Shown piece after piece: positions 1 to 64,000 of a DNA stretch of 64,000 bases (positions within the stretch are counted from its first letter, which is position 1; each line of letters starts with the position of its first letter). The notes below the pieces were generated by a model. The model was given only the letters and a program-made list of their open reading frames with translations, was not told the origin of the DNA and did no database searches. The stretch spans positions 372,001 to 436,000 of the forward strand of contig JANQQL010000010.1 in the NCBI GenBank assembly GCA_028289345.1. The letters are read 5' to 3'. This DNA is from Planctomycetota bacterium (GTDB lineage Bacteria; Planctomycetota; B15-G4; SIAN01). Made by a program: the position numbers and the translations under genes.

Positions 1-155
1 TTCATGGGGGATCCTTCCGAGGCTGGTTTCGGTCCCACCCAGACTACCTCCCAAGACACCCGTCGCGGAGCGTCGAGCCTGCCGAAGGTCTCCCTTGCAC
101 GGTCAGGAACGATGCGATCGCCGCCAGTCGTGGAACCGCTCTCCCGGACCTGGTC

Positions 156-1199
156 CTACGGACGAGCGAGGAACTCCGCGATCGCCGACACCACCGCTGC
201 CGGCTTCTCGACTTGCGGATAGTGTCCGCACTCGGGAATCAGAACCAGAGACGAGTCCTCGATGTCGTTCGCGAAGCGATGGGCATGAAGGGCGACCGGA
301 AAGTTGCCATCCTCGCTTCCCCACAGCAACAACGTCGGCTGGCGGATGCTGCCGATCGTCGCTTCAGCAAGCCCCTCCTCTTCCTTGGCCAAATCGATCA
401 TGGCTTCCCAGTTGTCGTCGTTCTTCACCAGGAAGTAGTTCTCTCGCGCCTCGTCTGCCGGAACTCCATGCACGAAGGAGATCTCGAGTGCTTCCTCGAC
501 GTCCTCCAACGAGGTCGCGAGCCCCCCCCAACGCGCCAACGGGTGCTCCTTGAGAATGATCTCCTCGATCGGCACTTCCCAACGAGGGCGTCGGTAGCCC
601 GAGGCATCCATCAGCACGAGCCTCGCAACTCGCGTGGGGTGCTTGTGGGCCAGGCGCCACGCCACTTCGCCGCCGTAGGAGTGGCCGACCACGATCACCT
701 CTTCGATGTCCAACGCGTCGAGGAACGCCATCGCAAAGGCGACGAGCTTGTCGAACGTATACGGACCCGCCGCCGGGGCGGTGCTTCCATGACCAGGAAA
801 GTCGGGGGCCAGGATCTCGAACTGATCGGCAAGCCCGGAAAAGGTCCTCCCCGTTGCGTCCTCGCCACCGAACACCACGTGGACCCAGGTAAACAGAGTT
901 GAGGGCGTGCCGTGAATGAGCAGAACTGGTGGTTGATCGTCGGCTCCTCCCTTCGGCTTCTGGTGAAGGTAGGGCACGTCGAACGTCACCGGCCCCTCCC
1001 CCAGATCGAGGGACAGCGACACGGTCTCCACGCCGGCGTCACGAATCGGCCGGTTCTTCTCGAGGAGGAGCAACTCTTCCCGAACTTCTTGCTTGGTCAT
1101 TCCGCAGCCAAACAACAATCCGATCAGGAGAACTTGGCCCAAGTCACGGCACAGTCGGGCGCAACGTGAACCCAGGGAATTCTTCAGGGATGGAGACAT
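156..1199 (-). CDS. lipoprotein alpha/beta hydrolase
   Basis: A 347-residue alpha/beta-hydrolase-fold protein. A hydrophobic stretch ending LLFGC (Cys32) is a lipobox, so the enzyme is probably a lipoprotein facing the periplasm. The oxyanion-hole HG is at residues 96-97. The nucleophile elbow GHSYGG puts the catalytic Ser at 174. Candidate Asp297 (GSEDGN) and His326 (CGHYPQ) complete the triad. The fold covers esterases, haloalkane dehalogenases and epoxide hydrolases, and the sequence does not tell me the substrate. It lies 93 bp downstream of the DUF2878 gene on the same strand and may be the last gene of the lipid-modification operon. An AGGA precedes the ATG. Confidence 0.85.
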   Translation of the reverse strand: MSPSLKNSLGSRCARLCRDLGQVLLIGLLFGCGMTKQEVREELLLLEKNRPIRDAGVETVSLSLDLGEGPVTFDVPYLHQKPKGGADDQPPVLLIHGTPSTLFTWVHVVFGGEDATGRTFSGLADQFEILAPDFPGHGSTAPAAGPYTFDKLVAFAMAFLDALDIEEVIVVGHSYGGEVAWRLAHKHPTRVARLVLMDASGYRRPRWEVPIEEIILKEHPLARWGGLATSLEDVEEALEISFVHGVPADEARENYFLVKNDDNWEAMIDLAKEEEGLAEATIGSIRQPTLLLWGSEDGNFPVALHAHRFANDIEDSSLVLIPECGHYPQVEKPAAVVSAIAEFLARP

Positions 1200-1292
1200 C
1201 GGTTCCTACTCAACGGAAGACATGTCTAGCGAATTTGAGTGTCATGCCGCACTCTTCGTGTCACGCGGGCCTCCGCGTCCTTGCGAAAGAAC

Positions 1293-1823
1293 TCACGCGC
1301 TGGGCTGCCGAAACATTTCCAAGCTCGCCAGCCAATGCAGGAATGGAACAAGGACCGCCCAAACGCATCCCAGACCGACCAGGCGTGGCAGCTTGGGTTC
1401 GGTCATGCGCACCGCGCCAAGGCGCACCCCCGCCAAGTAGCTGAGCGCTCCTCCCACTCCTCCAAACAGGACACCGAGGACCACCTCCCCTTGCAGCCAG
1501 CCAAGGCAACGATGGAACGTCGATCCGAACAACAGCCACAAGCTGGCGATCCAAAGGGGACTCAACCAGGAGGCGAGGCGTCCCGCCGGTCCGTAGTCGA
1601 GAAGTCCGAGACGCTCCTCGACGGAATCCGCCAGCCAGCCAATCGCGAGAACGGTCAGAAGAAACCGAGCTTCGATCGCCGGAGCCTCGATGCCCCAGAA
1701 ATGCACCGCGAGGAGCGGCACCGTTGCCAGAGGCCCGACCCAGGGCTTCGACCGGGCCGCGCCCAACACGCAAGCGAACCAACCGACCTGGAACACCACG
1801 AAGTTGATCAGGTTCTGTTCCAC
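1293..1823 (-). CDS. DUF2878 family membrane protein
   Basis: A 176-residue integral membrane protein with about five hydrophobic segments. It resembles the DUF2878 family, whose biochemical role is unknown. It starts with GTG four bases after the stop of the cyclopropane synthase gene, so it is part of the same operon. In proteobacteria DUF2878 genes recur beside CFA synthase, DUF1365 and COG2907 oxidoreductase genes, and the same set is assembled here. A role in membrane-lipid modification is inferred from that context only. Confidence 0.75.
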   Translation of the reverse strand: MEQNLINFVVFQVGWFACVLGAARSKPWVGPLATVPLLAVHFWGIEAPAIEARFLLTVLAIGWLADSVEERLGLLDYGPAGRLASWLSPLWIASLWLLFGSTFHRCLGWLQGEVVLGVLFGGVGGALSYLAGVRLGAVRMTEPKLPRLVGLGCVWAVLVPFLHWLASLEMFRQPSA

Positions 1824-1827
1824 AGCT

Positions 1828-3168
1828 TCAGGCCGAGAGGCTCTCGCGGGAAGGTTCCGAGAGGGACGGAACCAATGCGGGCTGGCGATTGCGTGGTTTG
1901 GTCATGAGCACCTGCACGTCACCGATCACTCGCTCCTCGAACCCGCCTTCGCAGTAACACAGATAGAAATCCCACATCCGCTGAAACTCATCCGAGAATC
2001 CCAGTTCGCGCACCTTGTCCTGATTGCGCAAGAAGCGTTGCCGCCAGTGGCGCAGGGTCTCGGCATAGTGAGGAGTGATGTCTTCGACGTGGAAGATTCG
2101 CAGATCCGTGTTCCTCGCCACGCAGTCCGCGATCACCTGATTGCTCGGGATGCAGCTCCCCGGAAAGATGAAGTGCTGAATGAAATCGACCGACTTGCGG
2201 GCCTGCTCGTAGTTCTGATCGGCGATCGTGATCGCCTGCAGCAGCATGGCGCCTTCGGGGGTCAGGAGTTCACTACACTTCTGAAAGAAGGTCCCGAAGT
2301 ACTGATGCCCGACCGCCTCGATCATCTCCACGGAGACCAGCTTGTCGTAGGTGCCGGTCAGATCGCGGTAGTCCTTTAACAAGATGGTGATGCGGTCTTC
2401 GAGCCCCTCTTGCCGGACTCGCTGGGAGGCCAGCTCGTGCTGGGCTTTGGAGATCGTCGTGGTCGTGACCTTGCAACCGTAGTGGCGCGCCGCATGGATC
2501 GCCATCGTGCCCCATCCGGTCCCGATCTCCAGAAGGTGATCGGACGGTGTCAGCCGCAGCTTGCGACAAATGCGGTCCACCTTGTTCCAAGAGGCTTGCT
2601 CGAGAGTGTCGTGGCGAGTCTCGAAGATTGCGCAGGAGTACATCATGCTCTCATCGAGAAACAGCCGGAAGAAGTCGTTGCTCAGGTCGTAGTGAGCGGC
2701 GATGTTTTTGCGGCTTCCTTCCCGAGTGTTCCGCCGCAATTTGTGCGACCATTTCCAAATCGCGCGGACGATCCGAGCAAGTCCCCCTTCCATCCCTTCG
2801 AGGGTCTCTCGGTTGACCGACAAGATGCGAATGACGGCAGTCAGATCGGGCGTGCTCCAACGACCGTTCATGTACGATTCGGCGGCTCCAATGGAGCCCC
2901 CCATTGCGCAGTCCTCATAGAAACGCGCATCGTGGACTTCGATTCGGCCGCGGATCGGAAACGCCGGAGAAAGCACCCCGAAACAGCGCTCCCCCTCCTG
3001 ATCCACGACACAGAGCTCCCCTTCCTTCAAGCCCTCGAGGCTGTGGAGAAAGGCACGCTTCAAGAGCTTCCGCCGTCCTCGAATCGGTGCTGGAGGAGTT
3101 GTCTCCGACGAGGCTCCGCTCTTCGCGGACCGCGGTTCAGCCGAAGGAGAGGAGAGAGGAGTCGACAT
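1828..3168 (-). CDS. cfa: cyclopropane-fatty-acyl-phospholipid synthase family protein
   Basis: A 446-residue class I SAM-dependent methyltransferase of the CFA/COG2230 family, which adds a methylene group from SAM across the double bond of membrane phospholipid acyl chains. Visible signatures are HYDLSNDFF, the MMYSC segment carrying the conserved active-site Cys, the SAM motif LEIGTGWG, the acidic VEMIEAVG motif and the C-terminal CEGGFEERVIGDVQ. The frame stays open upstream, but the ATG at 3168 lies two bases after the stop of the DUF1365 gene and is the likely start. The N-terminal 30 residues are Ser/Pro-rich and low complexity. Operon partners are a desaturase that would make the unsaturated substrate and a second methyltransferase. 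Confidence 0.9.
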   Translation of the reverse strand: MSTPLSSPSAEPRSAKSGASSETTPPAPIRGRRKLLKRAFLHSLEGLKEGELCVVDQEGERCFGVLSPAFPIRGRIEVHDARFYEDCAMGGSIGAAESYMNGRWSTPDLTAVIRILSVNRETLEGMEGGLARIVRAIWKWSHKLRRNTREGSRKNIAAHYDLSNDFFRLFLDESMMYSCAIFETRHDTLEQASWNKVDRICRKLRLTPSDHLLEIGTGWGTMAIHAARHYGCKVTTTTISKAQHELASQRVRQEGLEDRITILLKDYRDLTGTYDKLVSVEMIEAVGHQYFGTFFQKCSELLTPEGAMLLQAITIADQNYEQARKSVDFIQHFIFPGSCIPSNQVIADCVARNTDLRIFHVEDITPHYAETLRHWRQRFLRNQDKVRELGFSDEFQRMWDFYLCYCEGGFEERVIGDVQVLMTKPRNRQPALVPSLSEPSRESLSA

Positions 3169-3170
3169 GC

Positions 3171-4025
3171 TCAGTCCTTCTGGGCAGACGCCCGGACCTG
3201 CGGAGCGGTGGAAAGATCCGCAGAGGAATGGGGGTGCGAGAAAAATGGACAGCGTTTGCGCCACAAGCGGAACGCCTGCCAGTAGATGGCGAGAAACACC
3301 TTCGCCGTCATGAACGGATGCTGCGCCAGTGCTCTTGCGAGATGGGGACCAGTGAAAGGCCTCTTTCTCAAGGTCAGGGTTGCGTCCAGATGAGGCTTTT
3401 CCGCTTGGAGATTCTCCATGTGGATCGTCAGACCCTCGGGATGCAAGGAAACGCGCCAGTCGTACCGGTAGTCCATGGACAGGAACGGCGACACGTGAAA
3501 GTCCTTGTTGAAGCGAAAGCGGTAGTCACCGTCTCCGACTTGGTTCGAGGGGGCATCGAGGACGTAGGAGTGACGCTCGTTCCATGGAGTGTTGGTGATC
3601 TCTGCCACAACCGCCTCGAGGGAGATCCCATCACGGGAAAAGCAGAAGTAGAACGTCACGGGATTGAACACGAAGCCAAAGAACCGCAAATGGGTCAGCA
3701 TCCGAATCGGGCCCTCTGGCTCGCGGCCCAACTCCTCCCTCACCCGCTGTCTCACCGCATGATCCAAGGGCATGCCAGGGTCGCCCAGATAGTCCGCTCG
3801 TCGAAACCAAGCCGGCGCAGGCCGGCGCGCCGACCACAGCCAGCGGCCGTCAAAGAGTTCCGGTAGCTCGTTCAAGTCCAGATAGGTCATGAACAAGCGA
3901 TAGCGGAACTCGTGATTCAGCGGTTCGAACCGCCGATGTCGAACGGTTCCCGCGTAGAGCGCACTTGCCGGTTCTTCCGAGGAACCGAAAGTCCGAGAAG
4001 AGGCCGGGGCGGAGCGGGACATCAT
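3171..4025 (-). CDS. DUF1365 family protein
   Basis: A 284-residue protein of the DUF1365 (COG3496) family. Typical sequence is seen near the N-terminus (LYAGTVRHRRFEPLNHEF) and in the middle (HLRFFGFVFNPVTFYFCF). The family has no established reaction but is almost always next to COG2907 oxidoreductase and CFA synthase genes, as here. The start is an ATGATG pair whose first ATG overlaps the TGA of the FAD oxidoreductase gene, which implies translational coupling. The longer in-frame extension inside the upstream gene is rejected because it has no family similarity. Confidence 0.85.
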   Translation of the reverse strand: MMSRSAPASSRTFGSSEEPASALYAGTVRHRRFEPLNHEFRYRLFMTYLDLNELPELFDGRWLWSARRPAPAWFRRADYLGDPGMPLDHAVRQRVREELGREPEGPIRMLTHLRFFGFVFNPVTFYFCFSRDGISLEAVVAEITNTPWNERHSYVLDAPSNQVGDGDYRFRFNKDFHVSPFLSMDYRYDWRVSLHPEGLTIHMENLQAEKPHLDATLTLRKRPFTGPHLARALAQHPFMTAKVFLAIYWQAFRLWRKRCPFFSHPHSSADLSTAPQVRASAQKD

Positions 4026-5266
4026 TGCTGAAGCACCCCTTGAAAGGCATCCACGACGGCGAGAGCACTCTTCACGCCGTCTTCGTGAAACCCGTACCCC
4101 CAATAGGCACCGCAGTAGTGAGTGTGACGCACACCGCTGATTTCGTGGTGACGTCGGCGTGCCTCGAATCCGTCCGCCGTGTAGGCCGGGTGATGGTACG
4201 TCATCGTCTCCAGAATCTGAGCCGGGTCGATGTCCTCGGTCCGATTCAGAGTGACGCAGAACGGCAGCCGAGACTCGATCCCTTGGAGGATGTTCATGTC
4301 GTAGGTGATCGTCACTCTCGAGGCTCCCTGGCGAGGCCGGTAGAAGTTCCAGCTCGCCCACGCCCCGCGACGTCTCGGAAGCAACCGCTGGTCCGTGTGC
4401 AGCACCGCCTCGTTCTCTTGATAAGGCAGGAATCCGAGGATCTCTCGCTCCGATTCGCTGGGATCCTCGAGCAACCGCAGCGCTTGATCACTGTGGGTCG
4501 CCAGGACCACCTCGTCGAAGCGCTCTTCCCCTCGGGGACTTCGAATGACCACGCCCAAGGAGTCCCGCCGCACCCCGAGCACCGGACAACTTCGGCGGAT
4601 CCGATCGGCGAACGGCTCGATCAGTCGTTTCACATAGCTTCGGGAGCCACCGCGGATCACTCGCCACTCCGGACGATCGTTCACGGTCAGCATTCCGTGG
4701 TTGTGGAAGAAACGAACGAACGGCTCCGCAGGAAACTCTTGCAAGAAGTCCGCGCTGCTCGACCAGATCGAAGCACCCATGGGAAGCAGATATTGATCGA
4801 TGAACGGCCGCGAGTAGCGTTTCTCTGCCAGGTATTCGCCGATGGTCAACGTGCGGCCACTGTCGAGCAGTTCCATCGCCTCACGGTTGAATCGGAGCAC
4901 GTCTCGCAACATCCGATAGAAGGACGGGCGCAGAAGGTTGCGACGCTGCACGAAAAGCGAGTTCAGGGACGTGCCGTTGTACTCCAGGCCTGTCGCTTCG
5001 CATTGGACGCTGAAACTCATGAAACTCGGGTCCGACTCCACCCCGAGTTCCTCCAAGAGCTTCACGAAGTTCGGATAGTTCCGTCGATTGAAAACGATGA
5101 ACCCGGAGTCCACCGCATAGGAGCGCCCATCCAGCTGAACATCGTGGGTGTGGGTATGACCCCCGATCCGATCATCGGCCTCGAAAATCGTGAGCTCATG
5201 GTTCGCCGCCAAACGGCGGGCCACGACGAGTCCCGAGATCCCCGTGCCGACGACCGCAACCTTCAT
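4022..5266 (-). CDS. FAD-dependent oxidoreductase, COG2907 (flavin amine oxidase-like)
   Basis: A 414-residue flavoprotein. It opens with a Rossmann dinucleotide motif (GTGISGLVVARRL followed by an acidic FEADDRIGG), typical of the amine oxidase/phytoene desaturase superfamily. The NAD(P)-binding-like COG2907 subgroup co-occurs with CFA synthase and DUF1365 and is suspected to act on lipid acyl chains. The reaction here is inferred, not shown. The ATG at 5266 overlaps the stop of the desaturase gene by four bases (ATGA), and the gene ends in another ATGA overlap with DUF1365. Confidence 0.87.
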   Translation of the reverse strand: MKVAVVGTGISGLVVARRLAANHELTIFEADDRIGGHTHTHDVQLDGRSYAVDSGFIVFNRRNYPNFVKLLEELGVESDPSFMSFSVQCEATGLEYNGTSLNSLFVQRRNLLRPSFYRMLRDVLRFNREAMELLDSGRTLTIGEYLAEKRYSRPFIDQYLLPMGASIWSSSADFLQEFPAEPFVRFFHNHGMLTVNDRPEWRVIRGGSRSYVKRLIEPFADRIRRSCPVLGVRRDSLGVVIRSPRGEERFDEVVLATHSDQALRLLEDPSESEREILGFLPYQENEAVLHTDQRLLPRRRGAWASWNFYRPRQGASRVTITYDMNILQGIESRLPFCVTLNRTEDIDPAQILETMTYHHPAYTADGFEARRRHHEISGVRHTHYCGAYWGYGFHEDGVKSALAVVDAFQGVLQQ

Positions 5267-6261
5267 CGAGACGCTCCCTGATCCGGCACCGTCTCCGCAG
5301 GACTCTGGGAATGACGCTCTCGAGCTTCGCGGATGACCGGGGGAGCGGGAAGGGGCTTCAAGTCGCTGACGAGCCCCACCTTTTCCATCATCCACAACAC
5401 ATAGAAGGTTAGATCCAGCTCCCACCAACGAATCCCTTGTCGAACAGCCGCGGGGAACCGGTGGTGATTGTTGTGCCAGCCTTCTCCGAAGGTGAGCAGC
5501 GCGACAAGACCGTTGTTGCGACTGTCGTCTCGCGTCTCGAACTCCCGCCGACCAAGAACATGGGCCACGGAGTTCACACTGAAGGTGATGTGGTAAAGCA
5601 CTACGGTCGAGACAAAGAACCCCCAGATCAACATCTGCGGTCCGGAAGTTCCCCAGGACGGCGCGACCGACGCCAGGACCTCACCCAACCCGTAGAGGGA
5701 TGCGGCCAGAATCACGGGAACCACCGTGTCGAAGCGGTCCAGGAACCGAAGTTCCGGATAGGCGGCCCAATCCGGGATCGCTTTCCAGCGAATTCCGAAA
5801 TTGCGTCGGGTCAGAAACCAGCCCATGTGGCTGCGCCAGAATCCAAGCTGTCCGGGAGAGTGAGAGTCCTCAGGAGTGTCGGAATGGCGGTGGTGATCCC
5901 GATGATGCGCCGCCCACCACAGAGGACCCCGCTGCACCGCGCTGGCCCCCAAGCAAGCGAAGGCAAACTGCACCGCGCGAGAGGTACGAAACGCTCGGTG
6001 AGAGAAGTAACGGTGATAGAACCCCGTGATCGCAAACATGCGGGCCGCGTACAGTGCCACGGCCACGCTGACGGCCACCGGGCTCCAGCCCACGAACAAC
6101 ACACCGAAGCAAGCGACGTGCATGAGAACGAACGGAACCACACGCAGCCAGTCCACCGCATCCGCATGCGACGGGGCTTCTGCCTGGCTCGCCCCGGCAT
6201 CCACCCATCGAGCAAGTGTGGAGAGGATCGTCTTGCGAGGTTGACTCACTTCTCGAGTCAT
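5263..6261 (-). CDS. acyl-CoA/acyl-lipid delta-9-type desaturase
   Basis: A 332-residue membrane-bound di-iron fatty acid desaturase. All three histidine boxes are present: HRYFSH, HRDHH and HNNHH. Four hydrophobic segments surround them. The family introduces a cis double bond into saturated acyl chains, here probably making the unsaturated lipids used by the two methyltransferases in the operon. The ATG at 6261 overlaps the stop of the preceding methyltransferase gene (ATGA). The C-terminal 30 residues are polar and variable. Confidence 0.9.
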   Translation of the reverse strand: MTREVSQPRKTILSTLARWVDAGASQAEAPSHADAVDWLRVVPFVLMHVACFGVLFVGWSPVAVSVAVALYAARMFAITGFYHRYFSHRAFRTSRAVQFAFACLGASAVQRGPLWWAAHHRDHHRHSDTPEDSHSPGQLGFWRSHMGWFLTRRNFGIRWKAIPDWAAYPELRFLDRFDTVVPVILAASLYGLGEVLASVAPSWGTSGPQMLIWGFFVSTVVLYHITFSVNSVAHVLGRREFETRDDSRNNGLVALLTFGEGWHNNHHRFPAAVRQGIRWWELDLTFYVLWMMEKVGLVSDLKPLPAPPVIREARERHSQSPAETVPDQGASR

Positions 6262-7325
6262 GAACCTTGGCTCGTGGCAGGCGAACGGCGATTGACGAAT
6301 CGATAGTGTCCCACCAGCCATTCTTCCCCACGACGGAACCGAAACAGCTCCGCGACGGCAAGGAAGAACGTGCGCCAGCGGACGATCCAGCGTTTCTTGT
6401 CTTTGCCGTAAGTCTGTTGGAAGATTCGGTCCACGGCCTCGCCGTTCTGATCCATGTTCTGCAGCCAGGCTTCTGCGGTACGCGAGTAGTGCTCGCCGTT
6501 CATTCTCCAGGTTTCTTCGATGTCCAGGTGTTTCTGGAAATGAAGCAGAAGCTGGTGAGACGGCATGATGCCACCGGTGAAGAAGTACTTTGCCATCCAG
6601 TCGCTGGAGTCCTGAATCTCGAACGGGTAGGCCTTGTCCTTGTGACAGAAGATATGCACGAACAGCTTTCCCTCCGGCAACAGCCAGCGAGAAATGCGCT
6701 CCATCAAGAGCTCGTAGTTGCGCATGTGCTCGAACATTTCGACCGAAACGACTCGATCGAACCCATCACCCGCCCCGGCCTCGACCGCGTCGAAATCGTT
6801 CATGTCCGCGGTCAGGACCCGAACATTGCTCAGTCCCTGGAGCTCGCACATGGATTCGATGTACTCACGCTGGGGCTTCGAGTTCGACACCGCGACGATT
6901 TCGCTCTGGGGGTAGTGACTCGCCATCCACAGCGTGATCGCTCCCCAGCCACAGCCGAGTTCCAGGATGCGCATGCCGTCGGCCAGCTCGGCGCGCTGGC
7001 AGGTCAGCGCCAGCATCGCCTCCTCCGACTGGGTCAACGTCTCGACTCCCTCGGGCCAGTAGTTGGCGCTGTACTTCCGGTGCTTCCCCAGGGCCAGCCG
7101 AAAGAAGTCGGGCGGCAGCTCGTAGTGCTGTTCGTTCGCTGTCTGAGTGTGCAATGCAATCGGACTTCGACGAAGCTCGTCAAGGAACGCCGTCTCTGCG
7201 GCTGACTGTTCTTCGCAACCTTGGGGGAGCGTGCGCAGACGATCCCGCAGAAGCTGGCGAATGCCCTGGCGAATGAGAGAGTCGGGAACGATTCCCGCTT
7301 CCATGAGGGCGATGGCGGTTTTCAT
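6258..7325 (-). CDS. CFA-like SAM-dependent methyltransferase
   Basis: A 355-residue class I methyltransferase related to CFA synthases. It carries HYELPPDFF, the SAM-binding motif LELGCGWG and VEMFEHM. The segment equivalent to the active-site YSCAYW of E. coli Cfa reads YSANYW, so the conserved Cys is missing. The protein is therefore likely to catalyse a different methylation from cyclopropanation, for example on another lipid or acyl position (inference). The ATG at 7325 overlaps the TGA of the DUF1295 gene. The longer open frame upstream lies inside that gene and is not used. Confidence 0.87.
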   Translation of the reverse strand: MKTAIALMEAGIVPDSLIRQGIRQLLRDRLRTLPQGCEEQSAAETAFLDELRRSPIALHTQTANEQHYELPPDFFRLALGKHRKYSANYWPEGVETLTQSEEAMLALTCQRAELADGMRILELGCGWGAITLWMASHYPQSEIVAVSNSKPQREYIESMCELQGLSNVRVLTADMNDFDAVEAGAGDGFDRVVSVEMFEHMRNYELLMERISRWLLPEGKLFVHIFCHKDKAYPFEIQDSSDWMAKYFFTGGIMPSHQLLLHFQKHLDIEETWRMNGEHYSRTAEAWLQNMDQNGEAVDRIFQQTYGKDKKRWIVRWRTFFLAVAELFRFRRGEEWLVGHYRFVNRRSPATSQGS

Positions 7326-8110
7326 GGGATTCGAGTCCTTGGGAACCAGGGAAAGAAGGCGTTGGTGGTTCGCTGATACCGTCGGTAGTCCTCGCCGCGA
7401 CTGAGCAGCGCTTGCGCTTCCGTGGGCGGAATCCCCGTGACCTTCAAGATCAGGAACAACATCAGCACCGGAGAAATCAAGGTGAGCCACACAGTGGAAG
7501 TCGGCAACGCCAGAAAAACATACGACCACCACTGCACCCATTCGAAGAAGTAGTTGGGATGTCGGGAAAGCCTCCAGAGTCCCGCCCGGCAGGTCTTGCC
7601 GCGGTTCGAGGGGTCTTTCCGGAATCGCGCTAGCTGCGAATCGGCGAGAGTTTCCCCGCCGATGGAAATTCCCCACACCGCAAGAGCCATCCAGTCCCAG
7701 CCAACCAACGGGCCCTCCCGTTGAGCGACCGCCGCGAATGGCAAGGCGAGGACGACCGCTAGCAGCGCCTGCGCCTGAAAGAACAGAAAAAAGTAACGCT
7801 GGGCACGATCTCCCCATTCTTGCCGGAGCGTTTGGTAGCGACCGTCTTCCTGACCCGACTCGAGGCGACGCCATAGATAAAAGCAAAGCCGAAAGCCCCA
7901 GCTACCCCCGATGGCCCCAAGCAACAAGCGGCGCGTGGGATCTCCGTCTCCGAGCACGGCGCAGAGCACCGCGAGGCCTCCGAGACCACCGGCCCACGCA
8001 ACATCCACCGTGCCCGCGTCTCGCGTGCGGCGCTGACGCAGCCAGAGCGCCGCCATCACCGCCGCCAGGATACCCCATCCGATGCCAAGAGGTTTGAGAG
8101 CGATTTCCAT
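7322..8110 (-). CDS. DUF1295 / steroid 5-alpha-reductase-like membrane protein
   Basis: A 262-residue polytopic membrane protein with about six hydrophobic segments. The C-terminal signature GLWRLSRHPNYFFEW is typical of DUF1295 proteins, which share a fold with steroid 5-alpha-reductases and isoprenylcysteine carboxyl methyltransferases. A lipid-reducing or lipid-methylating role is inferred from context. It is the first gene of the ATGA-coupled lipid operon. I found no clear promoter in the 229 bp before it, which contains a dispersed repeat. Confidence 0.85.
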   Translation of the reverse strand: MEIALKPLGIGWGILAAVMAALWLRQRRTRDAGTVDVAWAGGLGGLAVLCAVLGDGDPTRRLLLGAIGGSWGFRLCFYLWRRLESGQEDGRYQTLRQEWGDRAQRYFFLFFQAQALLAVVLALPFAAVAQREGPLVGWDWMALAVWGISIGGETLADSQLARFRKDPSNRGKTCRAGLWRLSRHPNYFFEWVQWWSYVFLALPTSTVWLTLISPVLMLFLILKVTGIPPTEAQALLSRGEDYRRYQRTTNAFFPWFPRTRIP

Positions 8111-8197
8111 GCAGTGCGTTTCGTAGCAGCCGGCAGAACGGATGTGGAAATCAGCGAAATTGTCCGCGGGATGACTCCTCGCAGGCTGTCAAAGAAT

Positions 8198-8310
8198 GCC
8201 TCGGATGGCCGATCCAGAGATTCTCGTTTCCGCCGAGGAGAGGGACCGCCGGCGAGTCGGTGGGTTCGTCGAGGATTCGAGGAAGAACACGGAGGCGAGA
8301 AGGTCCGGTC
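8198..8310 (+). repeat. dispersed intergenic repeat, copy A
   Basis: A stretch of about 113 bp in the 229-bp gap before the lipid operon. By hand alignment it is about 70% identical to 24848-24959 with only a one- or two-base gap, and more weakly similar to 31391-31499. All copies open with a GTCGGATGG- or CTCGGATGG-like block, contain a GAGGATTCG-like block in the second half and end near TCCGGTC. It lies 30 bp after the stop of the acyltransferase fusion gene. No coding potential is evident. Confidence 0.55.
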
Positions 8311-8339
8311 CTGCGCAGAATGAACTGATCCACGGCCTG

Positions 8340-10958
8340 CTAAGAGCGCCCGTCCTGCAGCCAACCTCTCAAGGTGCGGTAGTCCGTCTTTCCGGTTCCG
8401 AGAAGGGGAATCTCCGGCACTTGGCGAACTTCGTCGAAGCGGAGGATTCCGCGAAACCCGGCGTCTTTCAGCAAACGATTGGCCTGTTCCAAAGTCAAGG
8501 GATCCGTGCAGAACGCGACGATGCAGCGCGGATCTTCCATCCCTTCGACGGCGACCCGAGGTCCCTCTTCCACCGCCGGAAACGCCTCGGTCAGAGGCCC
8601 TTCGAGCGCCGGCAAGGAGATCATCTCTCCTCCCACTTTGAGGAATCGCTTCATCCTTCCACGAAAGGAAAGGAAACCTTCGCTGTCGATGGTGACCAAG
8701 TCCCCGGTGTTGTACCAGTCTTTCCGATCACGGTGCATGAACGGATTCGGCACGTCTTCACCGAGGTATCCCGGGAACACATTGGGACCGGAGACCAAAA
8801 GCAAGCCCTGTTCGCCGGTTCCACAGGGCTCTTCCGTCTCGGGATGGACCACGCACACCTCGACTTTCGGAAGTGCCAAGCCAATGGTATCCGCTTGGTT
8901 CCGGTCGCGTCGATTGCATGACACCAACGGCGAGCACTCGGTCACTCCATAGCCCTCCAAGAGTTTCGCTTGGGGCGCGACTTCCCGCTGTCGGACGCGC
9001 AACGCACGAGGGCAAGACTCTCCCCCAACCACCAAGAGTCGCAAGGTCGCAAGCTCCTCTGCCGTCGCCGAGTCGAGAATCCCAGCCGCGAAGGTCGGCG
9101 TGCCAGGAAGCGTGGTCACTCCATAGGCCTCGATTTTCTGGATCAATCGCGACACGTCGGTGGGATCCGGATGGTGCACGAGGCGAAATCCCGACAAGAT
9201 CGGGAGCAAACTGGTCAGCGTGAGCCCGAAACTGTGGAACGCCGGCAAGAAGCCGAGGGCCACCTCATCTCGCGAAAATGGAACCGCTCCCAGCAACGAG
9301 CGAAGATTGCTGAGAATGTTGTGGTGAGTCAGAGGCACCGCCTTCGGAGCTCGTTCCGAGCCTGAGGTGAACAACACCACTGCTGGCTCTTGCTCTTTTC
9401 CAGACTCTGTCTTTGGCGTGAGGAACCATGGAGCCAGCCGACAAGCCGCAAGAGTGGACAGTTTCTCGACAAAACCAATGTCCTCGCGCAGGTTCTCGAG
9501 AAACACCAAGGGAATGCCCTCGAGATCGACCCCCACCCCTTCTGCAAATCGCTGAGAAGTCAACGCAGCCTTCAGATCCAGGGTCCGCACCGCGTGCCGC
9601 AACCCTGCCGAGCCAGTGGTCCAGTTCAGCATCACCGGAACTTTGTCAGCGAGGGTGACCGCAAGGAACACAAGATCCGTGGCGGCAGCCGCCGGCAACA
9701 AGATTCCCACGTAGCGCCCCGGCATCTTTCGAATCCGACGAGCCAGGAGAGTCGCACCCACCCACAGACGCTCGTAGTCAAGCGCTCCGCTCAGGTCATC
9801 CGCAACGGCAGAAAGTCGTCGGTCCGCTCGTGCCCGAAGAACGAACGACTCCCCCACGGTGGAACCGAGAACCGACGACGGCCCGTCGTCCCCGGACGGT
9901 CGCTGCCAGTTCGGCGGCGGCGGTCGCACCGGGACGGCTTCCATCAAGCCCTCCGCTTGCGCCCACAGCGCACCCACGGTCTCAGGAACTCGCGTCGACC
10001 GATTGCCGAATTCCTGCTCGATTCGGACCGAGAGCTCCATGCGTTGCAAGCTATCGAGTCCGAGGTGTTCCAGATCGGATTGTGCTTCGAGTTCGCGAGG
10101 CACTCCCGAAGACAGGACCTCGCTCAGAATCTCCAGTACGCGTTTCCTCGTGGAACTCTTGACGCGATTGAGATTCCAGTCCGCCGAAGGTGCGGGAGCG
10201 GGGAATGCATAGGGTTTGCGAAACAACAGGAATGCCGGGGCATCGCTCGGAGGTTCGGCCCCCGGCTCGTTGTACCAGCGTTCCAGAAACGGATTCAGGC
10301 TGGCGGGCTCGAGATCCGGGAGCTGGGCTCGATCCAACGAAGCGAGTTTCACGGAGACCTGGCGACGAGGAGTGAACAACAACAAGTTTGCTGCAAGAAT
10401 GCCCAAACAGCGCAACAGCACGGCGCCGAGTTCGGGAGCAGACCCCGTACGCGCGTAGCTGAAGCGGCTTCCCCACAACCCCCGAGTCCGAACCAACACG
10501 ACCGATGCTTGCGGACATCGGCGCAAGATCTCCGCGAGACCGCTGGCGCTTCCCAACGACTCTTCCGCCCGTCGCTGCGCACGCCCGGCCGGCCACAAGA
10601 TGTGGTTCTCGCCGCGATTCAACCCCGCCACGATCTCATCCACCGCGGCCCGCACCCGCTCCGTTGACGACGGATCTTGGCGTTCCATGTCCGGCAACGG
10701 AATCGCCTGCAGGAGCGCAGGCACTCGACGTAAGACCGGCAGTCGAAACTGGTCTTCTTCGAGGAGAGGGCGCGGTTGGAAGCGGGACCAGACCTGGGAA
10801 AGGACGATCGGTGGATCGATGTAGGCAGGGTGGTTGGGGAGGAACAAGACGCCGGTGCGTCCCGAAATTTGATCCCGTCCCGTGACCCGCACACGATAGC
10901 GCAAGCGAAGCACCAGTCTCGCCAGGGCCCAGAGCAACGTCAGCATTCGTTTCCGCAT
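8340..10958 (-). CDS. acyltransferase - acyl carrier - acyl-AMP ligase fusion
   Basis: An 872-residue three-domain protein. Residues 1 to about 250 are a PlsC-type glycerophospholipid acyltransferase with the HX4D motif (His43, Asp48) and a divergent FPEG-like block (WPAGRAQR, 123-130). Residues about 270-340 are an acyl-carrier domain whose LGLDSL motif puts the phosphopantetheine Ser at 304. Residues about 370-870 are an AMP-forming acyl ligase with the phosphate loop FTSGSERAPK (531-540), the GYGVTE motif and the YNTGD adenylation motif. The layout resembles Aas, the lysophospholipid acyltransferase/acyl-ACP synthetase, with an ACP built in. It would activate a free fatty acid, load it on its own carrier and transfer it to a lysophospholipid (inference). 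Confidence 0.85.
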   Translation of the reverse strand: MRKRMLTLLWALARLVLRLRYRVRVTGRDQISGRTGVLFLPNHPAYIDPPIVLSQVWSRFQPRPLLEEDQFRLPVLRRVPALLQAIPLPDMERQDPSSTERVRAAVDEIVAGLNRGENHILWPAGRAQRRAEESLGSASGLAEILRRCPQASVVLVRTRGLWGSRFSYARTGSAPELGAVLLRCLGILAANLLLFTPRRQVSVKLASLDRAQLPDLEPASLNPFLERWYNEPGAEPPSDAPAFLLFRKPYAFPAPAPSADWNLNRVKSSTRKRVLEILSEVLSSGVPRELEAQSDLEHLGLDSLQRMELSVRIEQEFGNRSTRVPETVGALWAQAEGLMEAVPVRPPPPNWQRPSGDDGPSSVLGSTVGESFVLRARADRRLSAVADDLSGALDYERLWVGATLLARRIRKMPGRYVGILLPAAAATDLVFLAVTLADKVPVMLNWTTGSAGLRHAVRTLDLKAALTSQRFAEGVGVDLEGIPLVFLENLREDIGFVEKLSTLAACRLAPWFLTPKTESGKEQEPAVVLFTSGSERAPKAVPLTHHNILSNLRSLLGAVPFSRDEVALGFLPAFHSFGLTLTSLLPILSGFRLVHHPDPTDVSRLIQKIEAYGVTTLPGTPTFAAGILDSATAEELATLRLLVVGGESCPRALRVRQREVAPQAKLLEGYGVTECSPLVSCNRRDRNQADTIGLALPKVEVCVVHPETEEPCGTGEQGLLLVSGPNVFPGYLGEDVPNPFMHRDRKDWYNTGDLVTIDSEGFLSFRGRMKRFLKVGGEMISLPALEGPLTEAFPAVEEGPRVAVEGMEDPRCIVAFCTDPLTLEQANRLLKDAGFRGILRFDEVRQVPEIPLLGTGKTDYRTLRGWLQDGRS

Positions 10959-11031
10959 CGTAGGATCGTTTTCCGCCGTTGGCCCGGATTGCCCATGAAT
11001 CCGTCCCGTCTCAGGCTACGAATCCTTCGCC

Positions 11032-12063
11032 ATGGAATCAGTCAACATTCTTTGGAGTCTTTTGCTCGCCACGGCCGTGATGGAGGACCTCGAGGTCCCC
11101 CCCACGAACAGGCCCTGGAGTGACGTCTCCGATCGCTTCGACCGTCGCTGGTTGCTGCCGATGCCGCAACTCCAATCGATGGCGGATGCCCCGCGAGATC
11201 TGGAGGCGGAGCTGGAAGGGCTTCTCAGCCTCCGCTGGGAACCTCGCCAAAGCGACGCCCCCCGCTGCATCGGAGACTGGTTGATCGACGGGTCGCGCCT
11301 CGAACCCAGTCGCCTTGAGACATTGCTTCGCGAGTCCCCCCTTGACGAGTTCCAGCGCAACGCTCTTCGGGAATTGTTTCGAGACTCCGACCTCAAGGAA
11401 CGCGATTGGGCCGGCGAAGAAGACTCCCCTGACGACGGGGTCCTGATCTGCGAAGCCTGGGATCTCTCCCGAGTCGCGTCTCCTCCCTGGAACCGACTGC
11501 AAGGGCGCACGGCTCTCTATCAAGGGGCGGCCCTGGTCAAAGCAGACGCAGTCACGATCAAGACCGTCGAGAATGACTACCGCACCCACTGGGATCGACC
11601 AGGCTCTCGCTACGAAGCTCTGTATCCGGTGGCGGACAGCTACGCCCGCGGCATGCTGGCGGACGGAACCGAGTACTCCCTCCAGCAGCTCTACTTCCGC
11701 GTGGACCTTCCCTTTCCGTTCAGTGACTACGAGTGTCGCCTGAACATTCTCAATCGACTGGAAGACGGACGCCTCGTGTGCGACGTGTATTCCACGAGCG
11801 AGGATTTCTATTGGCTGGCCGGCCGCGACACCTACCTGCCGGTCTTCGCCAGCGACGGATCTCTGGTCGCCACGGCGGTCGTGAAACGCTTCGGCTTCGA
11901 TCTCGATGGGGTGCCGGACGGGGAAGGGGACATTCTCGCGGCCTTGCGTAGCAGCCTCGGTTTCATGAAGCGAGACGCGGAAAACGCGGCACGCGACCAA
12001 AAAACCCTGCGCCCCCTCGACGGCCAAGTCCCGCCCTTTCGCTTCCTCGGTCGCGTTCCTTGA
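11032..12063 (+). CDS. uncharacterised protein, START-like C-terminal half (tentative)
   Basis: A 343-residue protein I do not recognise. The N-terminal 15 residues are mildly hydrophobic and could be a weak signal peptide. Residues about 165-340 run alpha/beta with aromatic-rich strands (for example DFYWLAGRDTYLPVF), which recalls START/polyketide-cyclase-like lipid-binding domains, but this is only an impression. Its stop overlaps a TTG start of the DUF1499 gene, so the two are probably co-transcribed. TACGAA followed by nine bases stands before the ATG and could be part of a -10 element. Confidence 0.6.
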   Translation: MESVNILWSLLLATAVMEDLEVPPTNRPWSDVSDRFDRRWLLPMPQLQSMADAPRDLEAELEGLLSLRWEPRQSDAPRCIGDWLIDGSRLEPSRLETLLRESPLDEFQRNALRELFRDSDLKERDWAGEEDSPDDGVLICEAWDLSRVASPPWNRLQGRTALYQGAALVKADAVTIKTVENDYRTHWDRPGSRYEALYPVADSYARGMLADGTEYSLQQLYFRVDLPFPFSDYECRLNILNRLEDGRLVCDVYSTSEDFYWLAGRDTYLPVFASDGSLVATAVVKRFGFDLDGVPDGEGDILAALRSSLGFMKRDAENAARDQKTLRPLDGQVPPFRFLGRVP

Positions 12064-12563
12064 ATCGCTCGGCCCGGAATGGTCGAAGGCGCGGCCGGCG
12101 CTGGACTTCGCTCCTCGGCGGTGTCACGCTACTGGCGGTGTTTTATGTGGTTCTCTCGTGTCGGAGCACCCCTCCCATGATCACCGATGGCTCCCTCCCG
12201 CCCTGTCCCCAGTCACCGAACTGCGTGAGCAGCCAGGCAGAGCGTGATTCGCAGCGGATCGAGCCTCTGCGGTTCACCGGAGATCCTGCACGTGCCATGG
12301 ACCGCCTGCGAGATGCCATTCTCGGGATGCCGCGAGCGACCATCGAACACTTCGACGCAACGTCCATCCATGCGGTCTTTCGGACCCGCCTGCTGCGTTT
12401 TCGAGATGACGTACAGTGTGTTCTCGATGGGAAGGAATCATTGATCCACATTCGTTCGGCTTCCCGCGTCGGCTACTCCGATCTTGGGGCAAACCGCAGT
12501 CGGGTCGAACGAATCCGACAAGCATTCGAAACGTCGCTTTCGGAAGGGCAGGGAGTTCCCTGA
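12060..12563 (+). CDS. DUF1499 lipoprotein
   Basis: A 167-residue protein of the DUF1499 family. The signature CPQSPNCVSSQA sits near residues 50-61 and YSDLGANRSRVERI near the end. An Arg-rich start, one membrane segment and the lipobox VVLSC make it a predicted lipoprotein. The family has no known reaction. It starts with TTG overlapping the TGA of the upstream gene by one codon position (TTGA). The in-frame stop at 12561-12563 is followed directly, in the same frame, by the truncated HD-GYP-like gene. Confidence 0.82.
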   Translation: MNRSARNGRRRGRRWTSLLGGVTLLAVFYVVLSCRSTPPMITDGSLPPCPQSPNCVSSQAERDSQRIEPLRFTGDPARAMDRLRDAILGMPRATIEHFDATSIHAVFRTRLLRFRDDVQCVLDGKESLIHIRSASRVGYSDLGANRSRVERIRQAFETSLSEGQGVP

Positions 12564-12707
12564 CACAAGTCCCCCACCTCACTGCCACCATTTCCATGCC
12601 CGTGGCTGAGGAAGAAGGACTCTCCGCGCCCCATCCCATGGCCCCCCCGCCATTGCCTCCAGACATTCCCTCATTGTGGGATCGCCCCTAAGCCGTGTCC
12701 CAAAGAG

Positions 12708-13565
12708 GTGCTCTCGGTCGGATTGAAGGCAGGCCTCGAGCAGTTCCGATTGATTCGCGCAGAGAAGGAGCTCCTGGAAGAAACCTTGCGAGGAAGCATC
12801 AAGGTTCTTGGAGAGATCCTGTCCATCATCGATCCCGATGCCTTTGGCAAGTCCATGGGGTTGAGGCAGCGGGCCGGACAGATTGCCACGGCCCTCGAGG
12901 TGGAAAAACCCTGGGAGATTGAAGTGGCAGCGATGCTGGCCAAGCTGGGCAAGGTCACCATTCCTTCCGAGCTCCGGGAGATGCAAGACTCCGGACAGGA
13001 GCTTTCCGCAACGCAGTTGGAAATCCTCGATCGAATCCCGGAGATTGGAAGTGACCTCATTGGGAACATTCCGCGACTCGAAGAAGTCGCGCGCATTGTT
13101 CATTTCCAAGGCAAGCAATACGATGGATCTGGATTCCCGGAAGGCGGCCCCAGAGGCATGGAGATTCCCGAGGGATCAAGAATTCTCAAGGCCGTGTCCG
13201 ACTTGGCAGAACTCGAAGGTCAGGGTCACTCGACTCAACAGGGCCTGGAAACCATGGAGGGGCGATCCGGCTGGTACGACCCGCGCGTTCTTCGAGCCAT
13301 GCATGCCTGCTTCGGACCCCAGGAGAGCGGGGGTGATCTGGGGTTGATGCCTCCTCGTGAGGTCACGGTCGAACAGCTCCGGCCTGGCATGCTGTTGGCG
13401 TCCTCCGTCGAGACCCAGGATGGGAAACGACTCATTGGACACGGACACCGGATCAACGCCGCGATGCTGGAGAAGATTCGGAACTATGCAACGATGTCAG
13501 GGGTTCAAGAGCCCATCCTCGTCGAAGATCGCGTGGGCAGCGCGCTCGAGCAGGTGCACACCTGA
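12708..13565 (+). CDS. receiver-less, degenerate HD-GYP-like protein
   Basis: A 285-residue protein matching the output half of RpfG-like response regulators. It has the linker RAEKELLEETLRGSIKVLGE, then an HD-GYP-like domain. The metal-binding His-Asp is replaced by Ala-Lys (AAMLAKLGK), and HHE-type His residues are also altered (HFQGKQYDGSGFP), so cyclic-di-GMP hydrolysis is unlikely. The GTG at 12708 is the first conventional start. The same frame read upstream gives APKPCPKEV, which looks like the tail of a receiver domain (KPCPPEVL in relatives), but the rest of the receiver is absent because the DUF1499 gene ends 145 bp upstream. It looks like a 5'-truncated regulator that may still be made. 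Confidence 0.6.
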   Translation: MLSVGLKAGLEQFRLIRAEKELLEETLRGSIKVLGEILSIIDPDAFGKSMGLRQRAGQIATALEVEKPWEIEVAAMLAKLGKVTIPSELREMQDSGQELSATQLEILDRIPEIGSDLIGNIPRLEEVARIVHFQGKQYDGSGFPEGGPRGMEIPEGSRILKAVSDLAELEGQGHSTQQGLETMEGRSGWYDPRVLRAMHACFGPQESGGDLGLMPPREVTVEQLRPGMLLASSVETQDGKRLIGHGHRINAAMLEKIRNYATMSGVQEPILVEDRVGSALEQVHT

Positions 13566-13762
13566 GATTCGATTTCGTGCCAACGAGACCTCTCGTTCGG
13601 ACTTGACCTGATCGGCGCTCAGTCGCAACCAAGGGAAAACCCTCACTCCATCTGAGTGGATCGCGTGAACTTCCGATCCGTCGCCGCTGACACTGTACAA
13701 CCGCCGCGACACTGGTTTTGATTGCCCCCCAAGGTCGATAGACGCAGAGAGGGGATTGCTCA

Positions 13763-14212
13763 ATGGCCGCCACACCGACGACCCAGTCCACGGTTCAGGT
13801 CCTTCTCGTCGAAGACGACGAGATTGACGCCGAAGCCATTCGGCGCGCCATGAAAAAGCGCCAACTCCCCAATCCCATCACGACGGTCCACGATGGGCAA
13901 GCGGGTCTCGACGCACTGCGCCGCGATCAACCTCCGAGGCCGAACCTGGTCCTCCTGGACATCAACATGCCCGGCATGAATGGACATGAGTTCCTCGAGG
14001 AGCTGCGCAAGGACCCGGCCATTCGCGACACCCTGGTCTTCGTCCTTACCACTTCGAATGCTCAGCGAGACAAGGTTCTGGCCTACGAAAAGAACGTGGC
14101 TGGCTACATCGTCAAATCTAGTTTCCAATCCGATTTCACGGACCTGATGGGATTGCTCGAGCCGTACTGGAATACCGTCGAGTTTCCTCCGAAGAGGCCC
14201 ATGGGACCGTGA
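13763..14212 (+). CDS. single-domain response regulator (Rcp1/CheY-like)
   Basis: A 149-residue stand-alone receiver domain. The acidic pair is Asp18-Asp19, the phosphoacceptor is Asp66 (LLDINMPG), the conserved Thr is near 96 and Lys118 lies in GYIVKS. There is no output domain. It is 13 bp upstream of a histidine kinase gene on the same strand, an arrangement like the kinase and Rcp1-type receivers of cyanobacteria. It probably takes the phosphate from that kinase (inference). GAGGGG lies upstream of the ATG at a slightly long spacing. Confidence 0.88.
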   Translation: MAATPTTQSTVQVLLVEDDEIDAEAIRRAMKKRQLPNPITTVHDGQAGLDALRRDQPPRPNLVLLDINMPGMNGHEFLEELRKDPAIRDTLVFVLTTSNAQRDKVLAYEKNVAGYIVKSSFQSDFTDLMGLLEPYWNTVEFPPKRPMGP

Positions 14213-14225
14213 CGGCGAGCCCCTC

Positions 14226-15929
14226 TTGAGCTCTCGCCTCATCCACGAAGACTCGGGGAGACCTCGGCAGCGGGCATTGCTTTCCTGCCTGATTGGCCTC
14301 ACCTCGTTCGGCCTGATCTCCTGGGTGTCGACCGCCATTTCCGTCCGCAACCAGCAACAGTTGGAACTCCGACTGGGCGACCGAGGACGACAGCTCAGCG
14401 ACAGGCTCCAGCGGGAACTGGAATCTGCCGTCACGGCCTTGCAACGGCTGTCCGAACGATGGGAGTTCGCCGCCACCCAAGAAGGCTTCGAACCGGACCA
14501 CATTCGACAGGCCTGGAATCGCGACTCCCAGGCCTACATCGACGACTTCGGCTACTTCCAGGCCATCGAGTGGGCCGACGAATCAGGCATTGTTCGCTGG
14601 ATCCAACCGGTCGTCGGCAACGAAGCGGCGTTGAATCTAGATCTGAGTCAAGAGCCGCGTCGAGCGGCAACCTTGCGGACCGCCCAACAATCCGACCAAC
14701 CCATCGCCACTCGCAGTGTCCAACTCGTGCAGGGAGGCCACGGCCTACTGATCGTGATTCCCATCCAAACCCCGAACCAGTTGTTCGGCTACACAGTCGC
14801 GGTGTTTCGTGCCAATCCATTGTTCGACAGCATCACTCGAGAGCGACAGGACTTTCTCTTCGAAGTCTGGGACGGAGAAGATCTTGTCTACCGAAGTGAC
14901 GCGGACGAGCCACGATCCGTCGCCCAGGAACCCGCGGGTCGAGTCGGGACTTCTCGCTTCCCTTTGCAGTCGCTGGGAGACCCCTGGGCCCTCGTCGTCC
15001 GACCGCAACCGAGCCTGATCACGGAACAGGCCTCTCCCCTGCCCGAGTTCGTCCTCCTCGCCGGAACCATTCTTTCGGTGACCCTCGCGGTGCTCGTCTA
15101 TGTCTGGCGCACTTCCACTTCCCGAAGTGAGGCTTTGACACGCTCCGAGGGTGAGCAGCGCAAAGCCGTCCGAGTGCTGGAATCCTTGAATGCGGAGCTC
15201 ACCAAGCGAAACCAGGAACTCGACGAATTCGCCTACATCGCCTCCCACGACTTGAAGACTCCGCTCCGAGGCATCGATCACCTCGCTCAGTTCGTGCAAG
15301 AGGACCTTGGCGACGGGATTCCCGACGAGACCAAGAAGCACCTTCTCCTCATGCAACAACGCATCCGGCAAATGGAGTCATTGATGAACGATCTCCTGGC
15401 GTACTCCCGGGCGCAAAGAAGTGACGGCAGTGAAACGGCCGTCGACCTGAATGCTCAGATCCGAGAGATCTGCGAGATGATCGATCCTCCCGAAGGAATC
15501 GAGATTCGTGCCGACGACACCTTGCCCATCGTTTCCACCGAGCTCCCCCCTCTCCGGCTGGTCCTGTTGAATCTCATCACCAATGCGGTCCGGCATCACG
15601 ATCGCTCCCACGGTTGGATCCAGGTTTCGGCAAACATTGCCTCCGAAGGGAAACACCTCGAGATCATCGTCCGCGACGACGGGCCCGGCATCGCCCCTCG
15701 ACATCACGAGCGAGTTTTCAAGATGTTCCAGACCCTACAGCCAAGACGAGAGGGTGGCGGAAGCGGAATGGGCCTCGCCTTGGTTCGCAAGACCGTGGAA
15801 TCGCGGGGTGGCACCATTCACCTCGAATCGCCAGGCGACACACGAGGATGTGTCTTTCGAGTGACCTGGCCCTTGTCGGAGACCCGGGAACCGGTCTCTG
15901 CGTTGCCAGAAGCCCACCCATGGGGGTGA
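14226..15929 (+). CDS. CHASE-like sensor histidine kinase
   Basis: A 567-residue membrane histidine kinase starting with TTG. Hydrophobic segments at about 18-38 and 274-295 flank a periplasmic region whose DFGYFQAIEWAD segment resembles CHASE sensor domains. A short coiled coil leads to the HisKA domain with phospho-His341 (YIASHDLKTPLR), followed by the ATPase domain with the N box (NLITNAVRH), G1 (DDGPGI) and G2 (GSGMGLAL). The ligand is unknown. It forms a two-gene unit with the receiver gene just upstream. Confidence 0.88.
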   Translation: MSSRLIHEDSGRPRQRALLSCLIGLTSFGLISWVSTAISVRNQQQLELRLGDRGRQLSDRLQRELESAVTALQRLSERWEFAATQEGFEPDHIRQAWNRDSQAYIDDFGYFQAIEWADESGIVRWIQPVVGNEAALNLDLSQEPRRAATLRTAQQSDQPIATRSVQLVQGGHGLLIVIPIQTPNQLFGYTVAVFRANPLFDSITRERQDFLFEVWDGEDLVYRSDADEPRSVAQEPAGRVGTSRFPLQSLGDPWALVVRPQPSLITEQASPLPEFVLLAGTILSVTLAVLVYVWRTSTSRSEALTRSEGEQRKAVRVLESLNAELTKRNQELDEFAYIASHDLKTPLRGIDHLAQFVQEDLGDGIPDETKKHLLLMQQRIRQMESLMNDLLAYSRAQRSDGSETAVDLNAQIREICEMIDPPEGIEIRADDTLPIVSTELPPLRLVLLNLITNAVRHHDRSHGWIQVSANIASEGKHLEIIVRDDGPGIAPRHHERVFKMFQTLQPRREGGGSGMGLALVRKTVESRGGTIHLESPGDTRGCVFRVTWPLSETREPVSALPEAHPWG

Positions 15930-15960
15930 TTCCCCCGCGAGGGACATGACCCGGGACGGT

Positions 15961-16299
15961 TCACCGAACCAGCCCGAGACGAATCGCGCCGCGAAAACTC
16001 GAGGGATCGACCCGCCTCCCCTTCTGCAAGATCGCCACGACGTTCTTGGCAGCCAATCGTCGCGCGGCCTGCCGGGTGCGTTCCATCAAAGGACGCCAAT
16101 CCTCGGGGCGAATCGAGCGCGCCACTTCGGAAGGGCAAATTGTGGAGCCGGGGCGCCGACGACGAAGCAGCCGAAGGATCTCTTCTTCCAAGACCCGGTC
16201 GGTCGGCCCCGGCCGATGTCTTCGACAGCGCTCACTGCAGCGAGTCGCCGCTTCGTTGCGGGAAGTGAATCGACGGCCGCACGTCGCACAGACTGGCAC
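15961..16299 (-). CDS. DUF2256 - DUF3253 two-domain protein
   Basis: A 112-residue protein. The N-terminal part is a DUF2256 zinc-ribbon-like motif (VCATCGRRF ... RCSERCRRHR) with four Cys. The rest is DUF3253 (TICPSEVARSIRPEDWRPLM ... GRRVDPSSFRGAIRLGL), a small winged-helix-like domain. The function is unknown, and a nucleic-acid-binding role is possible. I chose the GTG at 16299 because it follows a GGGAGA ribosome-binding site by nine bases and starts five residues before the first conserved Cys. The longer open frame upstream has no similarity. It converges with the histidine kinase gene. Confidence 0.75.
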   Translation of the reverse strand: MPVCATCGRRFTSRNEAATRCSERCRRHRPGPTDRVLEEEILRLLRRRRPGSTICPSEVARSIRPEDWRPLMERTRQAARRLAAKNVVAILQKGRRVDPSSFRGAIRLGLVR

Positions 16300-16540
16300 A
16301 GGTGAGGGGTCTCCCGAGAGCGAGCAACGGGGTTCGGACTCCCCGTCCAAGTGTTCTAGCAAGCCGGCGCGGGATCGAAAGTGACCGGCGTCGGCCGCCC
16401 CCCGAAACGACCTTCCGAAACCTGCCCCTCCCCCCGGAGAGAAGGATCGGTCGCGGCTGAATCTACTCTGGGACGCCGAACGAAGCCTTCCCGTCGGTGC
16501 TTCCGATGGGGAGCGCCCTACCGGGAAGGAGACCCTGCGG

Positions 16541-17797
16541 ATGTCCACGTGCCACTTTTTGCTCGCCTTGTTCCTGACCCCCTCCGTCAACGATTCTCCG
16601 GTCTGGGACCAGTGGCGGGGCCCCGCTCGTGATGGACGGGTCGATGGCCCCAAGTGGCCGGATTCTCTCAGCAAGTCCAATCTCACTCAGCGTTGGCGAA
16701 TCGCCCTGGACAAGAGCTACTCGGGCCCGCTGGTTTCGGAAGATCGCGTGTTCACCACGGCCACGGTCAACGAAGAGGAGGAAGTCGTCGTGGCGCTCGA
16801 TCGTGACAGCGGGGATCGGATCTGGGAAACCCGCTGGAAGGGCGCGATGAAGGTGCCTTTCTTTGCCGCGCGAAACGGCTCCTGGATCCGTTCCACTCCG
16901 GCGATGGACGACGACCGACTGTACGTGGCTGGAATCCGAGATCTGCTGGTCTGCCTCGATCAAGAAACGGGCGAGGAACTCTGGCGGGTGGACTTTCCCC
17001 AACGCTTCGGGACGTCCGTTCCCTCGTTCGGGTTTGCTTCGTCTCCGCTCCTTCTCGAAGACGGGGTCATCGTGCAAGCGGGCGCCTCTCTCGTCAAGCT
17101 CGACAAAGAAACCGGCGAAACCCTGTGGCGATCCTTGGAAGACAAGGGTGGCGATCACGAAAGTCCGTTTTCTTCTCCCATCCTCGCCGAGATCCACGGG
17201 AAGCCGCAGCTGGTTGTGTTGACGCGACAAACGATGAACGGCGTCGATCCGGAACACGGACACGTGCTTTGGGCCCGACCGATCAAGGCCACCCGGGGCA
17301 TGAACATCCTGACCCCAATGGTGTTCGGCAACACGGTGTTCACGGCTGCCCATGGCGGGCGAGCGGAACTGCTGGAGATCCAAGAGCAAGACGGCGGCTA
17401 CGAAGTAAGACGTCTTTGGGACAATGGCAATCAGGCTTACATGAGCACACCCGTCGCCATCGATGATCACCTGTACTTCTTTCCCCGAAGCAACCGATTC
17501 AGTTGCCTTCGACTCGACGACGGAGAGGTGATGTGGACCTCCGGGCCGACCGGCGACGAGTATTGGTCACTGGTCCATCAGGAGGAGCTGATTCTCGCTC
17601 TGACCAACAACGGAACGCTTCGGCTCATCGAAGCGGCTCCCGAGGAGTACCTGGTGGTTGGAGAGGTGCAGGTGGCCGACGCGGAAACTTGGGCTCACTT
17701 GGCGGTGTCAGGCACCGACGTATTCATCCGCGAACTCGAGGGGCTTTCCGCGTGGAGCTGGGGATCCGACGAGGCAACAACGTCCCAGGCTCACTGA
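16541..17797 (+). CDS. PQQ-like beta-propeller repeat protein
   Basis: A 418-residue protein built of PQQ-like beta-propeller blades, with repeated units such as VVALDRDSGDRIWE, LVCLDQETGEELWR and LVKLDKETGETLWR. The first 15 or so residues form a short signal-like segment, so export is likely. It resembles BamB-type propellers and the PQQ-repeat proteins numerous in planctomycetes. No PQQ-binding enzymatic residues are evident, so a binding or scaffold role is more likely than catalysis. AAGGAG stands nine bases before the ATG. Its last seven bases overlap the end of the convergent hybrid kinase gene. Confidence 0.8.
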   Translation: MSTCHFLLALFLTPSVNDSPVWDQWRGPARDGRVDGPKWPDSLSKSNLTQRWRIALDKSYSGPLVSEDRVFTTATVNEEEEVVVALDRDSGDRIWETRWKGAMKVPFFAARNGSWIRSTPAMDDDRLYVAGIRDLLVCLDQETGEELWRVDFPQRFGTSVPSFGFASSPLLLEDGVIVQAGASLVKLDKETGETLWRSLEDKGGDHESPFSSPILAEIHGKPQLVVLTRQTMNGVDPEHGHVLWARPIKATRGMNILTPMVFGNTVFTAAHGGRAELLEIQEQDGGYEVRRLWDNGNQAYMSTPVAIDDHLYFFPRSNRFSCLRLDDGEVMWTSGPTGDEYWSLVHQEELILALTNNGTLRLIEAAPEEYLVVGEVQVADAETWAHLAVSGTDVFIRELEGLSAWSWGSDEATTSQAH

Positions 17798-20784
17798 TTC
17801 CGAGTGGTCCCAGGCATGGACGAAAACCTGGCTCGATCCCCCGACGATTCGACCTCGAGAACGCGTTTCAAGATTTGACCAAGCTCCCACTTCGTGAAGG
17901 GCTTGGTAAGAGCGCCTTGAAAACCGACTTCTCGGTAGTTGGACATCACCGGATCTCGACAGTAGCCACTCGTGACGATCGCCACCGCATCGGGAGAGTG
18001 GCGGCGTAGTTCCACAAGCGCCTCCTTCCCTCCCATTCCTCCAGGAATCGTCAAGTCCAGCAGAACCACGTCGAAGCCGTCTCCCGCTTCTTCCGCTTCC
18101 AGGTATCGCTGGATCGCTTGCTCCCCGTCGTTCACGGCGTCCATGCGGTAACCCAGACTGGTCAAGAGCACCCGGAAGACCCGACGCACGGCGGGATCAT
18201 CGTCCACGACCAGCACGAATCCCGCCCCTTGCACCGATTCCGTCCGCGACACCATCCGTGGCGGAACGTTCTCGGGAGTCGCCGGGAAACACAACCGGAA
18301 GCAGGACCCCTCGCCCTCGTGGCTCTCAAAATCGAGCCATCCACCATGCCGAGTGGCAACGGCAAATGCGGTGGCCAGGCCCAGCCCCGATCCCTCGGAC
18401 TTGGTGGTGAAGTAAGGGTCCAAGATCTTGTCTTTCACCGAGGCAGGAATGCCGGGTCCGCAATCGGTGAACTCGAGTTCCACGAATTCTCCCCGCTCCC
18501 GTGACGTTTCTGGCGGATGAATTCCACGGCGGTTGCGAGCGGAAACACGCAGTTCGCCGCCTTCCGGCATGGCCTGAGTCGCGTTGATCACGAGATTGCA
18601 GACGGCCTGACGAAACTGTCCCGGATCGAGACTTGCCGCCCAGAGGCCTTCCTCGACGTCGAAATGAACACGGAGGGCCGAACCGGATCGACCGAAGGCC
18701 ACCGCTTCCCGAAGCAACGACGCAACATCACTCAGCCGTCGCTGGGGCTCCCCCCCTTTCGCGAACGCAAGCAACTGAGACGTCAGGTGCTTGGTTTGCT
18801 CGAGAGCGGCCTCGGCTTCCTCGAGCAACGGCTGGACCTTGCCGTCGTCGGTCACCGACTGAGCCAGGGACACGTGACCAACCACCGCGGTCAGAGCGTT
18901 GTTGAAGTCGTGAGCAATCCCTCCCGCCAAGACACCCAGAGACTCGAGCTTGTCGGAACGGATTCGTGCCTCTTCAAGGCGCCGCGTCTCTGTTACATCC
19001 TGGATGGCCACCACCACCCGACGATGCCCTTCCATCGGAAGCGGACTGACCCAGACCTGGGAGTACCTCGTCTCCCCGTGTTCGTCGATCCATTGCTCCA
19101 GAGGAACCTGCTCCGAGCTTCCCCGTTCGTCTGCCGGGTCGAGATGGCGAGCGATCCACCCAGGGCGAAGCTTTTCCACATCGCAGCCTTCCAGCGGTCG
19201 CTCCGATCGATGGCACAAACCAGCTGCCGGCTGATTCGCGTCCACGACCCGCCCCAGATCCAGATCGATGATGAGTCGGGGCACGAGGGCGTCTTCGAAG
19301 ACGCTCCGGTAGCGCTGCTCGGACTCGCGGAGCTTGCGAGAGGCCTGGCGCAGCTCCTCGTGACTACGCCGGATCGTTGCGAGGGCACGAGATCGCGCTC
19401 GGATGACGAAGAACAACGCGAGAACGAGAGAGAACAGAACCGCGCTCCCACCGGCAAGCAGAGTCCGCTGCTGGCGTTCGCGGTCGAGCTCTTGCTCCTT
19501 GTGACGCAGGGCATGCTGAGCTTCTTCGGCGAGCACCTTCTCGCGAACCTTTCCGAAGTCCAGTTCTTTCACAAGTGCTCGATGGCTCCGAAGAGCGGCC
19601 AGTGCCATGGAGTCATTGCCCAACGCTTCGTACACCTCGGACAGCGACTCATGGAGTTCCGCTTGTTCGAGCTTGGCATCTGCCGTTTGTGCTGCTTGCA
19701 GCGCTCGCTCGAGATGGATCTGCGCTTGGTCCAGACGTCCTTGCTGGCGGAACAAGGCTCCCAGGCTTCCCAAGCTTCGAGATGCGCCCCAATGATCTTC
19801 GATTCGTTCTCGCAGGCTCAAAGCCTCGAGGAAATAGGACTTTGCCTCAACGTCCTGCCCCAGCGTTTGGTGGGCGAACCCAAGGTTGCTGAGAGCCTTG
19901 GCTCGACCTCGGGGCTCTTCGAGGTCGTTGTACAAGGCCTGACATTCTTCGAGAATCTCGAGTGCCGCTCGTGGCTTCCCCATCTCCACCAGCACCAGCC
20001 CCAAGTTGTTGAGTGCGATGGCAAGCTTGCTCCGCAATCCTCGATCCCGATACACCCCGACCACCGGCTCTAGGAATGCCTTGGCTTTGTCGAGGTCATC
20101 CAGGTTCCAAAAGATCAAGGCCAGGTTGTTTTGAGACCGAGCGATCGCTTCGACGTCCCCGAGCTGCTCGGCCAATCTCAGAGCTTCTTGGTGGCAATCC
20201 AGGGAAGCGGCGTACTCGCTTCGCGACCGATGAATCGCACCAATGAGAGTTAGGGTGCTCGCCAAATCGGAGTGCCGCGAAAGCGCGGCTTGAATGGTCC
20301 GTGCCGACTCACAGGCGGCCAGCGCCTGGTCCAACTCGCACCGATACCAGTGAGCCAGTCCACGGCTGTATTCCGCTTCTGCGAAGAGCCCCTGGTCTCC
20401 GACGCCTTCGGCGATCTCCGCCGCGCGCCGAGCTTGCTCGAGTGCAGCGTCCGAATCTCCTTTGAATGCGAACGCCCAGGCGAGATTCAGTCGCACTTCG
20501 ACTTCGGTCTTTGGATCCGGTTCGAGGGAGAGCATCCGCAGTGCCTCCCGACCTCGTTCCACAACATTGACGATGGGGTCCCGTCGATGCCGAGACAACA
20601 GCTCGACCAAGACAGGCAAGCGCTCTTGCCCCTCAGCACGAGCCAACCGAGACTCCAACTCAGGGAGTTCCAGGCTCGCCAAGTCTTCGGGAATGCCAGA
20701 GACCACTGCCATTCCTGCAGTGATCGCTCCCACGAACAGCAGTGACAACCGCAAACTGACGGGTGCACGCTCGAGCACGATCAA
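17791..20784 (-). CDS. TPR-containing hybrid histidine kinase
   Basis: A 997-residue hybrid sensor kinase. A signal or membrane segment at the start is followed by about 300 residues of tetratricopeptide repeats, a second membrane segment (SAVLFSLVLALFFVI), a coiled coil, a PAS domain, a HisKA domain with GGIAHDFNN, the ATPase domain with NLVINATQAM, DCGPGI and GSGLGLA, and a C-terminal receiver (VVLLDLTIPGGMGG holds the acceptor Asp). The frame is open far upstream, but TTG at 20784 has GAAGGAG eight bases before it and directly precedes the hydrophobic segment, so it is my start. GTG at 20778 is an alternative. The TPR region would sit outside the membrane and sense a protein partner (inference). 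Confidence 0.85.
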   Translation of the reverse strand: MIVLERAPVSLRLSLLFVGAITAGMAVVSGIPEDLASLELPELESRLARAEGQERLPVLVELLSRHRRDPIVNVVERGREALRMLSLEPDPKTEVEVRLNLAWAFAFKGDSDAALEQARRAAEIAEGVGDQGLFAEAEYSRGLAHWYRCELDQALAACESARTIQAALSRHSDLASTLTLIGAIHRSRSEYAASLDCHQEALRLAEQLGDVEAIARSQNNLALIFWNLDDLDKAKAFLEPVVGVYRDRGLRSKLAIALNNLGLVLVEMGKPRAALEILEECQALYNDLEEPRGRAKALSNLGFAHQTLGQDVEAKSYFLEALSLRERIEDHWGASRSLGSLGALFRQQGRLDQAQIHLERALQAAQTADAKLEQAELHESLSEVYEALGNDSMALAALRSHRALVKELDFGKVREKVLAEEAQHALRHKEQELDRERQQRTLLAGGSAVLFSLVLALFFVIRARSRALATIRRSHEELRQASRKLRESEQRYRSVFEDALVPRLIIDLDLGRVVDANQPAAGLCHRSERPLEGCDVEKLRPGWIARHLDPADERGSSEQVPLEQWIDEHGETRYSQVWVSPLPMEGHRRVVVAIQDVTETRRLEEARIRSDKLESLGVLAGGIAHDFNNALTAVVGHVSLAQSVTDDGKVQPLLEEAEAALEQTKHLTSQLLAFAKGGEPQRRLSDVASLLREAVAFGRSGSALRVHFDVEEGLWAASLDPGQFRQAVCNLVINATQAMPEGGELRVSARNRRGIHPPETSRERGEFVELEFTDCGPGIPASVKDKILDPYFTTKSEGSGLGLATAFAVATRHGGWLDFESHEGEGSCFRLCFPATPENVPPRMVSRTESVQGAGFVLVVDDDPAVRRVFRVLLTSLGYRMDAVNDGEQAIQRYLEAEEAGDGFDVVLLDLTIPGGMGGKEALVELRRHSPDAVAIVTSGYCRDPVMSNYREVGFQGALTKPFTKWELGQILKRVLEVESSGDRARFSSMPGTTRNQ

Positions 20785-21180
20785 TGGAGTCGCTCCTTCC
20801 CCTTGGAACTCCGCCGTCGTGTCCTTTATAGCGACTCCTGAGACGGGTCCGGGCCTTCTCCTGATCGTCGCGAGCCTTCGGGAGAGGATTCCGTTCGTGG
20901 GTCCTCCACCTCGCTCGTCTGGATCGCAAGCCGCGGTCTCCCCCTCGGCAGCAATGACCGAACATTTGATCATGGCAGGCGGAACAGCCGCTTCCATTCG
21001 AAGGGCGCGTCCTCCCAGAGACAGATCTGTTTGGCAGCCGGCCCGAATGTCGCGGAAGCGAGATGTCGACACGAAGCCGATCGATCGCGCGCGAAGAATG
21101 GCTGGTTCTCCGTCGACGACTCCGCCGTGAAGAATGTCTCGATTCGGTGGTGGCGCGACGGAGGACTATGATCCCCCGCC
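20785..21180 (+). other. 396-bp divergent intergenic region
   Basis: This gap separates the divergent hybrid kinase and bestrophin genes and should hold both promoters. A TATAAA hexamer on the minus strand near 20825-20830 could be a -10 element for the kinase, but I see no good -35 partner. TATGAT at 21167-21172 precedes the bestrophin gene. No RNA gene or small coding frame is supported. Confidence 0.4.
21167..21172 (+). promoter_or_regulatory. candidate -10 element close to the bestrophin start
   Basis: TATGAT lies eight bases before the ATG at 21181, so transcription would begin at or within a base or two of the start codon, giving a leaderless message. There is no Shine-Dalgarno sequence in between (CCCCCGCC). 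The -35 region is poor. The same geometry is seen at the efflux TetR gene. Confidence 0.4.
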
Positions 21181-22233
21181 ATGCTTACCAAATCTCGCTA
21201 TTCCGTTTTCGAAGTGGCCCGGTGGACTCATCGAGAGATCCTGGGATTCCTCGGCTACGGTGCCCTCTGCACCGCGCTGCACGCTGTGTTGGGTTGGGAG
21301 TTCCTCCAGATTCCGTGGACCCCCCTCGCCGTCGTCGGCACCGCGGTCGCTTTCATCGTGGGGTTCCAGAACAACGCGGCCTACGGACGGATCTGGGAAG
21401 CGCGCAAGATTTGGGGTGGAATCGTCAATGCCTCGCGATCATTCGCCATGCGGGTCCAAGACTGCGTGGTCGACCCAGAAGCAGCGGAGACCAACGCCGC
21501 TCCCTCCACGATCCGCCAAGAGCGACGGATCCTCATCCACCGACACCTCGCCTGGTTGACCGCGCTGCGTCACACCATGCGCTCCCCTCGACCGTGGGAA
21601 GTGAACGACCGCGCTCGCACCAATCGCGTTTGGATGCGTTGCGTTCCCGAAAAACACCAGGATCTCCCCACCGAGCTGGCGCGAACACTCGGTCCCGCCG
21701 AACTCGAGAGTGTTGTCCAGCGCAACAACGTGCCGGCGGCCATTCTTTTCGAACAATCCCGTCACCTCCGAGAGCTCAAGGAGCGCGGCTGGATCTGGGA
21801 GTTCGCCTTTCTCGAATTGCAGGGAGTGCTTCAGCAACTTTTCGAATTCCAAGGGAAGTCCGAGCGCATCAAGAACTTTCCCTACCCCCGACAGTACGCC
21901 ACCTTGAGCTTCTATTTCGTGTGGGTGTTCGTGCTGCTGGTGCCCTTCGCGGCGATCCCTCAATTCTGGAAAGTCAGCGAGGAACTCGAGGTCACCTGGC
22001 CGGGCTGGGGCCGCCACTTCGTGTGGGCCGTTGTCCCTTTTTCCGCAACCATGTCATGGATCTTCCACACCATGGAGCGCATTGGCCGCGTCGGGGAAAA
22101 CCCTTTTGAAGGCACTCCCAATGACGTGCCGATCTCGACCATCGCCCGCGGGATCGAAATCGATCTCCGCCAAGTCCTTGGCGAAACGGAGATGCCGGAA
22201 CCGATCCCGGGAACGAACAACGTGCAGATGTAG
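21181..22233 (+). CDS. bestrophin-family (UPF0187) ion channel protein
   Basis: A 350-residue membrane protein of the bestrophin/UPF0187 family. The conserved N-terminal part shows TAVAFIVGFQNNAAYGRIWE followed by ARKIWGGIVNASR. A second pair of hydrophobic segments is at about 240-300, and the DVPISTIARGIEIDLRQ segment is the usual C-terminal block. Bacterial members form pentameric channels. Ion selectivity cannot be read from the sequence. The gene stands alone, with a likely leaderless promoter. Confidence 0.88.
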   Translation: MLTKSRYSVFEVARWTHREILGFLGYGALCTALHAVLGWEFLQIPWTPLAVVGTAVAFIVGFQNNAAYGRIWEARKIWGGIVNASRSFAMRVQDCVVDPEAAETNAAPSTIRQERRILIHRHLAWLTALRHTMRSPRPWEVNDRARTNRVWMRCVPEKHQDLPTELARTLGPAELESVVQRNNVPAAILFEQSRHLRELKERGWIWEFAFLELQGVLQQLFEFQGKSERIKNFPYPRQYATLSFYFVWVFVLLVPFAAIPQFWKVSEELEVTWPGWGRHFVWAVVPFSATMSWIFHTMERIGRVGENPFEGTPNDVPISTIARGIEIDLRQVLGETEMPEPIPGTNNVQM

Positions 22234-22510
22234 TCGATTTTTTTTGGAACACGTCAGTGTGCGTTGTCGCACGTGGTTTGGGCGAATCGCTGCCAGCGTC
22301 GTCGACACCACCAGCGCAGTCGCCGGATGAGAACGGGCTCCGGCAGCGCTCCTCGATGTCGCGTCGCCGCGAGTGCAGAAAGCGTGCCATCACCAAGATC
22401 CGTGGCACCGGTTTGCTGGTGAATCCACCGTTCCCTAGCCCTCGAAACCTCCTGCCGACCGCCAAGGAGTTCGGTCACCCGTTGATGCCCCAGACGAAGG
22501 AGATCGAGTC

Positions 22511-23098
22511 ATGTTTCGTATGGTTCTTGTCGCCGCCACGGCCATTGGTTTCGCCTCGCCCGCCGTGAATGCTCAGCGCTCCATCGCCGAGATCGTGAGT
22601 CTCAGCGGAGGAGAGTTTGATCAGGACTGGTTCGACTACGACCTGCTCTTGAACGCAGTCATTACGGCCGACTTAGTCGATGCACTTGGTGATGAAGCGG
22701 CGTCCCTCACCGTGTTCGCGCCCAACGATTTCGCATTCCTGAAGACCGCCCGCGACCTCGGCTTCACCGGAACGGACGAAGAGGGTGCGTGGAATTTCCT
22801 GGTCGCCGCGCTGACCGGTCTGGCCCCCGACGGAAACCCGGTTCCGATCCTTCGGGACATCCTGCTCTACCACGTCGTGGAAGGAGAAGTCACGGTCGTT
22901 GACTTCCTGCTCGCCAGCTTCTTCCGTGAAGAAGTTCCCACTCTGCAGGGAGGCACGCTGACTCCGAACTTCGTCTCGATTGGAGACAAGGATCCGGATC
23001 TACGCGACCCTCTGTTGAACGTCTTCGGCCTGGACGTCCCCGCCACGAACGGGGTCATCCACTCCATCCGACGGGTGCTGATTCCCCTCGATCTGTGA
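22511..23098 (+). CDS. secreted fasciclin-domain protein
   Basis: A 195-residue protein with a signal peptide (MFRMVLVAATAIGFASPAVNA) and one fasciclin (FAS1) domain. The H1 box LTVFAPNDFAF, the central ILLYHVVEGEV and the C-terminal ATNGVIHSIRRVLIP are all present. FAS1 domains mediate adhesion. It is exported and stands alone. AAGGAG precedes the ATG at good spacing. The 277 bp before it contain a T8 run just after the bestrophin stop but no hairpin. Confidence 0.9.
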   Translation: MFRMVLVAATAIGFASPAVNAQRSIAEIVSLSGGEFDQDWFDYDLLLNAVITADLVDALGDEAASLTVFAPNDFAFLKTARDLGFTGTDEEGAWNFLVAALTGLAPDGNPVPILRDILLYHVVEGEVTVVDFLLASFFREEVPTLQGGTLTPNFVSIGDKDPDLRDPLLNVFGLDVPATNGVIHSIRRVLIPLDL

Positions 23099-23195
23099 GA
23101 TCCTGTGAGGAGGCGAAGCGGGTGGCTGGAGGTTTCCGGCCGCCCGCGGCGCACCCGCCTTCCCACTTCGAAGGCAGACTTCGACCGTCACTCGA

Positions 23196-24686
23196 TCATC
23201 GCAGCTTCAAATCAATCTCGTTCGAGAGATCAAGGGGTCCGTCACTGCGACGGCTGATTGCCTGCAAGGAAAGTTCCTGGACACCCAACCCCATGGGCAA
23301 GACCAGCGACTGCTGCCATTGACCGAGGTCATCGAGCACTCCGCCCAGCCCGCTTTGAAAACAAGTCACCTGTCCCCCGAGTCGGGACACGAAGACCAGT
23401 ATTGGTTGACCCGCCTCGCCACCGCAAACGCCAAGGCTGAGCGCGTCGCCGGCAGAGACGCTCTGTCGCGATCGGCCTAGGTAGCTCGAACTCAGGGGTT
23501 CCATCCACGCCTTGCCAGCGTCCACTCCCACCGTGTTCGAGGACCAGATTCCCACCAGCGCGGAGTCGTCAGAGAGAGCCACGTGGTGACCGAACCCGTC
23601 CCCGCCCTGTCCCACGGGATCGGTGAGCATGCGGGTTTGGGTCCAGCCGCGGTCCGTGCGCTCGAACAAGTACGCAGCTCCTGGCCCGCCCCCGACGTTT
23701 CCCATCGCACCGATCAGAAGCCGGTCCCCGCGAAGACAGACCCGGTCACCAAACTCTCCCCCGACGACGACCGGATCCGCGAACAGCTGCTGGACAGCGA
23801 CCCACTGGCCCGACTCCTCACGCTCGTACACGAACGCGGATCCGGCATCCCGTCCCCGCTCGTCATCCCAACGGCAACCCACCACCGCCACGTCTCCTTC
23901 GATGGCCACATCCATGCCGAAGCGATCGTCCAGGTCTCTTTCCGGTGCTCGAAGATTGGCGACCTGACGCCAGTCCTCGCCGCTTCGCTCGAAAATGTAG
24001 GCACGACCGCGAAACTGATTGGAGCCGAAGGCGCCGACAATGATTCGATCGTCGTGGAAATCCACCGAATGTCCGAAGCGACCGTCGGCGAGCGGCGTGT
24101 CGGGAGCGAGGCGCAGAACCTGATTCCAGCGCCCTGATTCGCGGCGAAACAAGAACGCGGCTCCGGAGTCGACGACGCTGGTGTGGGCTTCGCGCGCGCC
24201 CACCAGCAACTCTTCTCCGAAGGAATCCATCGACAAGCCAAAGAAGTCCAATGAGTTGCGGGTCAGGGGGACGATTTGGCCATTCTGTGACCAGCCCCCC
24301 TGCTCGTCACGCTCGAACACGTACACCTTGCCTCGACTGCTCGCCTTGCCAGGCGCGCCGACGAAAGCCCGACTGCCGTCCACATGAACGCCCCAGCCAA
24401 ACCAAGCTTGGGCAGAAGGGTCGCTCGGCCGGAGGGTCACGGTTTGCTGCCACCCGTCCGGGGTTCGTTCGAAGACGTGCGCAACTCCCGCATCGACGGC
24501 ATCTCCGTCATCCGAACGGCCTCCGATGACAGCAACGTCGCCATGGAGGGACAGGCCCATGCCAAACAAGTCTCCGGCAGAAGTGTCGGTGGCGACCAGG
24601 GCTTGAGGTTCGCATTGACCACACAACAACGGGGACCAGCTGGCAACGAGAATCAAGGGAGCAGCAAGCAGGCGGAAACGAAACAT
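23196..24686 (-). CDS. secreted FG-GAP repeat protein
   Basis: A 496-residue exported protein. A signal peptide (ending near LLCGQC) is followed by about seven FG-GAP/integrin-alpha-like blades of the form GDLFGMGLSLHGDVAVIGGR, with variants DRFGMDVAIEGDVAVVGCR and DGFGHHVALSDDSALVGIW. These blades usually bind calcium and form a propeller. The C-terminal 100 residues are a beta-rich segment of a kind often seen at the end of planctomycete secreted proteins. No catalytic motif is visible. It converges with the fasciclin gene. Confidence 0.85.
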   Translation of the reverse strand: MFRFRLLAAPLILVASWSPLLCGQCEPQALVATDTSAGDLFGMGLSLHGDVAVIGGRSDDGDAVDAGVAHVFERTPDGWQQTVTLRPSDPSAQAWFGWGVHVDGSRAFVGAPGKASSRGKVYVFERDEQGGWSQNGQIVPLTRNSLDFFGLSMDSFGEELLVGAREAHTSVVDSGAAFLFRRESGRWNQVLRLAPDTPLADGRFGHSVDFHDDRIIVGAFGSNQFRGRAYIFERSGEDWRQVANLRAPERDLDDRFGMDVAIEGDVAVVGCRWDDERGRDAGSAFVYEREESGQWVAVQQLFADPVVVGGEFGDRVCLRGDRLLIGAMGNVGGGPGAAYLFERTDRGWTQTRMLTDPVGQGGDGFGHHVALSDDSALVGIWSSNTVGVDAGKAWMEPLSSSYLGRSRQSVSAGDALSLGVCGGEAGQPILVFVSRLGGQVTCFQSGLGGVLDDLGQWQQSLVLPMGLGVQELSLQAISRRSDGPLDLSNEIDLKLR

Positions 24687-24847
24687 TGGCAGAGTCCGGT
24701 TGTCAGGAATTCAGATCCCCCGAGTGGTGGCGCCGGACGGGCTCGGGACTCACGACTTCCGGAAATCTCGGCGCCTGGGCTCCGCCTTCTTCGCCCGAGT
24801 CCTGGTTTCCTCCTCAGCCCATGGAGGTTCGCGGACCATGGAAAAAG

Positions 24848-24959
24848 GCCTCGGATGGTCGATGAGCCGTCTTCGTTTTCACCGAGGAGTCAGACGGCAA
24901 AGGAATCGATGGATTCGCCGAGGATGCGAAGACCAGAACACCGGCGAAAAGATCCGATC
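24848..24959 (+). repeat. dispersed intergenic repeat, copy B
   Basis: A stretch of 112 bp in the 302-bp gap 24687-24988, aligned with 8198-8310 at about 70% identity. Shared blocks include GCCTCGGATGG, CCGAGGAG, GGATTCG or GGGTTCG, CGAGGAT and GATCCGATC or GGTCCGGTC. It begins 29 bp after the stop of the PD40 gene on the other strand. The rest of the gap, which leads the FG-GAP gene, shows nothing else I can name. Confidence 0.55.
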
Positions 24960-24988
24960 GGAGGCCGAGCGGATGTTTCCGCGAACGA

Positions 24989-26293
24989 CTAGGGGGACCA
25001 AGCCGGCTCCGCGTCATAGGCGGGGCTGTCGGAGAGGTTGGTGATTTCTCCCGTCTCGATCTCGAGAACACAAACCTCGGAGTTGCCGGGCGCGTCACTT
25101 CGGAACGCGAGGAACCGACCGTCCGGCGACCAGCTCGGTTCGCCGTCTTCCACCGAGTTGTCCGTGAGTCGCCGAACATCGCTGCCTTCCGCACTCATGA
25201 GATACAACTCGAGCGCCCCCGGGGTGTCCCGGTCCGAAGCGAAGACGATCTGCGATCCGTCCGGGGACCAGTGAGCGTAGCGATCGTTCGCCTCATTGCT
25301 GGTCAGGCGGCGGAGATCTCGTCCGTTGGCACCCACAGTGTAGATTTCCGGGTTTCCGTCCCTCTCGGAAAGGAACAGCACTCTCGACCCATCCGGAGAC
25401 CATCGAGGTCGGGAATCAAGGCCGGGGGCCGGTGCAAGCACTTGCTCTCCCCCACCGTCATAGCGGGACAGATAAAGATCCTGCTCCCCGTCGCGCTCGG
25501 CGGCGTACACCAGATACGAGCCACTCGGATGAATCTCGGGAAACATCCCAGCGTCCTTCGCCAAGAGCCGCTCCTTCATGAAGATCCGCTCGAGGTCGGT
25601 GCCATCGGCGTCGATCTCGAAACGATCCCAATCTCCCTCTTCGGAATCACGTTGGGAGAGAAAAGCCAGTCGAGCACCACCGGCAATCCAGCGGGGCAAG
25701 TGGTCGCCGCTGGGGTCATGGGTGATCCGCACCTTGTCGCTCCCATCGGGATCCATGGTGTAGATCTCGAAGTTGCCATCGCGGTTGCTGAGGAATGCGA
25801 TCCGGCCGGCTCCCCCCGGAGCTGCAGGGCGATCGACCCGTTCGTATTCGAAAACCGTCGGTCTCGGGGTCCAGGACAGTCCCCCATCCGCCGAGGACTG
25901 CCAATCGAGATCAAATCCGTCTTGGTCCACGGGTTGATACAAGAGCCGAGACTGAACGGGATCGAAGGGTTGGCCGTTGAACGACACCTGTTCCAACGCA
26001 ATCCCGTCTTGTTCCTGCCCTCCGACGAAAGTCACTCGATTTCCTGAGTTCAAGAACTGAGTCTTTGTCCACACCGAAGCCCGTGGCTCGAACGTCAAGA
26101 TCGAGGTGGTAATGATGCGGTTGCTGTCGTCCATCCAGGTCGTGCTTTGGATCGCGCTGCCGTCCAAGATCGGCTCGAATCGGGTGGTCAACGACATTCC
26201 ATCTTTGACGTGGGTCCAGGTGCCGTTCAGAAAATCAAACTCCGTGCCATCGCTCGGGACATTCAACACGAGTAGCGAGACGAACTTCCACAT
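24989..26293 (-). CDS. PD40/TolB-like propeller with DUF1579-like N-terminal domain
   Basis: A 434-residue protein. A short hydrophobic N-terminus is followed at about 15-170 by a lipocalin-like domain resembling DUF1579 (FDFLNGTWTHVKDG ... MDDSNRIITTSILTFEP). Residues about 180-434 are six PD40/WD40-like blades, as in TolB (IAFLSNRDGNFEIYTMDPDG, then PDGSRVLFLSERDGNPEIYT). I chose the ATG at 26293 because GGAG precedes it and the hydrophobic segment follows at once. An ATG ten codons upstream is also possible. The pairing of these two domains in one chain is unusual to me. Probably exported. Confidence 0.78.
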   Translation of the reverse strand: MWKFVSLLVLNVPSDGTEFDFLNGTWTHVKDGMSLTTRFEPILDGSAIQSTTWMDDSNRIITTSILTFEPRASVWTKTQFLNSGNRVTFVGGQEQDGIALEQVSFNGQPFDPVQSRLLYQPVDQDGFDLDWQSSADGGLSWTPRPTVFEYERVDRPAAPGGAGRIAFLSNRDGNFEIYTMDPDGSDKVRITHDPSGDHLPRWIAGGARLAFLSQRDSEEGDWDRFEIDADGTDLERIFMKERLLAKDAGMFPEIHPSGSYLVYAAERDGEQDLYLSRYDGGGEQVLAPAPGLDSRPRWSPDGSRVLFLSERDGNPEIYTVGANGRDLRRLTSNEANDRYAHWSPDGSQIVFASDRDTPGALELYLMSAEGSDVRRLTDNSVEDGEPSWSPDGRFLAFRSDAPGNSEVCVLEIETGEITNLSDSPAYDAEPAWSP

Positions 26294-26661
26294 CGGGAGG
26301 GATCTCCACTGCGGGGAACTCAACAGGATCGGTCAGGGATCAAACGACGCGAAGGCTTTCGCCACGGGTTCCGCTGCGGATGCACGCGGAGTCGCTCCGC
26401 GACAGCGACGGCCTCCTCCGAGGGGACTGGCCACATTCGCACTCGTTCCTCCCCTCGTGGAGTGTTTTCGAGGCCGTGGACGACCGTCCACTCCCAGAGG
26501 TTCCTCGGAAACGCCAAACCAGCAGTGGATCCGACTCGCGCCCACGGCATTCTTGTCAGCGAGTTGTCGCCGCTGACCATGAGGATGCACGAACTGTTGA
26601 AGAACCCGCTGACGCGGGAGAATCCGCGCTCGTCCTCCGTTCCACAGAGAGCTGCCCTTTC
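26294..26661 (+). other. intergenic region between divergent genes
   Basis: 368 bp between the divergent PD40 gene and the small membrane protein gene. The frame of the downstream gene is open through most of it, but the sequence is Arg/Pro-rich and has no similarity to the family, so I do not count it as coding. I found no convincing promoter, hairpin terminator or RNA gene. Confidence 0.35.
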
Positions 26662-27102
26662 ATGAGCTCGATGTTTCTGCTGCACTTGGCCTGCACCTTG
26701 GTCATGACTGGTCTGATTTGGTTCGTCCAAGTCGTGCACTACCCTCTGTTCGCACGCATCGGGAAGCGTGAGTTCGCCGGCTACTTTGACCGTCATTTGA
26801 AACGAACCACTCTGGTCGTCGCTCCGTTCATGTTGGGAGAGGTGGCCAGCGCGTTGCTCCTGATTGTCACTCAAGACCCGGTGATCAGCCACCTCCGGGC
26901 ACGCTTGAGTTTCGGCTGCCTGCTCGTGATTTGGCTTTCGACCGCAACGTTGCAAATCCCCCGTCACCGTGCTCTCCAGCTCGGACAAACCCCGGAAGCC
27001 GTGGCCTCCCTGGTCGACACCAACTGGATCCGAACCGTGGGTTGGAGTGCTCGCAGCGCGCTGCTGCTGGACCTCTTGCGCGTTGGCAGCGCGATCGAGT
27101 GA
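26662..27102 (+). CDS. small four-segment membrane protein
   Basis: A 146-residue membrane protein with four hydrophobic segments and a conserved-looking start (TGLIWFVQVVHYPLFARIG, then FAGYFDRHLKRTT). It resembles an uncharacterised conserved membrane protein family found in many phyla (possibly related to DUF1772). No reaction is known. The ATG at 26662 or the one at 26671 is the likely start, and the ribosome-binding site is weak. Its stop is ten bases from the end of the convergent sigma-factor fusion gene. Confidence 0.7.
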   Translation: MSSMFLLHLACTLVMTGLIWFVQVVHYPLFARIGKREFAGYFDRHLKRTTLVVAPFMLGEVASALLLIVTQDPVISHLRARLSFGCLLVIWLSTATLQIPRHRALQLGQTPEAVASLVDTNWIRTVGWSARSALLLDLLRVGSAIE

Positions 27103-27112
27103 TCCCCGGAGA

Positions 27113-29467
27113 TCAGGGAAACTCCAGGATGACTTCGTGACTCAGGTCCCACTCAGCGACGAAAAATCGCCGAGTCCCAACGACCCCGTGAACGGCGATC
27201 CACCCGGAGCGAGGAACACTCGACAATGTGAACGTGCCATCGGGTCGCACCGAGACCCTTGACCAAGTCTCGTGGATACTCCCCCGACCGTTGGCCCCCA
27301 GCAACCAGTCGAAGCCCGTCGTGACGTGGATCGTCGTGTGGTTGCCCCCGGAGATTCTGCCGTTCACCGTTGCTGGTTCTTCTGGACGGAACTCGAGCAG
27401 TCGAGGCTCCCTCACGACCAACGGCTCCGTCACTTGCAGTCTCCCTGTGGTCGGCTGGAAAATGAGCAACGAAACGGATTCGCTCAACAGCCCCGACAGT
27501 CCAAAACCTCCCTCTGCGCTAGTCACGACGGTCAGATCGCGATCGCCGACCTCTTGCTCCAAGCTGGTCAAGATGCCTTCGATGGGCGTTGGATTCGCCA
27601 ACCCAATGCGCAGGCCGGAAAGAGAACGGCCACTCGCGTCGACCACACGACCGGAAAGCGTCCTCCCTCCGGGTTCGAGGACCAGGGTCCCCAAATCCAG
27701 GTCCCGCTTCCCCACCGTGAGTGAAGACAGCCGGCGAGGGAGGTGATGTGGTGCAATGACGAGCAGCGGAGCCGTGGTCCTTTGCCTCGCCGGCAACTGA
27801 AACTCTCCCGACTCGTTGACGCTTTCGTGAAACGGATCCCAGTGAACCTGTGCGGTGCTCAAGGGACGACCCGCGGCATCGACCACGCGACCGCGAATCG
27901 TGGGTGAGGATGCAGACCAGGGCGTGAGTTCGATGCGCAGATCCGTCGCCGCCCAGGTGGGCACGGGACCGCTCCATGGCTGATGACGGTCACTGGTGAC
28001 TCGCCAACGCGATCCTCGATGGCAGGGCACGCTCCGCAACACGAACCGTCCCGACGAGTCGCTGCGACACGGCGGGGGCTCGACAGACTGGCACTCGCCA
28101 AGGAGGGAAGGAAGCAGATCGGGTTCCCAGGTCACGGTAGCTCCCTCCACAGGGTTCCCCGCGAGGTCCACCACTTGGCCAGACAAGTCGTTGGCCGGTG
28201 CCGCAACCAGAACGCGATCCTCGGAGCCCGCAGCAACGCCGGTCGCAATCAACGTCCAGCCCGGCTCCACCACCTCAACCTCTTCGGTTTCCGACCAGGC
28301 AAGCCGCCCCGAGGAATCCGAGTGTAACTCGCGCTCGGGAATGGAAGTTCCTTGCAAGACCGCCAACCACTCTTCGGGATGGGCCTGCGCTTTGGCAAGC
28401 CGCGCGATCGCGTCAGGATCTGTCCGCCATCGAAATTGTTCTTCCAGCGTCAAACGAAGTGTGGTGATGTCGTTGCCGAGCCAGATCGGATCGCCGCCCT
28501 GCCATCGAACCGTGTGAAGGCCTCGACGTCGCAAGCGAAAGCCGGAAAGAGGAGCGCCGAAGGAATCCACCAAGCGGGCGGCCGTCATCGCCACCGCATC
28601 GGGCTCACTGTCGTTGGGAGTGGCGGGATCCATCGGCGAACCGGACATGGTTCGCGTCATCGAGTCGGCGGGCTCCCGGGATCGGCCTCCGGATCGGGAA
28701 TCCCCCGCCATCGGAGAAGCCGCTTCGGTCCCTCGAGATGCCTGACTCTCGGCAACATTCCGGACGGGCTCCACGACGATCGGATCGGCGAACCGCCGAG
28801 CCATGACTGCAACCGTGACGATCACCACCACGAAGGTCCCGCCGATCACGATGGTTCGAGCGCCGTGCTCTCCGACCCACTGCTGGCTTCCCTGGCGGCT
28901 AGAGAAGCCGTCCCCGGACTGCGACGGGGAGGATTCAAGAAGAGGACTCAGTGCAAGACACCATTGTCCTTCTCCACCGTACTCAGATTCGAGTCGGTCA
29001 CGAAGTTGGGCGCGGGCCCGCTGCAGCCGGGTCTTGATGGTTGCCAACGGCACTCCGTCGCGCTCGGCAATCTCCCGAGGAGCAAGTCCCTCCCAAAAGC
29101 GCAGCAGGATCACCCGTCGGTAAGACTCCGGCGAGGCCAGCACGTGGGCCGTCACTTCTCGCTGCATCGACGCCTTCGCGACCAGATCCTCGGTGGCGGG
29201 CAAGGGTTCCCGGAAGGCAACGGCTTGTTCCCGCTGAGCTGCTTCGTGGCGACGACGACGCCCGAGCTCCGCCAACCGACGGGCAACCGTGCGAAACCAC
29301 CCGCGGAGATTGCGAGAGTCGGTCGGACCTCGGTGCAGAGCCGCCTGCCACACTTCTTGGGCCAGGTCCTCTGCATCCGCGGCTTCTTTGACCAGTGAAC
29401 GAGCGAGGGCCTGGACCCATTCGGAGTGCTTCAACAGTTCTTCCAGGGGGATGGCGGATTCGCTCAT
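27113..29467 (-). CDS. membrane-anchored ECF sigma factor fused to carboxypeptidase-regulatory-like domains
   Basis: A 784-residue fusion. Residues about 10-75 are sigma region 2 (DAEDLAQEVWQAAL) and about 105-160 are sigma region 4 with a helix-turn-helix (LAPREIAERDGVPLATIKTR). A linker leads to a membrane segment at about 204-222 (IVIGGTFVVVIVTVAVM). The remaining 550 residues would lie outside and hold at least three carboxypeptidase-regulatory-like repeats (SGQVVDLAGNPVEGATV, RGRVVDAAGRPLSTAQV, SGRVVDASGRSLSGLRI). The sigma part may be released by proteolysis or act from the membrane (inference). No separate anti-sigma gene adjoins it. GGGAG precedes the ATG. Confidence 0.82.
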   Translation of the reverse strand: MSESAIPLEELLKHSEWVQALARSLVKEAADAEDLAQEVWQAALHRGPTDSRNLRGWFRTVARRLAELGRRRRHEAAQREQAVAFREPLPATEDLVAKASMQREVTAHVLASPESYRRVILLRFWEGLAPREIAERDGVPLATIKTRLQRARAQLRDRLESEYGGEGQWCLALSPLLESSPSQSGDGFSSRQGSQQWVGEHGARTIVIGGTFVVVIVTVAVMARRFADPIVVEPVRNVAESQASRGTEAASPMAGDSRSGGRSREPADSMTRTMSGSPMDPATPNDSEPDAVAMTAARLVDSFGAPLSGFRLRRRGLHTVRWQGGDPIWLGNDITTLRLTLEEQFRWRTDPDAIARLAKAQAHPEEWLAVLQGTSIPERELHSDSSGRLAWSETEEVEVVEPGWTLIATGVAAGSEDRVLVAAPANDLSGQVVDLAGNPVEGATVTWEPDLLPSLLGECQSVEPPPCRSDSSGRFVLRSVPCHRGSRWRVTSDRHQPWSGPVPTWAATDLRIELTPWSASSPTIRGRVVDAAGRPLSTAQVHWDPFHESVNESGEFQLPARQRTTAPLLVIAPHHLPRRLSSLTVGKRDLDLGTLVLEPGGRTLSGRVVDASGRSLSGLRIGLANPTPIEGILTSLEQEVGDRDLTVVTSAEGGFGLSGLLSESVSLLIFQPTTGRLQVTEPLVVREPRLLEFRPEEPATVNGRISGGNHTTIHVTTGFDWLLGANGRGSIHETWSRVSVRPDGTFTLSSVPRSGWIAVHGVVGTRRFFVAEWDLSHEVILEFP

Positions 29468-29608
29468 GGCAACTCCCCCATGGACGCGAACCGGGAATCG
29501 AATTCAACGTTTCCCGAGAAATCTTTCGCGATCCGAAAATCAGTTTTCATGAATTCGATCGGGCCCCGGCTCCCATGAAGGGGGTGATCTCGAACTAGGA
29601 GAAACACC

Positions 29609-31375
29609 ATGCTCGGTCCTTCGTTTCTGATTTGCTGCCCCTTGATCGCCGCGTTCCTGACCGAGGAACTGCCCGTCGAATGGTCCACGCCGGTCGGGGA
29701 GGGATTCTCCCGCCCCGTCGCAGCCCAAAACAGTGTCTACGTCAGCGACCGCGTCCCCGGCTCATCCCAATCCGGAGTGGTTGCCGTGGATCTAGGCACC
29801 GGGGAAGTGCTTTGGCGCACCGCGTTCGAAGACTCTCCGAAACCCAGTCAGGAGAACTACGGCGGAGGACTCGGTCCCCACGCAACTCCCGCGGTCGACG
29901 AAACCCGAGTCTATGCCTTGGGGTTCAGCGGCACTCTGGTGGCCGTGGAGCGTCGCTCGGGCTCGATCCAATGGTCGGTGGACCTTGTGAAAGATCACGG
30001 CGCCAAGCCCGTTCAGTTTGGGTTCGGAGCGAGTCCGATTCGACACCGTGACCTGTTGTGTGTCATGGCCGGCGGCACGTCGGGTGTCATGGCCCTCGAG
30101 CCAGAGACCGGGGAAACCATCTGGCAGTCCCCTCCCTTCCAAGCCAGCTACGTCACCCCAGAAGTCGTTTCCTTTCAAGGGGAAGCCCAATTGGTCTGCT
30201 TGTTCGAGAGCGAGACCGTCGGCCTCGATCTCGACGACGGCGAAGTTCTTTGGAGCGTCCCTCATGTTCGCCCGGGTCTGACCAACTACGCCATGCTTCA
30301 CTCACTCGACGAGGGAGGGTTGATTGTGTCGGGCCAAGGCAATTTGGGCACTCGTTGTCTGGATGTCGCGCGAAACAAAGAACGCTGGGACGCCACGGTT
30401 CGATGGCACGCTCGTGCGGTGCGCTTCTCTCACGGAAGAATCATCGAGCGAAACGGGTTCCTGTTCGGAAGCAACGGTTCGATGCTGTGTGCCTTGGCGA
30501 CCCGGGATGGTGCCTTGGCGTTCAAACTCCGCGGCTTCGGGGAATTCAACTTGGTGAACGCGGAGGATTGCACGGTGCAAGTGGACGAAGAAGGGACTTT
30601 GGCTTTGCTCGACGTGAATGCGGAGCGCGTCCTTGTCACTCGAGAACTCCCCCTCCTCCAAGCGAAGGCCTGGGCCAGTCCAACCCTCGCAAATCGGAGG
30701 CTCCTTGCCCGCGATGCAGAACAGCTGGTCGCCCTGCGTCTCCCAGAAAACCTCGCGCCAGCGACCGCGCTGCGTTCGATCGAAACGGGATACCAACCGG
30801 GGAAGCCCGTGGTGCCACCTGCGTTGCTCGCGTACTGCGAAGGTGACTATCGGGACGATGAGGGAGCCCGATGGACGCTCGAGCTGAAGGGAGATTCACT
30901 GCGCGGAAGGATCCCGAGCAGGCCGAAAGACATTCTGTTCACCCCTCGTTCCGAGAACCAGTTCACGGACTCGGCCGGGGGAACCCTGGAGGTCCATCGC
31001 TCGGAGACGGGCGTCCCCGACTCGATCGAGTGGCAACCGGCCGAAGGCCCGGTCGTTCGCGCCCGCAAAGTCGCCCGCGCGCAGAATCCGGTGGAAATCA
31101 AGATCGCCGAACGGTGGCTGGGCCGCTGGTCCGTGGACGGTTCCATGATCGTCGAGTTCCAACACGATCAAGACCAGCTGGTCGCACGCGCCAGCGTCTA
31201 CGACGGAGTCATCTTCGCCGTCACCCAAGAGTCCCCCACTCGGCTCTGGCTGGAAGCTCAGAACGCCACTTATGGGATTCCAGACATTCTCTTGGTCCAG
31301 CAAGACGACCAACGCTGGGCCCATCAAGCCACGAACACCTACCAGGTCTCGCGCGCCTTGAAAGAGGATGACTAG
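29609..31375 (+). CDS. secreted PQQ-like beta-propeller protein
   Basis: A 588-residue protein. A short hydrophobic start is followed by PQQ-like blades over residues about 20-390 (GVVAVDLGTGEVLWR, GVMALEPETGETIW, VGLDLDDGEVLW). Residues about 400-588 form a beta-rich, uncharacterised C-terminal module with two similar halves (GDYRDDEGARWTLELKGD and GRWSVDGSMIVEFQHDQD), which look like lipocalin-like substrate-free barrels. The role is probably binding at the cell surface or in the periplasm (inference). AGGAG stands seven bases before the ATG. Confidence 0.8.
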   Translation: MLGPSFLICCPLIAAFLTEELPVEWSTPVGEGFSRPVAAQNSVYVSDRVPGSSQSGVVAVDLGTGEVLWRTAFEDSPKPSQENYGGGLGPHATPAVDETRVYALGFSGTLVAVERRSGSIQWSVDLVKDHGAKPVQFGFGASPIRHRDLLCVMAGGTSGVMALEPETGETIWQSPPFQASYVTPEVVSFQGEAQLVCLFESETVGLDLDDGEVLWSVPHVRPGLTNYAMLHSLDEGGLIVSGQGNLGTRCLDVARNKERWDATVRWHARAVRFSHGRIIERNGFLFGSNGSMLCALATRDGALAFKLRGFGEFNLVNAEDCTVQVDEEGTLALLDVNAERVLVTRELPLLQAKAWASPTLANRRLLARDAEQLVALRLPENLAPATALRSIETGYQPGKPVVPPALLAYCEGDYRDDEGARWTLELKGDSLRGRIPSRPKDILFTPRSENQFTDSAGGTLEVHRSETGVPDSIEWQPAEGPVVRARKVARAQNPVEIKIAERWLGRWSVDGSMIVEFQHDQDQLVARASVYDGVIFAVTQESPTRLWLEAQNATYGIPDILLVQQDDQRWAHQATNTYQVSRALKEDD

Positions 31376-31743
31376 CAGACGGTAGAAAGAGGCGTCGGAT
31401 GGACAATCGACGGACTTTGGTCCCCGCCAAAGATTCCTCCACGAAACAGTGATTCACCAAGGATTCGATGGAGAAGACTGGCGCGCAAGGAACCCGGTCG
31501 AGAGCCGAATGGCTTCTTCCACGGCCTGCGATCGCCCCGAATTCCAGAGGATCGCGGCGAGAGAGAGTCAGAGTGCCTTCGGTTGACGCGGGATTCTCCG
31601 ACTTTTCTGGCGAGTCCCCCCGCCCAATCACGCTTTCTCTGGCGTAGATTGACCAGCACCCTGGACAAGCAATCCCGAGTTTCTTCTGGAAACTCGACGG
31701 GAAACAGAAAGACGCGAAAGCCAGTCCGCGACGAGCCCCAGCC
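31376..31743 (+). other. 368-bp intergenic region with repeat copy C
   Basis: After the stop of the PQQ-like gene come a small hairpin (CTTTGG and CCAAAG arms at 31415-31420 and 31427-31432) and a degenerate copy of the dispersed repeat at 31391-31499. The rest is featureless. Frames on both strands are Arg/Ser-rich shadows. No promoter stands out for the short gene that follows. Confidence 0.4.
31391..31499 (+). repeat. dispersed intergenic repeat, copy C (degenerate)
   Basis: About 109 bp that align with 8198-8310, more weakly than the A-B pair. The clearest shared parts are the opening GGCGTCGGATGG and the end, where TTCACCAAGGATTCGATGG and AACCCGGTC match TTCGTCGAGGATTCGAGG and GGTCCGGTC. 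It starts 16 bp after the stop codon of the PQQ-like gene. Confidence 0.42.
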
Positions 31744-32061
31744 ATGAGCGATGATCGAAACCGATGGATTTGCTCCCACTGGGTCGAATCGCACGAAGAG
31801 CGCCACGGCAAGCGCCGGGTCTTTCGCCATCACACTCACCCGTTTCCGCCCTCTCGGGGACGGTTTGGCTTCGAGCTACGGGAAGACGGGTCGGCGCAAA
31901 AGCTCATGCCCGGATCCGCCGACCGACCCGACGCCTCTCGAGCCTCGTGGACATTGGAAGGCTCCACTCTGCGAGTCTCCGATGCCAGCGGCGAGGACGT
32001 CTACGAAGTGATTGAAATCGACAAGGACAAACTTGTGGTCGAGGCCCAAGAGCGAACTTGA
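31744..32061 (+). CDS. small conserved protein of unknown function
   Basis: A 105-residue soluble protein I cannot assign. The sequence WICSHWVESHEE followed by FPPSRGRFGFELREDG and WTLEGSTLRVSDASG has the look of a small conserved family with a lipocalin-like beta-barrel. There is no signal peptide or membrane segment. A 12-bp-arm hairpin lies 48 bp downstream and may end its transcript. Start spacing to a GCCCCAGCC stretch gives no clear ribosome-binding site, which lowers confidence in the exact start. Confidence 0.55.
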   Translation: MSDDRNRWICSHWVESHEERHGKRRVFRHHTHPFPPSRGRFGFELREDGSAQKLMPGSADRPDASRASWTLEGSTLRVSDASGEDVYEVIEIDKDKLVVEAQERT

Positions 32062-32372
32062 TTCGTTGCCAAGACTGCTCTGTTTCGACCAGACAGTCAC
32101 GGACAAGCCAATTCACAAACAATGAGTTTGTGAATTGCCAAAGGACACGACTCGGGATTCGTTCTCGCGCCTGCGCCGCTCCTCTTCCGCAACACTGAGT
32201 GGCCCCCACAGCATCCCTGAAACGCAGTCGTCATTGCGGTGACACTGCGATTCTCCCCTCCATGGCATCGCTCGGATCCGCGACGTGGTCAGCCTTTGCG
32301 CAGACACAGCGCGGAACGACAGTGATCTTGTAGGAAAAAGGACCAAGCCACATCACACGAGGAGCTTCAAAC
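32062..32372 (+). other. 311-bp intergenic region upstream of the protease gene
   Basis: It holds the perfect inverted repeat at 32109-32137 and, close to the protease start, AGGAG at a good distance from the ATG at 32373. The promoter of the protease/ATP-grasp unit should be here, but I cannot point to clear -35 and -10 hexamers. No RNA gene or small coding frame is supported. Confidence 0.4.
32109..32137 (+). terminator. perfect 12-bp hairpin (terminator or operator)
   Basis: CAATTCACAAAC at 32109-32120 and its exact complement GTTTGTGAATTG at 32126-32137 flank a five-base loop (AATGA). It starts 48 bp after the small unknown gene. It is AT-rich in a GC-rich setting and has no T run on either side, so it could equally be a protein-binding site for the following operon. 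It is the clearest hairpin in this gap. Confidence 0.45.
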
Positions 32373-33998
32373 ATGGCCGCAAGAAAGAAACCGGGGAAAG
32401 CCACCCGCAGACCGAAGTCCGCAAATCTAACTTCCCGTTCGGGAACCGGCGGCGGACGCGCTCGACGAGCCCAAGGAAGGACAGACTCCTCGGAACCGCG
32501 GCGCTGCTGTGGAACCGACATGGTGCACGAACGGCTGTTGCGAGAGGCGCCGGGCTACGCAGATGGCCGAGCGGCGGTGGAAAACCACTGCTGGCGCATG
32601 ACCCGCGCGGGCATGACGGGCCGCAGCGGCTGTACAGAGATTCCCGTGGTGGTACACGTCGTTCACCGCACCGCCGCGGAAAACATCTCCGAGCAACAGA
32701 TCGAAAGTCAAATCGACGTTCTGAATGCCGACTTCCGCAAGAAGAACGCCGACATCTCCAAGGTGCCCGCGGCGTTTTCGACCCTGGCTGATGACAGCCG
32801 CATCGTCTTCAAGCTTGCGTCGGAGGATCCCGACGGAAATCCAACCAGCGGGATCACTCGGCGCAGCACCAGTGTCAGTGGTTTCTCTCACGACGACTCA
32901 GTGAAGTTTCACTCCAGCGGAGGAACGGACGCGTGGCCCCGCGATCGCTACCTCAACATCTGGGTTTGCCAACTCAGCGGTGGATTGCTCGGCTACGCAC
33001 AATTCCCTGGTGGGCCCGCGGACACGGATGGTGTCGTGATCCTGCATTCGGCGTTCGGGACCACGGGAACGGCGGCTGCTCCCTTCGACAAGGGGCGAAC
33101 CACGACTCACGAAATCGGCCACTGGCTGAACCTTCGTCATATCTGGGGAGATGACGGAACCGGCTGCAGCGGCAGCGACTTCGTGGCGGACACTCCCAAT
33201 CAAGGCGGTCCCAACTACGGCACCCCGACGTTCCCTTCCGAAAGCTGTGGCAACGGGCCCCACGGCGACATGTTCATGAACTACATGGACTATGTGGATG
33301 ACGAAGCCATGGTGATGTTCACCACCGGCCAGGTGTCCCGCATGCAGGCCGCTCTGGATGGTCCTCGAAGCGGATTGGGAAGCGGTGTTGCCTGCGAACA
33401 AGGGCCAAAGCTGAAGGTGGTGGACGATCCCGCCTCTTTGAAGTTTCGTGATGACCCAGCGACCTTGAAGTTCAGTGACGATCCGGCCACCTTGAAGTTC
33501 AGTGACGACCCAGCGACGCTGAAATTCCTGGACGATCCGGGGACGCTCAAGTTCATCGACGATCCCGGAACCCTGAAGTTCTTCGATGATTCCGGGTCCT
33601 TGAAGTTCTTTGACGACGGATCGGATCCGCGACTGGACCCGATCAAGTCGCCGGGATTGGACAAGCCTCCCCACTCCGATTTCGGCGGGGATCCCGGCTG
33701 GCCGTCCTTCCCCTTCCGACAAGGGGGCTACGGAGGCGGTGGTGGCGCCATGCCGTTCGTGCTTTCAACGCCTCATCATTCCAGCGCTTGGGCCGGCAGC
33801 TATCCGGGAGCTGCGCAGGCCCGAGTCGCGCAGCTCGAACAACAACTCAGCCTGCTTCATGAGCAACTGAGCCAAGCACAACAGGCTCAAGCCGCAGGCC
33901 CGCTGAGTCCCACCGACCAAGCCACGGTCGAACGAATGCAACAAGAGTTTCAACGACTCCAGGCCGAATACCAACAGCTGACCCAGGGGGAACGATGA
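32373..33998 (+). CDS. M43 (pappalysin/cytophagalysin-like) metalloprotease with nonapeptide repeat tail
   Basis: A 541-residue protein. Residues about 90-330 are an M43-type zinc protease domain: [11 protein letters not shown] supplies His246, Glu247, His250 and His256, and NYMDYVDD provides the Met-turn. Residues 350-412 are seven tandem nonapeptides of type xDDPATLKF, followed by FDDG, a Gly-rich stretch and a Gln-rich coiled coil to the C-terminus. There is no signal peptide. The N-terminus is Lys/Arg-rich, which is odd for an M43 protease. The stop overlaps the ATG of an MvdC/MvdD-like ATP-grasp gene, so the two products are made together. I infer that the repeats may be substrates for side-chain ester or amide cross-linking by that ligase. 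The start has AGGAG seven bases upstream. Confidence 0.85.
33420..33608 (+). repeat. seven 27-bp in-frame tandem repeats (nonapeptide xDDPATLKF)
   Basis: Seven consecutive 27-bp units encode residues 350-412 of the protease: [18 protein letters not shown], two [27 protein letters not shown] and FDDSGSLKF. Asp2-Asp3, Leu7, Lys8 and Phe9 never change, and position 6 is always Thr or Ser. Codons differ between copies (for example GAC/GAT, ACC/ACG, TTG/CTG/CTC), so the protein sequence, not the DNA, seems to be under selection. Confidence 0.95.
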
Positions 33999-34996
33999 CC
34001 ATTCTGATTCTGGCTCCCGACAGTGATACCCATACCCAGTCGGTGATCGGCCATCTGCGCGCAGCGGGAAGTGATGCCGTGGTGTGTGATCTCGCGGAGT
34101 TTCCACAGAGAAGCCGCCTGGACGTTCACTACGCCGGCCGGTCTCGGAGTTTTGGACTCTCAGTCCAAGGTCGCCGCCTCGACCTCTCCGAGGTAAGCGC
34201 GGCCTGGTGGCGACGGCCGCAACCACCATCGCCCAGTGACTCGATTGCCTCCCAACGCCACCGCCTGTTCGCCTCCAACGAGTGCCAGGAAGCCCTGTCA
34301 GGACTTTGGCACGCCATGGATGCGTTCTGGATCAACGATCCGGCCCGGGATCACGTCGCCCATCGAAAGGTGAATCAGTTGCGTGTTTCCCAGGACGTAG
34401 GATTGACGATCCCCGAGACGTTGATCACCAACGATCCCGAGGAAGCCGGACGATTCGCCGAGCGACGGGGACCAGGCCGAGTCGTGTTCAAAGCATTCTC
34501 CGCCTTCGAAGATGAGTGGCGAGAAACCCGCCTGCTGGGAGACGAGGAACTGGAGAAGATCGAGAACGTCGCTCACGCGCCAGTGATCTTCCAAGAGTAC
34601 GTCGAAGCCGAGTACGACGTCCGACTGACCGTGGTCGGCGATCAGATGTTTGCCGCGGCCATCCACGCCAGCGAGACCTCCTATCCGATCGACTGTCGCA
34701 TGGACATCGCCAACGCGAAAATCGAAGCCATCGATTTGCCCGCCCCGTTGCGTCGCCGGGTGCTCGCGTTCATGAACCGCATGGGCTTGGTCTACGGAGC
34801 GATCGATTTCCGGCGTCGAGCGAGTGACGGAGAGTTCGTGTTCCTGGAGATCAACCCCGCGGGTCAGTGGCTCTTCATCGAGGAGCGAACTCAGCAACCG
34901 ATCTCTCGGGCACTCGCCAACCTCTTGCAACAGCAGGACCAGGGACTGTGCAACCGGGAAGGAGCTGCCCACTCGATGAGCACCGCGCTGGTGTGA
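33995..34996 (+). CDS. MvdC/MvdD-like ATP-grasp ligase (graspetide-type)
   Basis: A 333-residue ATP-grasp enzyme. The N-terminal pre-ATP-grasp part carries AAWWRRPQ. The central part has [15 protein letters not shown] and [19 protein letters not shown], and the C-terminal metal-binding block is [15 protein letters not shown]. This pattern is that of the MvdC/MvdD group, which forms omega-ester and omega-amide bonds between Asp/Glu and Thr/Ser/Lys side chains in microviridin-type graspetides. The ATG overlaps the stop of the repeat-bearing protease gene by four bases. No small separate precursor gene is visible nearby, so the upstream repeats are the natural candidate substrate (inference). 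Other ATP-grasp peptide ligases cannot be excluded. Confidence 0.85.
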
Positions 34997-35021
34997 CGGC
35001 TCCATCGCTTGGGTCGGCTGT

Positions 35022-35049
35022 CAGGGCTCTGCCGGGAGGAAGAGCCCTG
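35022..35049 (+). terminator. hairpin after the ATP-grasp gene
   Basis: CAGGGCTCT at 35022-35030 pairs with AGAGCCCTG at 35041-35049 around a ten-base loop, 25 bp past the stop codon. No T run follows, so termination would be weak or Rho-dependent. It suggests a boundary between the protease/ligase unit and the sigma factor gene. Confidence 0.5.
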
Positions 35050-35289
35050 CAGCCGGGCGAGGTCGGTCGGCGGGTCCAGTCCGCCCGCATCTGCCCATAG
35101 AAAGCTCCAAATTCGCACATTCAGCGACGCATCCCCCGGGGAAGTGGGCTCATTACGAACAGGAAACCCTGGCGCGAATCCTTTCGCGGTGGAAGATTCC
35201 GGGGATTGTTGGCGATCGAGCCGTGGCGTCTTCGCTTTTCGGTTGCCAGTCCCCCTGCTCCACGAACTCTCGAACCATGAGGGTGACCA

Positions 35290-35889
35290 GTGAAGAGATC
35301 CGACCCCCCCCATCCGCCGTCCGCCTTTGAAGGAGAGAACGACCCGGAGCTCACCCGTTGGATCGACCTGATGTGCAACGGAGATCGCTCTGCCTCGGAA
35401 CTCGTGGCGCGAGTGCTGTACGAGACCTTCCACGCTCGTGCCAAGAGCTACCTCTCGGGGGAGTCCGGCGACTTCACTTTGCAGCCCACAGACCTGGTCA
35501 ACGAGGCCTATCTGCGCATGGCCAAGGTCTCCCAGCCCCAGTACCAAGACCGGCATCACTTCATTGCGACCGCCGCGACGGCCATGCGCCGAGTGCTGCT
35601 CGACCACATTCGGAATCGCAAGGCTCAGAAGCGCAAAGCGTCCGGAGTCCAGGTTCCTCTCGACCGACTCACCGCCGAGTTTGAGAACCGAGCGGTGGAT
35701 CTCGATGCATTGGACACCGCCCTCGAGAAGCTGAAGAAGTTCGATCCGCTGATGTCCAAAGCCGTCGAGTTGCGCTTCTTTCTTGGCTTGTCGCTGAATG
35801 AAACCGCCGAGGCGCTCGAGGTGCCAGCACGGACGATCAGCCGCAAATGGTCGCTGACCAAGTCGTGGCTTCACAGGGAACTTTCATGA
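35290..35889 (+). CDS. ECF-type RNA polymerase sigma factor
   Basis: A 199-residue ECF sigma factor with region 2 (DFTLQPTDLVNEAYLRM, HHFIATAATAMRRVLLDHIR) and region 4 (LSLNETAEALEVPARTISRKW). The TLQPTDLVNEAYLRM sequence marks the ECF subgroup that in planctomycetes and acidobacteria is encoded next to Ser/Thr kinases. No anti-sigma gene is present. It starts with GTG and overlaps the kinase start by four bases (ATGA), so the kinase probably controls it by phosphorylation (inference from the family). Confidence 0.9.
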   Translation: MKRSDPPHPPSAFEGENDPELTRWIDLMCNGDRSASELVARVLYETFHARAKSYLSGESGDFTLQPTDLVNEAYLRMAKVSQPQYQDRHHFIATAATAMRRVLLDHIRNRKAQKRKASGVQVPLDRLTAEFENRAVDLDALDTALEKLKKFDPLMSKAVELRFFLGLSLNETAEALEVPARTISRKWSLTKSWLHRELS

Positions 35890-38048
35890 ATCCGGATTCT
35901 TGGGAGAGACTGGCGGAACTCTTTGAGCGACTTCAGGAATTGCCGGAAGAGGAACACGAGTCCTTCCTCGCCACCCACTGTTCCGAGGACCCATCGCTCG
36001 CGGACGAGCTGCGCAGCATGCTCCGCCACTCCCAAGCCCAGGAGTCGGGCTTTCTGAAGAATCCCTTTCCTCAACCGCCGCCGGTCAACAAGAACCGGGA
36101 AGGAAGTGTTCTCGGCGACTTCGTCTTGGGCCGCAAGATCGGCAGTGGCGGAATGGGCGATGTTTACCAGGCCGAGCAGAAGCCGTTCGGGCGCCCGGTT
36201 GCCGTGAAGATCCTTCACTCACTCACCTCGGATCTGTCTTCCGCGGAACGCTTCCGGCGAGAAGCCCAAGCGGCAATGCGCCTGAATCACCCGAACATCG
36301 TCTCGATCATCTCGTACCAGGTGGAAGACGGCGACGCCTACTATGCGATGCAGCTCATCAAAGGGCAGAGCCTCGCTGACTACTTGAATGACGTTCGCAA
36401 GGACCCGAACGCCGCCTGGACTTCACGGGAAGCCGCGGATCGCGTGGCGAAGATTGCCGATGCGTTGGATCATGCCCACCAAAACGGCGTCATCCACCGC
36501 GACGTCAAGCCAGCAAACATCCTGATCGGGCAAGAGGGAACTCCGTATCTTGCGGACTTTGGAATCGCTCGGGATGAGCGAAATGAAACCATCACAGATG
36601 CTGGACAGATTCCCGGCACCGTTCGCTACATGAGCCCCGAACAAGCGCGCATCCTTCAGCTCAATGTCGATCACCGGACCGACGTGTATTCCCTCGGTGC
36701 AGTCCTTTACGAAATCCTCGCCGGTGTGCCGGCCATCCCCGGAACCGAAACGGCCGAGATCCTCGCCAATCTGCAACGAAACGAACCACCACTCGTTCGC
36801 AAACACCGGCCAGGAATCCCCAGCACTCTGACGGAAATCTGCTGGAAAGCACTCCGCCGCGACCCCGACGACCGCTACGGCTCCGCCGCCGAAATGGCTG
36901 CGGACTTGCGCGCGTTCGTGGCTGGAGGGACGGTGTCCTTCCGCTTCCGCCGGCTGTCCTCGGGAGCGCACCGTGCTTGCCGGAAGTACTCGCTCCCGGC
37001 ACTGGCCACCACGGCCCTCCTCTTCGCCGCGTATCAGTTCATGGAATCGAAGAGTGCCACAGCATTCGCTTCCATGGTTGAAATCGAAACACCACCCGGC
37101 GTGAAAGAAACCTACTGGCAGCCGTGTCGGACCGTCCCGGGGTTGTTGGACCCGCCCGAGAAGCTGGCGTTCGACGGCAACACCAGCCAACAGCGGGTCA
37201 TCGACAGCCACTTCGCTCGGCTGACTCTGGTGGACCAAGAAGGAACTCTGCGCGAACTCCTTCGATGGATCGAACCCGGAGAGAGGTTGTCTCTTCCGCC
37301 CGTGACTTCCCAGCGAATGCCTTTGCCGATGAGCAAGATTCCGGCTGGCTCGCTGCAACTGTCTTACTTTGCAATGTCAAATGGCGCTCCGGACAAGATG
37401 TCCCAAGAGGTGCCTTACTCAGGCTTCTCGATCATGCGCCACCCGGTCACCAATCGACAGTTCTTCCGGTTCTTGGAATCTGCGGACCCCGAGCTGCTCG
37501 CCACCTGGAAACCCTGGGACGGGAACGAGCCAGAGTCCCAAGACTGGTGGGAACGGCCGGCCACAGGGATGAGTTGGCAGTCGGCACAGGACTTCGCGGA
37601 GTCCTTCGGCATGCGCCTCCCCACCCTGGTCGAGTGGCAGGTCGCGATGGGCGCCGGACAAGTGAATTGGAACGAAGAAGATTTCGACCAGTTCGTCCTC
37701 GACCGCCCGGAAGTCCTCGAGGTGAATGGCGTTCCTTCCACCCGTGCCGCCTACTTGCAGTTCACGGAGGCGGCGGTCACTTCCGGACACGGCCCTCATC
37801 AAATGAGTCATCCCGTTGGCAACGTCATGGAATGGGTGGCGTCGGCCGTGCCCTACGTCCACGAACCGGGTCGCCCACCCGCATGGGACCGCTTCCAGCG
37901 CTACATCGTCGGCACTGCATGGCACTACCGTCGCAGCCATCTCCCCAAAGACCCCGCTCGAAAACTGAGTTTCGCGAACGCTAGCCAGGCTTCATACGAC
38001 ATCGGGTTTCGATGTGCTCACAGTCTGGACATTCCCGATTCACGTTGA
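35886..38048 (+). CDS. Ser/Thr protein kinase with C-terminal SUMF1/FGE-like domain
   Basis: A 720-residue protein. A short leader typical of planctomycete kinases is followed by a Hanks-type kinase at about 80-350: glycine loop IGSGGMG, Lys in VAVKIL, HRDVKPANIL, DFG, then MSPEQA. A membrane segment lies near 380-395 (LPALATTALLFAAYQF). The C-terminal half ends in a formylglycine-generating-enzyme-like domain (PVTNRQFFRFLE, MRLPTLVEWQVA, VGNVMEWVAS, GFRCA) exposed outside. Such domains in kinases usually bind ligands instead of oxidising sulfatases. The kinase start overlaps the sigma gene stop. Confidence 0.9.
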   Translation: MNPDSWERLAELFERLQELPEEEHESFLATHCSEDPSLADELRSMLRHSQAQESGFLKNPFPQPPPVNKNREGSVLGDFVLGRKIGSGGMGDVYQAEQKPFGRPVAVKILHSLTSDLSSAERFRREAQAAMRLNHPNIVSIISYQVEDGDAYYAMQLIKGQSLADYLNDVRKDPNAAWTSREAADRVAKIADALDHAHQNGVIHRDVKPANILIGQEGTPYLADFGIARDERNETITDAGQIPGTVRYMSPEQARILQLNVDHRTDVYSLGAVLYEILAGVPAIPGTETAEILANLQRNEPPLVRKHRPGIPSTLTEICWKALRRDPDDRYGSAAEMAADLRAFVAGGTVSFRFRRLSSGAHRACRKYSLPALATTALLFAAYQFMESKSATAFASMVEIETPPGVKETYWQPCRTVPGLLDPPEKLAFDGNTSQQRVIDSHFARLTLVDQEGTLRELLRWIEPGERLSLPPVTSQRMPLPMSKIPAGSLQLSYFAMSNGAPDKMSQEVPYSGFSIMRHPVTNRQFFRFLESADPELLATWKPWDGNEPESQDWWERPATGMSWQSAQDFAESFGMRLPTLVEWQVAMGAGQVNWNEEDFDQFVLDRPEVLEVNGVPSTRAAYLQFTEAAVTSGHGPHQMSHPVGNVMEWVASAVPYVHEPGRPPAWDRFQRYIVGTAWHYRRSHLPKDPARKLSFANASQASYDIGFRCAHSLDIPDSR

Positions 38049-38071
38049 CTGAAGAAGAGGAGGAGGAGCGA

Positions 38072-38662
38072 ATGAAAGTCGAATGCGGATTGCTGGTGGA
38101 CATGTCGCCGAATGGAGACGCGACGTATAAGACGACCTACTCCCCCATGGAAATCCAACAACTCCTGTTCGGAAACAACGAAGAAGGGGTGAAGTGGCTG
38201 GTCTGCCAGATCGGCGAGCTCCCTCCCCTGCCCGACGGACTGCCCAAGCAACAGAAGCTCGAGAAGATGGCAGAACAATTTCGGAAGGATTACAACGACC
38301 TTCACACCGGAATCACTCTTGAGTTCAAGAAGAAGAAAGGTCGCAAGAAGAGCAAAGCGGAAGGCGGGCTCGAACCTCCCACCTGCATTCGTTGGGAGTG
38401 GGTCAACGGAGAACTCGTGGCACGCTACAACTGGGCGATGACCTACACCGCGGACAAAGAGAAGATCTCGGCGCGTGTTCGGAACCGGGAAGGATCTCAA
38501 AGTCGCAGCATCGCCGAGCTCACCGAACAAATCGCCCACTGCGAGGCCTACATCCACATTTCCTTGATCTGTTATCGCGAAATGCTGGAGAGCCAGTCCT
38601 TCGGGTTCTGGGATGGCGAGGAACCCCCCATGGATCAAAGTTCGCAGAGGCAAACCGCCTGA
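38072..38662 (+). CDS. uncharacterised Lys-rich protein
   Basis: A 196-residue soluble protein I do not recognise. It has no signal peptide or membrane segment. A basic stretch (EFKKKKGRKKSKAEGG) divides it into two halves, and Trp-rich sequence follows (RWEWVNGELVARYNWAM). A strong AGGAGGAG is placed just before the ATG, 24 bp after the kinase gene stop, so it is co-transcribed with the sigma factor and kinase. It is a candidate effector or regulator of that signalling pair (inference). Confidence 0.6.
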   Translation: MKVECGLLVDMSPNGDATYKTTYSPMEIQQLLFGNNEEGVKWLVCQIGELPPLPDGLPKQQKLEKMAEQFRKDYNDLHTGITLEFKKKKGRKKSKAEGGLEPPTCIRWEWVNGELVARYNWAMTYTADKEKISARVRNREGSQSRSIAELTEQIAHCEAYIHISLICYREMLESQSFGFWDGEEPPMDQSSQRQTA

Positions 38663-39170
38663 TGGACGGTTGAAGGTGATGCTGAGAGGTTGGAGCGATT
38701 CCCGTCGTTCGTCGCGAAGCCATGCCCGGCTTCGAATGACCGGCCCCCAAGTCCATCATCACCGTCGCCGACCAGTCGCTGGCAAGGGATCTCAATCACC
38801 GGATCGAGAACAAAAAGACTCGATCGAACACAGCGTGCCCCTTGACGATTGACTTGCCGACACTCTGACAGTTCAAAGCATGCTTTCTCATGCATCGGTC
38901 CACGAGGCCCCGTGGACTTGGCAGGGCCAGGCGATTCGCCTGGCCCTGCCACCTTGTTCTTCCACGGAATCGGTCGTTGCCTCCTCGCCTCGCGGAGTGT
39001 GATGATTCGCGACGTGTTCGGCAGCCCCGGTTTCTCCCACACGAAGGGGAGGTCGTTGCAAGATGCAGGCCCCCTGCGTGATCTCTCGCGCCTTGCCTTT
39101 CGACCATCCAGAACGGTAGTTTCCCAATATAGGTTGTCGGATCTCGTTCGTATCCGAACAGGGGGTCGCT
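38663..39170 (+). other. 508-bp intergenic region
   Basis: The longest gap in the window. The middle holds three hairpins in a row (38878-38951). Elsewhere I see no coding frame with family character. TTGACG at about 38843 with no good -10 partner is the only promoter-like hexamer I noted. The GTG start of the haem lipoprotein gene closes the gap. Confidence 0.4.
38878..38951 (+). ncRNA. three consecutive hairpins (structured RNA or terminator, tentative)
   Basis: Hairpin 1: GCATG (38878-38882) with CATGC (38889-38893). Hairpin 2: GTCCACG (38898-38904) with CGTGGAC (38911-38917). Hairpin 3: the 16-base TGGCAGGGCCAGGCGA (38919-38934) is the exact complement of 38936-38951. The last is followed by CCTTGTTCTTCC, mildly T-rich. 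It could be a terminator for the kinase operon or a small structured RNA. Which strand is transcribed is not determined. Confidence 0.4.
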
Positions 39171-39800
39171 GTGAAAACGGTCTTTCGTGTGGTTTCCGCG
39201 TCCTTAGTTCTCGGGGGAGGATTCACCGTTCTCTCCTGTGTCGCAGAGTCTGGCGATCCTGGCGATGATGCTCCTTCGCCGAACTGGACATCCGTCGACC
39301 GCGACACGCCACAAGTCGGCGATCCCTTCGCGACGGTGGCCCGCGTTCTCCGCCACCCTCGTTGTTTGAACTGTCACCCGAGTGGCGACGTGCCGAAAGT
39401 CGGCGACGACCGGCGCCTTCATGCCATGGGAGTTCGGCGAGGGGATCACAACTTTGGCATGCCGGCCATGCACTGCAACGCCTGTCATCGATCGGCCAAC
39501 CAAGAGGCAGCCCAAGTCCCCGGTGCCCCCCACTGGCAGCTCGCTCCTCGCTCCATGGGCTGGGAAGGCTTGGATGACCACGACCTGGCGGAGACTTTGA
39601 AAGATCGGTCCAAGAATGGGGATCGGTCCCTGGAAGACTTACTGCATCACGTGTCCGAAGATCCGCTGGTGCTGTGGGGTTGGGATCCAGGAGTCGGGCG
39701 CAGCCCCCCGCCGATTTCCCACGCACAGTTCGTGAAGGCGTTCCGCCATTGGATCGACAGCGGTGCGGCATCCCCCGCCCCTGGAACCACTTCCTACTGA
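39171..39800 (+). CDS. di-haem c-type cytochrome lipoprotein
   Basis: A 209-residue exported protein starting with GTG. The signal segment ends in VLSC, a lipobox, with Ala-Glu-Ser after it. Two CXXCH motifs (CLNCH near residue 64, CNACH near 103) would bind two c-type haems. It lies nine bases before the small subunit of a molybdenum oxidoreductase on the same strand, so it is probably the electron acceptor for that enzyme (inference from context). Confidence 0.82.
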
Positions 39801-39808
39801 GGCTCCCC

Positions 39809-40282
39809 ATGAAGATCGACTTCACCGTCAATGGCAAGCCACACACGGTCGACGTGGCGCCGGATACTCCGCTCCTTTGGGTCCTGCGGGAACACCTCGA
39901 GCTGACGGGGACCAAGTTCGGCTGCGGGCGCGCGCTGTGTGGTGCATGCACCGTTCACGTCGATGGTCAGGCGGTTCGCTCCTGCGCCTATCCCATCGAA
40001 TACGCCCAAGCAAGCCAGGTCCAAACCATCGAAGGACTGGAGAGCGACCGAATCGGGGAAGCGGTCGTGAACGCCTGGATCGACCTGGACGTGGTGCAGT
40101 GCGGGTGGTGTCAACCGGGCCAGTGCATGTCCGCTGCCGCCCTCCTGAAAGCAAACCAATCGCCGGATCGGGAAGCGGTCGATGCCTCGATGAGTGGCAA
40201 CCTTTGTCGCTGTGGCACCTATTCCCGCATCCGCCAAGCCGTCGATCTCGCCGCCAAGAACCTTCGGGAGGGCGCGGAATGA
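39809..40282 (+). CDS. iorA: 2Fe-2S small subunit of a xanthine-dehydrogenase-family enzyme (IorA-like)
   Basis: A 157-residue iron-sulphur protein. The plant-type [2Fe-2S] site is [17 protein letters not shown] with a further Cys in VRSCAYP, and the second cluster is formed by CGWCQPGQC and [11 protein letters not shown]. This is the small subunit of isoquinoline 1-oxidoreductase-like enzymes, passing electrons from molybdopterin to an acceptor. The ATG follows the haem protein stop by eight bases, and the stop overlaps the large-subunit ATG by four. Confidence 0.9.
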
Positions 40283-42462
40283 GCGGAGCGAAACCACAAC
40301 CGGCCTCGAAGATCTCTCGGCGCGAGATGTTGGAAAGCCTGATCGGTGGAAGTGGGCTTGTTCTCGCCCTGGCCTATGGACGGCCGCTCCGGGCCGCCGT
40401 CGTCAAACAGAGTGAATCCCTGGCCACAGACTTTGTTCCCAACGCGTTCCTGCGCATTTCGCCCGCCGGCGAGGTGACCGTCATCGCCAAGCACGATGAA
40501 ATGGGGCAGGGCATTCACACGGGACTCGCAATCGCGATCTGCGAGGAGCTGGAGCAAGATCCGCGGCAGGTCACCGTGATCCCGGCCCCCGCCGATCCCG
40601 CCTACGGCAACTCTGCCTATCAGGTGCAGGTGACCGGCGGGAGTACCAGCAGTTGGTCGTCCCTCGAGCAAATGCAACAGGCCGGCGCCGTCGCCCGCGA
40701 GATGTTGGTGGCCGCCGCGGCGGCTCGCTGGGGTGTCGACACAAGCGCCTGCGAAGCTCGGGATGGCGCCGTCCACGAAAAGAGCGGTTCGCGTCAACTT
40801 TCCTATGGGGAACTGGCGGTCGATGCCTCGCGTCAACCGGTCCCTGAGGACGTCGTGCTGCGAGAACGCAAGGACTTCCGGCGCATTGGCAAGCCGACCC
40901 CACGAGTGGACTCGGCGGACAAGGTACGGGGCATTGCCAAATTCAGTCTCGACCAGCGCGTCCCCGACATGCTCACTGCCATGGTCGTGCGCTGCCCGTT
41001 CTTCGGAGGAACTCTGAAGCGCTACGACGTCTCGCGAGCCGAAGCGTTTCCCGGGGTGAAAGCCGTGGTCCGCGTGCCGACGGGCATTGCCGTGGTCGCG
41101 GAAGGATACTGGCCAGCGTTTCGGGCCCGTGAGCTGGTCGAGGCCGAGTGGGACGCCGGGGCAGGAGGCTCCCTCGACACCGGAGAGCTTCGAAAGCTCT
41201 ATCACGAGAAAGCCAAGCAACCGGGCATGGTGGCGCGCAACGACGGAGATGCGATCCAAGCCCTGTCCAACGCGGAGCTGACGGTGGAAGCCACCTACGA
41301 GCTTCCTTTTCAGGCGCATGCTCCGATGGAACCGTTGAGCTGCATGGTGATCCTGAAAGAGGACGGCGGCGCCAAGATCATCACCGGCTCGCAGATGCTC
41401 GGTGCCGATCATCCAGCGGTGGCGGCTCGACTCGGCGTGGATCCCTCACGCGTCGAATTCCAAAACTCCCTGTTGGGCGGCGGCTTCGGACGCCGCGCCA
41501 ATCCCCAAAGCGACTTCACCATCGAGGCGGTCGAAGTGGCCCTCGCCGCGAAGTCCCTGGGGCGCCCGATCAAGACCGTGTGGAATCGCGAAGACGATCT
41601 CCATGGTGGCTGGTATCGGCCCATGTACCTGAACGCCATCAAGGCCGGGATCGACAACGGCAAGATCGTGGCGTGGCACCATCGCGTGGTGGGCCAGTCG
41701 ATTGCAAAGGGCACGCCGTTCGAACCCCTGATGGTGCAAGACGGGGTCGACCAGCTGTCGGTCGAGGGAGTGGCCGACATGCCCCACGGCATTCCCAACC
41801 TGACCGTCGAACTCCACACGATCTCGCTGCCGGTTCCGGTGTTGTGGTGGCGATCCGTGGGCCATTCGCACACGGCCTTCGCCAAGGAGAGCTTCTTGGA
41901 CGAGTGCGCCCATGCCATGGGAAAGGATCCCTACCAAGTTCGTCGCGAGTTGCTTCAAGGTCACCCGCGGCTGTTGCGCGTCCTGGATTTGGCCGCGGAC
42001 AAAGCCGGCTGGTCGAAGGCTCCCGCCCCCGGCGTGGGCCGTGGAATCTCGGTGCATGAGTCCTTCAAGGGATTCGCGGCCCACGTGGTCGAAGCGTCCG
42101 TCGAGAACGGTCGTCCCCGAGTCCACCGGGTGGTGGTGGCCATTGACTGCGGATTGGTGGTCAACCCCGACCAGGTCGTTTCCCAGATGGAAGGCGCGGC
42201 GAACTTTGCGCTCTCAGCAACCCTGGGATCCAAGATTTCCTTCTCCCAAGGACGTGTCGAGCAAAGCAACTTTCACGACTTTTCGATCGTGCGCATGAAC
42301 GAGGCGCCGGACATCGAAGTCCACATCGTCGCGAGTGACGACGAGATGGGTGGCATCGGTGAAGTCGGCGTGCCAGGTGTGGCTTCGGCAACGTGCAGCG
42401 CCCTATTCGAAGCGAGCGGTCGCCGCATTCGCAGGCTTCCGGTCGAAGATCAGCTGGCCTAG
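40279..42462 (+). CDS. iorB: molybdopterin large subunit of a xanthine-dehydrogenase-family enzyme (IorB-like)
   Basis: A 727-residue molybdenum-cofactor subunit like IorB. The N-terminus carries SRREML and a hydrophobic stretch, which resembles a twin-arginine signal, so the folded complex is probably exported. A long molybdopterin-binding domain follows ([53 protein letters not shown] at the end). The FAD subunit of classical xanthine dehydrogenases is missing, as in isoquinoline oxidoreductases, and the haem lipoprotein would replace it. The substrate is unknown. Confidence 0.88.
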
Positions 42463-42517
42463 CAGGCCGGGGGCAGGCGCCTGGCTTGGTGCGACGCGAC
42501 CGTGACGTCGTTGAAGA

Positions 42518-43996
42518 TCAATGCGGCGAGGCGAGCAGTCCCTGGTCTTTCCACCACTGTTCGATCGCTTGAAAGTACCCGGGCACCATCCGCTCCAGCG
42601 TACCGAGCTCGGCGATTCCACCGATCTGCGCGTCGAACATCGCGTGAGAACCCGTGGGAAACTCGCGGATCGTGAAGTCGCGCTGGTGTTCGGATGCAAT
42701 CTCGCGAAGGAACTCCACGCACAAAATCGAGGGGTTCACCCGGTCACGCAGTCCATACAGGAACAAGCTGGGACACGACATGCGGGCGAAGTGTGGCGTC
42801 CAGTCGTAGTCGACCGGGACCCTGCGTACCTCGGGGAGAATGGAGGCGATCGACGGGTTGGATGCCTTGGACTCGAATTCGCGCGACAGCACGCTGTACC
42901 GCCCCTCCTTGGCGTAGCAGACCGCCCCGCCGTTGCGCACGATGACGAACGCACAATCTCCTTCTTCGGCCGCGACCGCACTGACCCATCCTGCTTGGCT
43001 GGCGCCGGCGAGCCCCACTCCCTCGGGATCGATCTCCGGGTGATCCTGGAGAGCGCGGACCGCGGCACGCACATCCCGGCCGCGCTGCATGGTGTGGGCC
43101 ACGATGTCACTGACCGCGTAGACCCCTTCCGACTCTCCACATCCGCGCTTGTCGAATCCCAGAAACGCAAAACCATGGGCGGCGCAATAGGCCGGCCAGT
43201 GAAGCGTGTGGTCGCGGGTTGCTGGCCCCGATCCGTGCACCCCCACCACCGCTGGATAGACCCCCGACTCTTCCGGCAACGTCAGCCGGCCACGCAGAGT
43301 CACTCCCTCACTTTCAAACCAAAACTCTTCGTGTCGCAGCGTCCCCTGGCGGCGAAAGCGAGTCATCACTCCGGATTCCTCGAGTTGCAGAGACATCCCC
43401 TCTTTCCCCGGATCGAAGCGAACCACATGGGTCACCGGGTGAGGCACGAACAAGGCAACTCCTCCCCGATGCAGGTCCGATCCCGAGGGAAACAAAACCC
43501 GCGAGACTCCGGTTTCGAGATCCAAGAAGCCCAGCTGCCCGGTCGCAAAGACGCGCGACAAGACGATGCGACGGTCTTCTGCCACGTACAAGCCGGCTCT
43601 GTCGCGAAGTTCCTGCTCCGTCAACGGATGAATGCGGACTAGCTGGAAGTCTCGCTGATTCGGGCCCTGATGCACGGTGCCAAGGATTCGGGTTCCCGCA
43701 AGCTGCCCGTTTCCCTGCCAGTTGCCGTTGGCACCTCGGAGCTGGAACTCGACCAAGTTTCCGGTCCCGCGGCCGTCGATTCCCACCGTTCCCGAGCGCT
43801 CCGGCACCCGCGCCGTTCCGCGAAATCGCGCTCCTCCAAACTCGAGTTCCGCACGGAGCAGGGTCCAGGTGGGCTCGTCACCACCGATCTGACCAAACCC
43901 TCCGGACCAGGCACCGGACAGATCCGGAACTTCCGAAGCATCACCGGTGCCAGCTATCAGGAAGAACCAGCAAAGCAGCCTTCCACGGATCAACAT
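42518..43996 (-). CDS. secreted alpha/beta hydrolase
   Basis: A 492-residue exported protein. A signal peptide is followed by a lipocalin-like beta domain to about residue 220, and then an alpha/beta hydrolase at about 230-490. The oxyanion part is GVHGSGPATRDH, the tyrosine-poor DKRGCGES follows, and the nucleophile Ser is in LAGASQAGW. His in GSHAMFD is the likely triad base. It resembles dienelactone-hydrolase and peptidase S9-like secreted esterases. The second alpha/beta hydrolase, at 44163, also has DKRGCGLS, so the two are distant paralogues. Confidence 0.82.
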   Translation of the reverse strand: MLIRGRLLCWFFLIAGTGDASEVPDLSGAWSGGFGQIGGDEPTWTLLRAELEFGGARFRGTARVPERSGTVGIDGRGTGNLVEFQLRGANGNWQGNGQLAGTRILGTVHQGPNQRDFQLVRIHPLTEQELRDRAGLYVAEDRRIVLSRVFATGQLGFLDLETGVSRVLFPSGSDLHRGGVALFVPHPVTHVVRFDPGKEGMSLQLEESGVMTRFRRQGTLRHEEFWFESEGVTLRGRLTLPEESGVYPAVVGVHGSGPATRDHTLHWPAYCAAHGFAFLGFDKRGCGESEGVYAVSDIVAHTMQRGRDVRAAVRALQDHPEIDPEGVGLAGASQAGWVSAVAAEEGDCAFVIVRNGGAVCYAKEGRYSVLSREFESKASNPSIASILPEVRRVPVDYDWTPHFARMSCPSLFLYGLRDRVNPSILCVEFLREIASEHQRDFTIREFPTGSHAMFDAQIGGIAELGTLERMVPGYFQAIEQWWKDQGLLASPH

Positions 43997-44162
43997 GAAT
44001 GGGATCCCCCGCGCTCAGCAAAAAACGGAGACCTCCCCCCGCCCCAGTCCCTGTTTCCGCGAGGGTCCTGCGGGATTCACTTTTTTGGTCAGAGATTGAA
44101 GGATCCTTCGGAAGCCATGAGGCGGCATGCATGCCACTCGCCCCCGTTCCCAATGCGGGCCA

Positions 44163-45137
44163 CTACGAACGTACGACCGCTTCCACAAAGGAACGGAGCG
44201 CCTCGGTGAACTCTTCCATGAGCTGACCACGGGTCTGGTCGATGAGTCCGTGATCGCCTCCCGGAATCACCAGGATCCGAGCGTTTCCCTTGTTCGAGAC
44301 TTGGAAGGCGTGCTCGAGTCGCCGCACGCTCTCCCGCACTGGCACGTTGTCCTTCTCGTCTTCTTCGCCGTACACGATAAGCGCCGGCTGATCGACCAGC
44401 ACCCAGAACGGCATGGGATCGTAAGCGCCGACCTTGCGAATGAAGTTCCAACGCGGGTGATCCCCGCTTCCCGGGAATCCGGCAGCCACTCGCTGTGTCC
44501 TTGTTCCCATGGCTCGTTCCCGAGCCTCGGAGTACTCGCCCCACCGACCGGTCATTGCGTAGCGACCGGCGAGTCGGTTCAGGGAGAGGATCTCTGCGAC
44601 CTCGTCCTCGTCCAACCCCGCCTGACGAGCCGTATTGGCCATTTCCACGCTCACCTGTTCGGCGAATCCAACCGCGGCGCCAGAGACGACGATGACGAAC
44701 GCCACCTCGGAAGATCGTGCCGCGGCGATCGGTGCGACCCATCCCCCCTGGCTCAGTCCCACCACTCCGATCCGATCGGGATCGACCTCCGGCAAAGTCA
44801 TCAAAAACTCCACTCCGGCGAGCGCGTCCAAAGCCAGATCATCGAAGCCCGCGTTTCTCCAATCGCCTTCGGAGAGTCCGCAGCCGCGCTTGTCGGTGAG
44901 CAGAACCGCAACGCCGGAGGCCGCGAGTTCCTCGGCGATTCCTGCTGCCCAGGAGTTGCTCCGATCGCTGTCTCCGGAGCCTTGAAGGATGACCGCCGCG
45001 GGAAGCAACTCCTCGGAGTTTGGCAAGAGAAGTTCGGCCGCCAACCGTAGGTCACCGCTCGCATAGTCGACGCTCTCCCGGGACACATCCGAGAGCGCTC
45101 CAGAAAGTGCAATCAGCACAAGCCCTTCGATCCACAT
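44163..45137 (-). CDS. alpha/beta hydrolase in a TetR operon
   Basis: A 324-residue alpha/beta hydrolase with a short signal-like N-terminus. ILQGSGDSD forms the oxyanion hole, and the nucleophile is in VGLSQGGW. Catalytic His is in IPGGDHGLIDQ. I start it at the ATG at 45137, preceded by GGAG at six bases. ATG at 45149 and GTG at 45158 are alternatives. It lies 33 bp downstream of the TetR gene on the same strand, so the TetR protein probably regulates it through the palindrome in front of both. Confidence 0.82.
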   Translation of the reverse strand: MWIEGLVLIALSGALSDVSRESVDYASGDLRLAAELLLPNSEELLPAAVILQGSGDSDRSNSWAAGIAEELAASGVAVLLTDKRGCGLSEGDWRNAGFDDLALDALAGVEFLMTLPEVDPDRIGVVGLSQGGWVAPIAAARSSEVAFVIVVSGAAVGFAEQVSVEMANTARQAGLDEDEVAEILSLNRLAGRYAMTGRWGEYSEARERAMGTRTQRVAAGFPGSGDHPRWNFIRKVGAYDPMPFWVLVDQPALIVYGEEDEKDNVPVRESVRRLEHAFQVSNKGNARILVIPGGDHGLIDQTRGQLMEEFTEALRSFVEAVVRS

Positions 45138-45170
45138 TCCGATCTCCATTCGTTGCACAAAACCATCGAT

Positions 45171-45791
45171 TCACGAGGGTTTGCTCTTTTGCGTTCCGCG
45201 CAATGCCGGACTTCGAGCCCCCTCGATGAGTTGGTCGATGCAACCGTGGTACAGCGCAGAGAATCGCGGACGATCGTCTCCGAAGCGTCCGGCCAAGTAC
45301 AAGCTGACCAATCCATGAGCCATCCCGGCGAAAGCCAGTGCGAGGTTGGTCGGATCGCCCGTGCCGAACACGCCGCTCGCCATGCACTCCCTGACCCGAT
45401 CGACGCAGAACTGGAAGTTGAGGGGAGGACGTTCGCGCCAGCTTTCCACGCTCGAGGGAACGCCCAGCAGCCCCTCCTGGTTGCGGGTCAGGAACACCAG
45501 TTCGTATTGGTCCGGTTTGTCGAGGGCAAAGTCGAGATAGGCCTGGGCCGAGGCTCGAAATCGCGGCAGCGGATCTTCCACGCTCAGCGCCCGCTCGAGG
45601 AAGGCCTCGAAACTGGACCGAGCTTCCTCCAGCAGGACCGCGTACAGAGCCTCTTTCCCGTCGAAATGGCGGTACAGCGCGGGAGCGGAAACGCCGACCG
45701 CGGCCGCCACCCGCCGCATGGTCAGGCTGCGAAAACCTTCCTCCCGACACAGGCGGCGGGAGGCCTCGAGGATCCGATCCCGGGTGCTCAT
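45171..45791 (-). CDS. TetR/AcrR family transcriptional regulator
   Basis: A 206-residue TetR-type repressor. The N-terminal helix-turn-helix is SLTMRRVAAAVGVSAPALYRHF. The C-terminal ligand-binding domain carries PDQYELVFLTRNQEG. Its start codon touches a 35-bp palindrome, the probable autoregulatory operator. It is followed by an alpha/beta hydrolase gene, which suggests the ligand is an ester or a similar compound removed by that enzyme (inference). Confidence 0.9.
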   Translation of the reverse strand: MSTRDRILEASRRLCREEGFRSLTMRRVAAAVGVSAPALYRHFDGKEALYAVLLEEARSSFEAFLERALSVEDPLPRFRASAQAYLDFALDKPDQYELVFLTRNQEGLLGVPSSVESWRERPPLNFQFCVDRVRECMASGVFGTGDPTNLALAFAGMAHGLVSLYLAGRFGDDRPRFSALYHGCIDQLIEGARSPALRGTQKSKPS

Positions 45792-45825
45792 GACAGTGAA
45801 GTTAACTTAGTTAACTTCACTGTCA
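45791..45825 (-). promoter_or_regulatory. palindromic TetR operator and promoter
   Basis: TGACAGTGAAGTTAAC at 45791-45806 and its exact complement at 45810-45825 have three bases between them. On the minus strand TTGACA (45821-45826) is a perfect -35 hexamer, and TAACTT with a 16-bp spacer could be the -10. Transcription would then start at or beside the ATG at 45791, giving a leaderless or nearly leaderless message. The operator covers the whole promoter, so bound repressor would block it. Confidence 0.7.
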
Positions 45826-45861
45826 AGGGCCAGTTTCGGGACCTGGGAGAACCTCTTCCCC

Positions 45862-46779
45862 TCATTGATTCGTCAGGCGCACCACGTCCGACCCGTCTGC
45901 GTTCATCCGATAGATCTCGAGGTTGCCGTCTCGTTGGGACACGAAGGCGATTTCGGATCCGTCCGGGGACCAGTTTGGCGAATCGTTGTGTGCCGCGACC
46001 TCGGTGACCGGATAAGAATCTCCGGTTTCCAGGTCAAAGAGATGAATCTGCACGACTCCGTTCACCGGCGCTTGATAGGCCAGGGTGAAACCATCCGGAG
46101 ACCAATCTGCATTGAAGTCGTGGTCCGGATTCGAGGTCAGCACGCGAGTGCCAGTTCCGTCCGCATTGACGAGAAAGAGGTCGTACTTGTTGTCCTTGGT
46201 CAGCGGATTGGGCGCCGAGTACACCAGCTGATCCCCCTCCGGAGACCACACGGGATCAAACGCCTCGAACTCCATCGGGGTCAAGTTCAAGTCGGATTGG
46301 GTCGCGAGATCTCGCACCATCAAGTGATAGACACGACGGTCCGAAACGTGATCCGAAACATAGGCAACTTTGTTGCCATCGGGGGACATGCGAGGAAAGA
46401 TCTCGTTCGCCCCGTCCGTCACCAAGGCAGTGAGTTTTCCGGTGTCGACATCGATTGAGTAGACATCGAGGTCTTGCCGCCCGAGCTCCGCACGGCCGTT
46501 CCGGTCCGTGGAGAAGATCAAGCCCTTCCCGTCGGGAGTCCACGTAGGGTAGTAATCCCCGGCCTGGTGGCTCGTGATCTGCCGAACCTCCTCGCCATCG
46601 CGGTCCATGACGTACAGGTCCGTGTTGCCGCTTCGATTGGACTGAAAGGCGATCTGGGTGCCGTCCGGAGACCAGCACGGGTAGCGATCCTCGGCGGGGA
46701 AAGAACGCAACAAATCCGCCGAAAGCGTCGGCACTGCCGAGGAAGATTCCGTGATCGCGATCAATAGAAGCATGAGCAT
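45862..46779 (-). CDS. secreted PD40/TolB-like propeller
   Basis: A 305-residue exported protein. After a signal peptide (MLMLLLIAITESSSA) come five to six PD40 blades (IAFQSNRSGNTDLYVMDRDG, GLIFSTDRNGR, VAYVSDHVSDRRVYHLMV). The ATG at 46779 has AAGGA six bases before it. An ATG at 46887 overlapping the stop of the upstream PD40 gene is an alternative that would add 36 residues. No enzyme motif is visible. The family binds proteins or serves as a scaffold. Confidence 0.8.
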   Translation of the reverse strand: MLMLLLIAITESSSAVPTLSADLLRSFPAEDRYPCWSPDGTQIAFQSNRSGNTDLYVMDRDGEEVRQITSHQAGDYYPTWTPDGKGLIFSTDRNGRAELGRQDLDVYSIDVDTGKLTALVTDGANEIFPRMSPDGNKVAYVSDHVSDRRVYHLMVRDLATQSDLNLTPMEFEAFDPVWSPEGDQLVYSAPNPLTKDNKYDLFLVNADGTGTRVLTSNPDHDFNADWSPDGFTLAYQAPVNGVVQIHLFDLETGDSYPVTEVAAHNDSPNWSPDGSEIAFVSQRDGNLEIYRMNADGSDVVRLTNQ

Positions 46780-46883
46780 GAGGGGTCCTTTCCCTATCAA
46801 CAGATCCACGGTTCCAGGCCATCGATCACGGCGAATCCCGATGGCTGCCACGAGTCCCCCCTTGGCGCGTTGGCACGGGGAGG

Positions 46884-48479
46884 TCATTGCGAGTTTGCGG
46901 GACGGAGGCGTTGGCGATGAAACTGCGCGCGCGGATGCTCAGGGATCAAGCTCAAGAGCTCGCCGTAGGCCGCAACGGCCGCACCGTGATCACCCAGCCT
47001 TCGATGCAGATCCCCGACCGCCTCGAGCACGTCCCCATCTTCGGGATGCGCTCGACTCAGGCGCTGGAGCAAGGCAACGCCGGTGAGCACGTCGCCGCGG
47101 CGCGCCAACCGGTCGACGAGATCGAGGACATCGAGCCCGCGATCGCGATACACGCCCTCGACCGAGTCCAACAGATCGAGGAACTTCCGCTGCCCGAGAA
47201 ATCCCACCAAAGGCACCTGGTTGGGAAACAGGAGCAGGCTTTCGCGTAGTTGTTCGTGGCTTTCCTCGACTTCTCCCGCCATCAAGAGGGCCTGTCCTAA
47301 CGCGGTGCGAACTCGCCACGAGTCGGGATACGTGTCAACTCCGAGGCGGCCGAAGTCGACGGCATCTTCCTGTTGTCCCCTCCCTAGCAGTTGATGCACG
47401 AGGATGAGAACCGCGGCTTCGCTCATCATGCGAGCCTCGGGGAAGGTCTCCCTCACCGCGTCGAATTGTTGGATCGTTGCCGCAAGGCCATCGGAGAGAA
47501 CCCGTTGGCTGAGTTCTCCATCCGGCTGCCGCGTCAACCGACGCAGTCCCGACGATGCGTCGGTGTTCATGAGGAACAGCTCGGCGTAGCCAGTGCGACG
47601 CGACATGAATCCGAGAGAACGCTGGTCGGGAGAGAACTTCGCGCGGTCGTCCGCGCCCAGGGACCACGTCAGGCGCCGGATCCCACCGGTGGCCACGCTT
47701 CTTTGGTAGAGGTCGTAGTTGAACCAGCGGTGGTACGGGCTCGCCTCGGCTCCCTGACCGAACACCATGAACTCTCCATCCAAGGAGTAGCTCGCCGAGT
47801 AGGAATCCGTCACCGTGTTGTCGGTCAGTCGCCGCACCGAAGACCCGTCGACCGCCGCCTCGTATAGATCGTTCCAGCCGTCGGCATCAATCGAGTACAG
47901 GATCACGGCCCGGTCGTCGGGGCGAAAGCTCAAGTTGTTCAGGCCAAAGGAAGAGTCAAAGATGACCCGCGAGGGGCCGTCCGGCAACTCGCGAACGACG
48001 ACGAAGCGATTCCGAGACCCAGGAGAAGCAGACTGCACGTAGGCAAGCAGCGATCCATCGTGGGAATGCACCGGATACTCGACTTCCTGCCCCGTCCCCT
48101 CCAACCATTGGGTCGAACCGTCTTCGAGATCCAGAAACCCGATTTTCTGACCCGTCTCGTGGCGGCGAACGAAGGCGACGGAGTTTCCATCGGGGGACCA
48201 ACTCGGTTGGGAGTCGTGGCACTCCCCGGAACTGATGCACCGCTCACTGCCGCTTGCCACTTCGATGATCCGCAGCTGGGAAGTACCCGCAATGGCGCGA
48301 TCGAACGCGACCCACCGGCCACAGGGAGACCAAGACCACTCCGCGGAAGACGTCTCGAAGGTCGTGCCCGACGACGCCGTCGCCTGCAGTTTCGGATAGC
48401 AGGGCCAATGATCTGGAAATCCCCTTTCCGCGCGGAGGCCTCCCGAGCACAGAACGGCCATCAGGCACAAGAGTGTCAT
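46884..48479 (-). CDS. secreted PD40 propeller with C-terminal TPR-like repeats
   Basis: A 531-residue exported protein. A signal peptide is followed at about 40-310 by PD40/WD40-like blades (SPDGNSVAFVRRHETGQKIGF, LDGEFMVFGQGAE) and at about 340-520 by TPR-like helices (DSWRVRTALGQALLMAGEVEE). It lies directly before the other PD40 gene in the same operon. The mix of propeller and TPR suggests protein-protein interaction at the cell envelope (inference). Confidence 0.78.
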   Translation of the reverse strand: MTLLCLMAVLCSGGLRAERGFPDHWPCYPKLQATASSGTTFETSSAEWSWSPCGRWVAFDRAIAGTSQLRIIEVASGSERCISSGECHDSQPSWSPDGNSVAFVRRHETGQKIGFLDLEDGSTQWLEGTGQEVEYPVHSHDGSLLAYVQSASPGSRNRFVVVRELPDGPSRVIFDSSFGLNNLSFRPDDRAVILYSIDADGWNDLYEAAVDGSSVRRLTDNTVTDSYSASYSLDGEFMVFGQGAEASPYHRWFNYDLYQRSVATGGIRRLTWSLGADDRAKFSPDQRSLGFMSRRTGYAELFLMNTDASSGLRRLTRQPDGELSQRVLSDGLAATIQQFDAVRETFPEARMMSEAAVLILVHQLLGRGQQEDAVDFGRLGVDTYPDSWRVRTALGQALLMAGEVEESHEQLRESLLLFPNQVPLVGFLGQRKFLDLLDSVEGVYRDRGLDVLDLVDRLARRGDVLTGVALLQRLSRAHPEDGDVLEAVGDLHRRLGDHGAAVAAYGELLSLIPEHPRAQFHRQRLRPANSQ

Positions 48480-48639
48480 CCAGAGTCCTCGAATCCGGCG
48501 CTACACGGCGGGGCATTGCGATTCCGAACTCGCGGGACTTCTCTGCCAAGTTTTCTCCATGACTTCGTGGTCCGCCTCGAGCGGGCATTGGACGAGCGGC
48601 CGACGCAAGGGGAGCCTCTCGCGGTGACGAACCCGGGCG

Positions 48640-51600
48640 CTATCTCAGCGAGGGAGCCAAAACCGGATCGGGAACCGGCGAGGAGGACGACCGGGGAGCG
48701 ATCGCCGAGGCCGTCCGCCGCCACCCCCGAAGCATGACGAACCCGCACGGCACGAGAACCAGGGCAAGCAGTGTGGCACCCAACACTCCCCCACTGATTG
48801 CCACGGCCAGAGGCGGCCAGAACTCCCCTCCCGAAAGCAGCAGGGGCAAGAACCCGGCGACCGTCGTGACCGTGGTGGTCAGGATGTGGCGAGTGGATCG
48901 CAAGACGATGTCGCGCACCGCGTTCCGGTCGCCCGCCCGGGCCCGCTCGCTCGATTGCAACGCCGCGAGCACAACGATCGAGTCGTTGACCGCGAGCCCG
49001 ACCAAACCCATGCAGCCGATGATCGCCGTGAAACCGAAGGGATCATCCATCACCCACAAGGAAAGCACTCCCAGCCCCAGGGACAGAATTGCGACAACCC
49101 CAATGAGCCCCGCCATGCGGAAGGACTGGAAGGTGAGGACCAACGTCGCGCCCATCAAAATGGCCAGGAGACCCACCGACGCCATCAACTTGCCCACGGC
49201 GTCGTCGCGCTCCGAGGACTCTCCCCCGAATTCCATGCGGTATCCGGCGGGAACGGCAAACCCCCGCTCCTCCAGTCGTTGCCGAAAGGCCTCCAGCTCC
49301 CCCGAAGGCAGCACGCCCGCAGTCAAGAAACCCTGGACAGTGACCACTCGTTCCCCGTTTCGATGAGGAATTGACGCCCACTCCGGAACGACTTCGAGTT
49401 TGCCCAAAGTCGTGGCCGGGACATTGACCGGCAACCCGCTCGCGTCGATCCCAACGAGGTCCAAGGATTCGATGGCGGCAATGCGGTCGCGGTTGCTTCG
49501 TTTCAGCCGAACGCGAACCGGCAGCTCTTCCGTTTCTTCCATGATGCTGCCACCGTTGGCTCCGTCGAGAGCCGCCTGGAGTTCCCGGGCAATTTCGACG
49601 TGTCGGCGATCCACTTCCCGGGTTTCGTCCTCGTCCAAATCGAGGAACAGCTTTGGCTGCCCGTGAGTCAGGGTGGCGCGCGTGTGGGTGACATCGACTC
49701 CGGCGGCCAAGATCTCCCGCGCCTCTTCCCCGAGTCGATGGAGGCGTTCCAGATCCGGACCGAGCAGTCGCAACTCGATGGGTGCTTCGAAGGGCGGCCC
49801 CTGTTCCAGTTGGAGGACCAGGGTTTGGGCCTCGGGAATCGTCGCATCCAACTCCCTTTGCACCTGGCGGATGATTCGACGCCCGACCTCTGCGGACTCC
49901 ATTCGCACCATGGCCTGGGCAAAGTAGGGGGAGGCATCCTGGCCATTCATCATGTTGTAGTAGAACGCCGGCGCGCTGTTGCCGAGAAACCAGTGCACCT
50001 CGGAGATCTCGCCATGGGCGGCCAGCAACGCGTCGGCCTGCTCCACGGCCTTCTGGGTCTCGGCAATGGTGGCCTGGCGCGGCAACGTCATCTGGATTTG
50101 GAACTGATCTCGATCCGCCGGGGGGAAGAACTGCTCGCGGAGCTGAGAAAACACGGCGAACCCGAACAGCGGCAAGAAGAACGCGAATGCCACTCCGGTC
50201 CAGGGCCGGCGCAACGCAAACCCCAATGCGGCTGCGAAGACCCGGGTGATCCAAGACACGCGAAGCCCTCGAGAAAACCACCTTTGGTGATCTCGCCCAG
50301 TTCCCCCCAGCCTGGCGGTCAATGCCGCCACCACCGTCAGTGACAAGAAAAGGGAACTCAGCAACGCCAAGATCACCGTCATCGAGATGGGCCCCACGAA
50401 CTCGCCGGCGGGACCAGGCATCAAAGCGATCGGAAGGAATGCCAAGATGGTGGTCAGGGTCGAACCCAACAAGGGAATCGCAAGGTGGCGGACCGCCTCT
50501 CGAACCGCACGCCCTTTGTCCTGACCCTCGCCAAGGCGCTCGCGCACCTCATCCACGGCGATGATGGCGTTGTCGATCAGTAAGCCGAGTGCGATGATCA
50601 AGCCCGTCAACGACATCTGGTGCAGCGGGAGCTCGAAGGCCCGCATCAAACCGAACACCAGAAGCGCGGTCAGCGGGAGGGCAGTCCCGACAAGAAGGGA
50701 AGCCCGCCAGCCCATGAACAATAAAGTCACCAAGAACACCAGCAGCGTGCCCAAAGTCAAGTTGTTCCACAGACCCGAGAACCGCGACTCCACGTAGCCG
50801 CTCTGATCGAAAAGGATCTTCAGATCGAGACTCGGCGGCAACGTCGTGGCGAACCCGTCCAGATCCTTACGCACTCGCTCGGCCCAGCGATCGGTGCGCA
50901 CGGTTCCCACCGCTCGCGCAGCGACGGCGATGGCCGGCAATCCGTCGGATCGCACGAGCTCGCTCGGCGGAGTTTGCATGCCTCGGCGAATCTCCGCGAT
51001 GTCGGCCAAGCGGACCGCGCGACCATCGGCCCCACGAACCACCAGCATCTCGCCGAGCTGCTGCACGGTGTCTGCGTCGCCTTCCACTTCCAAGGGAGCG
51101 GAAACCCGCGCGCCCTCGAGGCGCCCCGCAGGAATCTTGGTGTCTGTCTGGCGCAGCTCCTGAGCCAGCGAGGCCACGGACATTCCGAGTGCCGCCAGCC
51201 GAGTGGACTGCACCTCGACCACGATCTCTTCGGTCGGCTCCCCGAATCGCTTGGTGTATTCGGTGCCCGGCGCATTTCGCAGAACGTCTTCGAGCGCCTC
51301 GCCGAAACGTCGCATGAGGGGAGCGGACGGTGGGTTTTCTCCGATCCAGCGAAGCCCGGCGACCAGGGTGTAAGCGTCGTTCTCGTCGTCATCGAAGTCG
51401 GGTCGCGAGGCAGCGGCAGGAAGTTCCACGTCATCCAAGCTGTCTCGAATGCGAGACCAGACCTCGTCCACTTCGGTGATCTCGTCCTGCAGCTCCAGTC
51501 GAGTCACAGAGATGCCGGCCCGCGACGTCGATTCCAGAATCTTCAACTCTTCGAAACTGCGAAGCTCGTCTTCGATCTTTTGAGAAACCAGGGACTCCAC

Positions 51601-51768
51601 TCGTTCGGCAGTGGCACCGGGCATCGTGGTTCGGATCGTCGCGAAACGAGGAGTGAGCTTGGGATCCTCGGTGCGAGGCAGCAGATTGAGCGCGGTCACT
51701 CCGGAAGCCACCGCCAACACCACGGTGAGAATCAAGAGACGCGGATTGCGGTAATAAAGGTCGAACAT
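48640..51768 (-). CDS. RND efflux transporter permease
   Basis: A 1042-residue resistance-nodulation-division permease with the usual twelve membrane segments and two large periplasmic loops. The transmembrane Asp pair sits in LGLLIDNAIIAVDEV. Other family blocks are GATAERVESLVSQKIEDELR near the start and GCMGLVGLAVNDSIVVL in the second half. The protein would pump substrates from the cytoplasm or periplasm with proton input. The ATG at 51768 has GAGG upstream, and the adaptor gene ends 10 bp before it. No outer membrane channel gene is present. Confidence 0.9.
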   Translation of the reverse strand: MFDLYYRNPRLLILTVVLAVASGVTALNLLPRTEDPKLTPRFATIRTTMPGATAERVESLVSQKIEDELRSFEELKILESTSRAGISVTRLELQDEITEVDEVWSRIRDSLDDVELPAAASRPDFDDDENDAYTLVAGLRWIGENPPSAPLMRRFGEALEDVLRNAPGTEYTKRFGEPTEEIVVEVQSTRLAALGMSVASLAQELRQTDTKIPAGRLEGARVSAPLEVEGDADTVQQLGEMLVVRGADGRAVRLADIAEIRRGMQTPPSELVRSDGLPAIAVAARAVGTVRTDRWAERVRKDLDGFATTLPPSLDLKILFDQSGYVESRFSGLWNNLTLGTLLVFLVTLLFMGWRASLLVGTALPLTALLVFGLMRAFELPLHQMSLTGLIIALGLLIDNAIIAVDEVRERLGEGQDKGRAVREAVRHLAIPLLGSTLTTILAFLPIALMPGPAGEFVGPISMTVILALLSSLFLSLTVVAALTARLGGTGRDHQRWFSRGLRVSWITRVFAAALGFALRRPWTGVAFAFFLPLFGFAVFSQLREQFFPPADRDQFQIQMTLPRQATIAETQKAVEQADALLAAHGEISEVHWFLGNSAPAFYYNMMNGQDASPYFAQAMVRMESAEVGRRIIRQVQRELDATIPEAQTLVLQLEQGPPFEAPIELRLLGPDLERLHRLGEEAREILAAGVDVTHTRATLTHGQPKLFLDLDEDETREVDRRHVEIARELQAALDGANGGSIMEETEELPVRVRLKRSNRDRIAAIESLDLVGIDASGLPVNVPATTLGKLEVVPEWASIPHRNGERVVTVQGFLTAGVLPSGELEAFRQRLEERGFAVPAGYRMEFGGESSERDDAVGKLMASVGLLAILMGATLVLTFQSFRMAGLIGVVAILSLGLGVLSLWVMDDPFGFTAIIGCMGLVGLAVNDSIVVLAALQSSERARAGDRNAVRDIVLRSTRHILTTTVTTVAGFLPLLLSGGEFWPPLAVAISGGVLGATLLALVLVPCGFVMLRGWRRTASAIAPRSSSSPVPDPVLAPSLR

Positions 51769-51778
51769 CACACCGTCC

Positions 51779-53074
51779 TCAAAGCTTCCCATTCACTCGT
51801 TGACCGGGCACCACCCGGTCGACCCCCGCGGTGATCACCCGATCTCCCGCTTTCAGGGATCCACGGACCAAGACTTGTTCCGCTTCGTGGTGAAGGATCT
51901 CGACTTCGTGTCTCACCACTTGGAAGTCGCTCCCCTCGGGTTCCAGGCAGAAGCACGACCACAGGCCTCGCTCTCCTTTGGTGAGTGCCGTCGTGGGAAC
52001 GAAGATGCCGGAGGTCGCCCGCTGCTCGCGAACCGTCAAGCGGATGGTTTGGCCCGCCACCACCGATGGAGTGGATGAAAGTGGAACGTCGAGGATGACG
52101 AGCCGCGTCCGGGTCACCGCATCCACCTCCGGAAGCACGGCCCGAACGCGTGCCGGGACCGGCTTTCCCTCGGCCAAGAGCGCGTACTCCTGGCCTGCTT
52201 CCAACGCGGCGGCCGCTTCTTGGGAAACGCCGACCCGGGCCTCCAAGACTTGGTCCTCGAGCAGACGAACGACCGACTGGCCGATCTCCACCACCGTCCC
52301 CTCGTCCAGATGACGAACCGTGATCACCGCGTCGTAGGGAGCTCGGAGTTCGGTTTTGTCGAGTTCGATGTCGAGCGAGGCAAGCTCTGCTTCCAGCAGT
52401 TGCACCGTGGCCTTCTGGGCGGCGATCTGCTCGGGCCGGGTCCCCGTCTCGAGTTCTTCGAGTTCCTGTTGCGCACGAGCGAGACGGGCTTCCAGAGCCT
52501 CCGTCTGGGTCGTCGCCGTGTCGAGCTCTTCCTGGCTGACCACTTCTTCAGCGACCATCCGCTCGCGACGACGGGTTTGCAGTTGAGACAGCTTCAGCTC
52601 GGCTCGGCGCTCCTCCACGGCGGCGCGGGCCATGGCGATTCGCTCTGCACGTGGTCCGGACTCGAGTTCCTCCAGCACCGCGATCGCCTGCTGACGACGA
52701 GCCGCGATCTGACGGCGGCGTTGTTGCAACGTGATCGGATCGAGCCTCGCCATCGTGGCGCCTTGCTCGACACGATCCCCCTCTTCCACCAAAACGTCGA
52801 CGATCCTCCCGCCAATCTCAAAGCCAAGGGAACTGGCCCGGCGCGCCTGGACCCGCCCGGTGAACTGACGAGCCCACAGGTAGGTTTCGGCCTCCTCCAC
52901 CACTCGAGAGACCACCGGAAGCGCCGGCTCCGTCGACCCTGCCGGAGAGTCGGCGGAGGTCCGTTCCGCCGCAACGATGGGTCGCTCGGCAGACCAGCGC
53001 CAGGCGCCGACCAGAACCAAAGCCGCGATGGCGACCCCAGTGCCGACTCGACCCTTTGTCATATTTTGACGCAT
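51779..53074 (-). CDS. RND efflux periplasmic adaptor (membrane fusion protein)
   Basis: A 431-residue adaptor of the HlyD/AcrA family. The N-terminal anchor is GTGVAIAALVLVGAW. A barrel-sandwich part (SLGFEIGGRIVDVLVEEGDRV) and a long coiled coil (LKLSQLQTRRRERMVAEEV and onward) follow, then the beta-barrel part. ATG at 53074 lies in the middle of a TetR operator, ATG at 53062 is four codons on, and ATG at 53134 would overlap the TetR gene. I chose 53074. It links the permease to an outer-membrane channel encoded elsewhere. Confidence 0.85.
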   Translation of the reverse strand: MRQNMTKGRVGTGVAIAALVLVGAWRWSAERPIVAAERTSADSPAGSTEPALPVVSRVVEEAETYLWARQFTGRVQARRASSLGFEIGGRIVDVLVEEGDRVEQGATMARLDPITLQQRRRQIAARRQQAIAVLEELESGPRAERIAMARAAVEERRAELKLSQLQTRRRERMVAEEVVSQEELDTATTQTEALEARLARAQQELEELETGTRPEQIAAQKATVQLLEAELASLDIELDKTELRAPYDAVITVRHLDEGTVVEIGQSVVRLLEDQVLEARVGVSQEAAAALEAGQEYALLAEGKPVPARVRAVLPEVDAVTRTRLVILDVPLSSTPSVVAGQTIRLTVREQRATSGIFVPTTALTKGERGLWSCFCLEPEGSDFQVVRHEVEILHHEAEQVLVRGSLKAGDRVITAGVDRVVPGQRVNGKL

Positions 53075-53080
53075 CGTCAA
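53066..53080 (-). promoter_or_regulatory. TetR operator in front of the efflux adaptor
   Basis: TTGACGCATCGTCAA has six-base arms TTGACG and CGTCAA around CAT. It matches 12 of 15 bases of the site at 53861-53875 and lies at the start of the adaptor gene. Both sites probably bind the TetR protein encoded between them, so the efflux genes would be repressed separately from, or in addition to, the regulator's own promoter. Confidence 0.65.
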
Positions 53081-53105
53081 CTTTGACCAAAAAGAGAGAA
53101 CGGAT

Positions 53106-53837
53106 TCATCGGGAGAGAAGAGCCTGGTGCTCATCGGGAAATACCTCGGAGAGGATGCGTTCACTGGCTGCGGCCCAATCCCAGTCTCCGAACAGCGGCT
53201 GGAATCCGTAGCCGTCCAACAACAGGTGCGAGCTGCGACGAAGCATGGCAATCGGGTCCTGAACACCGAACTGATCGAAGGGAATCGAGCCTTCGACCAG
53301 GGTGAAGAATCCGATGTAGAGCGACCAGAGAGTGAGCGATAGTTCCGAAGGACCCATCCCTTCGGGAAGCTTCAGGTCTCCTTGGGCGATGGCGTCGCGA
53401 AGAATCCCCTCCACCGTTTCGCTGCAGCGCATTTCGCGGGACCGGATGCCGGAGACCGTTTTCTCGTCCATCTTGGCCTGAAACGCGCCGGAGTTGATGA
53501 TCTGTGAGCAACGGAAGTGCTCTGGTTTCAACTGAACGAAGAGTTCTTCGGCAATCCCGATCGCCGCGAGACGTTCGCGAGGTCTTCCGGAGAATGTCGC
53601 CGCCCTTTGAAACATCGCGATGCGCTCGTCCATGGTCTGTACTTCGAGGGCCGCGAGCAGGTCTTCCTTACTCCCGAAGTGCTGATAAACGGTGCCCTTG
53701 GAGTACTCGATCTTTTCGGCAACTCGGTCCATGGTGAGGCCCAGGTAGCCACGCTCCAGCAGAAGCTGCCGGGCCGCGGCCAGGATCTGCAGCTCCCTCT
53801 GCTTGGTCTCTCTTGCTTTTCGCTGGGTCGTGCTCAT
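53106..53837 (-). CDS. TetR/AcrR family efflux repressor
   Basis: A 243-residue TetR-type repressor with the DNA-binding helices near residues 30-60 (LTMDRVAEKIEYSKGTVYQHF). The rest is the ligand-binding domain. It is divergent in ligand domain from the TetR gene at 45171. It stands directly before the adaptor and permease genes, the usual repressor position of a multidrug efflux locus. The message is probably leaderless. Confidence 0.9.
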   Translation of the reverse strand: MSTTQRKARETKQRELQILAAARQLLLERGYLGLTMDRVAEKIEYSKGTVYQHFGSKEDLLAALEVQTMDERIAMFQRAATFSGRPRERLAAIGIAEELFVQLKPEHFRCSQIINSGAFQAKMDEKTVSGIRSREMRCSETVEGILRDAIAQGDLKLPEGMGPSELSLTLWSLYIGFFTLVEGSIPFDQFGVQDPIAMLRRSSHLLLDGYGFQPLFGDWDWAAASERILSEVFPDEHQALLSR

Positions 53838-53845
53838 CGGATGTA

Positions 53846-53875
53846 ACTATACGACAAAAATTGACGAATCGTCAA
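53846..53875 (-). promoter_or_regulatory. efflux TetR promoter with embedded operator
   Basis: On the minus strand TTGACG (53870-53875) and TATAGT (53846-53851) are separated by 18 bp, a good sigma-70-like promoter. The palindrome TTGACGAATCGTCAA (53861-53875) covers the -35 hexamer and part of the spacer, so repressor would compete with RNA polymerase. Only eight bases separate the -10 from the ATG at 53837, which implies a leaderless message. Confidence 0.75.
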
Positions 53876-53969
53876 GAATGAGGAGTGGCGGCCAACAAAA
53901 GTGCGAAATCAGAACATTTCTACCCACTCAATCGCGCGTTCCCCTTCCTGTCCTCCGGCAAGTTCCAAG

Positions 53970-54001
53970 AAAACGCCCGCCCCTCGGAAGAGGAGCGGGC
54001 G
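53970..54001 (-). terminator. intrinsic terminator after sodB
   Basis: CGCCCGC (53974-53980) pairs with GCGGGCG (53995-54001), with inner CCTC-GAGG pairs around a GGAA tetraloop. On the minus strand it is followed by TTTTC and TT. It lies about 55 bp after the sodB stop codon and is oriented to end that transcript. Confidence 0.75.
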
Positions 54002-54055
54002 ATCTTGTCGGATGGGAACGTCGGCCAGTGCAACGACTCGCCGGACGCGGAAGAG

Positions 54056-54652
54056 TTAGGCCGGGGTCTTGGCCTGCGCCTTGTCGAAGTTCGCGCTCGC
54101 AAACTCCCAGTTGGCGAGCTTCCACCAGGCTTCCACGTACTTCGGCCGCTGGTTCTTGTAGTCCAGGTAATAGGCGTGCTCCCACACATCACAGGTGAGA
54201 AGCGGCGTGTCGCCGTTGCGAACCGGGTTGTCAGCGTTCGAAGTCTTGCGAATCTGCAGCTGCCCTGCGGAATCGACAACCAGCCATGCCCAACCGGAAC
54301 CGAATTGGCCGATGGCCGCTTCCGAAAACTCGGTCTGAAGCTTTTCCTGGTTGCCGAAACGGCCTTCGATGGCGCTGGCGAGGGCGCTTTCCGGCTTGGT
54401 GCTCTCAGGATTCAGGCTGTGCCAGTAGAACTCATGATTCCAAGACTGGGCCGCCTGATTGAAGAGCCCTCCCTCCGCCGTCTTGACCAACTCGAGAAGG
54501 GACATTTCCGCTTCGGGCTTCCCTTTCACCAAGTCGTTGAGCTTGGCGATGTAGGTCGCATGGTGCTTGCCGTGATGAACGGCGAGGGTGTCCGCCGAAA
54601 TCGAGGGGGCAAGAGCATCCGCCGAGTACGGCAGCTCCGGGAGCGTGAACAT
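54056..54652 (-). CDS. sodB: iron superoxide dismutase
   Basis: A 198-residue Fe/Mn superoxide dismutase. Metal ligands are His26, His73, Asp155 (in DVWEHAYYLDY) and His159. Gln69 in AAQSWNH is at the FeSOD-type position, so iron is the likely metal. It detoxifies superoxide in the cytoplasm. No signal peptide is present. GGAGG lies eight bases before the ATG. A hairpin followed by five T residues stands right before that ribosome-binding site. Confidence 0.92.
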   Translation of the reverse strand: MFTLPELPYSADALAPSISADTLAVHHGKHHATYIAKLNDLVKGKPEAEMSLLELVKTAEGGLFNQAAQSWNHEFYWHSLNPESTKPESALASAIEGRFGNQEKLQTEFSEAAIGQFGSGWAWLVVDSAGQLQIRKTSNADNPVRNGDTPLLTCDVWEHAYYLDYKNQRPKYVEAWWKLANWEFASANFDKAQAKTPA

Positions 54653-55061
54653 TCTGGGGACCTCCGAAAAAGTCCGGGGCGGCGACCCCGGGGTTGGAAT
54701 TGAGTGATGACCCTGGAAGATTCGACTCCCCCGCCTCCGTGGAGTCGTTGAGTTCGAAATCATTCGGCAGGGAGCGAGGCGCACACTAGCGAGATGCTCC
54801 GCCCCACTCCACGCCGCTTCCGCCGACCCACCGGGAAACTCCCCGGTTGCCAGGACCTGGCCAGGAAACTCGCAAAGAATTCCGAGCTGATGGAAACCAA
54901 AAGGGCCGCGGCGTCGTAAGAAAGGGTGAGCGGGACGAGGCTCAGACTCGAACGAAACCCTCCCGACCTTTGACGATCGCGAGTCTCGAGCCTCTCCCGC
55001 CAACGCTTCCCCCGCCTCGACTCCTCCATCGCTGGACATTCCCCGAAGCGATCCCTGTCAC
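54653..55061 (-). other. 409-bp intergenic region upstream of sodB
   Basis: It separates the DNA glycosylase stop from the sodB start. The sodB-proximal end holds a GC hairpin and T run. I cannot identify the sodB promoter or a regulator site with confidence. No RNA gene or small coding frame is supported in the remaining 370 bp. Confidence 0.4.
54667..54691 (-). terminator. terminator-like hairpin in the sodB leader
   Basis: On the minus strand CCGGGG and CCCCGG pair around TCGCCG, then ACTTTTT follows. It ends 14 bases before the sodB ATG, directly ahead of the GGAGG ribosome-binding site. It could stop read-through from upstream or act as an attenuator for sodB. Confidence 0.5.
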
Positions 55062-55880
55062 TCACTTCTGACAAGTCGGACACCAGAAGATCCGACGACT
55101 GGCCTTGATGTCTCTTCGGATGGTGCTGTGACACCGATGACACTTTTCTCCGTGTCGTGCGAAGACCCAATGTCGAAAGCGCCGGCGCGGCCAACCGGCC
55201 CCTCGAAGCTCTCGAGCCAGCTTGAGATCGTTCGTGATTCCCCCCGTCTGGTAACTCCGACGCGCCACGCGAAGAATGGCTCGGGCAAGTTTTCTTCGTT
55301 GCGACTTCGAGAGATCCCGACTTCTCATTGCCGGGCTGATTTCACTCTCGAACAGGATCTCGCTCCGCAGGTAGTTGCCGAGTCCGGCGAGGAACGATTG
55401 CTCCATGAGAATGCCGGCAAGGGCACGACCACTCCAGCGGGGATCATTGAGCCTTCCGAGAACGTCTTCGACACGGGTGTCTGGATGCAAAACATCCGGC
55501 CCCAGCTGCCCCAAGTAGCGATGGGTCCGGAGCTGCTGATCTCGCAGGACCTCGATCTCTGAAGCGCTGTAGAGCAAAGCCGACTTGTCTTCTCCATGGA
55601 CCGCGAAGCGCAGCGAACGACGAGTCTTTGGCAGCGTCCCCGCGCGGCTTACGTGCCACTTTCCGTACAGCTGATTGTGGGAATAGACATTGGTGCCGCC
55701 GCGGAAGCGAACCAACATGGCCTTGCCACGAGCTTCGACGTTTCGCACCACTCGCCCCGTGAGCGCCTGCTCGAATCGCTTGAGTTCGGGGAAAGCGAAG
55801 AACACCTCCTGCGCCACCCGCCCCTCCAGCGCCTCGTTCAACCGGTCCGCGGCTCGGCGGGTCTCTGGGCCCTCCGGCAT
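55062..55880 (-). CDS. nei: Fpg/Nei family DNA glycosylase (endonuclease VIII-like)
   Basis: A 272-residue base-excision-repair glycosylase with AP lyase activity. The N-terminus MPEGPETRRAADRL gives the catalytic Pro2-Glu3, typical of Nei. The H2TH motif follows (LAGLGNYLRSEIL), and the C-terminal zinc finger is CHRC ... CPTC. It removes oxidised bases from DNA. Next to a superoxide dismutase on the same strand, it may belong to an oxidative-damage response (context only). AAGGGG stands before the ATG. Confidence 0.9.
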   Translation of the reverse strand: MPEGPETRRAADRLNEALEGRVAQEVFFAFPELKRFEQALTGRVVRNVEARGKAMLVRFRGGTNVYSHNQLYGKWHVSRAGTLPKTRRSLRFAVHGEDKSALLYSASEIEVLRDQQLRTHRYLGQLGPDVLHPDTRVEDVLGRLNDPRWSGRALAGILMEQSFLAGLGNYLRSEILFESEISPAMRSRDLSKSQRRKLARAILRVARRSYQTGGITNDLKLARELRGAGWPRRRFRHWVFARHGEKCHRCHSTIRRDIKASRRIFWCPTCQK

Positions 55881-56140
55881 GCTCGCCCCTTTCTCGTTCC
55901 ATCACTGCCCAGGACATGTTCGGCGCGGACCGCCCGCCGGTTTCGACCCGCCATCGCTCCCCCCCGCGACCCGAAAGCCCTCGGTCATTGGAGTCCGGCG
56001 AAAAACGGCCCAACCGCTCCAGCGCCTGTCCGGACTCCAGCCGGGCTCCCGCCCCTCTCTTTGGTCGAACTCTTCTGCTCGGCTGGCTGAATCCAACAAC
56101 GCCCGGAACACGAAACGTTCGACTTGTGGAAGAGGATGCC

Positions 56141-56776
56141 ATGACCACTTCGCTACGGATTCAAAAAGAGGCCTTGAAGTTCAGCGCCGCCCACTTCTTG
56201 ATCTTTCAAGACGGCACGGCGGAGAGGCTTCACGGCCACAACTACCGAGTGAAGGCCGAAATCGAAGCCGAGGACACCGAGACGGGAATCCTCCTTGACT
56301 TCCGCACGTTCAAGAATGTCTTGCAAGGCTGCGTGAAAGACTTGGACGAGTACTTCTTGATTCCCGGCCTCCATCCGGAGATTCGAGTCCGTCGTCTTGA
56401 CACCACGACAGAGATTCGCTTCCGAGAGCGTTTCTACGCAGCGCCCTCCAACGAAGTTCGCGTCCTCCCCATTGTCAACACCAGCGCGGAGGAATTCGCT
56501 CGCTATCTGGCCTCCGCGGTTGCCGACCAACTCTCCCAATGCTCCGAAGTTCCAGGCATCGGACGTCTCGGGATTGCCGTCGAAGAAACTCCCGGCCAAG
56601 AAGCCTGGGTGCAGCGCTCGCTCGATCTCCCCTCAAGGAACCATCATGTCGATCACGAACGGTTTCACGATTCCCTCCTCTCTCACTCTCGAAAGAGCTC
56701 TCCCCAAAAGCGGTCGGCCTTCGCGGGAACAAGCAGAGGAGGCAGTGCGAACGCTCATCGCCTGGGCCGGGGATGA
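56141..56776 (+). CDS. PTPS-III-type 6-pyruvoyl-tetrahydropterin synthase homologue
   Basis: A 211-residue T-fold protein. The zinc ligands are His18 in FSAAHF and His31/His33 in LHGHNY. The motif before HGH is ExxHGH (Glu28), the PTPS-III signature, in contrast to the Cys motifs of QueD and PTPS-I. PTPS-III replaces dihydroneopterin aldolase (FolB) in folate synthesis. The last 44 codons overlap the start of folE in another frame by 131 bases and do not look like the family, so the domain itself ends near residue 165. It is upstream of folE, as expected for a folate pathway. Confidence 0.82.
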
Positions 56777-57275
56777 CCCGGAGCGCGAGGGATTGCTCGA
56801 CACCCCGGCGCGCGTGGTCCGCGCTTACGACGAGTTCTTCCGCGGGTATTCGGAAGATTCGAGCAAGGCCCTGGCGCGCACCTTCGAAGAGGTTCACGGA
56901 TACGACGAGATGGTCGTGGTGAAAGACATCGCCGTGGAAAGCCACTGCGAACACCACATGGTGCCTTTCCTCGGCAAAGCGCACATCGGCTACTTGCCCG
57001 ATCGGAAAGTCGTCGGCTTGAGCAAGCTCGCTCGCTTGGTCGACACCTTCAGCCGACGCCTGCAGATTCAAGAGAAGCTGACCGCCCAGATTGCGGAGTC
57101 ATTGCAGACGTTTCTTGCCCCGAGGGGCGTGGCGGTAGTGATCGAAGCGGATCACCTGTGCATGACCATGCGCGGAGTTCGCAAACGCGAAGCGTCAACC
57201 ATCACCCGTCGTTTCCTCGGAGAGTTTGCCGGCAATTCGGTGCTGCGACGGGAGTTCCTCGAACATGCTCGATGA
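56646..57275 (+). CDS. folE: GTP cyclohydrolase I
   Basis: A 209-residue enzyme that opens the purine ring of GTP and makes 7,8-dihydroneopterin triphosphate, the entry to folate and related pterins. The zinc-binding part [19 protein letters not shown] and the later [12 protein letters not shown] hold the zinc ligands and active-site residues. The ATG at 56646 has AAGGA six bases upstream. The frame is open farther up but lies inside the PTPS gene. The two neighbouring enzymes catalyse consecutive steps. Confidence 0.95.
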
Positions 57276-57282
57276 AGGAAGC

Positions 57283-58422
57283 TCAGGATCGAACGCCTCG
57301 GGAGCCTCCCTCTCGCTTTGCCGAATCACTTTGTCCCCGGCTCTCTTGATGCGTGGTCAAAGCCCGTTCCAGTTCGACGAATCTTCCAAGTAACGAAAAG
57401 CCGATGGTGCCAAGGAGTCGTTGATCTTCCACCACGAACAGCGGACCCTCACCGGCTAGGATCTTCGGCAGGCAGGAGTCGATGAGCTCTTCCGGGGCCG
57501 CTTGTCGAAACTCCGTTTCCATGAATTCGGAAACCGGCGGCTCGAACCCGAACTGGGTCACCGCACGCATCAACACAGGATGAGGAAGAACGCCAAGCAG
57601 TCGGTAGCCCGAGTCCACCACCGGCATCGCTTCCCGACCGTTTCGGAGCGACGACAAAGCCGCGGCTCCCAAAGAGTGGTTCGCAAACAAGACCGTTCGG
57701 GGTGGGACGAAAAGCTCGTGCAATCGCCGCCCCGCTACCTCGGAAGTCATTTCGACCGCACGCAGCTCTGCCGTTCCTGCAATCCACAAGAAGACCGCAA
57801 TCAGAATCAGCATGGGGCTCTGAACCAGTCCCAGAAGGGCCAGTCCCACGCACAGCGTCCGACCGAGGAACACCGCCGCCCGAGTGGCGCGCCGCCTTCC
57901 GAAGCGAATGCTCAGCAGCGCTCGCAACACCCGGCCGCCGTCCAAGGGAAACGCGGGAAGAAGATTCAACGCGGCCACCAGCACATTCGCCACGAGCAAA
58001 CGACCAGCGAAAGATTCCGCGAGACGTTCGAGCTGCCAAGCAGCACTGCTGTTCGTCAGGAAAACGACCCCCGCAAGGAGCAGCGCGATCCCCACGTTCA
58101 CCGCGGGCCCGGCCAGCGCGACCACGACCTCTTGGCCCGGCTTGCGAGGCATTCGCTCGAGGCGAGCAACTCCGCCGATTGGCGAAAGAACGATGTCTTT
58201 GGTCGCGATGCCGAACCGACGTGCGGTCAAGGCGTGGCCGAACTCGTGCAGCAGCACGCACCCGAACACGGCGATCATCAACGAGAGCCCGCCCAGGATG
58301 GTGGGCAAGCTGGCCCCGGCCAGCCATGCCGAAACCCCAAGAAGACCAAGAGTCAGCCAAAGAGTCGCGTGGATGAAGACGTCGATCCCGGCCAACCGGC
58401 CGAGCTTCCAAGCGTGGCGCAT
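57283..58422 (-). CDS. site-2 protease family (M50) metalloprotease with CBS domains
   Basis: A 379-residue membrane metalloprotease. HEFGH (residues 59-63) and NLLPAFPLDGGR with Asp160 provide the zinc site. About six membrane segments follow. The C-terminal 130 residues contain two CBS-like modules, as in the SpoIVFB/Rip3-type group. These enzymes cleave membrane-bound regulators within the membrane. No substrate is known; the membrane-anchored sigma factor at 27113 is one possible type of target (speculation). It converges with folE. Confidence 0.88.
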   Translation of the reverse strand: MRHAWKLGRLAGIDVFIHATLWLTLGLLGVSAWLAGASLPTILGGLSLMIAVFGCVLLHEFGHALTARRFGIATKDIVLSPIGGVARLERMPRKPGQEVVVALAGPAVNVGIALLLAGVVFLTNSSAAWQLERLAESFAGRLLVANVLVAALNLLPAFPLDGGRVLRALLSIRFGRRRATRAAVFLGRTLCVGLALLGLVQSPMLILIAVFLWIAGTAELRAVEMTSEVAGRRLHELFVPPRTVLFANHSLGAAALSSLRNGREAMPVVDSGYRLLGVLPHPVLMRAVTQFGFEPPVSEFMETEFRQAAPEELIDSCLPKILAGEGPLFVVEDQRLLGTIGFSLLGRFVELERALTTHQESRGQSDSAKREGGSRGVRS

Positions 58423-58650
58423 CGATTGAACTCCCTGGTGACCTCCCCCAGAAAGCTGTTCGTTGCCCGTGAGCGATCGGAGTCAGAGGGAAACCTTGGG
58501 GGAGGGCGAGATCCTTCGCGGTGGGAAAGCCCGAGCGTCGCAAAGCGCTCTCGCGGTCGAAGAAGTCCGCGGAAGGTTTGACCGGCGGGGCGCCCCGCCG
58601 TGGAAGAATGACCAGACAAGCGCCTTGGGAGAGAAAGTGAGCGGCCCGAG

Positions 58651-59268
58651 ATGAATCATGACAAAGAGCTGAGCTGGGAACAGCTGGGAAGCCTGGACGG
58701 GCCCGCGCTGCCCCTCTTTCGAGCGCGCTTCGATCAGGTTCGCCATCCCCAAAGTGGCCAGGTCATGAAGCGCCTGGTCTTGGAGTCCGTGGACTGGGTC
58801 AACGTGGTCGCACTGACCTCGAAAGAGGAGGTGATCCTGGTGCGCCAGTACCGGTTCGGAGTGGCCTCCACGACCTTGGAACCTCCGGGTGGCATGGTCG
58901 ATCCGGGAGAAACGCCCCTGGCCGCCGCGCGCCGCGAACTCGAGGAAGAGACCGGCTACCGAGGAGGACGCTGGCAGTCGCTCGGCGCAGTGCAACCGAA
59001 CCCGGCGTACCACGACCACCTGTGCCATCACTGGCTCGCGGAGGGAGTCGAGCGGGGAGGACCTCCCGCTCCTACCGCGGGTGAAGCAATCCAAGTGGAA
59101 CGAGTCACCCAGGCGCAAATCGTGGCTGCCGTGCAGCGCGGCGAAATCCAACATGCGCTGGCGCTATCCGTGCTTTCGCGGGTCTTCGATCTGTGGCCTC
59201 CCGCCCGAGATCGAAACAACAACTCTTCCTGGGAAACGAATCCTTGGGAGTCGAACACTCCGCCCTAA
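58651..59268 (+). CDS. NUDIX hydrolase
   Basis: A 205-residue NUDIX enzyme. The full box GX5EX7REUXEEXGU is at residues 81-103 (starting GMVDPGE, with RELEEETGY). Other parts resemble ADP-ribose pyrophosphatases (VNVVALTSKEEVILVRQYRF). It would cleave a nucleoside diphosphate linked to another group. An 18-base GC palindrome (58581-58598) lies in the 228-bp gap before it, of unknown meaning. Confidence 0.88.
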   Translation: MNHDKELSWEQLGSLDGPALPLFRARFDQVRHPQSGQVMKRLVLESVDWVNVVALTSKEEVILVRQYRFGVASTTLEPPGGMVDPGETPLAAARRELEEETGYRGGRWQSLGAVQPNPAYHDHLCHHWLAEGVERGGPPAPTAGEAIQVERVTQAQIVAAVQRGEIQHALALSVLSRVFDLWPPARDRNNNSSWETNPWESNTPP

Positions 59269-59336
59269 CCTGTTCCGGGTTTGCGGTGCTGTGAGACACT
59301 CCTTCAATCCCCGAGCCTTCGCGAAAGAGCCAGCGG

Positions 59337-60578
59337 ATGACCCAAGACAAGAAGCCCGTGGTGATCGTCGGAGCCGGACTGGCCGGGTTGAACTGCGCTC
59401 GAATCCTCACATCCCAAAAAGTCCCGGTGAAGATTCTCGAGAAGTCGGACGGCGTCGGAGGACGGGTTCGGACCGACGTCGTCGATGGATTTCGACTCGA
59501 TCGCGGCTTTCAGGTTCTTCTTTCCGCCTATCCCGAGGCAAGCCAAACATTCGACATCCCCTCTCTCGAGATGAGCGCGTTCGAGCCGGGCGCATTGATT
59601 CGGCTCGACCGCGGGTTTGTTCGCTTGTCCGATCCCTGGAGACGTCCCTCGAAGGCGTTGGCCACGGTCCTTTCCCCCGCCGCGACTCTCGGAGACAAGC
59701 TTCGCATCGCACGACTGCGTAAGCAGGTTTGCCGAGGAAGCGTCACCGACCTTCTGAATCGCCCTCGCACGAAGACCGAAGATCGATTGCGAGAACTCGG
59801 GTTCTCCTCCAAGATCCTGGATCGCTTCTTTCGCCCCTTCCTCGGCGGCGTGTTCCTCGAACGCGAACTGGAGACTCCCAGTTCCTTCTTCGAGTTCGTG
59901 TTCCGGATGTTCTCGGAGGGAGACGCGGTGTTGCCGCGCGATGGCATGGGAGCCCTGGCTCAACAACTTGCGGCGCCGCTCCCGGACGAATGCCTCGAGC
60001 TTCACGCCGAAGTCAAAGCCGTGTCCAAGAACCAAGTGCAGCTGGCGAACGGGAGGGCCGTGGATGCGGCAGCCGTCGTCGTCGCGGTCGAACCTTCCGG
60101 GGTGGATCAGATCTTGCCAGGCTTCCCGAAGGCCTCCATGCGATCGGTCACCTGCGCCTATTACGCCGCGGACACCGCTCCGCTGGTTGAGCCGATCTTG
60201 GTCCTGAACGGCACCGGACGCGGGCCAATCAACAACCTATGCGTCTCGAGTCAGGTCGTTCCGAATCTCGCTCCGGCGGATCAGTCCCTGGTTTCCGTCA
60301 CGACCCTCCAAGACTTCTCGACTTCGGACGATCGACAGCATGCGCTACGAGCGCAGCTCGAAGATTGGTATGGCCCATCTGCCCGGGGTTGGCGGCTGCT
60401 CCGCGAGTACGAGATTTCTCACGCGCTCCCTCCGGTCTCTGACCGCCGATCCGAAACTTCGGTCTCGCACGCGGGAGTTTGGGTTGCCGGCGACCATCTC
60501 GAGACCCCCTCCATCGAAGGTGCCTTGATCTCCGGACGCAAGACCGCAGAAGCCATCCTCTCGGAGATCGACCGGTAG
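59337..60578 (+). CDS. FAD-dependent oxidoreductase (amine oxidase/phytoene desaturase-like)
   Basis: A 413-residue flavoprotein. VVIVGAGLAGLNCARIL is the FAD-binding Rossmann motif, followed by LEKSDGVGGRVRTD. The C-terminal FAD part is GVWVAGDHLETPSIEGALISGRKTAE. It belongs to the amine-oxidase/carotenoid-desaturase superfamily. The substrate is unknown. It is followed 69 bp later by a second FAD oxidoreductase, so the two could act in one pathway. Confidence 0.87.
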   Translation: MTQDKKPVVIVGAGLAGLNCARILTSQKVPVKILEKSDGVGGRVRTDVVDGFRLDRGFQVLLSAYPEASQTFDIPSLEMSAFEPGALIRLDRGFVRLSDPWRRPSKALATVLSPAATLGDKLRIARLRKQVCRGSVTDLLNRPRTKTEDRLRELGFSSKILDRFFRPFLGGVFLERELETPSSFFEFVFRMFSEGDAVLPRDGMGALAQQLAAPLPDECLELHAEVKAVSKNQVQLANGRAVDAAAVVVAVEPSGVDQILPGFPKASMRSVTCAYYAADTAPLVEPILVLNGTGRGPINNLCVSSQVVPNLAPADQSLVSVTTLQDFSTSDDRQHALRAQLEDWYGPSARGWRLLREYEISHALPPVSDRRSETSVSHAGVWVAGDHLETPSIEGALISGRKTAEAILSEIDR

Positions 60579-60647
60579 CACGAATCCGAGTCGGGCCACC
60601 CCGCGAAGTTCCTGAAGACTCGAGAACGCAACTCACCGGAATCACTC

Positions 60648-61667
60648 ATGACCAAGAACGACGCGGCGCCATCGGTCGCCATCATCGGCGCGGGCATGGC
60701 AGGTCTGGTTTGCGCCCGAACACTTCAGAGCCGCGGAGTTCCGGTCAAGGTCTTCGAGAAGAGTCGCGGTCTGGGTGGCCGAATGTCGACGCGGCGGACT
60801 CCCGAGGGACTGCATTTCGATCATGGAGCCCAGTACTTCACCGTTCGCAACGAACGGTTTGCCCGAGAAGTCCGCCAGTGGGAGAAAGACGGAACGGTGG
60901 CCGAGTGGTCTGGACGGATCGTGACTTTGACGCGCGGAGTGGTCGACGATCCCTCGGACGCTCCTCGACGTTACGTGGGGACTCCCGGGATGCACTCGAT
61001 TTGCAAACAGCTGGCGGCGGGACTCGACGTGCAGCTCCTGGCACGAGTCGAGTCATTGGAAGCCTCGGAAAATGGCTGGCGACTCCACCCGGACTCGGGC
61101 GCTCCTCTTGGCAAGTTTGACCGCGTGATTTGCACGGCCCCCGCGCCCCAATCCGCCAAACTGCTCGAACCGGCGCCACGCCTCTCCCAGACGATCCGCG
61201 AGGTTCCGATGAACGGCTGCTGGGCGGTGATGGTGGCGTTCGACCAGACTCTGCCGCTGGACTTTCACGGCGCTTTCGTTCACGAATCCCCGTTGTCTTG
61301 GATCGCGAGAAACAGCGCCAAGCCCGGGAGAGCAAACCAGCGAAGCACTCCAGGGAAGGATTGCTGGGTCCTGCACTCCTCCGTGGAATGGACGCAGCAG
61401 CACCTCGAAGCCCGCGCAGACGATGTCCGGACCGCACTCCTAGATTCCTTTTGGCAAGCCACCCGAACGACACCCAAGGAAGCGAGTTTCTCGACGGCTC
61501 ATCGCTGGCTTTACGCCATTCCACAGCCCCTCGAACAACGTTGCTTGTTCGATCCAGGGCTTGGACTGGGTGCGTGCGGTGACTGGTGCGGCGGACCTCG
61601 TGTCGAAGGAGCGTTCTTGAGCGGGTATGCCATGGCAGACCGGCTCCACGCAGAACTTCGTCGCTAG
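60648..61667 (+). CDS. renalase-like FAD-dependent oxidoreductase
   Basis: A 339-residue flavoprotein of the COG3380/renalase-like group. VAIIGAGMAGLVCARTL and FEKSRGLGGRMSTRR form the FAD site, and HFDHGAQYFTVR is the usual second motif. Bacterial renalase-like proteins oxidise isomeric dihydronicotinamides. It lies directly downstream of the other FAD oxidoreductase on the same strand and converges with the FG-GAP gene. Confidence 0.87.
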   Translation: MTKNDAAPSVAIIGAGMAGLVCARTLQSRGVPVKVFEKSRGLGGRMSTRRTPEGLHFDHGAQYFTVRNERFAREVRQWEKDGTVAEWSGRIVTLTRGVVDDPSDAPRRYVGTPGMHSICKQLAAGLDVQLLARVESLEASENGWRLHPDSGAPLGKFDRVICTAPAPQSAKLLEPAPRLSQTIREVPMNGCWAVMVAFDQTLPLDFHGAFVHESPLSWIARNSAKPGRANQRSTPGKDCWVLHSSVEWTQQHLEARADDVRTALLDSFWQATRTTPKEASFSTAHRWLYAIPQPLEQRCLFDPGLGLGACGDWCGGPRVEGAFLSGYAMADRLHAELRR

Positions 61668-61715
61668 CAGGTCTCGCGCACGACCAGCGCTCCCCGATCC
61701 GGTCGGTCCGCCTCG

Positions 61716-63263
61716 CTACTCGGGAATCCTCACCGTTTCCTGGGCGCTGTCCGTCGCCTTTCCCTGATTCCCCACCGCAAACGCTTGAAACTCGAAGGAG
61801 TGTCCCGCTGCCGCCGCAGGAACGGTGGTCGCGAAGCGGCGATTGCCTCGGCTGTTGATCAAGTCTGCTTGAAACCACTGAACCATGGGTACTTCGTCCA
61901 CCGCAGTCACGTAGAGCAGAACTTGCTGGTCCGGCGCGCCGCCGCGGACATCCAGACGCAGCGTTTGTCCAACGGCCGGTTCCCGGTTGGCAGCCTGCAG
62001 GTACAGGTCATTGCCGGCACGAACCGAGACCACTCCCGGCCCCGCAGAAGGGGAAGCAATCAAGAGCTCGGCAATGCCATCACCGTTCATATCCTCCGCA
62101 CTCTCCAAGAAGCGTCCCAACGAGTCGCTGGCACGGGAGGCTTCGAACTCGTAGAGCACATCCCCGGAGAATCCCGAGAACAGCTGCGCCGAACCACCAC
62201 CATCACTCGGAGAACCGACGAGGAAATCTGCAAAGCCGTCGCGATTCTGGTCGCCGGCCGCCGCAAGATTGCCGAGAGCGTCGCGCGCCGAGGCCCCATC
62301 GATGTGAAGTAGCGTGGATCCATCCCGCCCCGAGTACAGAGTGGCGGCCCCGGAGTCGATCCCTCCGCCGTCTGCTCCGTTGGCACCGATCAGAATGTCG
62401 GGAACGTCATCACCATTCGTATCTCCGACGGCCGCCACCTGAATTCCAAACCGATCCCCTGCCGAGGCACCCATCCAATGCCAAATCTTCGATCCATCTT
62501 TGCCGGAATACACCCCGGCACTGCCTGCATCCGTTGCCGCAGTGTCATCGAAGGCGGCACCGATGATCAGGTCGCGCACTCCGTCTCCGTTGACGTCCAG
62601 AGTCCCCGCGAGCGCCACCCCCAGGGTGTGACCGCTGTGATCACCACGAATCGTGAGAAGCACCGAAGCATCCGCCCCGGAAAACACCCAGACGGAGTCC
62701 GGGCGTGATTGAGAAATGTGATTGTGAGCGGACGCAGCGAAGTCGGGGACTTGATCGCCGTTCAAGTCACCGACGGCCGCCACTCGCCAGCCGAGTTCCA
62801 CGTTGTTGGCTTGGCCCTCAAGCTCGTGAATGACGGATCCGTCGGCTCCCGAGTGAACCGTCACCCGCCCACGGCGTTGTCCCCCACCCGACGCGGTGGC
62901 AGCACCGACCGCGTAGTCGGCCGTTCCGTCTCCGTTCAAGTCGCCCAAACGAGCCACCGACCGCCCGAACCACTCCCCCGCCGCGCGACCAGGCACCTCA
63001 TAGAGCATCGACCCGTCTCGCCCGTCGAAGAGCGTGACGCTGCCCGACTCCATTCCCGCCGGATCGTCCTGAAACGCTCCGACCAACACGTCGGGGACGC
63101 CGTCTCCGTTGCCATCGAAGCTGGTGATGCCGATCCCGAATTGATCCCCCGCAGAGTTGCCGCGCAAAGTGTGGATCCGGTCCTGTCCCCAAGCAGATCC
63201 CGTTGAAAAGCAAACACCCCACAGACACGCCAGGTACGCCAAGACGTCACCGATTCGAAACAT
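61716..63263 (-). CDS. secreted FG-GAP/integrin-alpha-like propeller
   Basis: A 515-residue exported protein. A signal peptide (ending near STGSAWGQ) is followed by seven FG-GAP blades with calcium-binding loops of the type DGNGDGVPD, DLNGDGTAD and DTNGDDVPD. The last 100 residues form a C-terminal beta-rich domain. GGAG stands eight bases before the ATG at 63263. The longer open frame upstream is Arg-rich and not used. It resembles the FG-GAP protein at 23196. Confidence 0.87.
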   Translation of the reverse strand: MFRIGDVLAYLACLWGVCFSTGSAWGQDRIHTLRGNSAGDQFGIGITSFDGNGDGVPDVLVGAFQDDPAGMESGSVTLFDGRDGSMLYEVPGRAAGEWFGRSVARLGDLNGDGTADYAVGAATASGGGQRRGRVTVHSGADGSVIHELEGQANNVELGWRVAAVGDLNGDQVPDFAASAHNHISQSRPDSVWVFSGADASVLLTIRGDHSGHTLGVALAGTLDVNGDGVRDLIIGAAFDDTAATDAGSAGVYSGKDGSKIWHWMGASAGDRFGIQVAAVGDTNGDDVPDILIGANGADGGGIDSGAATLYSGRDGSTLLHIDGASARDALGNLAAAGDQNRDGFADFLVGSPSDGGGSAQLFSGFSGDVLYEFEASRASDSLGRFLESAEDMNGDGIAELLIASPSAGPGVVSVRAGNDLYLQAANREPAVGQTLRLDVRGGAPDQQVLLYVTAVDEVPMVQWFQADLINSRGNRRFATTVPAAAAGHSFEFQAFAVGNQGKATDSAQETVRIPE

Positions 63264-63498
63264 CGAACGATCTCCGTCAGGTTGCCGAGCGGAACTCCGG
63301 TCAACCCGGCAACTTGAGGGCCGAAACGGGAGCTGCGATGGAGAACAACGATTTCCACCCGCGACAGGCCGGCAAACATCCGGGTTGACGAGGTCGTCCG
63401 TCAAGCGCTCCCGCGCCACTTCCTCGAATTCCGACCGGCGTCAAACCAGTGGGCGAAGCGGAGCGATCCATCCAGACACAATCTTCGCCTGTGGGCCT

Positions 63499-63960
63499 TC
63501 ATGTCTCGCCGTCTGCGCGCTGCCGAACCCGTGAACGAAAACCGTCCACGCGCTGCAGGTACCAATCCGGAAAGCCGTAGTCCCGCGCGGCGTCAGCAAT
63601 CCGATCGACATACTCATCGCTCGCCGGAGCGACTTTCGGTGATGGCGCGAAGTAGCAGAGTGCCGGAGCTTTCTTGCCATCCAGGGTCTCGACAAGAACC
63701 GCCTCCGGAAGATAGGTCCCGACCCAGTCCTGGTGATAAAGAGCATCGAGCTCACCATGAGTGACCTGGCAAAGAACCCCATACACCGCATGGCGCTCGG
63801 AGCGGACCAGGTTGGCGAGCGGTTCGATCCGAAGGTCAAAACCGGGCAGACGTGCCACCTCGAGTTGGCGAGGTTCCACTCCGGCATTCTCGAGAACTCG
63901 CGAATTGATGAAGGATCCGTAGAAGAAAACGCGAACGGCGTTCGAAGGGACGACTGGCAT
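63499..63960 (-). CDS. gamma-glutamylcyclotransferase-like protein
   Basis: A 153-residue protein of the GGCT/AIG2-like family. The N-terminal VFFYGSFINSRVL is the substrate-binding loop of the fold. Members cyclise gamma-glutamyl amines or have related roles, but the exact activity is not certain from sequence. The ATG at 63960 has AAGGAG six bases upstream. The gene is complete inside the window. Confidence 0.8.
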   Translation of the reverse strand: MPVVPSNAVRVFFYGSFINSRVLENAGVEPRQLEVARLPGFDLRIEPLANLVRSERHAVYGVLCQVTHGELDALYHQDWVGTYLPEAVLVETLDGKKAPALCYFAPSPKVAPASDEYVDRIADAARDYGFPDWYLQRVDGFRSRVRQRADGET

Positions 63961-64000
63961 GATCCACTCCTTTCCGAAAGACCAAGCACCCTTCAAAGCC

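Follow-up and report, generated by a model that had tools for sequence, protein, structure and literature searches.

ECF sigma factors usually work with a separate anti-sigma factor that serves as the membrane sensor. A gene on the minus strand of the DNA analysed here, a 64,000-nucleotide stretch of a Planctomycetota genome (the window), raises the question of whether a single chain can be both sensor and sigma factor, and what would then hold the sigma part off. The first-pass annotation had placed sigma regions 2 and 4, a membrane segment and outside domains in one chain, and this arrangement is borne out by an unbroken open reading frame (ATG start, 784 aa, zero internal stops), by Pfam and by a predicted helix (Table 1). 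Both Pfam sigma matches, Sigma70_r2 (residues 13–67) and Sigma70_r4_2 (residues 113–155), lie over cut-off; sigma2 and sigma4 are the only sigma regions found, each above its curated cut-off, which places the protein among the ECF (group 4) sigma factors. Residues 205–223 form the sole hydrophobic segment (mean Kyte-Doolittle 2.54). In an AlphaFold model built with 48 relatives as alignment, the sigma core adopts a confident two-domain fold (residues 8–163, mostly pLDDT >90), followed by short helices at 168–177, a helix at 209–225 and strands from about residue 295, with low confidence at 182–211 and 224–291; mean pLDDT is 74 and pTM 0.47, so the relative placement of the domains is unreliable. 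Foldseek searches against the PDB match the sigma part to the ECF factors SigE, SigH and SigW; for the beta part, the matches are pilins and the B domains of SdrD. CarboxypepD_reg is matched (3.7e-18) in three stretches, the best at residues 428–501 (27965–28186). The earlier description of about 550 residues of carboxypeptidase-regulatory-like repeats does not hold for all 561 post-helix residues, of which about 224–291 form a disordered stalk. Judged from its sequence, the window protein belongs to a large Planctomycetota family of one-chain ECF sigma factors tethered to the membrane.

Table 1. Parts of the fusion gene, in window coordinates
Feature	Position	Strand	Basis
Entire gene (784 aa), from the ECF sigma part through membrane helix and stalk to the outside beta domains	27113..29467	-	ORF, Pfam, hydropathy, AlphaFold
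Sigma region 2 (model residues 8–84; Pfam 13–67)	29216..29446	-	PF04542 2e-8; AlphaFold pLDDT mostly >90
Sigma region 4 (residues 92–163)	28979..29194	-	PF08281 5.5e-11; model pLDDT >90
Conserved element after sigma4 (residues 164–178; family motif GGDRRxWxxALxPLA)	28934..28978	-	W in 77/98 at the aligned column; short helices 168–172, 174–177
Variable cytoplasmic linker without zinc motif (residues 179–204)	28856..28933	-	Motif scan; pLDDT ~40
GGAG in codons G199-E200, position of the family's internal Shine-Dalgarno	28870..28873	-	Codon 8 nt on is GCT
Membrane helix (residues 205–223)	28799..28855	-	Hydropathy; AlphaFold helix 209–225
Extracytoplasmic stalk, disordered (residues 224–291)	28595..28798	-	pLDDT ~35–40
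Outside-facing beta domains, CarboxypepD_reg / prealbumin-like (residues 292–784)	27116..28594	-	Pfam, AlphaFold, Foldseek

The host genome holds 132 region-2 matches in total, about 30 of which sit in long frames, mostly of 790–1200 aa, and nearly all of these long frames have one membrane helix at a roughly constant distance from region 2. Pfam matched sigma2 and sigma4 in every aligned host member (30/30) and every member of the relatives' alignment (49/49), and CarboxypepD_reg in 28 of the 30 and in 46 of the 49 rows, the window protein included. The same architecture occurs in about 70 genes from other Planctomycetota. A degenerate DNA pattern, whose matches among named genomes fall almost only in Planctomycetota or unnamed MAGs, also matches the complete chromosome of the cultured strain Pla86 (CP036296.1), and the Pla86 genome contains at least 26 long-frame fusions. 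Since the order and spacing of the parts recur in this way across paralogues, genes of other Planctomycetota and a complete chromosome, chance and a sequencing frameshift or assembly artefact are ruled out as the source of the window fusion. A search of 294 sampled Planctomycetota genomes with a profile of sigma part plus helix (E<=1e-45) returned matches in about 60 genomes (about 20%) from 24 families; the remaining genomes gave ordinary ECF-level scores or none, with a clear score gap. These counts answer how widespread the fusion is, a matter raised when the gene was first described. Outside the phylum, family members lie on scattered contigs of MAGs labelled Myxococcales, Candidatus Binatia and Deltaproteobacteria (G294, G295 and G296), with 4/113 genomes in the phylum of G294 and 1/118 in that of G295 (MAGs labelled Myxococcales and Candidatus Binatia); such occurrences represent either binning error or rare transfer.

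Sigma factors joined to outside domains by a membrane segment are already known from IutY, ECF48, ECF52 and ECF53 (PMC8999054). Like IutY of Pseudomonas putida (ECF243), which Prc and RseP release by cleavage (PMC8999054), the present proteins unite an ECF sigma core, a membrane segment and an outside part in one chain; however, IutY is fused to its FecR-type anti-sigma factor and acts in iron cell-surface signalling, whereas the family described here has no recognisable anti-sigma domain, has different outside domains and reaches tens of copies per genome. The actinobacterial ECF52, ECF53 and ECF48 (SCO4117) have a C-terminal extension with one or more membrane segments, which in ECF52 also includes an outside carbohydrate-binding domain (PMC5826349, PMC8999054). 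In these, a zinc-finger anti-sigma domain separates sigma4 from the membrane, whereas the corresponding linkers here, from another phylum, contain HxxxCxxC in 0 of 98 cases, and CarboxypepD_reg and related beta domains take the outside position held by the carbohydrate-binding domain of ECF52. ECF57 and the WD40-fused ECFs of Gemmataceae likewise form large Planctomycetota families whose C-termini extend into long beta-repeat regions (PMC8999054, PMC8567305, PMC11032199). Their repeats are WD40, and the texts consulted describe no outside architecture with a single helix for them, whereas those here are CarboxypepD_reg; Pfam found no WD40 match in the window protein or the relatives' alignment. 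One-chain ECF sensors and Planctomycetota ECFs with WD40 extensions are thus known, and the present family differs from them in its outside domains, its copy number and an internal start (below), and in having no recognisable anti-sigma domain. Our literature search found no description of the family; an earlier mention is possible in ECF-classification or Planctomycetota comparative papers outside that search (doi 10.1093/nar/gkaa1229, PMC7286433, PMC3497475). Elsewhere in the window (35290–38048, plus strand), a sigma-like gene has a Ser/Thr kinase-like gene immediately after it, a layout that resembles the kinase-linked ECFs known from Planctomycetota.

The end of sigma4 and the membrane helix are separated by a median of 39 residues (98 members), and none of these linkers contains the anti-sigma zinc motif. 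The zf-HC2 family is not among the Pfam families listed for the aligned host members or the relatives' alignment, and the window protein gave no Pfam match to an anti-sigma family up to E = 1. Anti-sigma families are also absent from the listed matches of the 52 proteins adjoining fusions; one adjoining 91-aa frame carries an HxxxCxxC motif, and no adjoining anti-sigma gene was confirmed. From the zinc-free linkers and the lack of a confirmed adjoining anti-sigma gene, we infer that tethering takes over from the anti-sigma factor, possibly helped by a conserved W-helix after sigma4. A recurrent neighbour that might be a target or regulator was not found, no family occurring in more than 3 of the 52 adjacent proteins. 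PQQ/BamB-like beta-propeller proteins account for three of these neighbours, and the divergent neighbour of the window gene (29609–31375, plus strand), 142 bp away, is of this type. Self-activation through a shared autoregulatory promoter is not supported, since dyad counts upstream of 30 host and 48 relative genes are no higher than in shuffles.

Charged residues flanking the helix are distributed unevenly across the family, with K+R averaging 2.29 before and 1.60 after it, and D+E 0.86 before and 2.50 after. This bias, with positive charge favoured ahead of the helix and negative charge behind it, together with hydropathy, leads us to expect an N-in/C-out topology. In the window gene the outside flank begins RR, opposite to the family trend, and some members have a second hydrophobic stretch upstream of the helix. 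The proposal in the first-pass annotation that sensing and transcription control reside in one molecule is supported, with zinc-free linkers and no confirmed adjoining anti-sigma gene, and the charge bias agrees with the topology it calls for.

How the sigma part is kept inactive and then activated admits several readings. The best conserved part of the linker is the motif GGDRRxWxxALxPLA straight after sigma4, and this W-helix might fold back onto the sigma core and inhibit it until a change of conformation relayed by the membrane helix lifted the inhibition, making proteolysis unnecessary. The prevalence of the tryptophan (77/98) and the short helices predicted there (pLDDT ~78–90) are what such a scheme would need, and retention of the motif in two TM-less relatives (L075 and L139) indicates that it belongs to the sigma part and not to anchoring; yet an element of 15 residues is far below the size of known anti-sigma domains, and we regard the scheme as improbable.

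One-component membrane regulators such as ToxR and CadC combine a cytoplasmic transcription-control part, one helix and an outside sensor; their layout is alike, but they are DNA-binding activators and not sigma factors. The sigma part might similarly act while membrane-bound, an outside ligand or clustering altering its shape or crowding, and RNA polymerase being recruited there without cleavage. No conserved cleavage motif was found in the family, and a linker of about 39 residues without an anti-sigma domain leaves no obvious mask on the sigma core, both of which suit such a scheme. Nevertheless, a tether would limit the promoters within reach of the sigma factor, and IutY, the sole experimentally studied fused ECF, works via cleavage (PMC8999054); membrane-bound action is accordingly, in our estimate, unlikely, though worth keeping in view.

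Release of the sigma part by proteolysis is the likely course by analogy, because IutY, the closest studied one-chain case, works in this manner (PMC8999054) and because the long disordered stalk offers a site for a first cut. The best overall explanation, which we put at even strength, would be a tethered one-chain ECF that is released by cleavage, many members also yielding a short sigma-less product. The N-terminal sigma2–sigma4 core would be cytoplasmic, the single helix would cross the membrane, and the stalk and CarboxypepD_reg-type beta domains would lie outside. Once the beta domains sense an event outside, the flexible stalk would most likely be cut first, after which a general site-2 protease would cut within the membrane helix and so free the sigma part for RNA polymerase. 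The first-pass annotation had speculated that the protease encoded at 57283 acts on the fusion. This gene does encode an M50 protease (PF02163 5.5e-23), but it lies 28 kb from the fusion and is one among several host M50 genes, another being a 675-aa frame of RseP-like size (C22:710456-712219), so that it was set aside as the cognate protease for want of linkage.

The outside parts are strongly divergent among paralogues, with a mean column identity of 16%, as diverse sensing would predict. This divergence weighs against another reading, to which we give a low probability, in which the outside part serves chiefly in surface structure or adhesion, and it is the export or assembly of this part, not a ligand, that the sigma part reports. 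That reading draws on the pilin and SdrD structural matches and on how common sigma-less anchored homologues are in the host genome: in at least 21 stand-alone frames (L224-L243) a short N-terminus precedes a helix and CarboxypepD_reg domains, with no sigma part, and one such protein shares 27.8% identity with the outside part of a fusion over 726 aa. We also considered these proteins as halves of split operons and rejected the idea, an ECF being present in only 2/20 of their loci and none lying directly upstream of L243, L238, L239 or L232. One host fusion (L047:3400-6195, L047:9250-12186 or L048:6357-8753, assigned by exclusion only) has a Pfam Beta-lactamase match (PF00144, 1.2e-56). At L085 the frame shifts past the sigma part and CarboxypepD-like sequence resumes in another frame, probably through a MAG assembly error.

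A further feature lies at the junction of sigma part and membrane helix. The alignment column before the helix holds Met, Val or Leu after Gly-(Gly/Ala/Val), and the DNA there reads GGAG, 8 nt, and an in-frame ATG, GTG or TTG; the conserved Gly is encoded by GGA in 42/77 cases vs 20% overall, and the 16S 3' end has the usual anti-Shine-Dalgarno. We defined a strict internal start as GGAG with a spacing of 7–9, located between -18 and +5 codons of the helix, and compared counts with a null in which synonymous codons were permuted within each gene (400 permutations). Strict sites occur in 7/32 host fusions (null 1.9), 7/24 in Pla86 (null 0.8), 22/67 relatives (null 4.4) and 13/40 of a later set (null 3.3), the last being the only independent check, as the definition was fixed after the first three sets. 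Each count was reached by 0/400 permutations (each p<=0.0025), giving 49/163 fusions over all sets (L069-L148, L244-L303 and the host fusions) and establishing the site statistically. A looser definition is significant in the relatives and Pla86, not in the host genome (9/32 vs 6.3). The density of sites at the junction is more than 10-fold above that in the rest of the gene. As a control, 5/99 other genes with an internal first helix carry the site, against 49/163 fusions (p=3e-7), and most of these five look like true starts of exported proteins within over-long frames.

The GGAG before the helix might alternatively mark a translation pause that aids membrane targeting, pauses ahead of membrane segments having been described in E. 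coli (PMC4359368). We consider this very unlikely: the codon exactly 8 nt past an in-phase GGAG near the helix is most often a start codon (26 ATG, 21 GTG and 9 TTG), whereas start codons make up about 6.5% elsewhere, the pattern is missing from other genes with internal membrane helices, and neither a start codon nor an MxxK run would be necessary for pausing. We return to the internal start, whose translation and role we infer. The site probably gives a second, anchored, sigma-less product in many members, and the layout of this predicted product is that of the stand-alone anchored CarboxypepD_reg proteins of the host. The window gene is an exception: its GGAG is kept, the start codon is missing (GCT) and the internal start is not intact, so the claim applies to the family and not to this gene.

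That many members of the family are two-product genes, in which one frame encodes the chain of sigma factor, anchor and sensor and, from the conserved internal start at the junction, also an anchored sensor without sigma part that tunes this chain, is a proposal we judge somewhat more probable than its negation. The short form could share a ligand or partner with the sigma-bearing form and so set its sensitivity. If this is true, making the sensor also alone from the same gene would be a simple built-in dose control, which to our knowledge is not known for sigma factors; the internal start as found here, of which we know no earlier description, is part of what is new in the family. Single genes of two-polypeptide phage endolysins use an in-frame internal start to make a full-length and a C-terminal polypeptide, which are able to assemble (PMC9430671); these are unrelated enzymes, and the likeness is in coding strategy only.

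If the overall scheme holds, dozens of one-gene sensor sets per genome would replace sigma/anti-sigma pairs in part of the Planctomycetota. With some 25–30 genes per genome combining sensor and sigma factor without a recognisable anti-sigma domain, the mechanism of the off state becomes directly testable, and because the cultured Pla86, with its complete genome, carries the family, both this and the internal start can be addressed at the bench.

A tree of 97 sigma domains, with plain ECFs taken from the host genome only, speaks to the origin of the fusions. Fifty-two fused rows (29 host fusions and 23 from relatives) fall into one clade with support 97/97 and zero plain ECFs inside, and three more host fusions (L029, L032 and L034) group with a plain ECF elsewhere in the tree (support 98/92); the bootstrap had not settled, and inner branches are mostly without resolution. 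The grouping of these three with a plain ECF suggests that a like architecture arose on a different sigma lineage by independent fusion, and on the simplest reading of the tree fusion would have occurred twice, with a large, old expansion afterwards. Two host variants in the main sigma clade depart from the common layout: L019:8205-9521 lacks an outside domain and, with about six helices predicted to lie in the membrane, is a polytopic sigma factor, and L011 has a short C-terminal part.

Follow-up and report, generated by a model that had tools for sequence, protein, structure and literature searches.

A probable graspetide system in which a complete metalloprotease carries the predicted core in its C-terminal tail

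Within the window, the whole stretch of 64,000 nucleotides that was analysed, genes for a lipocalin-like small protein, for an M43 metalloprotease with a repeat-bearing C-terminal tail and for a graspetide-type ATP-grasp ligase follow one another on the forward strand (Table 1). The protease matched the M43 peptidase family (PF05572, E 1.4e-15, Pfam), and pro-ulilysin (8cd8) aligned to its residues 40-336 (E 3.9e-114), with mirolysin matched too, which bears out the M43 assignment made in the earlier note on this DNA. The HExxH zinc motif, the Met-turn and a pro-segment with Cys46-Gly47, as in M43 pappalysins, are present and intact, which makes the window protein an M43 metalloprotease of the zymogen type. 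For mirolysin, blocking of the zinc by the Cys-Gly motif and a preference for cleavage before basic residues are reported (PMC6949598). No signal peptide-like stretch was seen in the window protease by a simple hydropathy check, as the earlier note had said, but this absence is not special to tailed proteins, since three untailed plasmid ulilysin-type relatives, judged by eye, also lack one; it was rejected as a tail-linked trait. A hydrophobic N-terminus was found in 9 of the 13 loci of one M43 search, and the other four were impossible to judge. The full-length protease model was too poor for use (mean pLDDT 39.5); helices at residues 481-530 reached a pLDDT of 65-84 within this otherwise poor model.

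Table 1 Genes and features at the locus, with the basis of each assignment
Feature	Position	Strand	Basis
Small lipocalin-like protein, 105 aa; candidate cognate inhibitor of the M43 protease, or its chaperone	31744..32061	+	Gene pairing; model fold
M43 metalloprotease of the pro-ulilysin type, 541 aa, ending in a graspetide-like tail	32373..33998	+	Profile and structure-database matches
Pro-segment, residues 42-87	32496..32633	+	Cys46-Gly47 as in the Cys-switch of mirolysin/ulilysin; alignment to 8cd8
M43 catalytic domain, residues 88-336	32634..33380	+	Alignment to pro-ulilysin
Zinc motif, residues 246-256, intact	33108..33140	+	Sequence
Predicted graspetide core of eight [TSK]xKxxDD units, residues 346-415	33408..33617	+	Repeat pattern; homologue-supported frame
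PF[IV]L[SA]TPHHSxAW motif, residues 461-473; predicted C-terminal leader	33753..33791	+	Conservation; likeness to graspetide PF motifs
Helical C-terminal segment, residues 478-537	33804..33983	+	Partial conservation; model helices
Graspetide-type ATP-grasp ligase, 333 aa	33995..34996	+	ATGA overlap with the protease gene; TIGR04187/MvdD-like

Behind the catalytic domain, the tail runs from eight repeat units through a Pro/Gly linker to a PF motif and a helical end. The units of the window protein are KLKVVDD, SLKFRDD, TLKFSDD (twice), TLKFLDD, TLKFIDD, TLKFFDD and SLKFFDD, and across tails the consensus is [T/S/K]1-x-K3-φ-x-[D/E]6-D7. The earlier note had read these residues in another register, as seven copies of xDDPxTLKF; all seven are there, each with its Asp2, Asp3, Thr/Ser6 and Lys8, and the repeats are the same, whereas the number seven is a matter of register and becomes eight in the frame supported by homologues. 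Its statement that the repeats are kept while codons vary also holds: codon differences at unit positions 2, 3, 6 and 7 are all synonymous, and position 5 is free. In 20,000 shuffles of the 75-residue segment at most three units arose, and in shuffles of the whole protein at most two. Elsewhere in the window the unit is rare: among 343 open frames of at least 100 codons, just two besides the protease contain it, once each. The repeat period in the window tail is nine, and spacing differs among loci.

The ligase gene overlaps the protease gene by the four bases ATGA, as first described. Its product scored 252 bits against TIGR04187 (E 7.8e-75), below that model's cut-off of 350 and still the best profile match, ahead of MvdD (181.5 bits), MvdC (179.7 bits) and rimK_fam (41 bits). 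In Pfam, PF21068 was above its cut-off and the RimK profile, at 21 bits, was at its cut-off. Among PDB chains, the top matches were two that bear the name ATP grasp ligase, followed by an MvdD-like protein, AMdnB and CdnC. These matches agree with the family proposed from the letters alone, an MvdC/MvdD-like ligase.

When genome contigs were scanned for the window ligase, seven relatives appeared (47-59% identical); plasmids contributed an eighth (Burkholderia stagnalis, 54% identical), and whole genomes, searched by means of the ligase alignment, a ninth (G1313, 488 bits). All nine were found by ligase similarity alone, the tail not being used, and with the window they make ten loci. A tailed gene lies directly upstream of the ligase in 9 of 9 close relatives, from at least five phyla, so that the pairing of repeat and MvdC/MvdD-like ligase, for which the earlier note had suggested a genome search, recurs. 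The gap between the two genes ranges from -4 bases (window, L023 and L026) to about +115 (L019), depending on start choice. By Pfam, the tail is carried by M43 proteases at six loci (window, L017, L018, L019, L026 and L079), by Peptidase_S8 (subtilisin) at two (L020 and L021) and by Trypsin_2 (trypsin-like) at two (L022 and L023). Since the ligase is retained while the protease family is swapped, and the tail is always adjacent, the tail is very probably the substrate on which the ligase acts, as the earlier note had supposed. No leader peptidase or exporter was recognised among the listed genes flanking the tailed loci. When four proteins were run through PADLOC, the window M43 protein had weak matches (E 0.005 and 0.008), the S8 protein of L020 a generic subtilase match, and the ligase and the L023 protein no match, and a defence-system reading was rejected.

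The ligase tree clusters with protease type, not with phylum. In an 18-row tree (22 ligases minus four with a wrong frame) support was 95/98 for the M43 group, 100/100 for S1 and 83/70 for S8. A later 20-row tree of six M43, two S8, two S1 and ten untailed ligases, in which three of the four frame-excluded sequences were back and L029 and L061 were omitted, gave the same three groups, plus L053, with support of 97/98, 98/99 and 93/92, respectively. Because the grouping follows protease type rather than phylum, each ligase seems to travel with its protease, and the ligase tree implies at least two switches of protease type. In both trees the untailed long-branch ligases L042 and L028 sit inside the tailed cluster, where their placement is unsure, and given this placement the trees leave a common origin of the tailed ligases unsupported.

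The association was also approached from the tail. Four tail-profile searches (phyla and one class) covered 392 genomes in the window's phylum and three further sets of 318, 297 and 296 genomes, and each detected the tail once, in the central genome of the search; the other 1,299 genomes, with at most 9-12 first-look candidates scored in each, gave no new tail. The profile hit one place in each of its 7 of 7 source genomes, one of these places being split into two pieces, and it recovered two tails excluded from its construction (L026 and L079). Among 72,556 plasmid records, tblastn with the tail matched one, the record that carries the close ligase relative, and plasmid queries with the tails of L020 and L023 gave no matches. 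The counter-case named by the earlier note, repeat-bearing homologues that lack the ligase, was thus not met in the tail searches, in which the only new tail was the plasmid one, with its ligase. The indication that the tail is rare and never without a ligase is weak, because few candidates were scored per genome and almost no new tails appeared. On the ligase profile (571 genome searches, some genomes counted twice) five tailed ligases scored 488-549 bits, and every other match at E <=1e-30 scored 320 bits or less. The tail profile had no match at 36 untailed, more distant ligase loci (some overlapping; 45 with wider copies), many of which were covered with 1.5 kb flanks only, nor at 16 M43 loci (13 genome loci and plasmid loci L085-L087). 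At L085-L087 a tailed-type ligase is absent, and a viral-contig scan with the ligase alignment gave no relative.

The residues of the units point to a definite pairing. All 59 units listed from the ten proteins have a nucleophile at position 1 (T in 28, K in 23, S in 8) and an acid at position 6 (D in 54, E in 5), while Lys3 and an acid at position 7 occur together in 52 units and are both missing from the other seven, six of them in L026 (for example TLASTDV) and one in L018 (KLQILDQ). The single Lys3-bearing unit of L026, TLKFIDE, also retains an acid at 7. Degenerate units were listed by eye, L079 contributed four units in which one extra residue follows Thr, and the 59 units are non-independent observations; the naive p for the co-loss of positions 3 and 7, 2.9e-9, is overstated since only two proteins supply it. 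Because Lys3 and the acid at 7 are lost together while residues 1 and 6 remain, crossing side-chain links between 1 and 6 and between 3 and 7 are predicted, a pairing that we consider likely. The predicted 3-7 link has the same spacing as the Lys-Asp(i+4) isopeptide established by NMR in the corallotide sequence VIVKIVADDP (PMC13097080), and the corresponding KxxxD motif is found in every window unit. The segment KIVADDP of that sequence has neither a nucleophile at position 1 nor an acid at position 6 and is the converse case to L026 (PMC13097080). This pairing, drawn from the co-loss pattern, is a sharp chemical prediction that is open to one mutant series.

Beyond the units, the best-conserved stretch of the tail is PF[IV]L[SA]TPHHSxAW, which is complete in 9 of 10 tails; L021 instead reads PFGIATPHHAFAG. 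Its P, F, T, P, H, H and A are invariant in eight cassettes. Motifs of P followed by hydrophobic residues, such as PFFARFL, are reported from graspetide leaders (PMC8939145). Related stretches occur at untailed ligase loci: L042 has a small putative precursor with an N-terminal MVPFILS, the second ligase locus in the genome of the window (L002) has one with an N-terminal QPFFARYLEEP, and the top-scoring untailed ligase (L053/L075, 320 bits) adjoins a 375-aa protein with DPK repeats and the C-terminal end GPFILTTNWPY. Unlike the usual N-terminal leader, the motif stands after the core in all ten tailed proteins. When the ThfA leader was shifted by design to the C-terminus, ThfB still modified its substrate, at half the rate, and RPFG was the key motif (PMC13003496). 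Given the PF motifs of other precursors and this engineered case, a natural C-terminal leader bound by the ligase is the best reading of the motif, and a quite probable one.

The gene upstream of the protease has a homologue in the same place at 6 of 6 M43 tailed loci and at none of the three judgeable loci with S8 or trypsin-like proteases (L021-L023); the contig of the fourth, L020, ends 344 bases before the protease gene. On plasmids, 4 of 4 matches adjoin an M43 gene. One of them is the tailed Burkholderia locus, and at the other three (Rhizobium ruizarguesonis, R. leguminosarum and Azospirillum) the M43 protease is untailed and there is no ligase. Since it also stands beside untailed M43 genes, this gene follows the protease, whereas the tail follows the ligase. 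Its product had no Pfam or NCBIfam assignment above cut-off, with Lipocalin_4 (PF13648) below it at E 0.013, and was modelled as a lipocalin-like barrel (pLDDT 83.8). Fold matches to lipocalin-like proteins reached Z 7-8, among them potempin E at 7.0, tied with others, and Z below 8 may reflect a common arrangement; Foldseek gave no match reaching E 0.001 for the model. In Tannerella, potempin genes are described as lying immediately ahead of the genes for their reported target proteases, and for mirolysin the entry is potD (PMC7296668). The potempins there are lipoproteins, and their inhibition is cited as data to be published (PMC7296668). By position and modelled fold, the small protein is somewhat more plausibly a potempin-like inhibitor of the M43 protease, lacking a signal peptide, than something else.

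Taken together, these data suggest a graspetide system with a complete protease as the precursor, a reading to which we give a probability of about 0.7. The ATP-grasp ligase would dock on PF[IV]L[SA]TPHHSxAW, C-terminal of the core, and join residue 1 of each unit to the acid at 6, through an ester where residue 1 is Thr or Ser and an amide where it is Lys, and Lys3 to Asp7 through an isopeptide, so that two rings would cross to form one knot per unit. For the eight units of the window protein this could mean the loss of as many as 16 waters (-288 Da). The zymogen protease and the helical end would then be joined by a stiff tail that resists cleavage directed at Lys, and in the M43 versions the lipocalin-like protein encoded upstream would probably restrain the protease. 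Crosslinked CorA is reported to resist trypsin at the linked Lys (PMC13097080). Ulilysin-type enzymes cleave in front of basic residues, so that a link at each Lys3 would block self-cutting, and we expect the protease's own tail to be protected in this way. For the role of the tail, our ranking tentatively places a protected stalk or tether first, a product freed by the protease itself second and less probable, and built-in inhibition last.

The second of these roles would make the protein a self-processing precursor, in which the ligase links the tail, the maturation protease fused in cis cuts it and the multi-ring graspetide is the active product. Any protease would suffice for this, which fits the exchange of M43, S8 and Trypsin_2 domains; characterised graspetides are described as protease inhibitors released from precursors (PMC8939145), and linked Lys is reported to withstand cutting (PMC13097080). 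However, the leader-like motif stands after the core, so that cleavage behind the protease and ahead of the core would yield a product still bearing the motif, a conserved cut site was not recognised, and the M43 enzymes possess a pro-segment, as would be expected if their activity were retained; we consider this reading unlikely, if the most serious of the rivals. The built-in inhibitor proposed in the earlier note, with linked repeats folding into the active site of their own protease, is weakened further. The same reports of graspetides as protease inhibitors (PMC8939145), and the presence of serine proteases in 4 of 10 tailed proteins, speak for it, but a single unit type is shared by metzincin, subtilisin and trypsin-like proteases, which work by three different mechanisms, and the M43 type already has both a Cys-switch pro-segment and a separate lipocalin-like partner candidate in every tailed M43 locus, which makes it improbable.

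Readings in which no crosslinks form on the tail fare worse. The period of nine in the window and the C-terminal position on a metalloprotease are what an ordinary acidic calcium or secretion repeat of the RTX kind would have, and the ligase would then modify something else. Yet no Pfam repeat family was matched, the spacing varies from locus to locus, Lys3 is as strictly kept as Asp, and a tail without a ligase was not met in the tail searches, with three untailed plasmid ulilysin-type M43 loci having no ligase, so that we hold this very improbable. Slightly less probable still is a RimK-like glutamylation, in which amino acids would be attached to the tail by the ligase in place of crosslinks: the RimK match at the Pfam cut-off, 21 bits, would allow it, but rimK_fam at 41 bits stands against 252/181.5/179.7 bits for TIGR04187/MvdD/MvdC, the best structural matches carry the names ATP grasp ligase, MvdD-like, AMdnB and CdnC, and the unit has matched pairs of nucleophile and acid. 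Both were rejected, as was an ordinary low-complexity tail.

Among known systems, the corallotides of Corallococcus (group 15, CorA/CorB/CorC/CorD) are alike in their TIGR04187 ligase CorB, their large repeated precursor and their KxxxD isopeptide (PMC13097080). Their precursor, of about 22 kDa with five repeats, contradicts the earlier note's view that known graspetide precursors are small (PMC13097080). They differ in that no protease is described in their precursor, the N-terminal CorA1-86 suffices for binding, the ligase requires the oxygenase CorC for full activity, and the one published unit shown there is without the pair of residue 1 and acid 6 (PMC13097080). Among five neighbouring window ORFs, Pfam gave no match to a CorC-like 2OG-Fe(II) oxygenase or a beta-lactamase-like CorD. 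Microviridin-type systems share the PF leader motif, and in microviridins Thr and Lys rings cross. They differ in having a small peptide with an N-terminal leader and two ligases, and the putative precursor at L002 resembles this kind. Their ATP-grasp ligases MvdC and MvdD make two esters and one amide (PMC8939145).

In the fuscimiditide pair ThfA/ThfB the ligase can work from a C-terminal leader, there engineered (PMC13003496) and here, on our reading, natural, and a graspetide ligase is reported to close rings around whole proteins inserted in the core loop (PMC12291112). Ulilysin and mirolysin, both M43 unicellular pappalysins, share the catalytic domain and the Cys-switch pro-segment. The potempins of KLIKK proteases share a small gene directly before the protease gene (PMC7296668); they are described as lipoproteins, whereas the small protein of the window lacks a signal, and the likeness seen is in a tied fold score, not in sequence. 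Ligases near unrelated peptidases, as here, are described for branches 7 and 8, for which no precursor was predictable (PMC8939145), and for group 32, whose diverse neighbouring proteases were suggested to be maturation or resistance enzymes (PMC13097080); there the peptidase is regarded as a candidate for processing or resistance, and here it bears the predicted core.

In the open-licence literature, no description was found of a graspetide core fused to a protease or of a natural C-terminal graspetide leader. In its widest form, to which we give even odds, our reading is that a horizontally moving module of ligase and core-plus-leader tail makes unrelated signal-less proteases into enzymes with a crosslinked tail of crossed two-ring knots; as a general post-translational module it could pass from one complete enzyme to another, its leader would stand naturally at the C-terminus, and M43 systems would have a lipocalin-like inhibitor of their own. 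If this is true, the module would supply the missing precursors of protease-linked graspetide ligases, and it would give the precursor-less branches a testable answer, that the protease itself is the precursor. It would also provide a natural C-terminal graspetide leader, engineered in the literature cited here, and RiPP chemistry on a working enzyme. The recurrence of tail and ligase on three unrelated kinds of protease in distant bacteria suggests an unrecognised route by which the crosslinking chemistry of small peptides is applied to whole enzymes. The leader-like motif at the C-terminal side of the core, the likely pairing within units, the lipocalin-like third gene and the tails on S8 and trypsin-like proteases go beyond the reading in the earlier note.

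A K-x-P-x-x-D motif, with variants including KSPGLD, KQPGLD, KQPVFD and KLPAAD, was found C-terminal to the last repeat unit in nine of the ten tails, L017 being the sole exception. This motif possibly provides one further link. Tail repeats were absent from all four additional M43 proteases of the source genome (L012, L014, L015 and L016), whose N-termini are hydrophobic. On Rhizobium and Azospirillum plasmids, the lipocalin-like gene adjoins an untailed ulilysin-type M43 gene and the ligase is absent from all three loci: a two-gene arrangement, simpler in form. The pair of genes downstream of the ligase in the window, for which no connection to the tailed protease and ligase was seen, encodes a Ser/Thr kinase-FGE-sulfatase fusion (PF00069, PF03781) and a sigma factor of the ECF type (PF07638).

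Positions of the additional features
Feature	Locus and position	Strand	Remark
K-x-P-x-x-D motif	window 33645-33662; also L018-L023, L026, L039		3' of last repeat unit
Untailed M43 + lipocalin-like gene	L085 2864-4330; L086 2859-4330; L087 2967-4306		plasmids
Sigma factor and kinase fusion	window 35290-38048		
Ligase + adjoining 375-aa protein	L075 992-1954 and 1974-3101	-	
Second ligase locus, source genome; putative 67-aa graspetide precursor	L002 1106-1309 + 1501-2520 (G000:C3 about 279070-280484)		microviridin-like leader QPFFARYLEEP, upstream of ATP-grasp ligase

Among untailed ligases, that of L075 scores best (320 bits). Its neighbour, in which Pfam detected no domain, carries many DPK-type repeats and ends in GPFILTTNWPY; it is another putative large precursor with a C-terminal PFIL motif. 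The L002 ligase is 31% identical to the window ligase, and its locus looks like a canonical graspetide arrangement.
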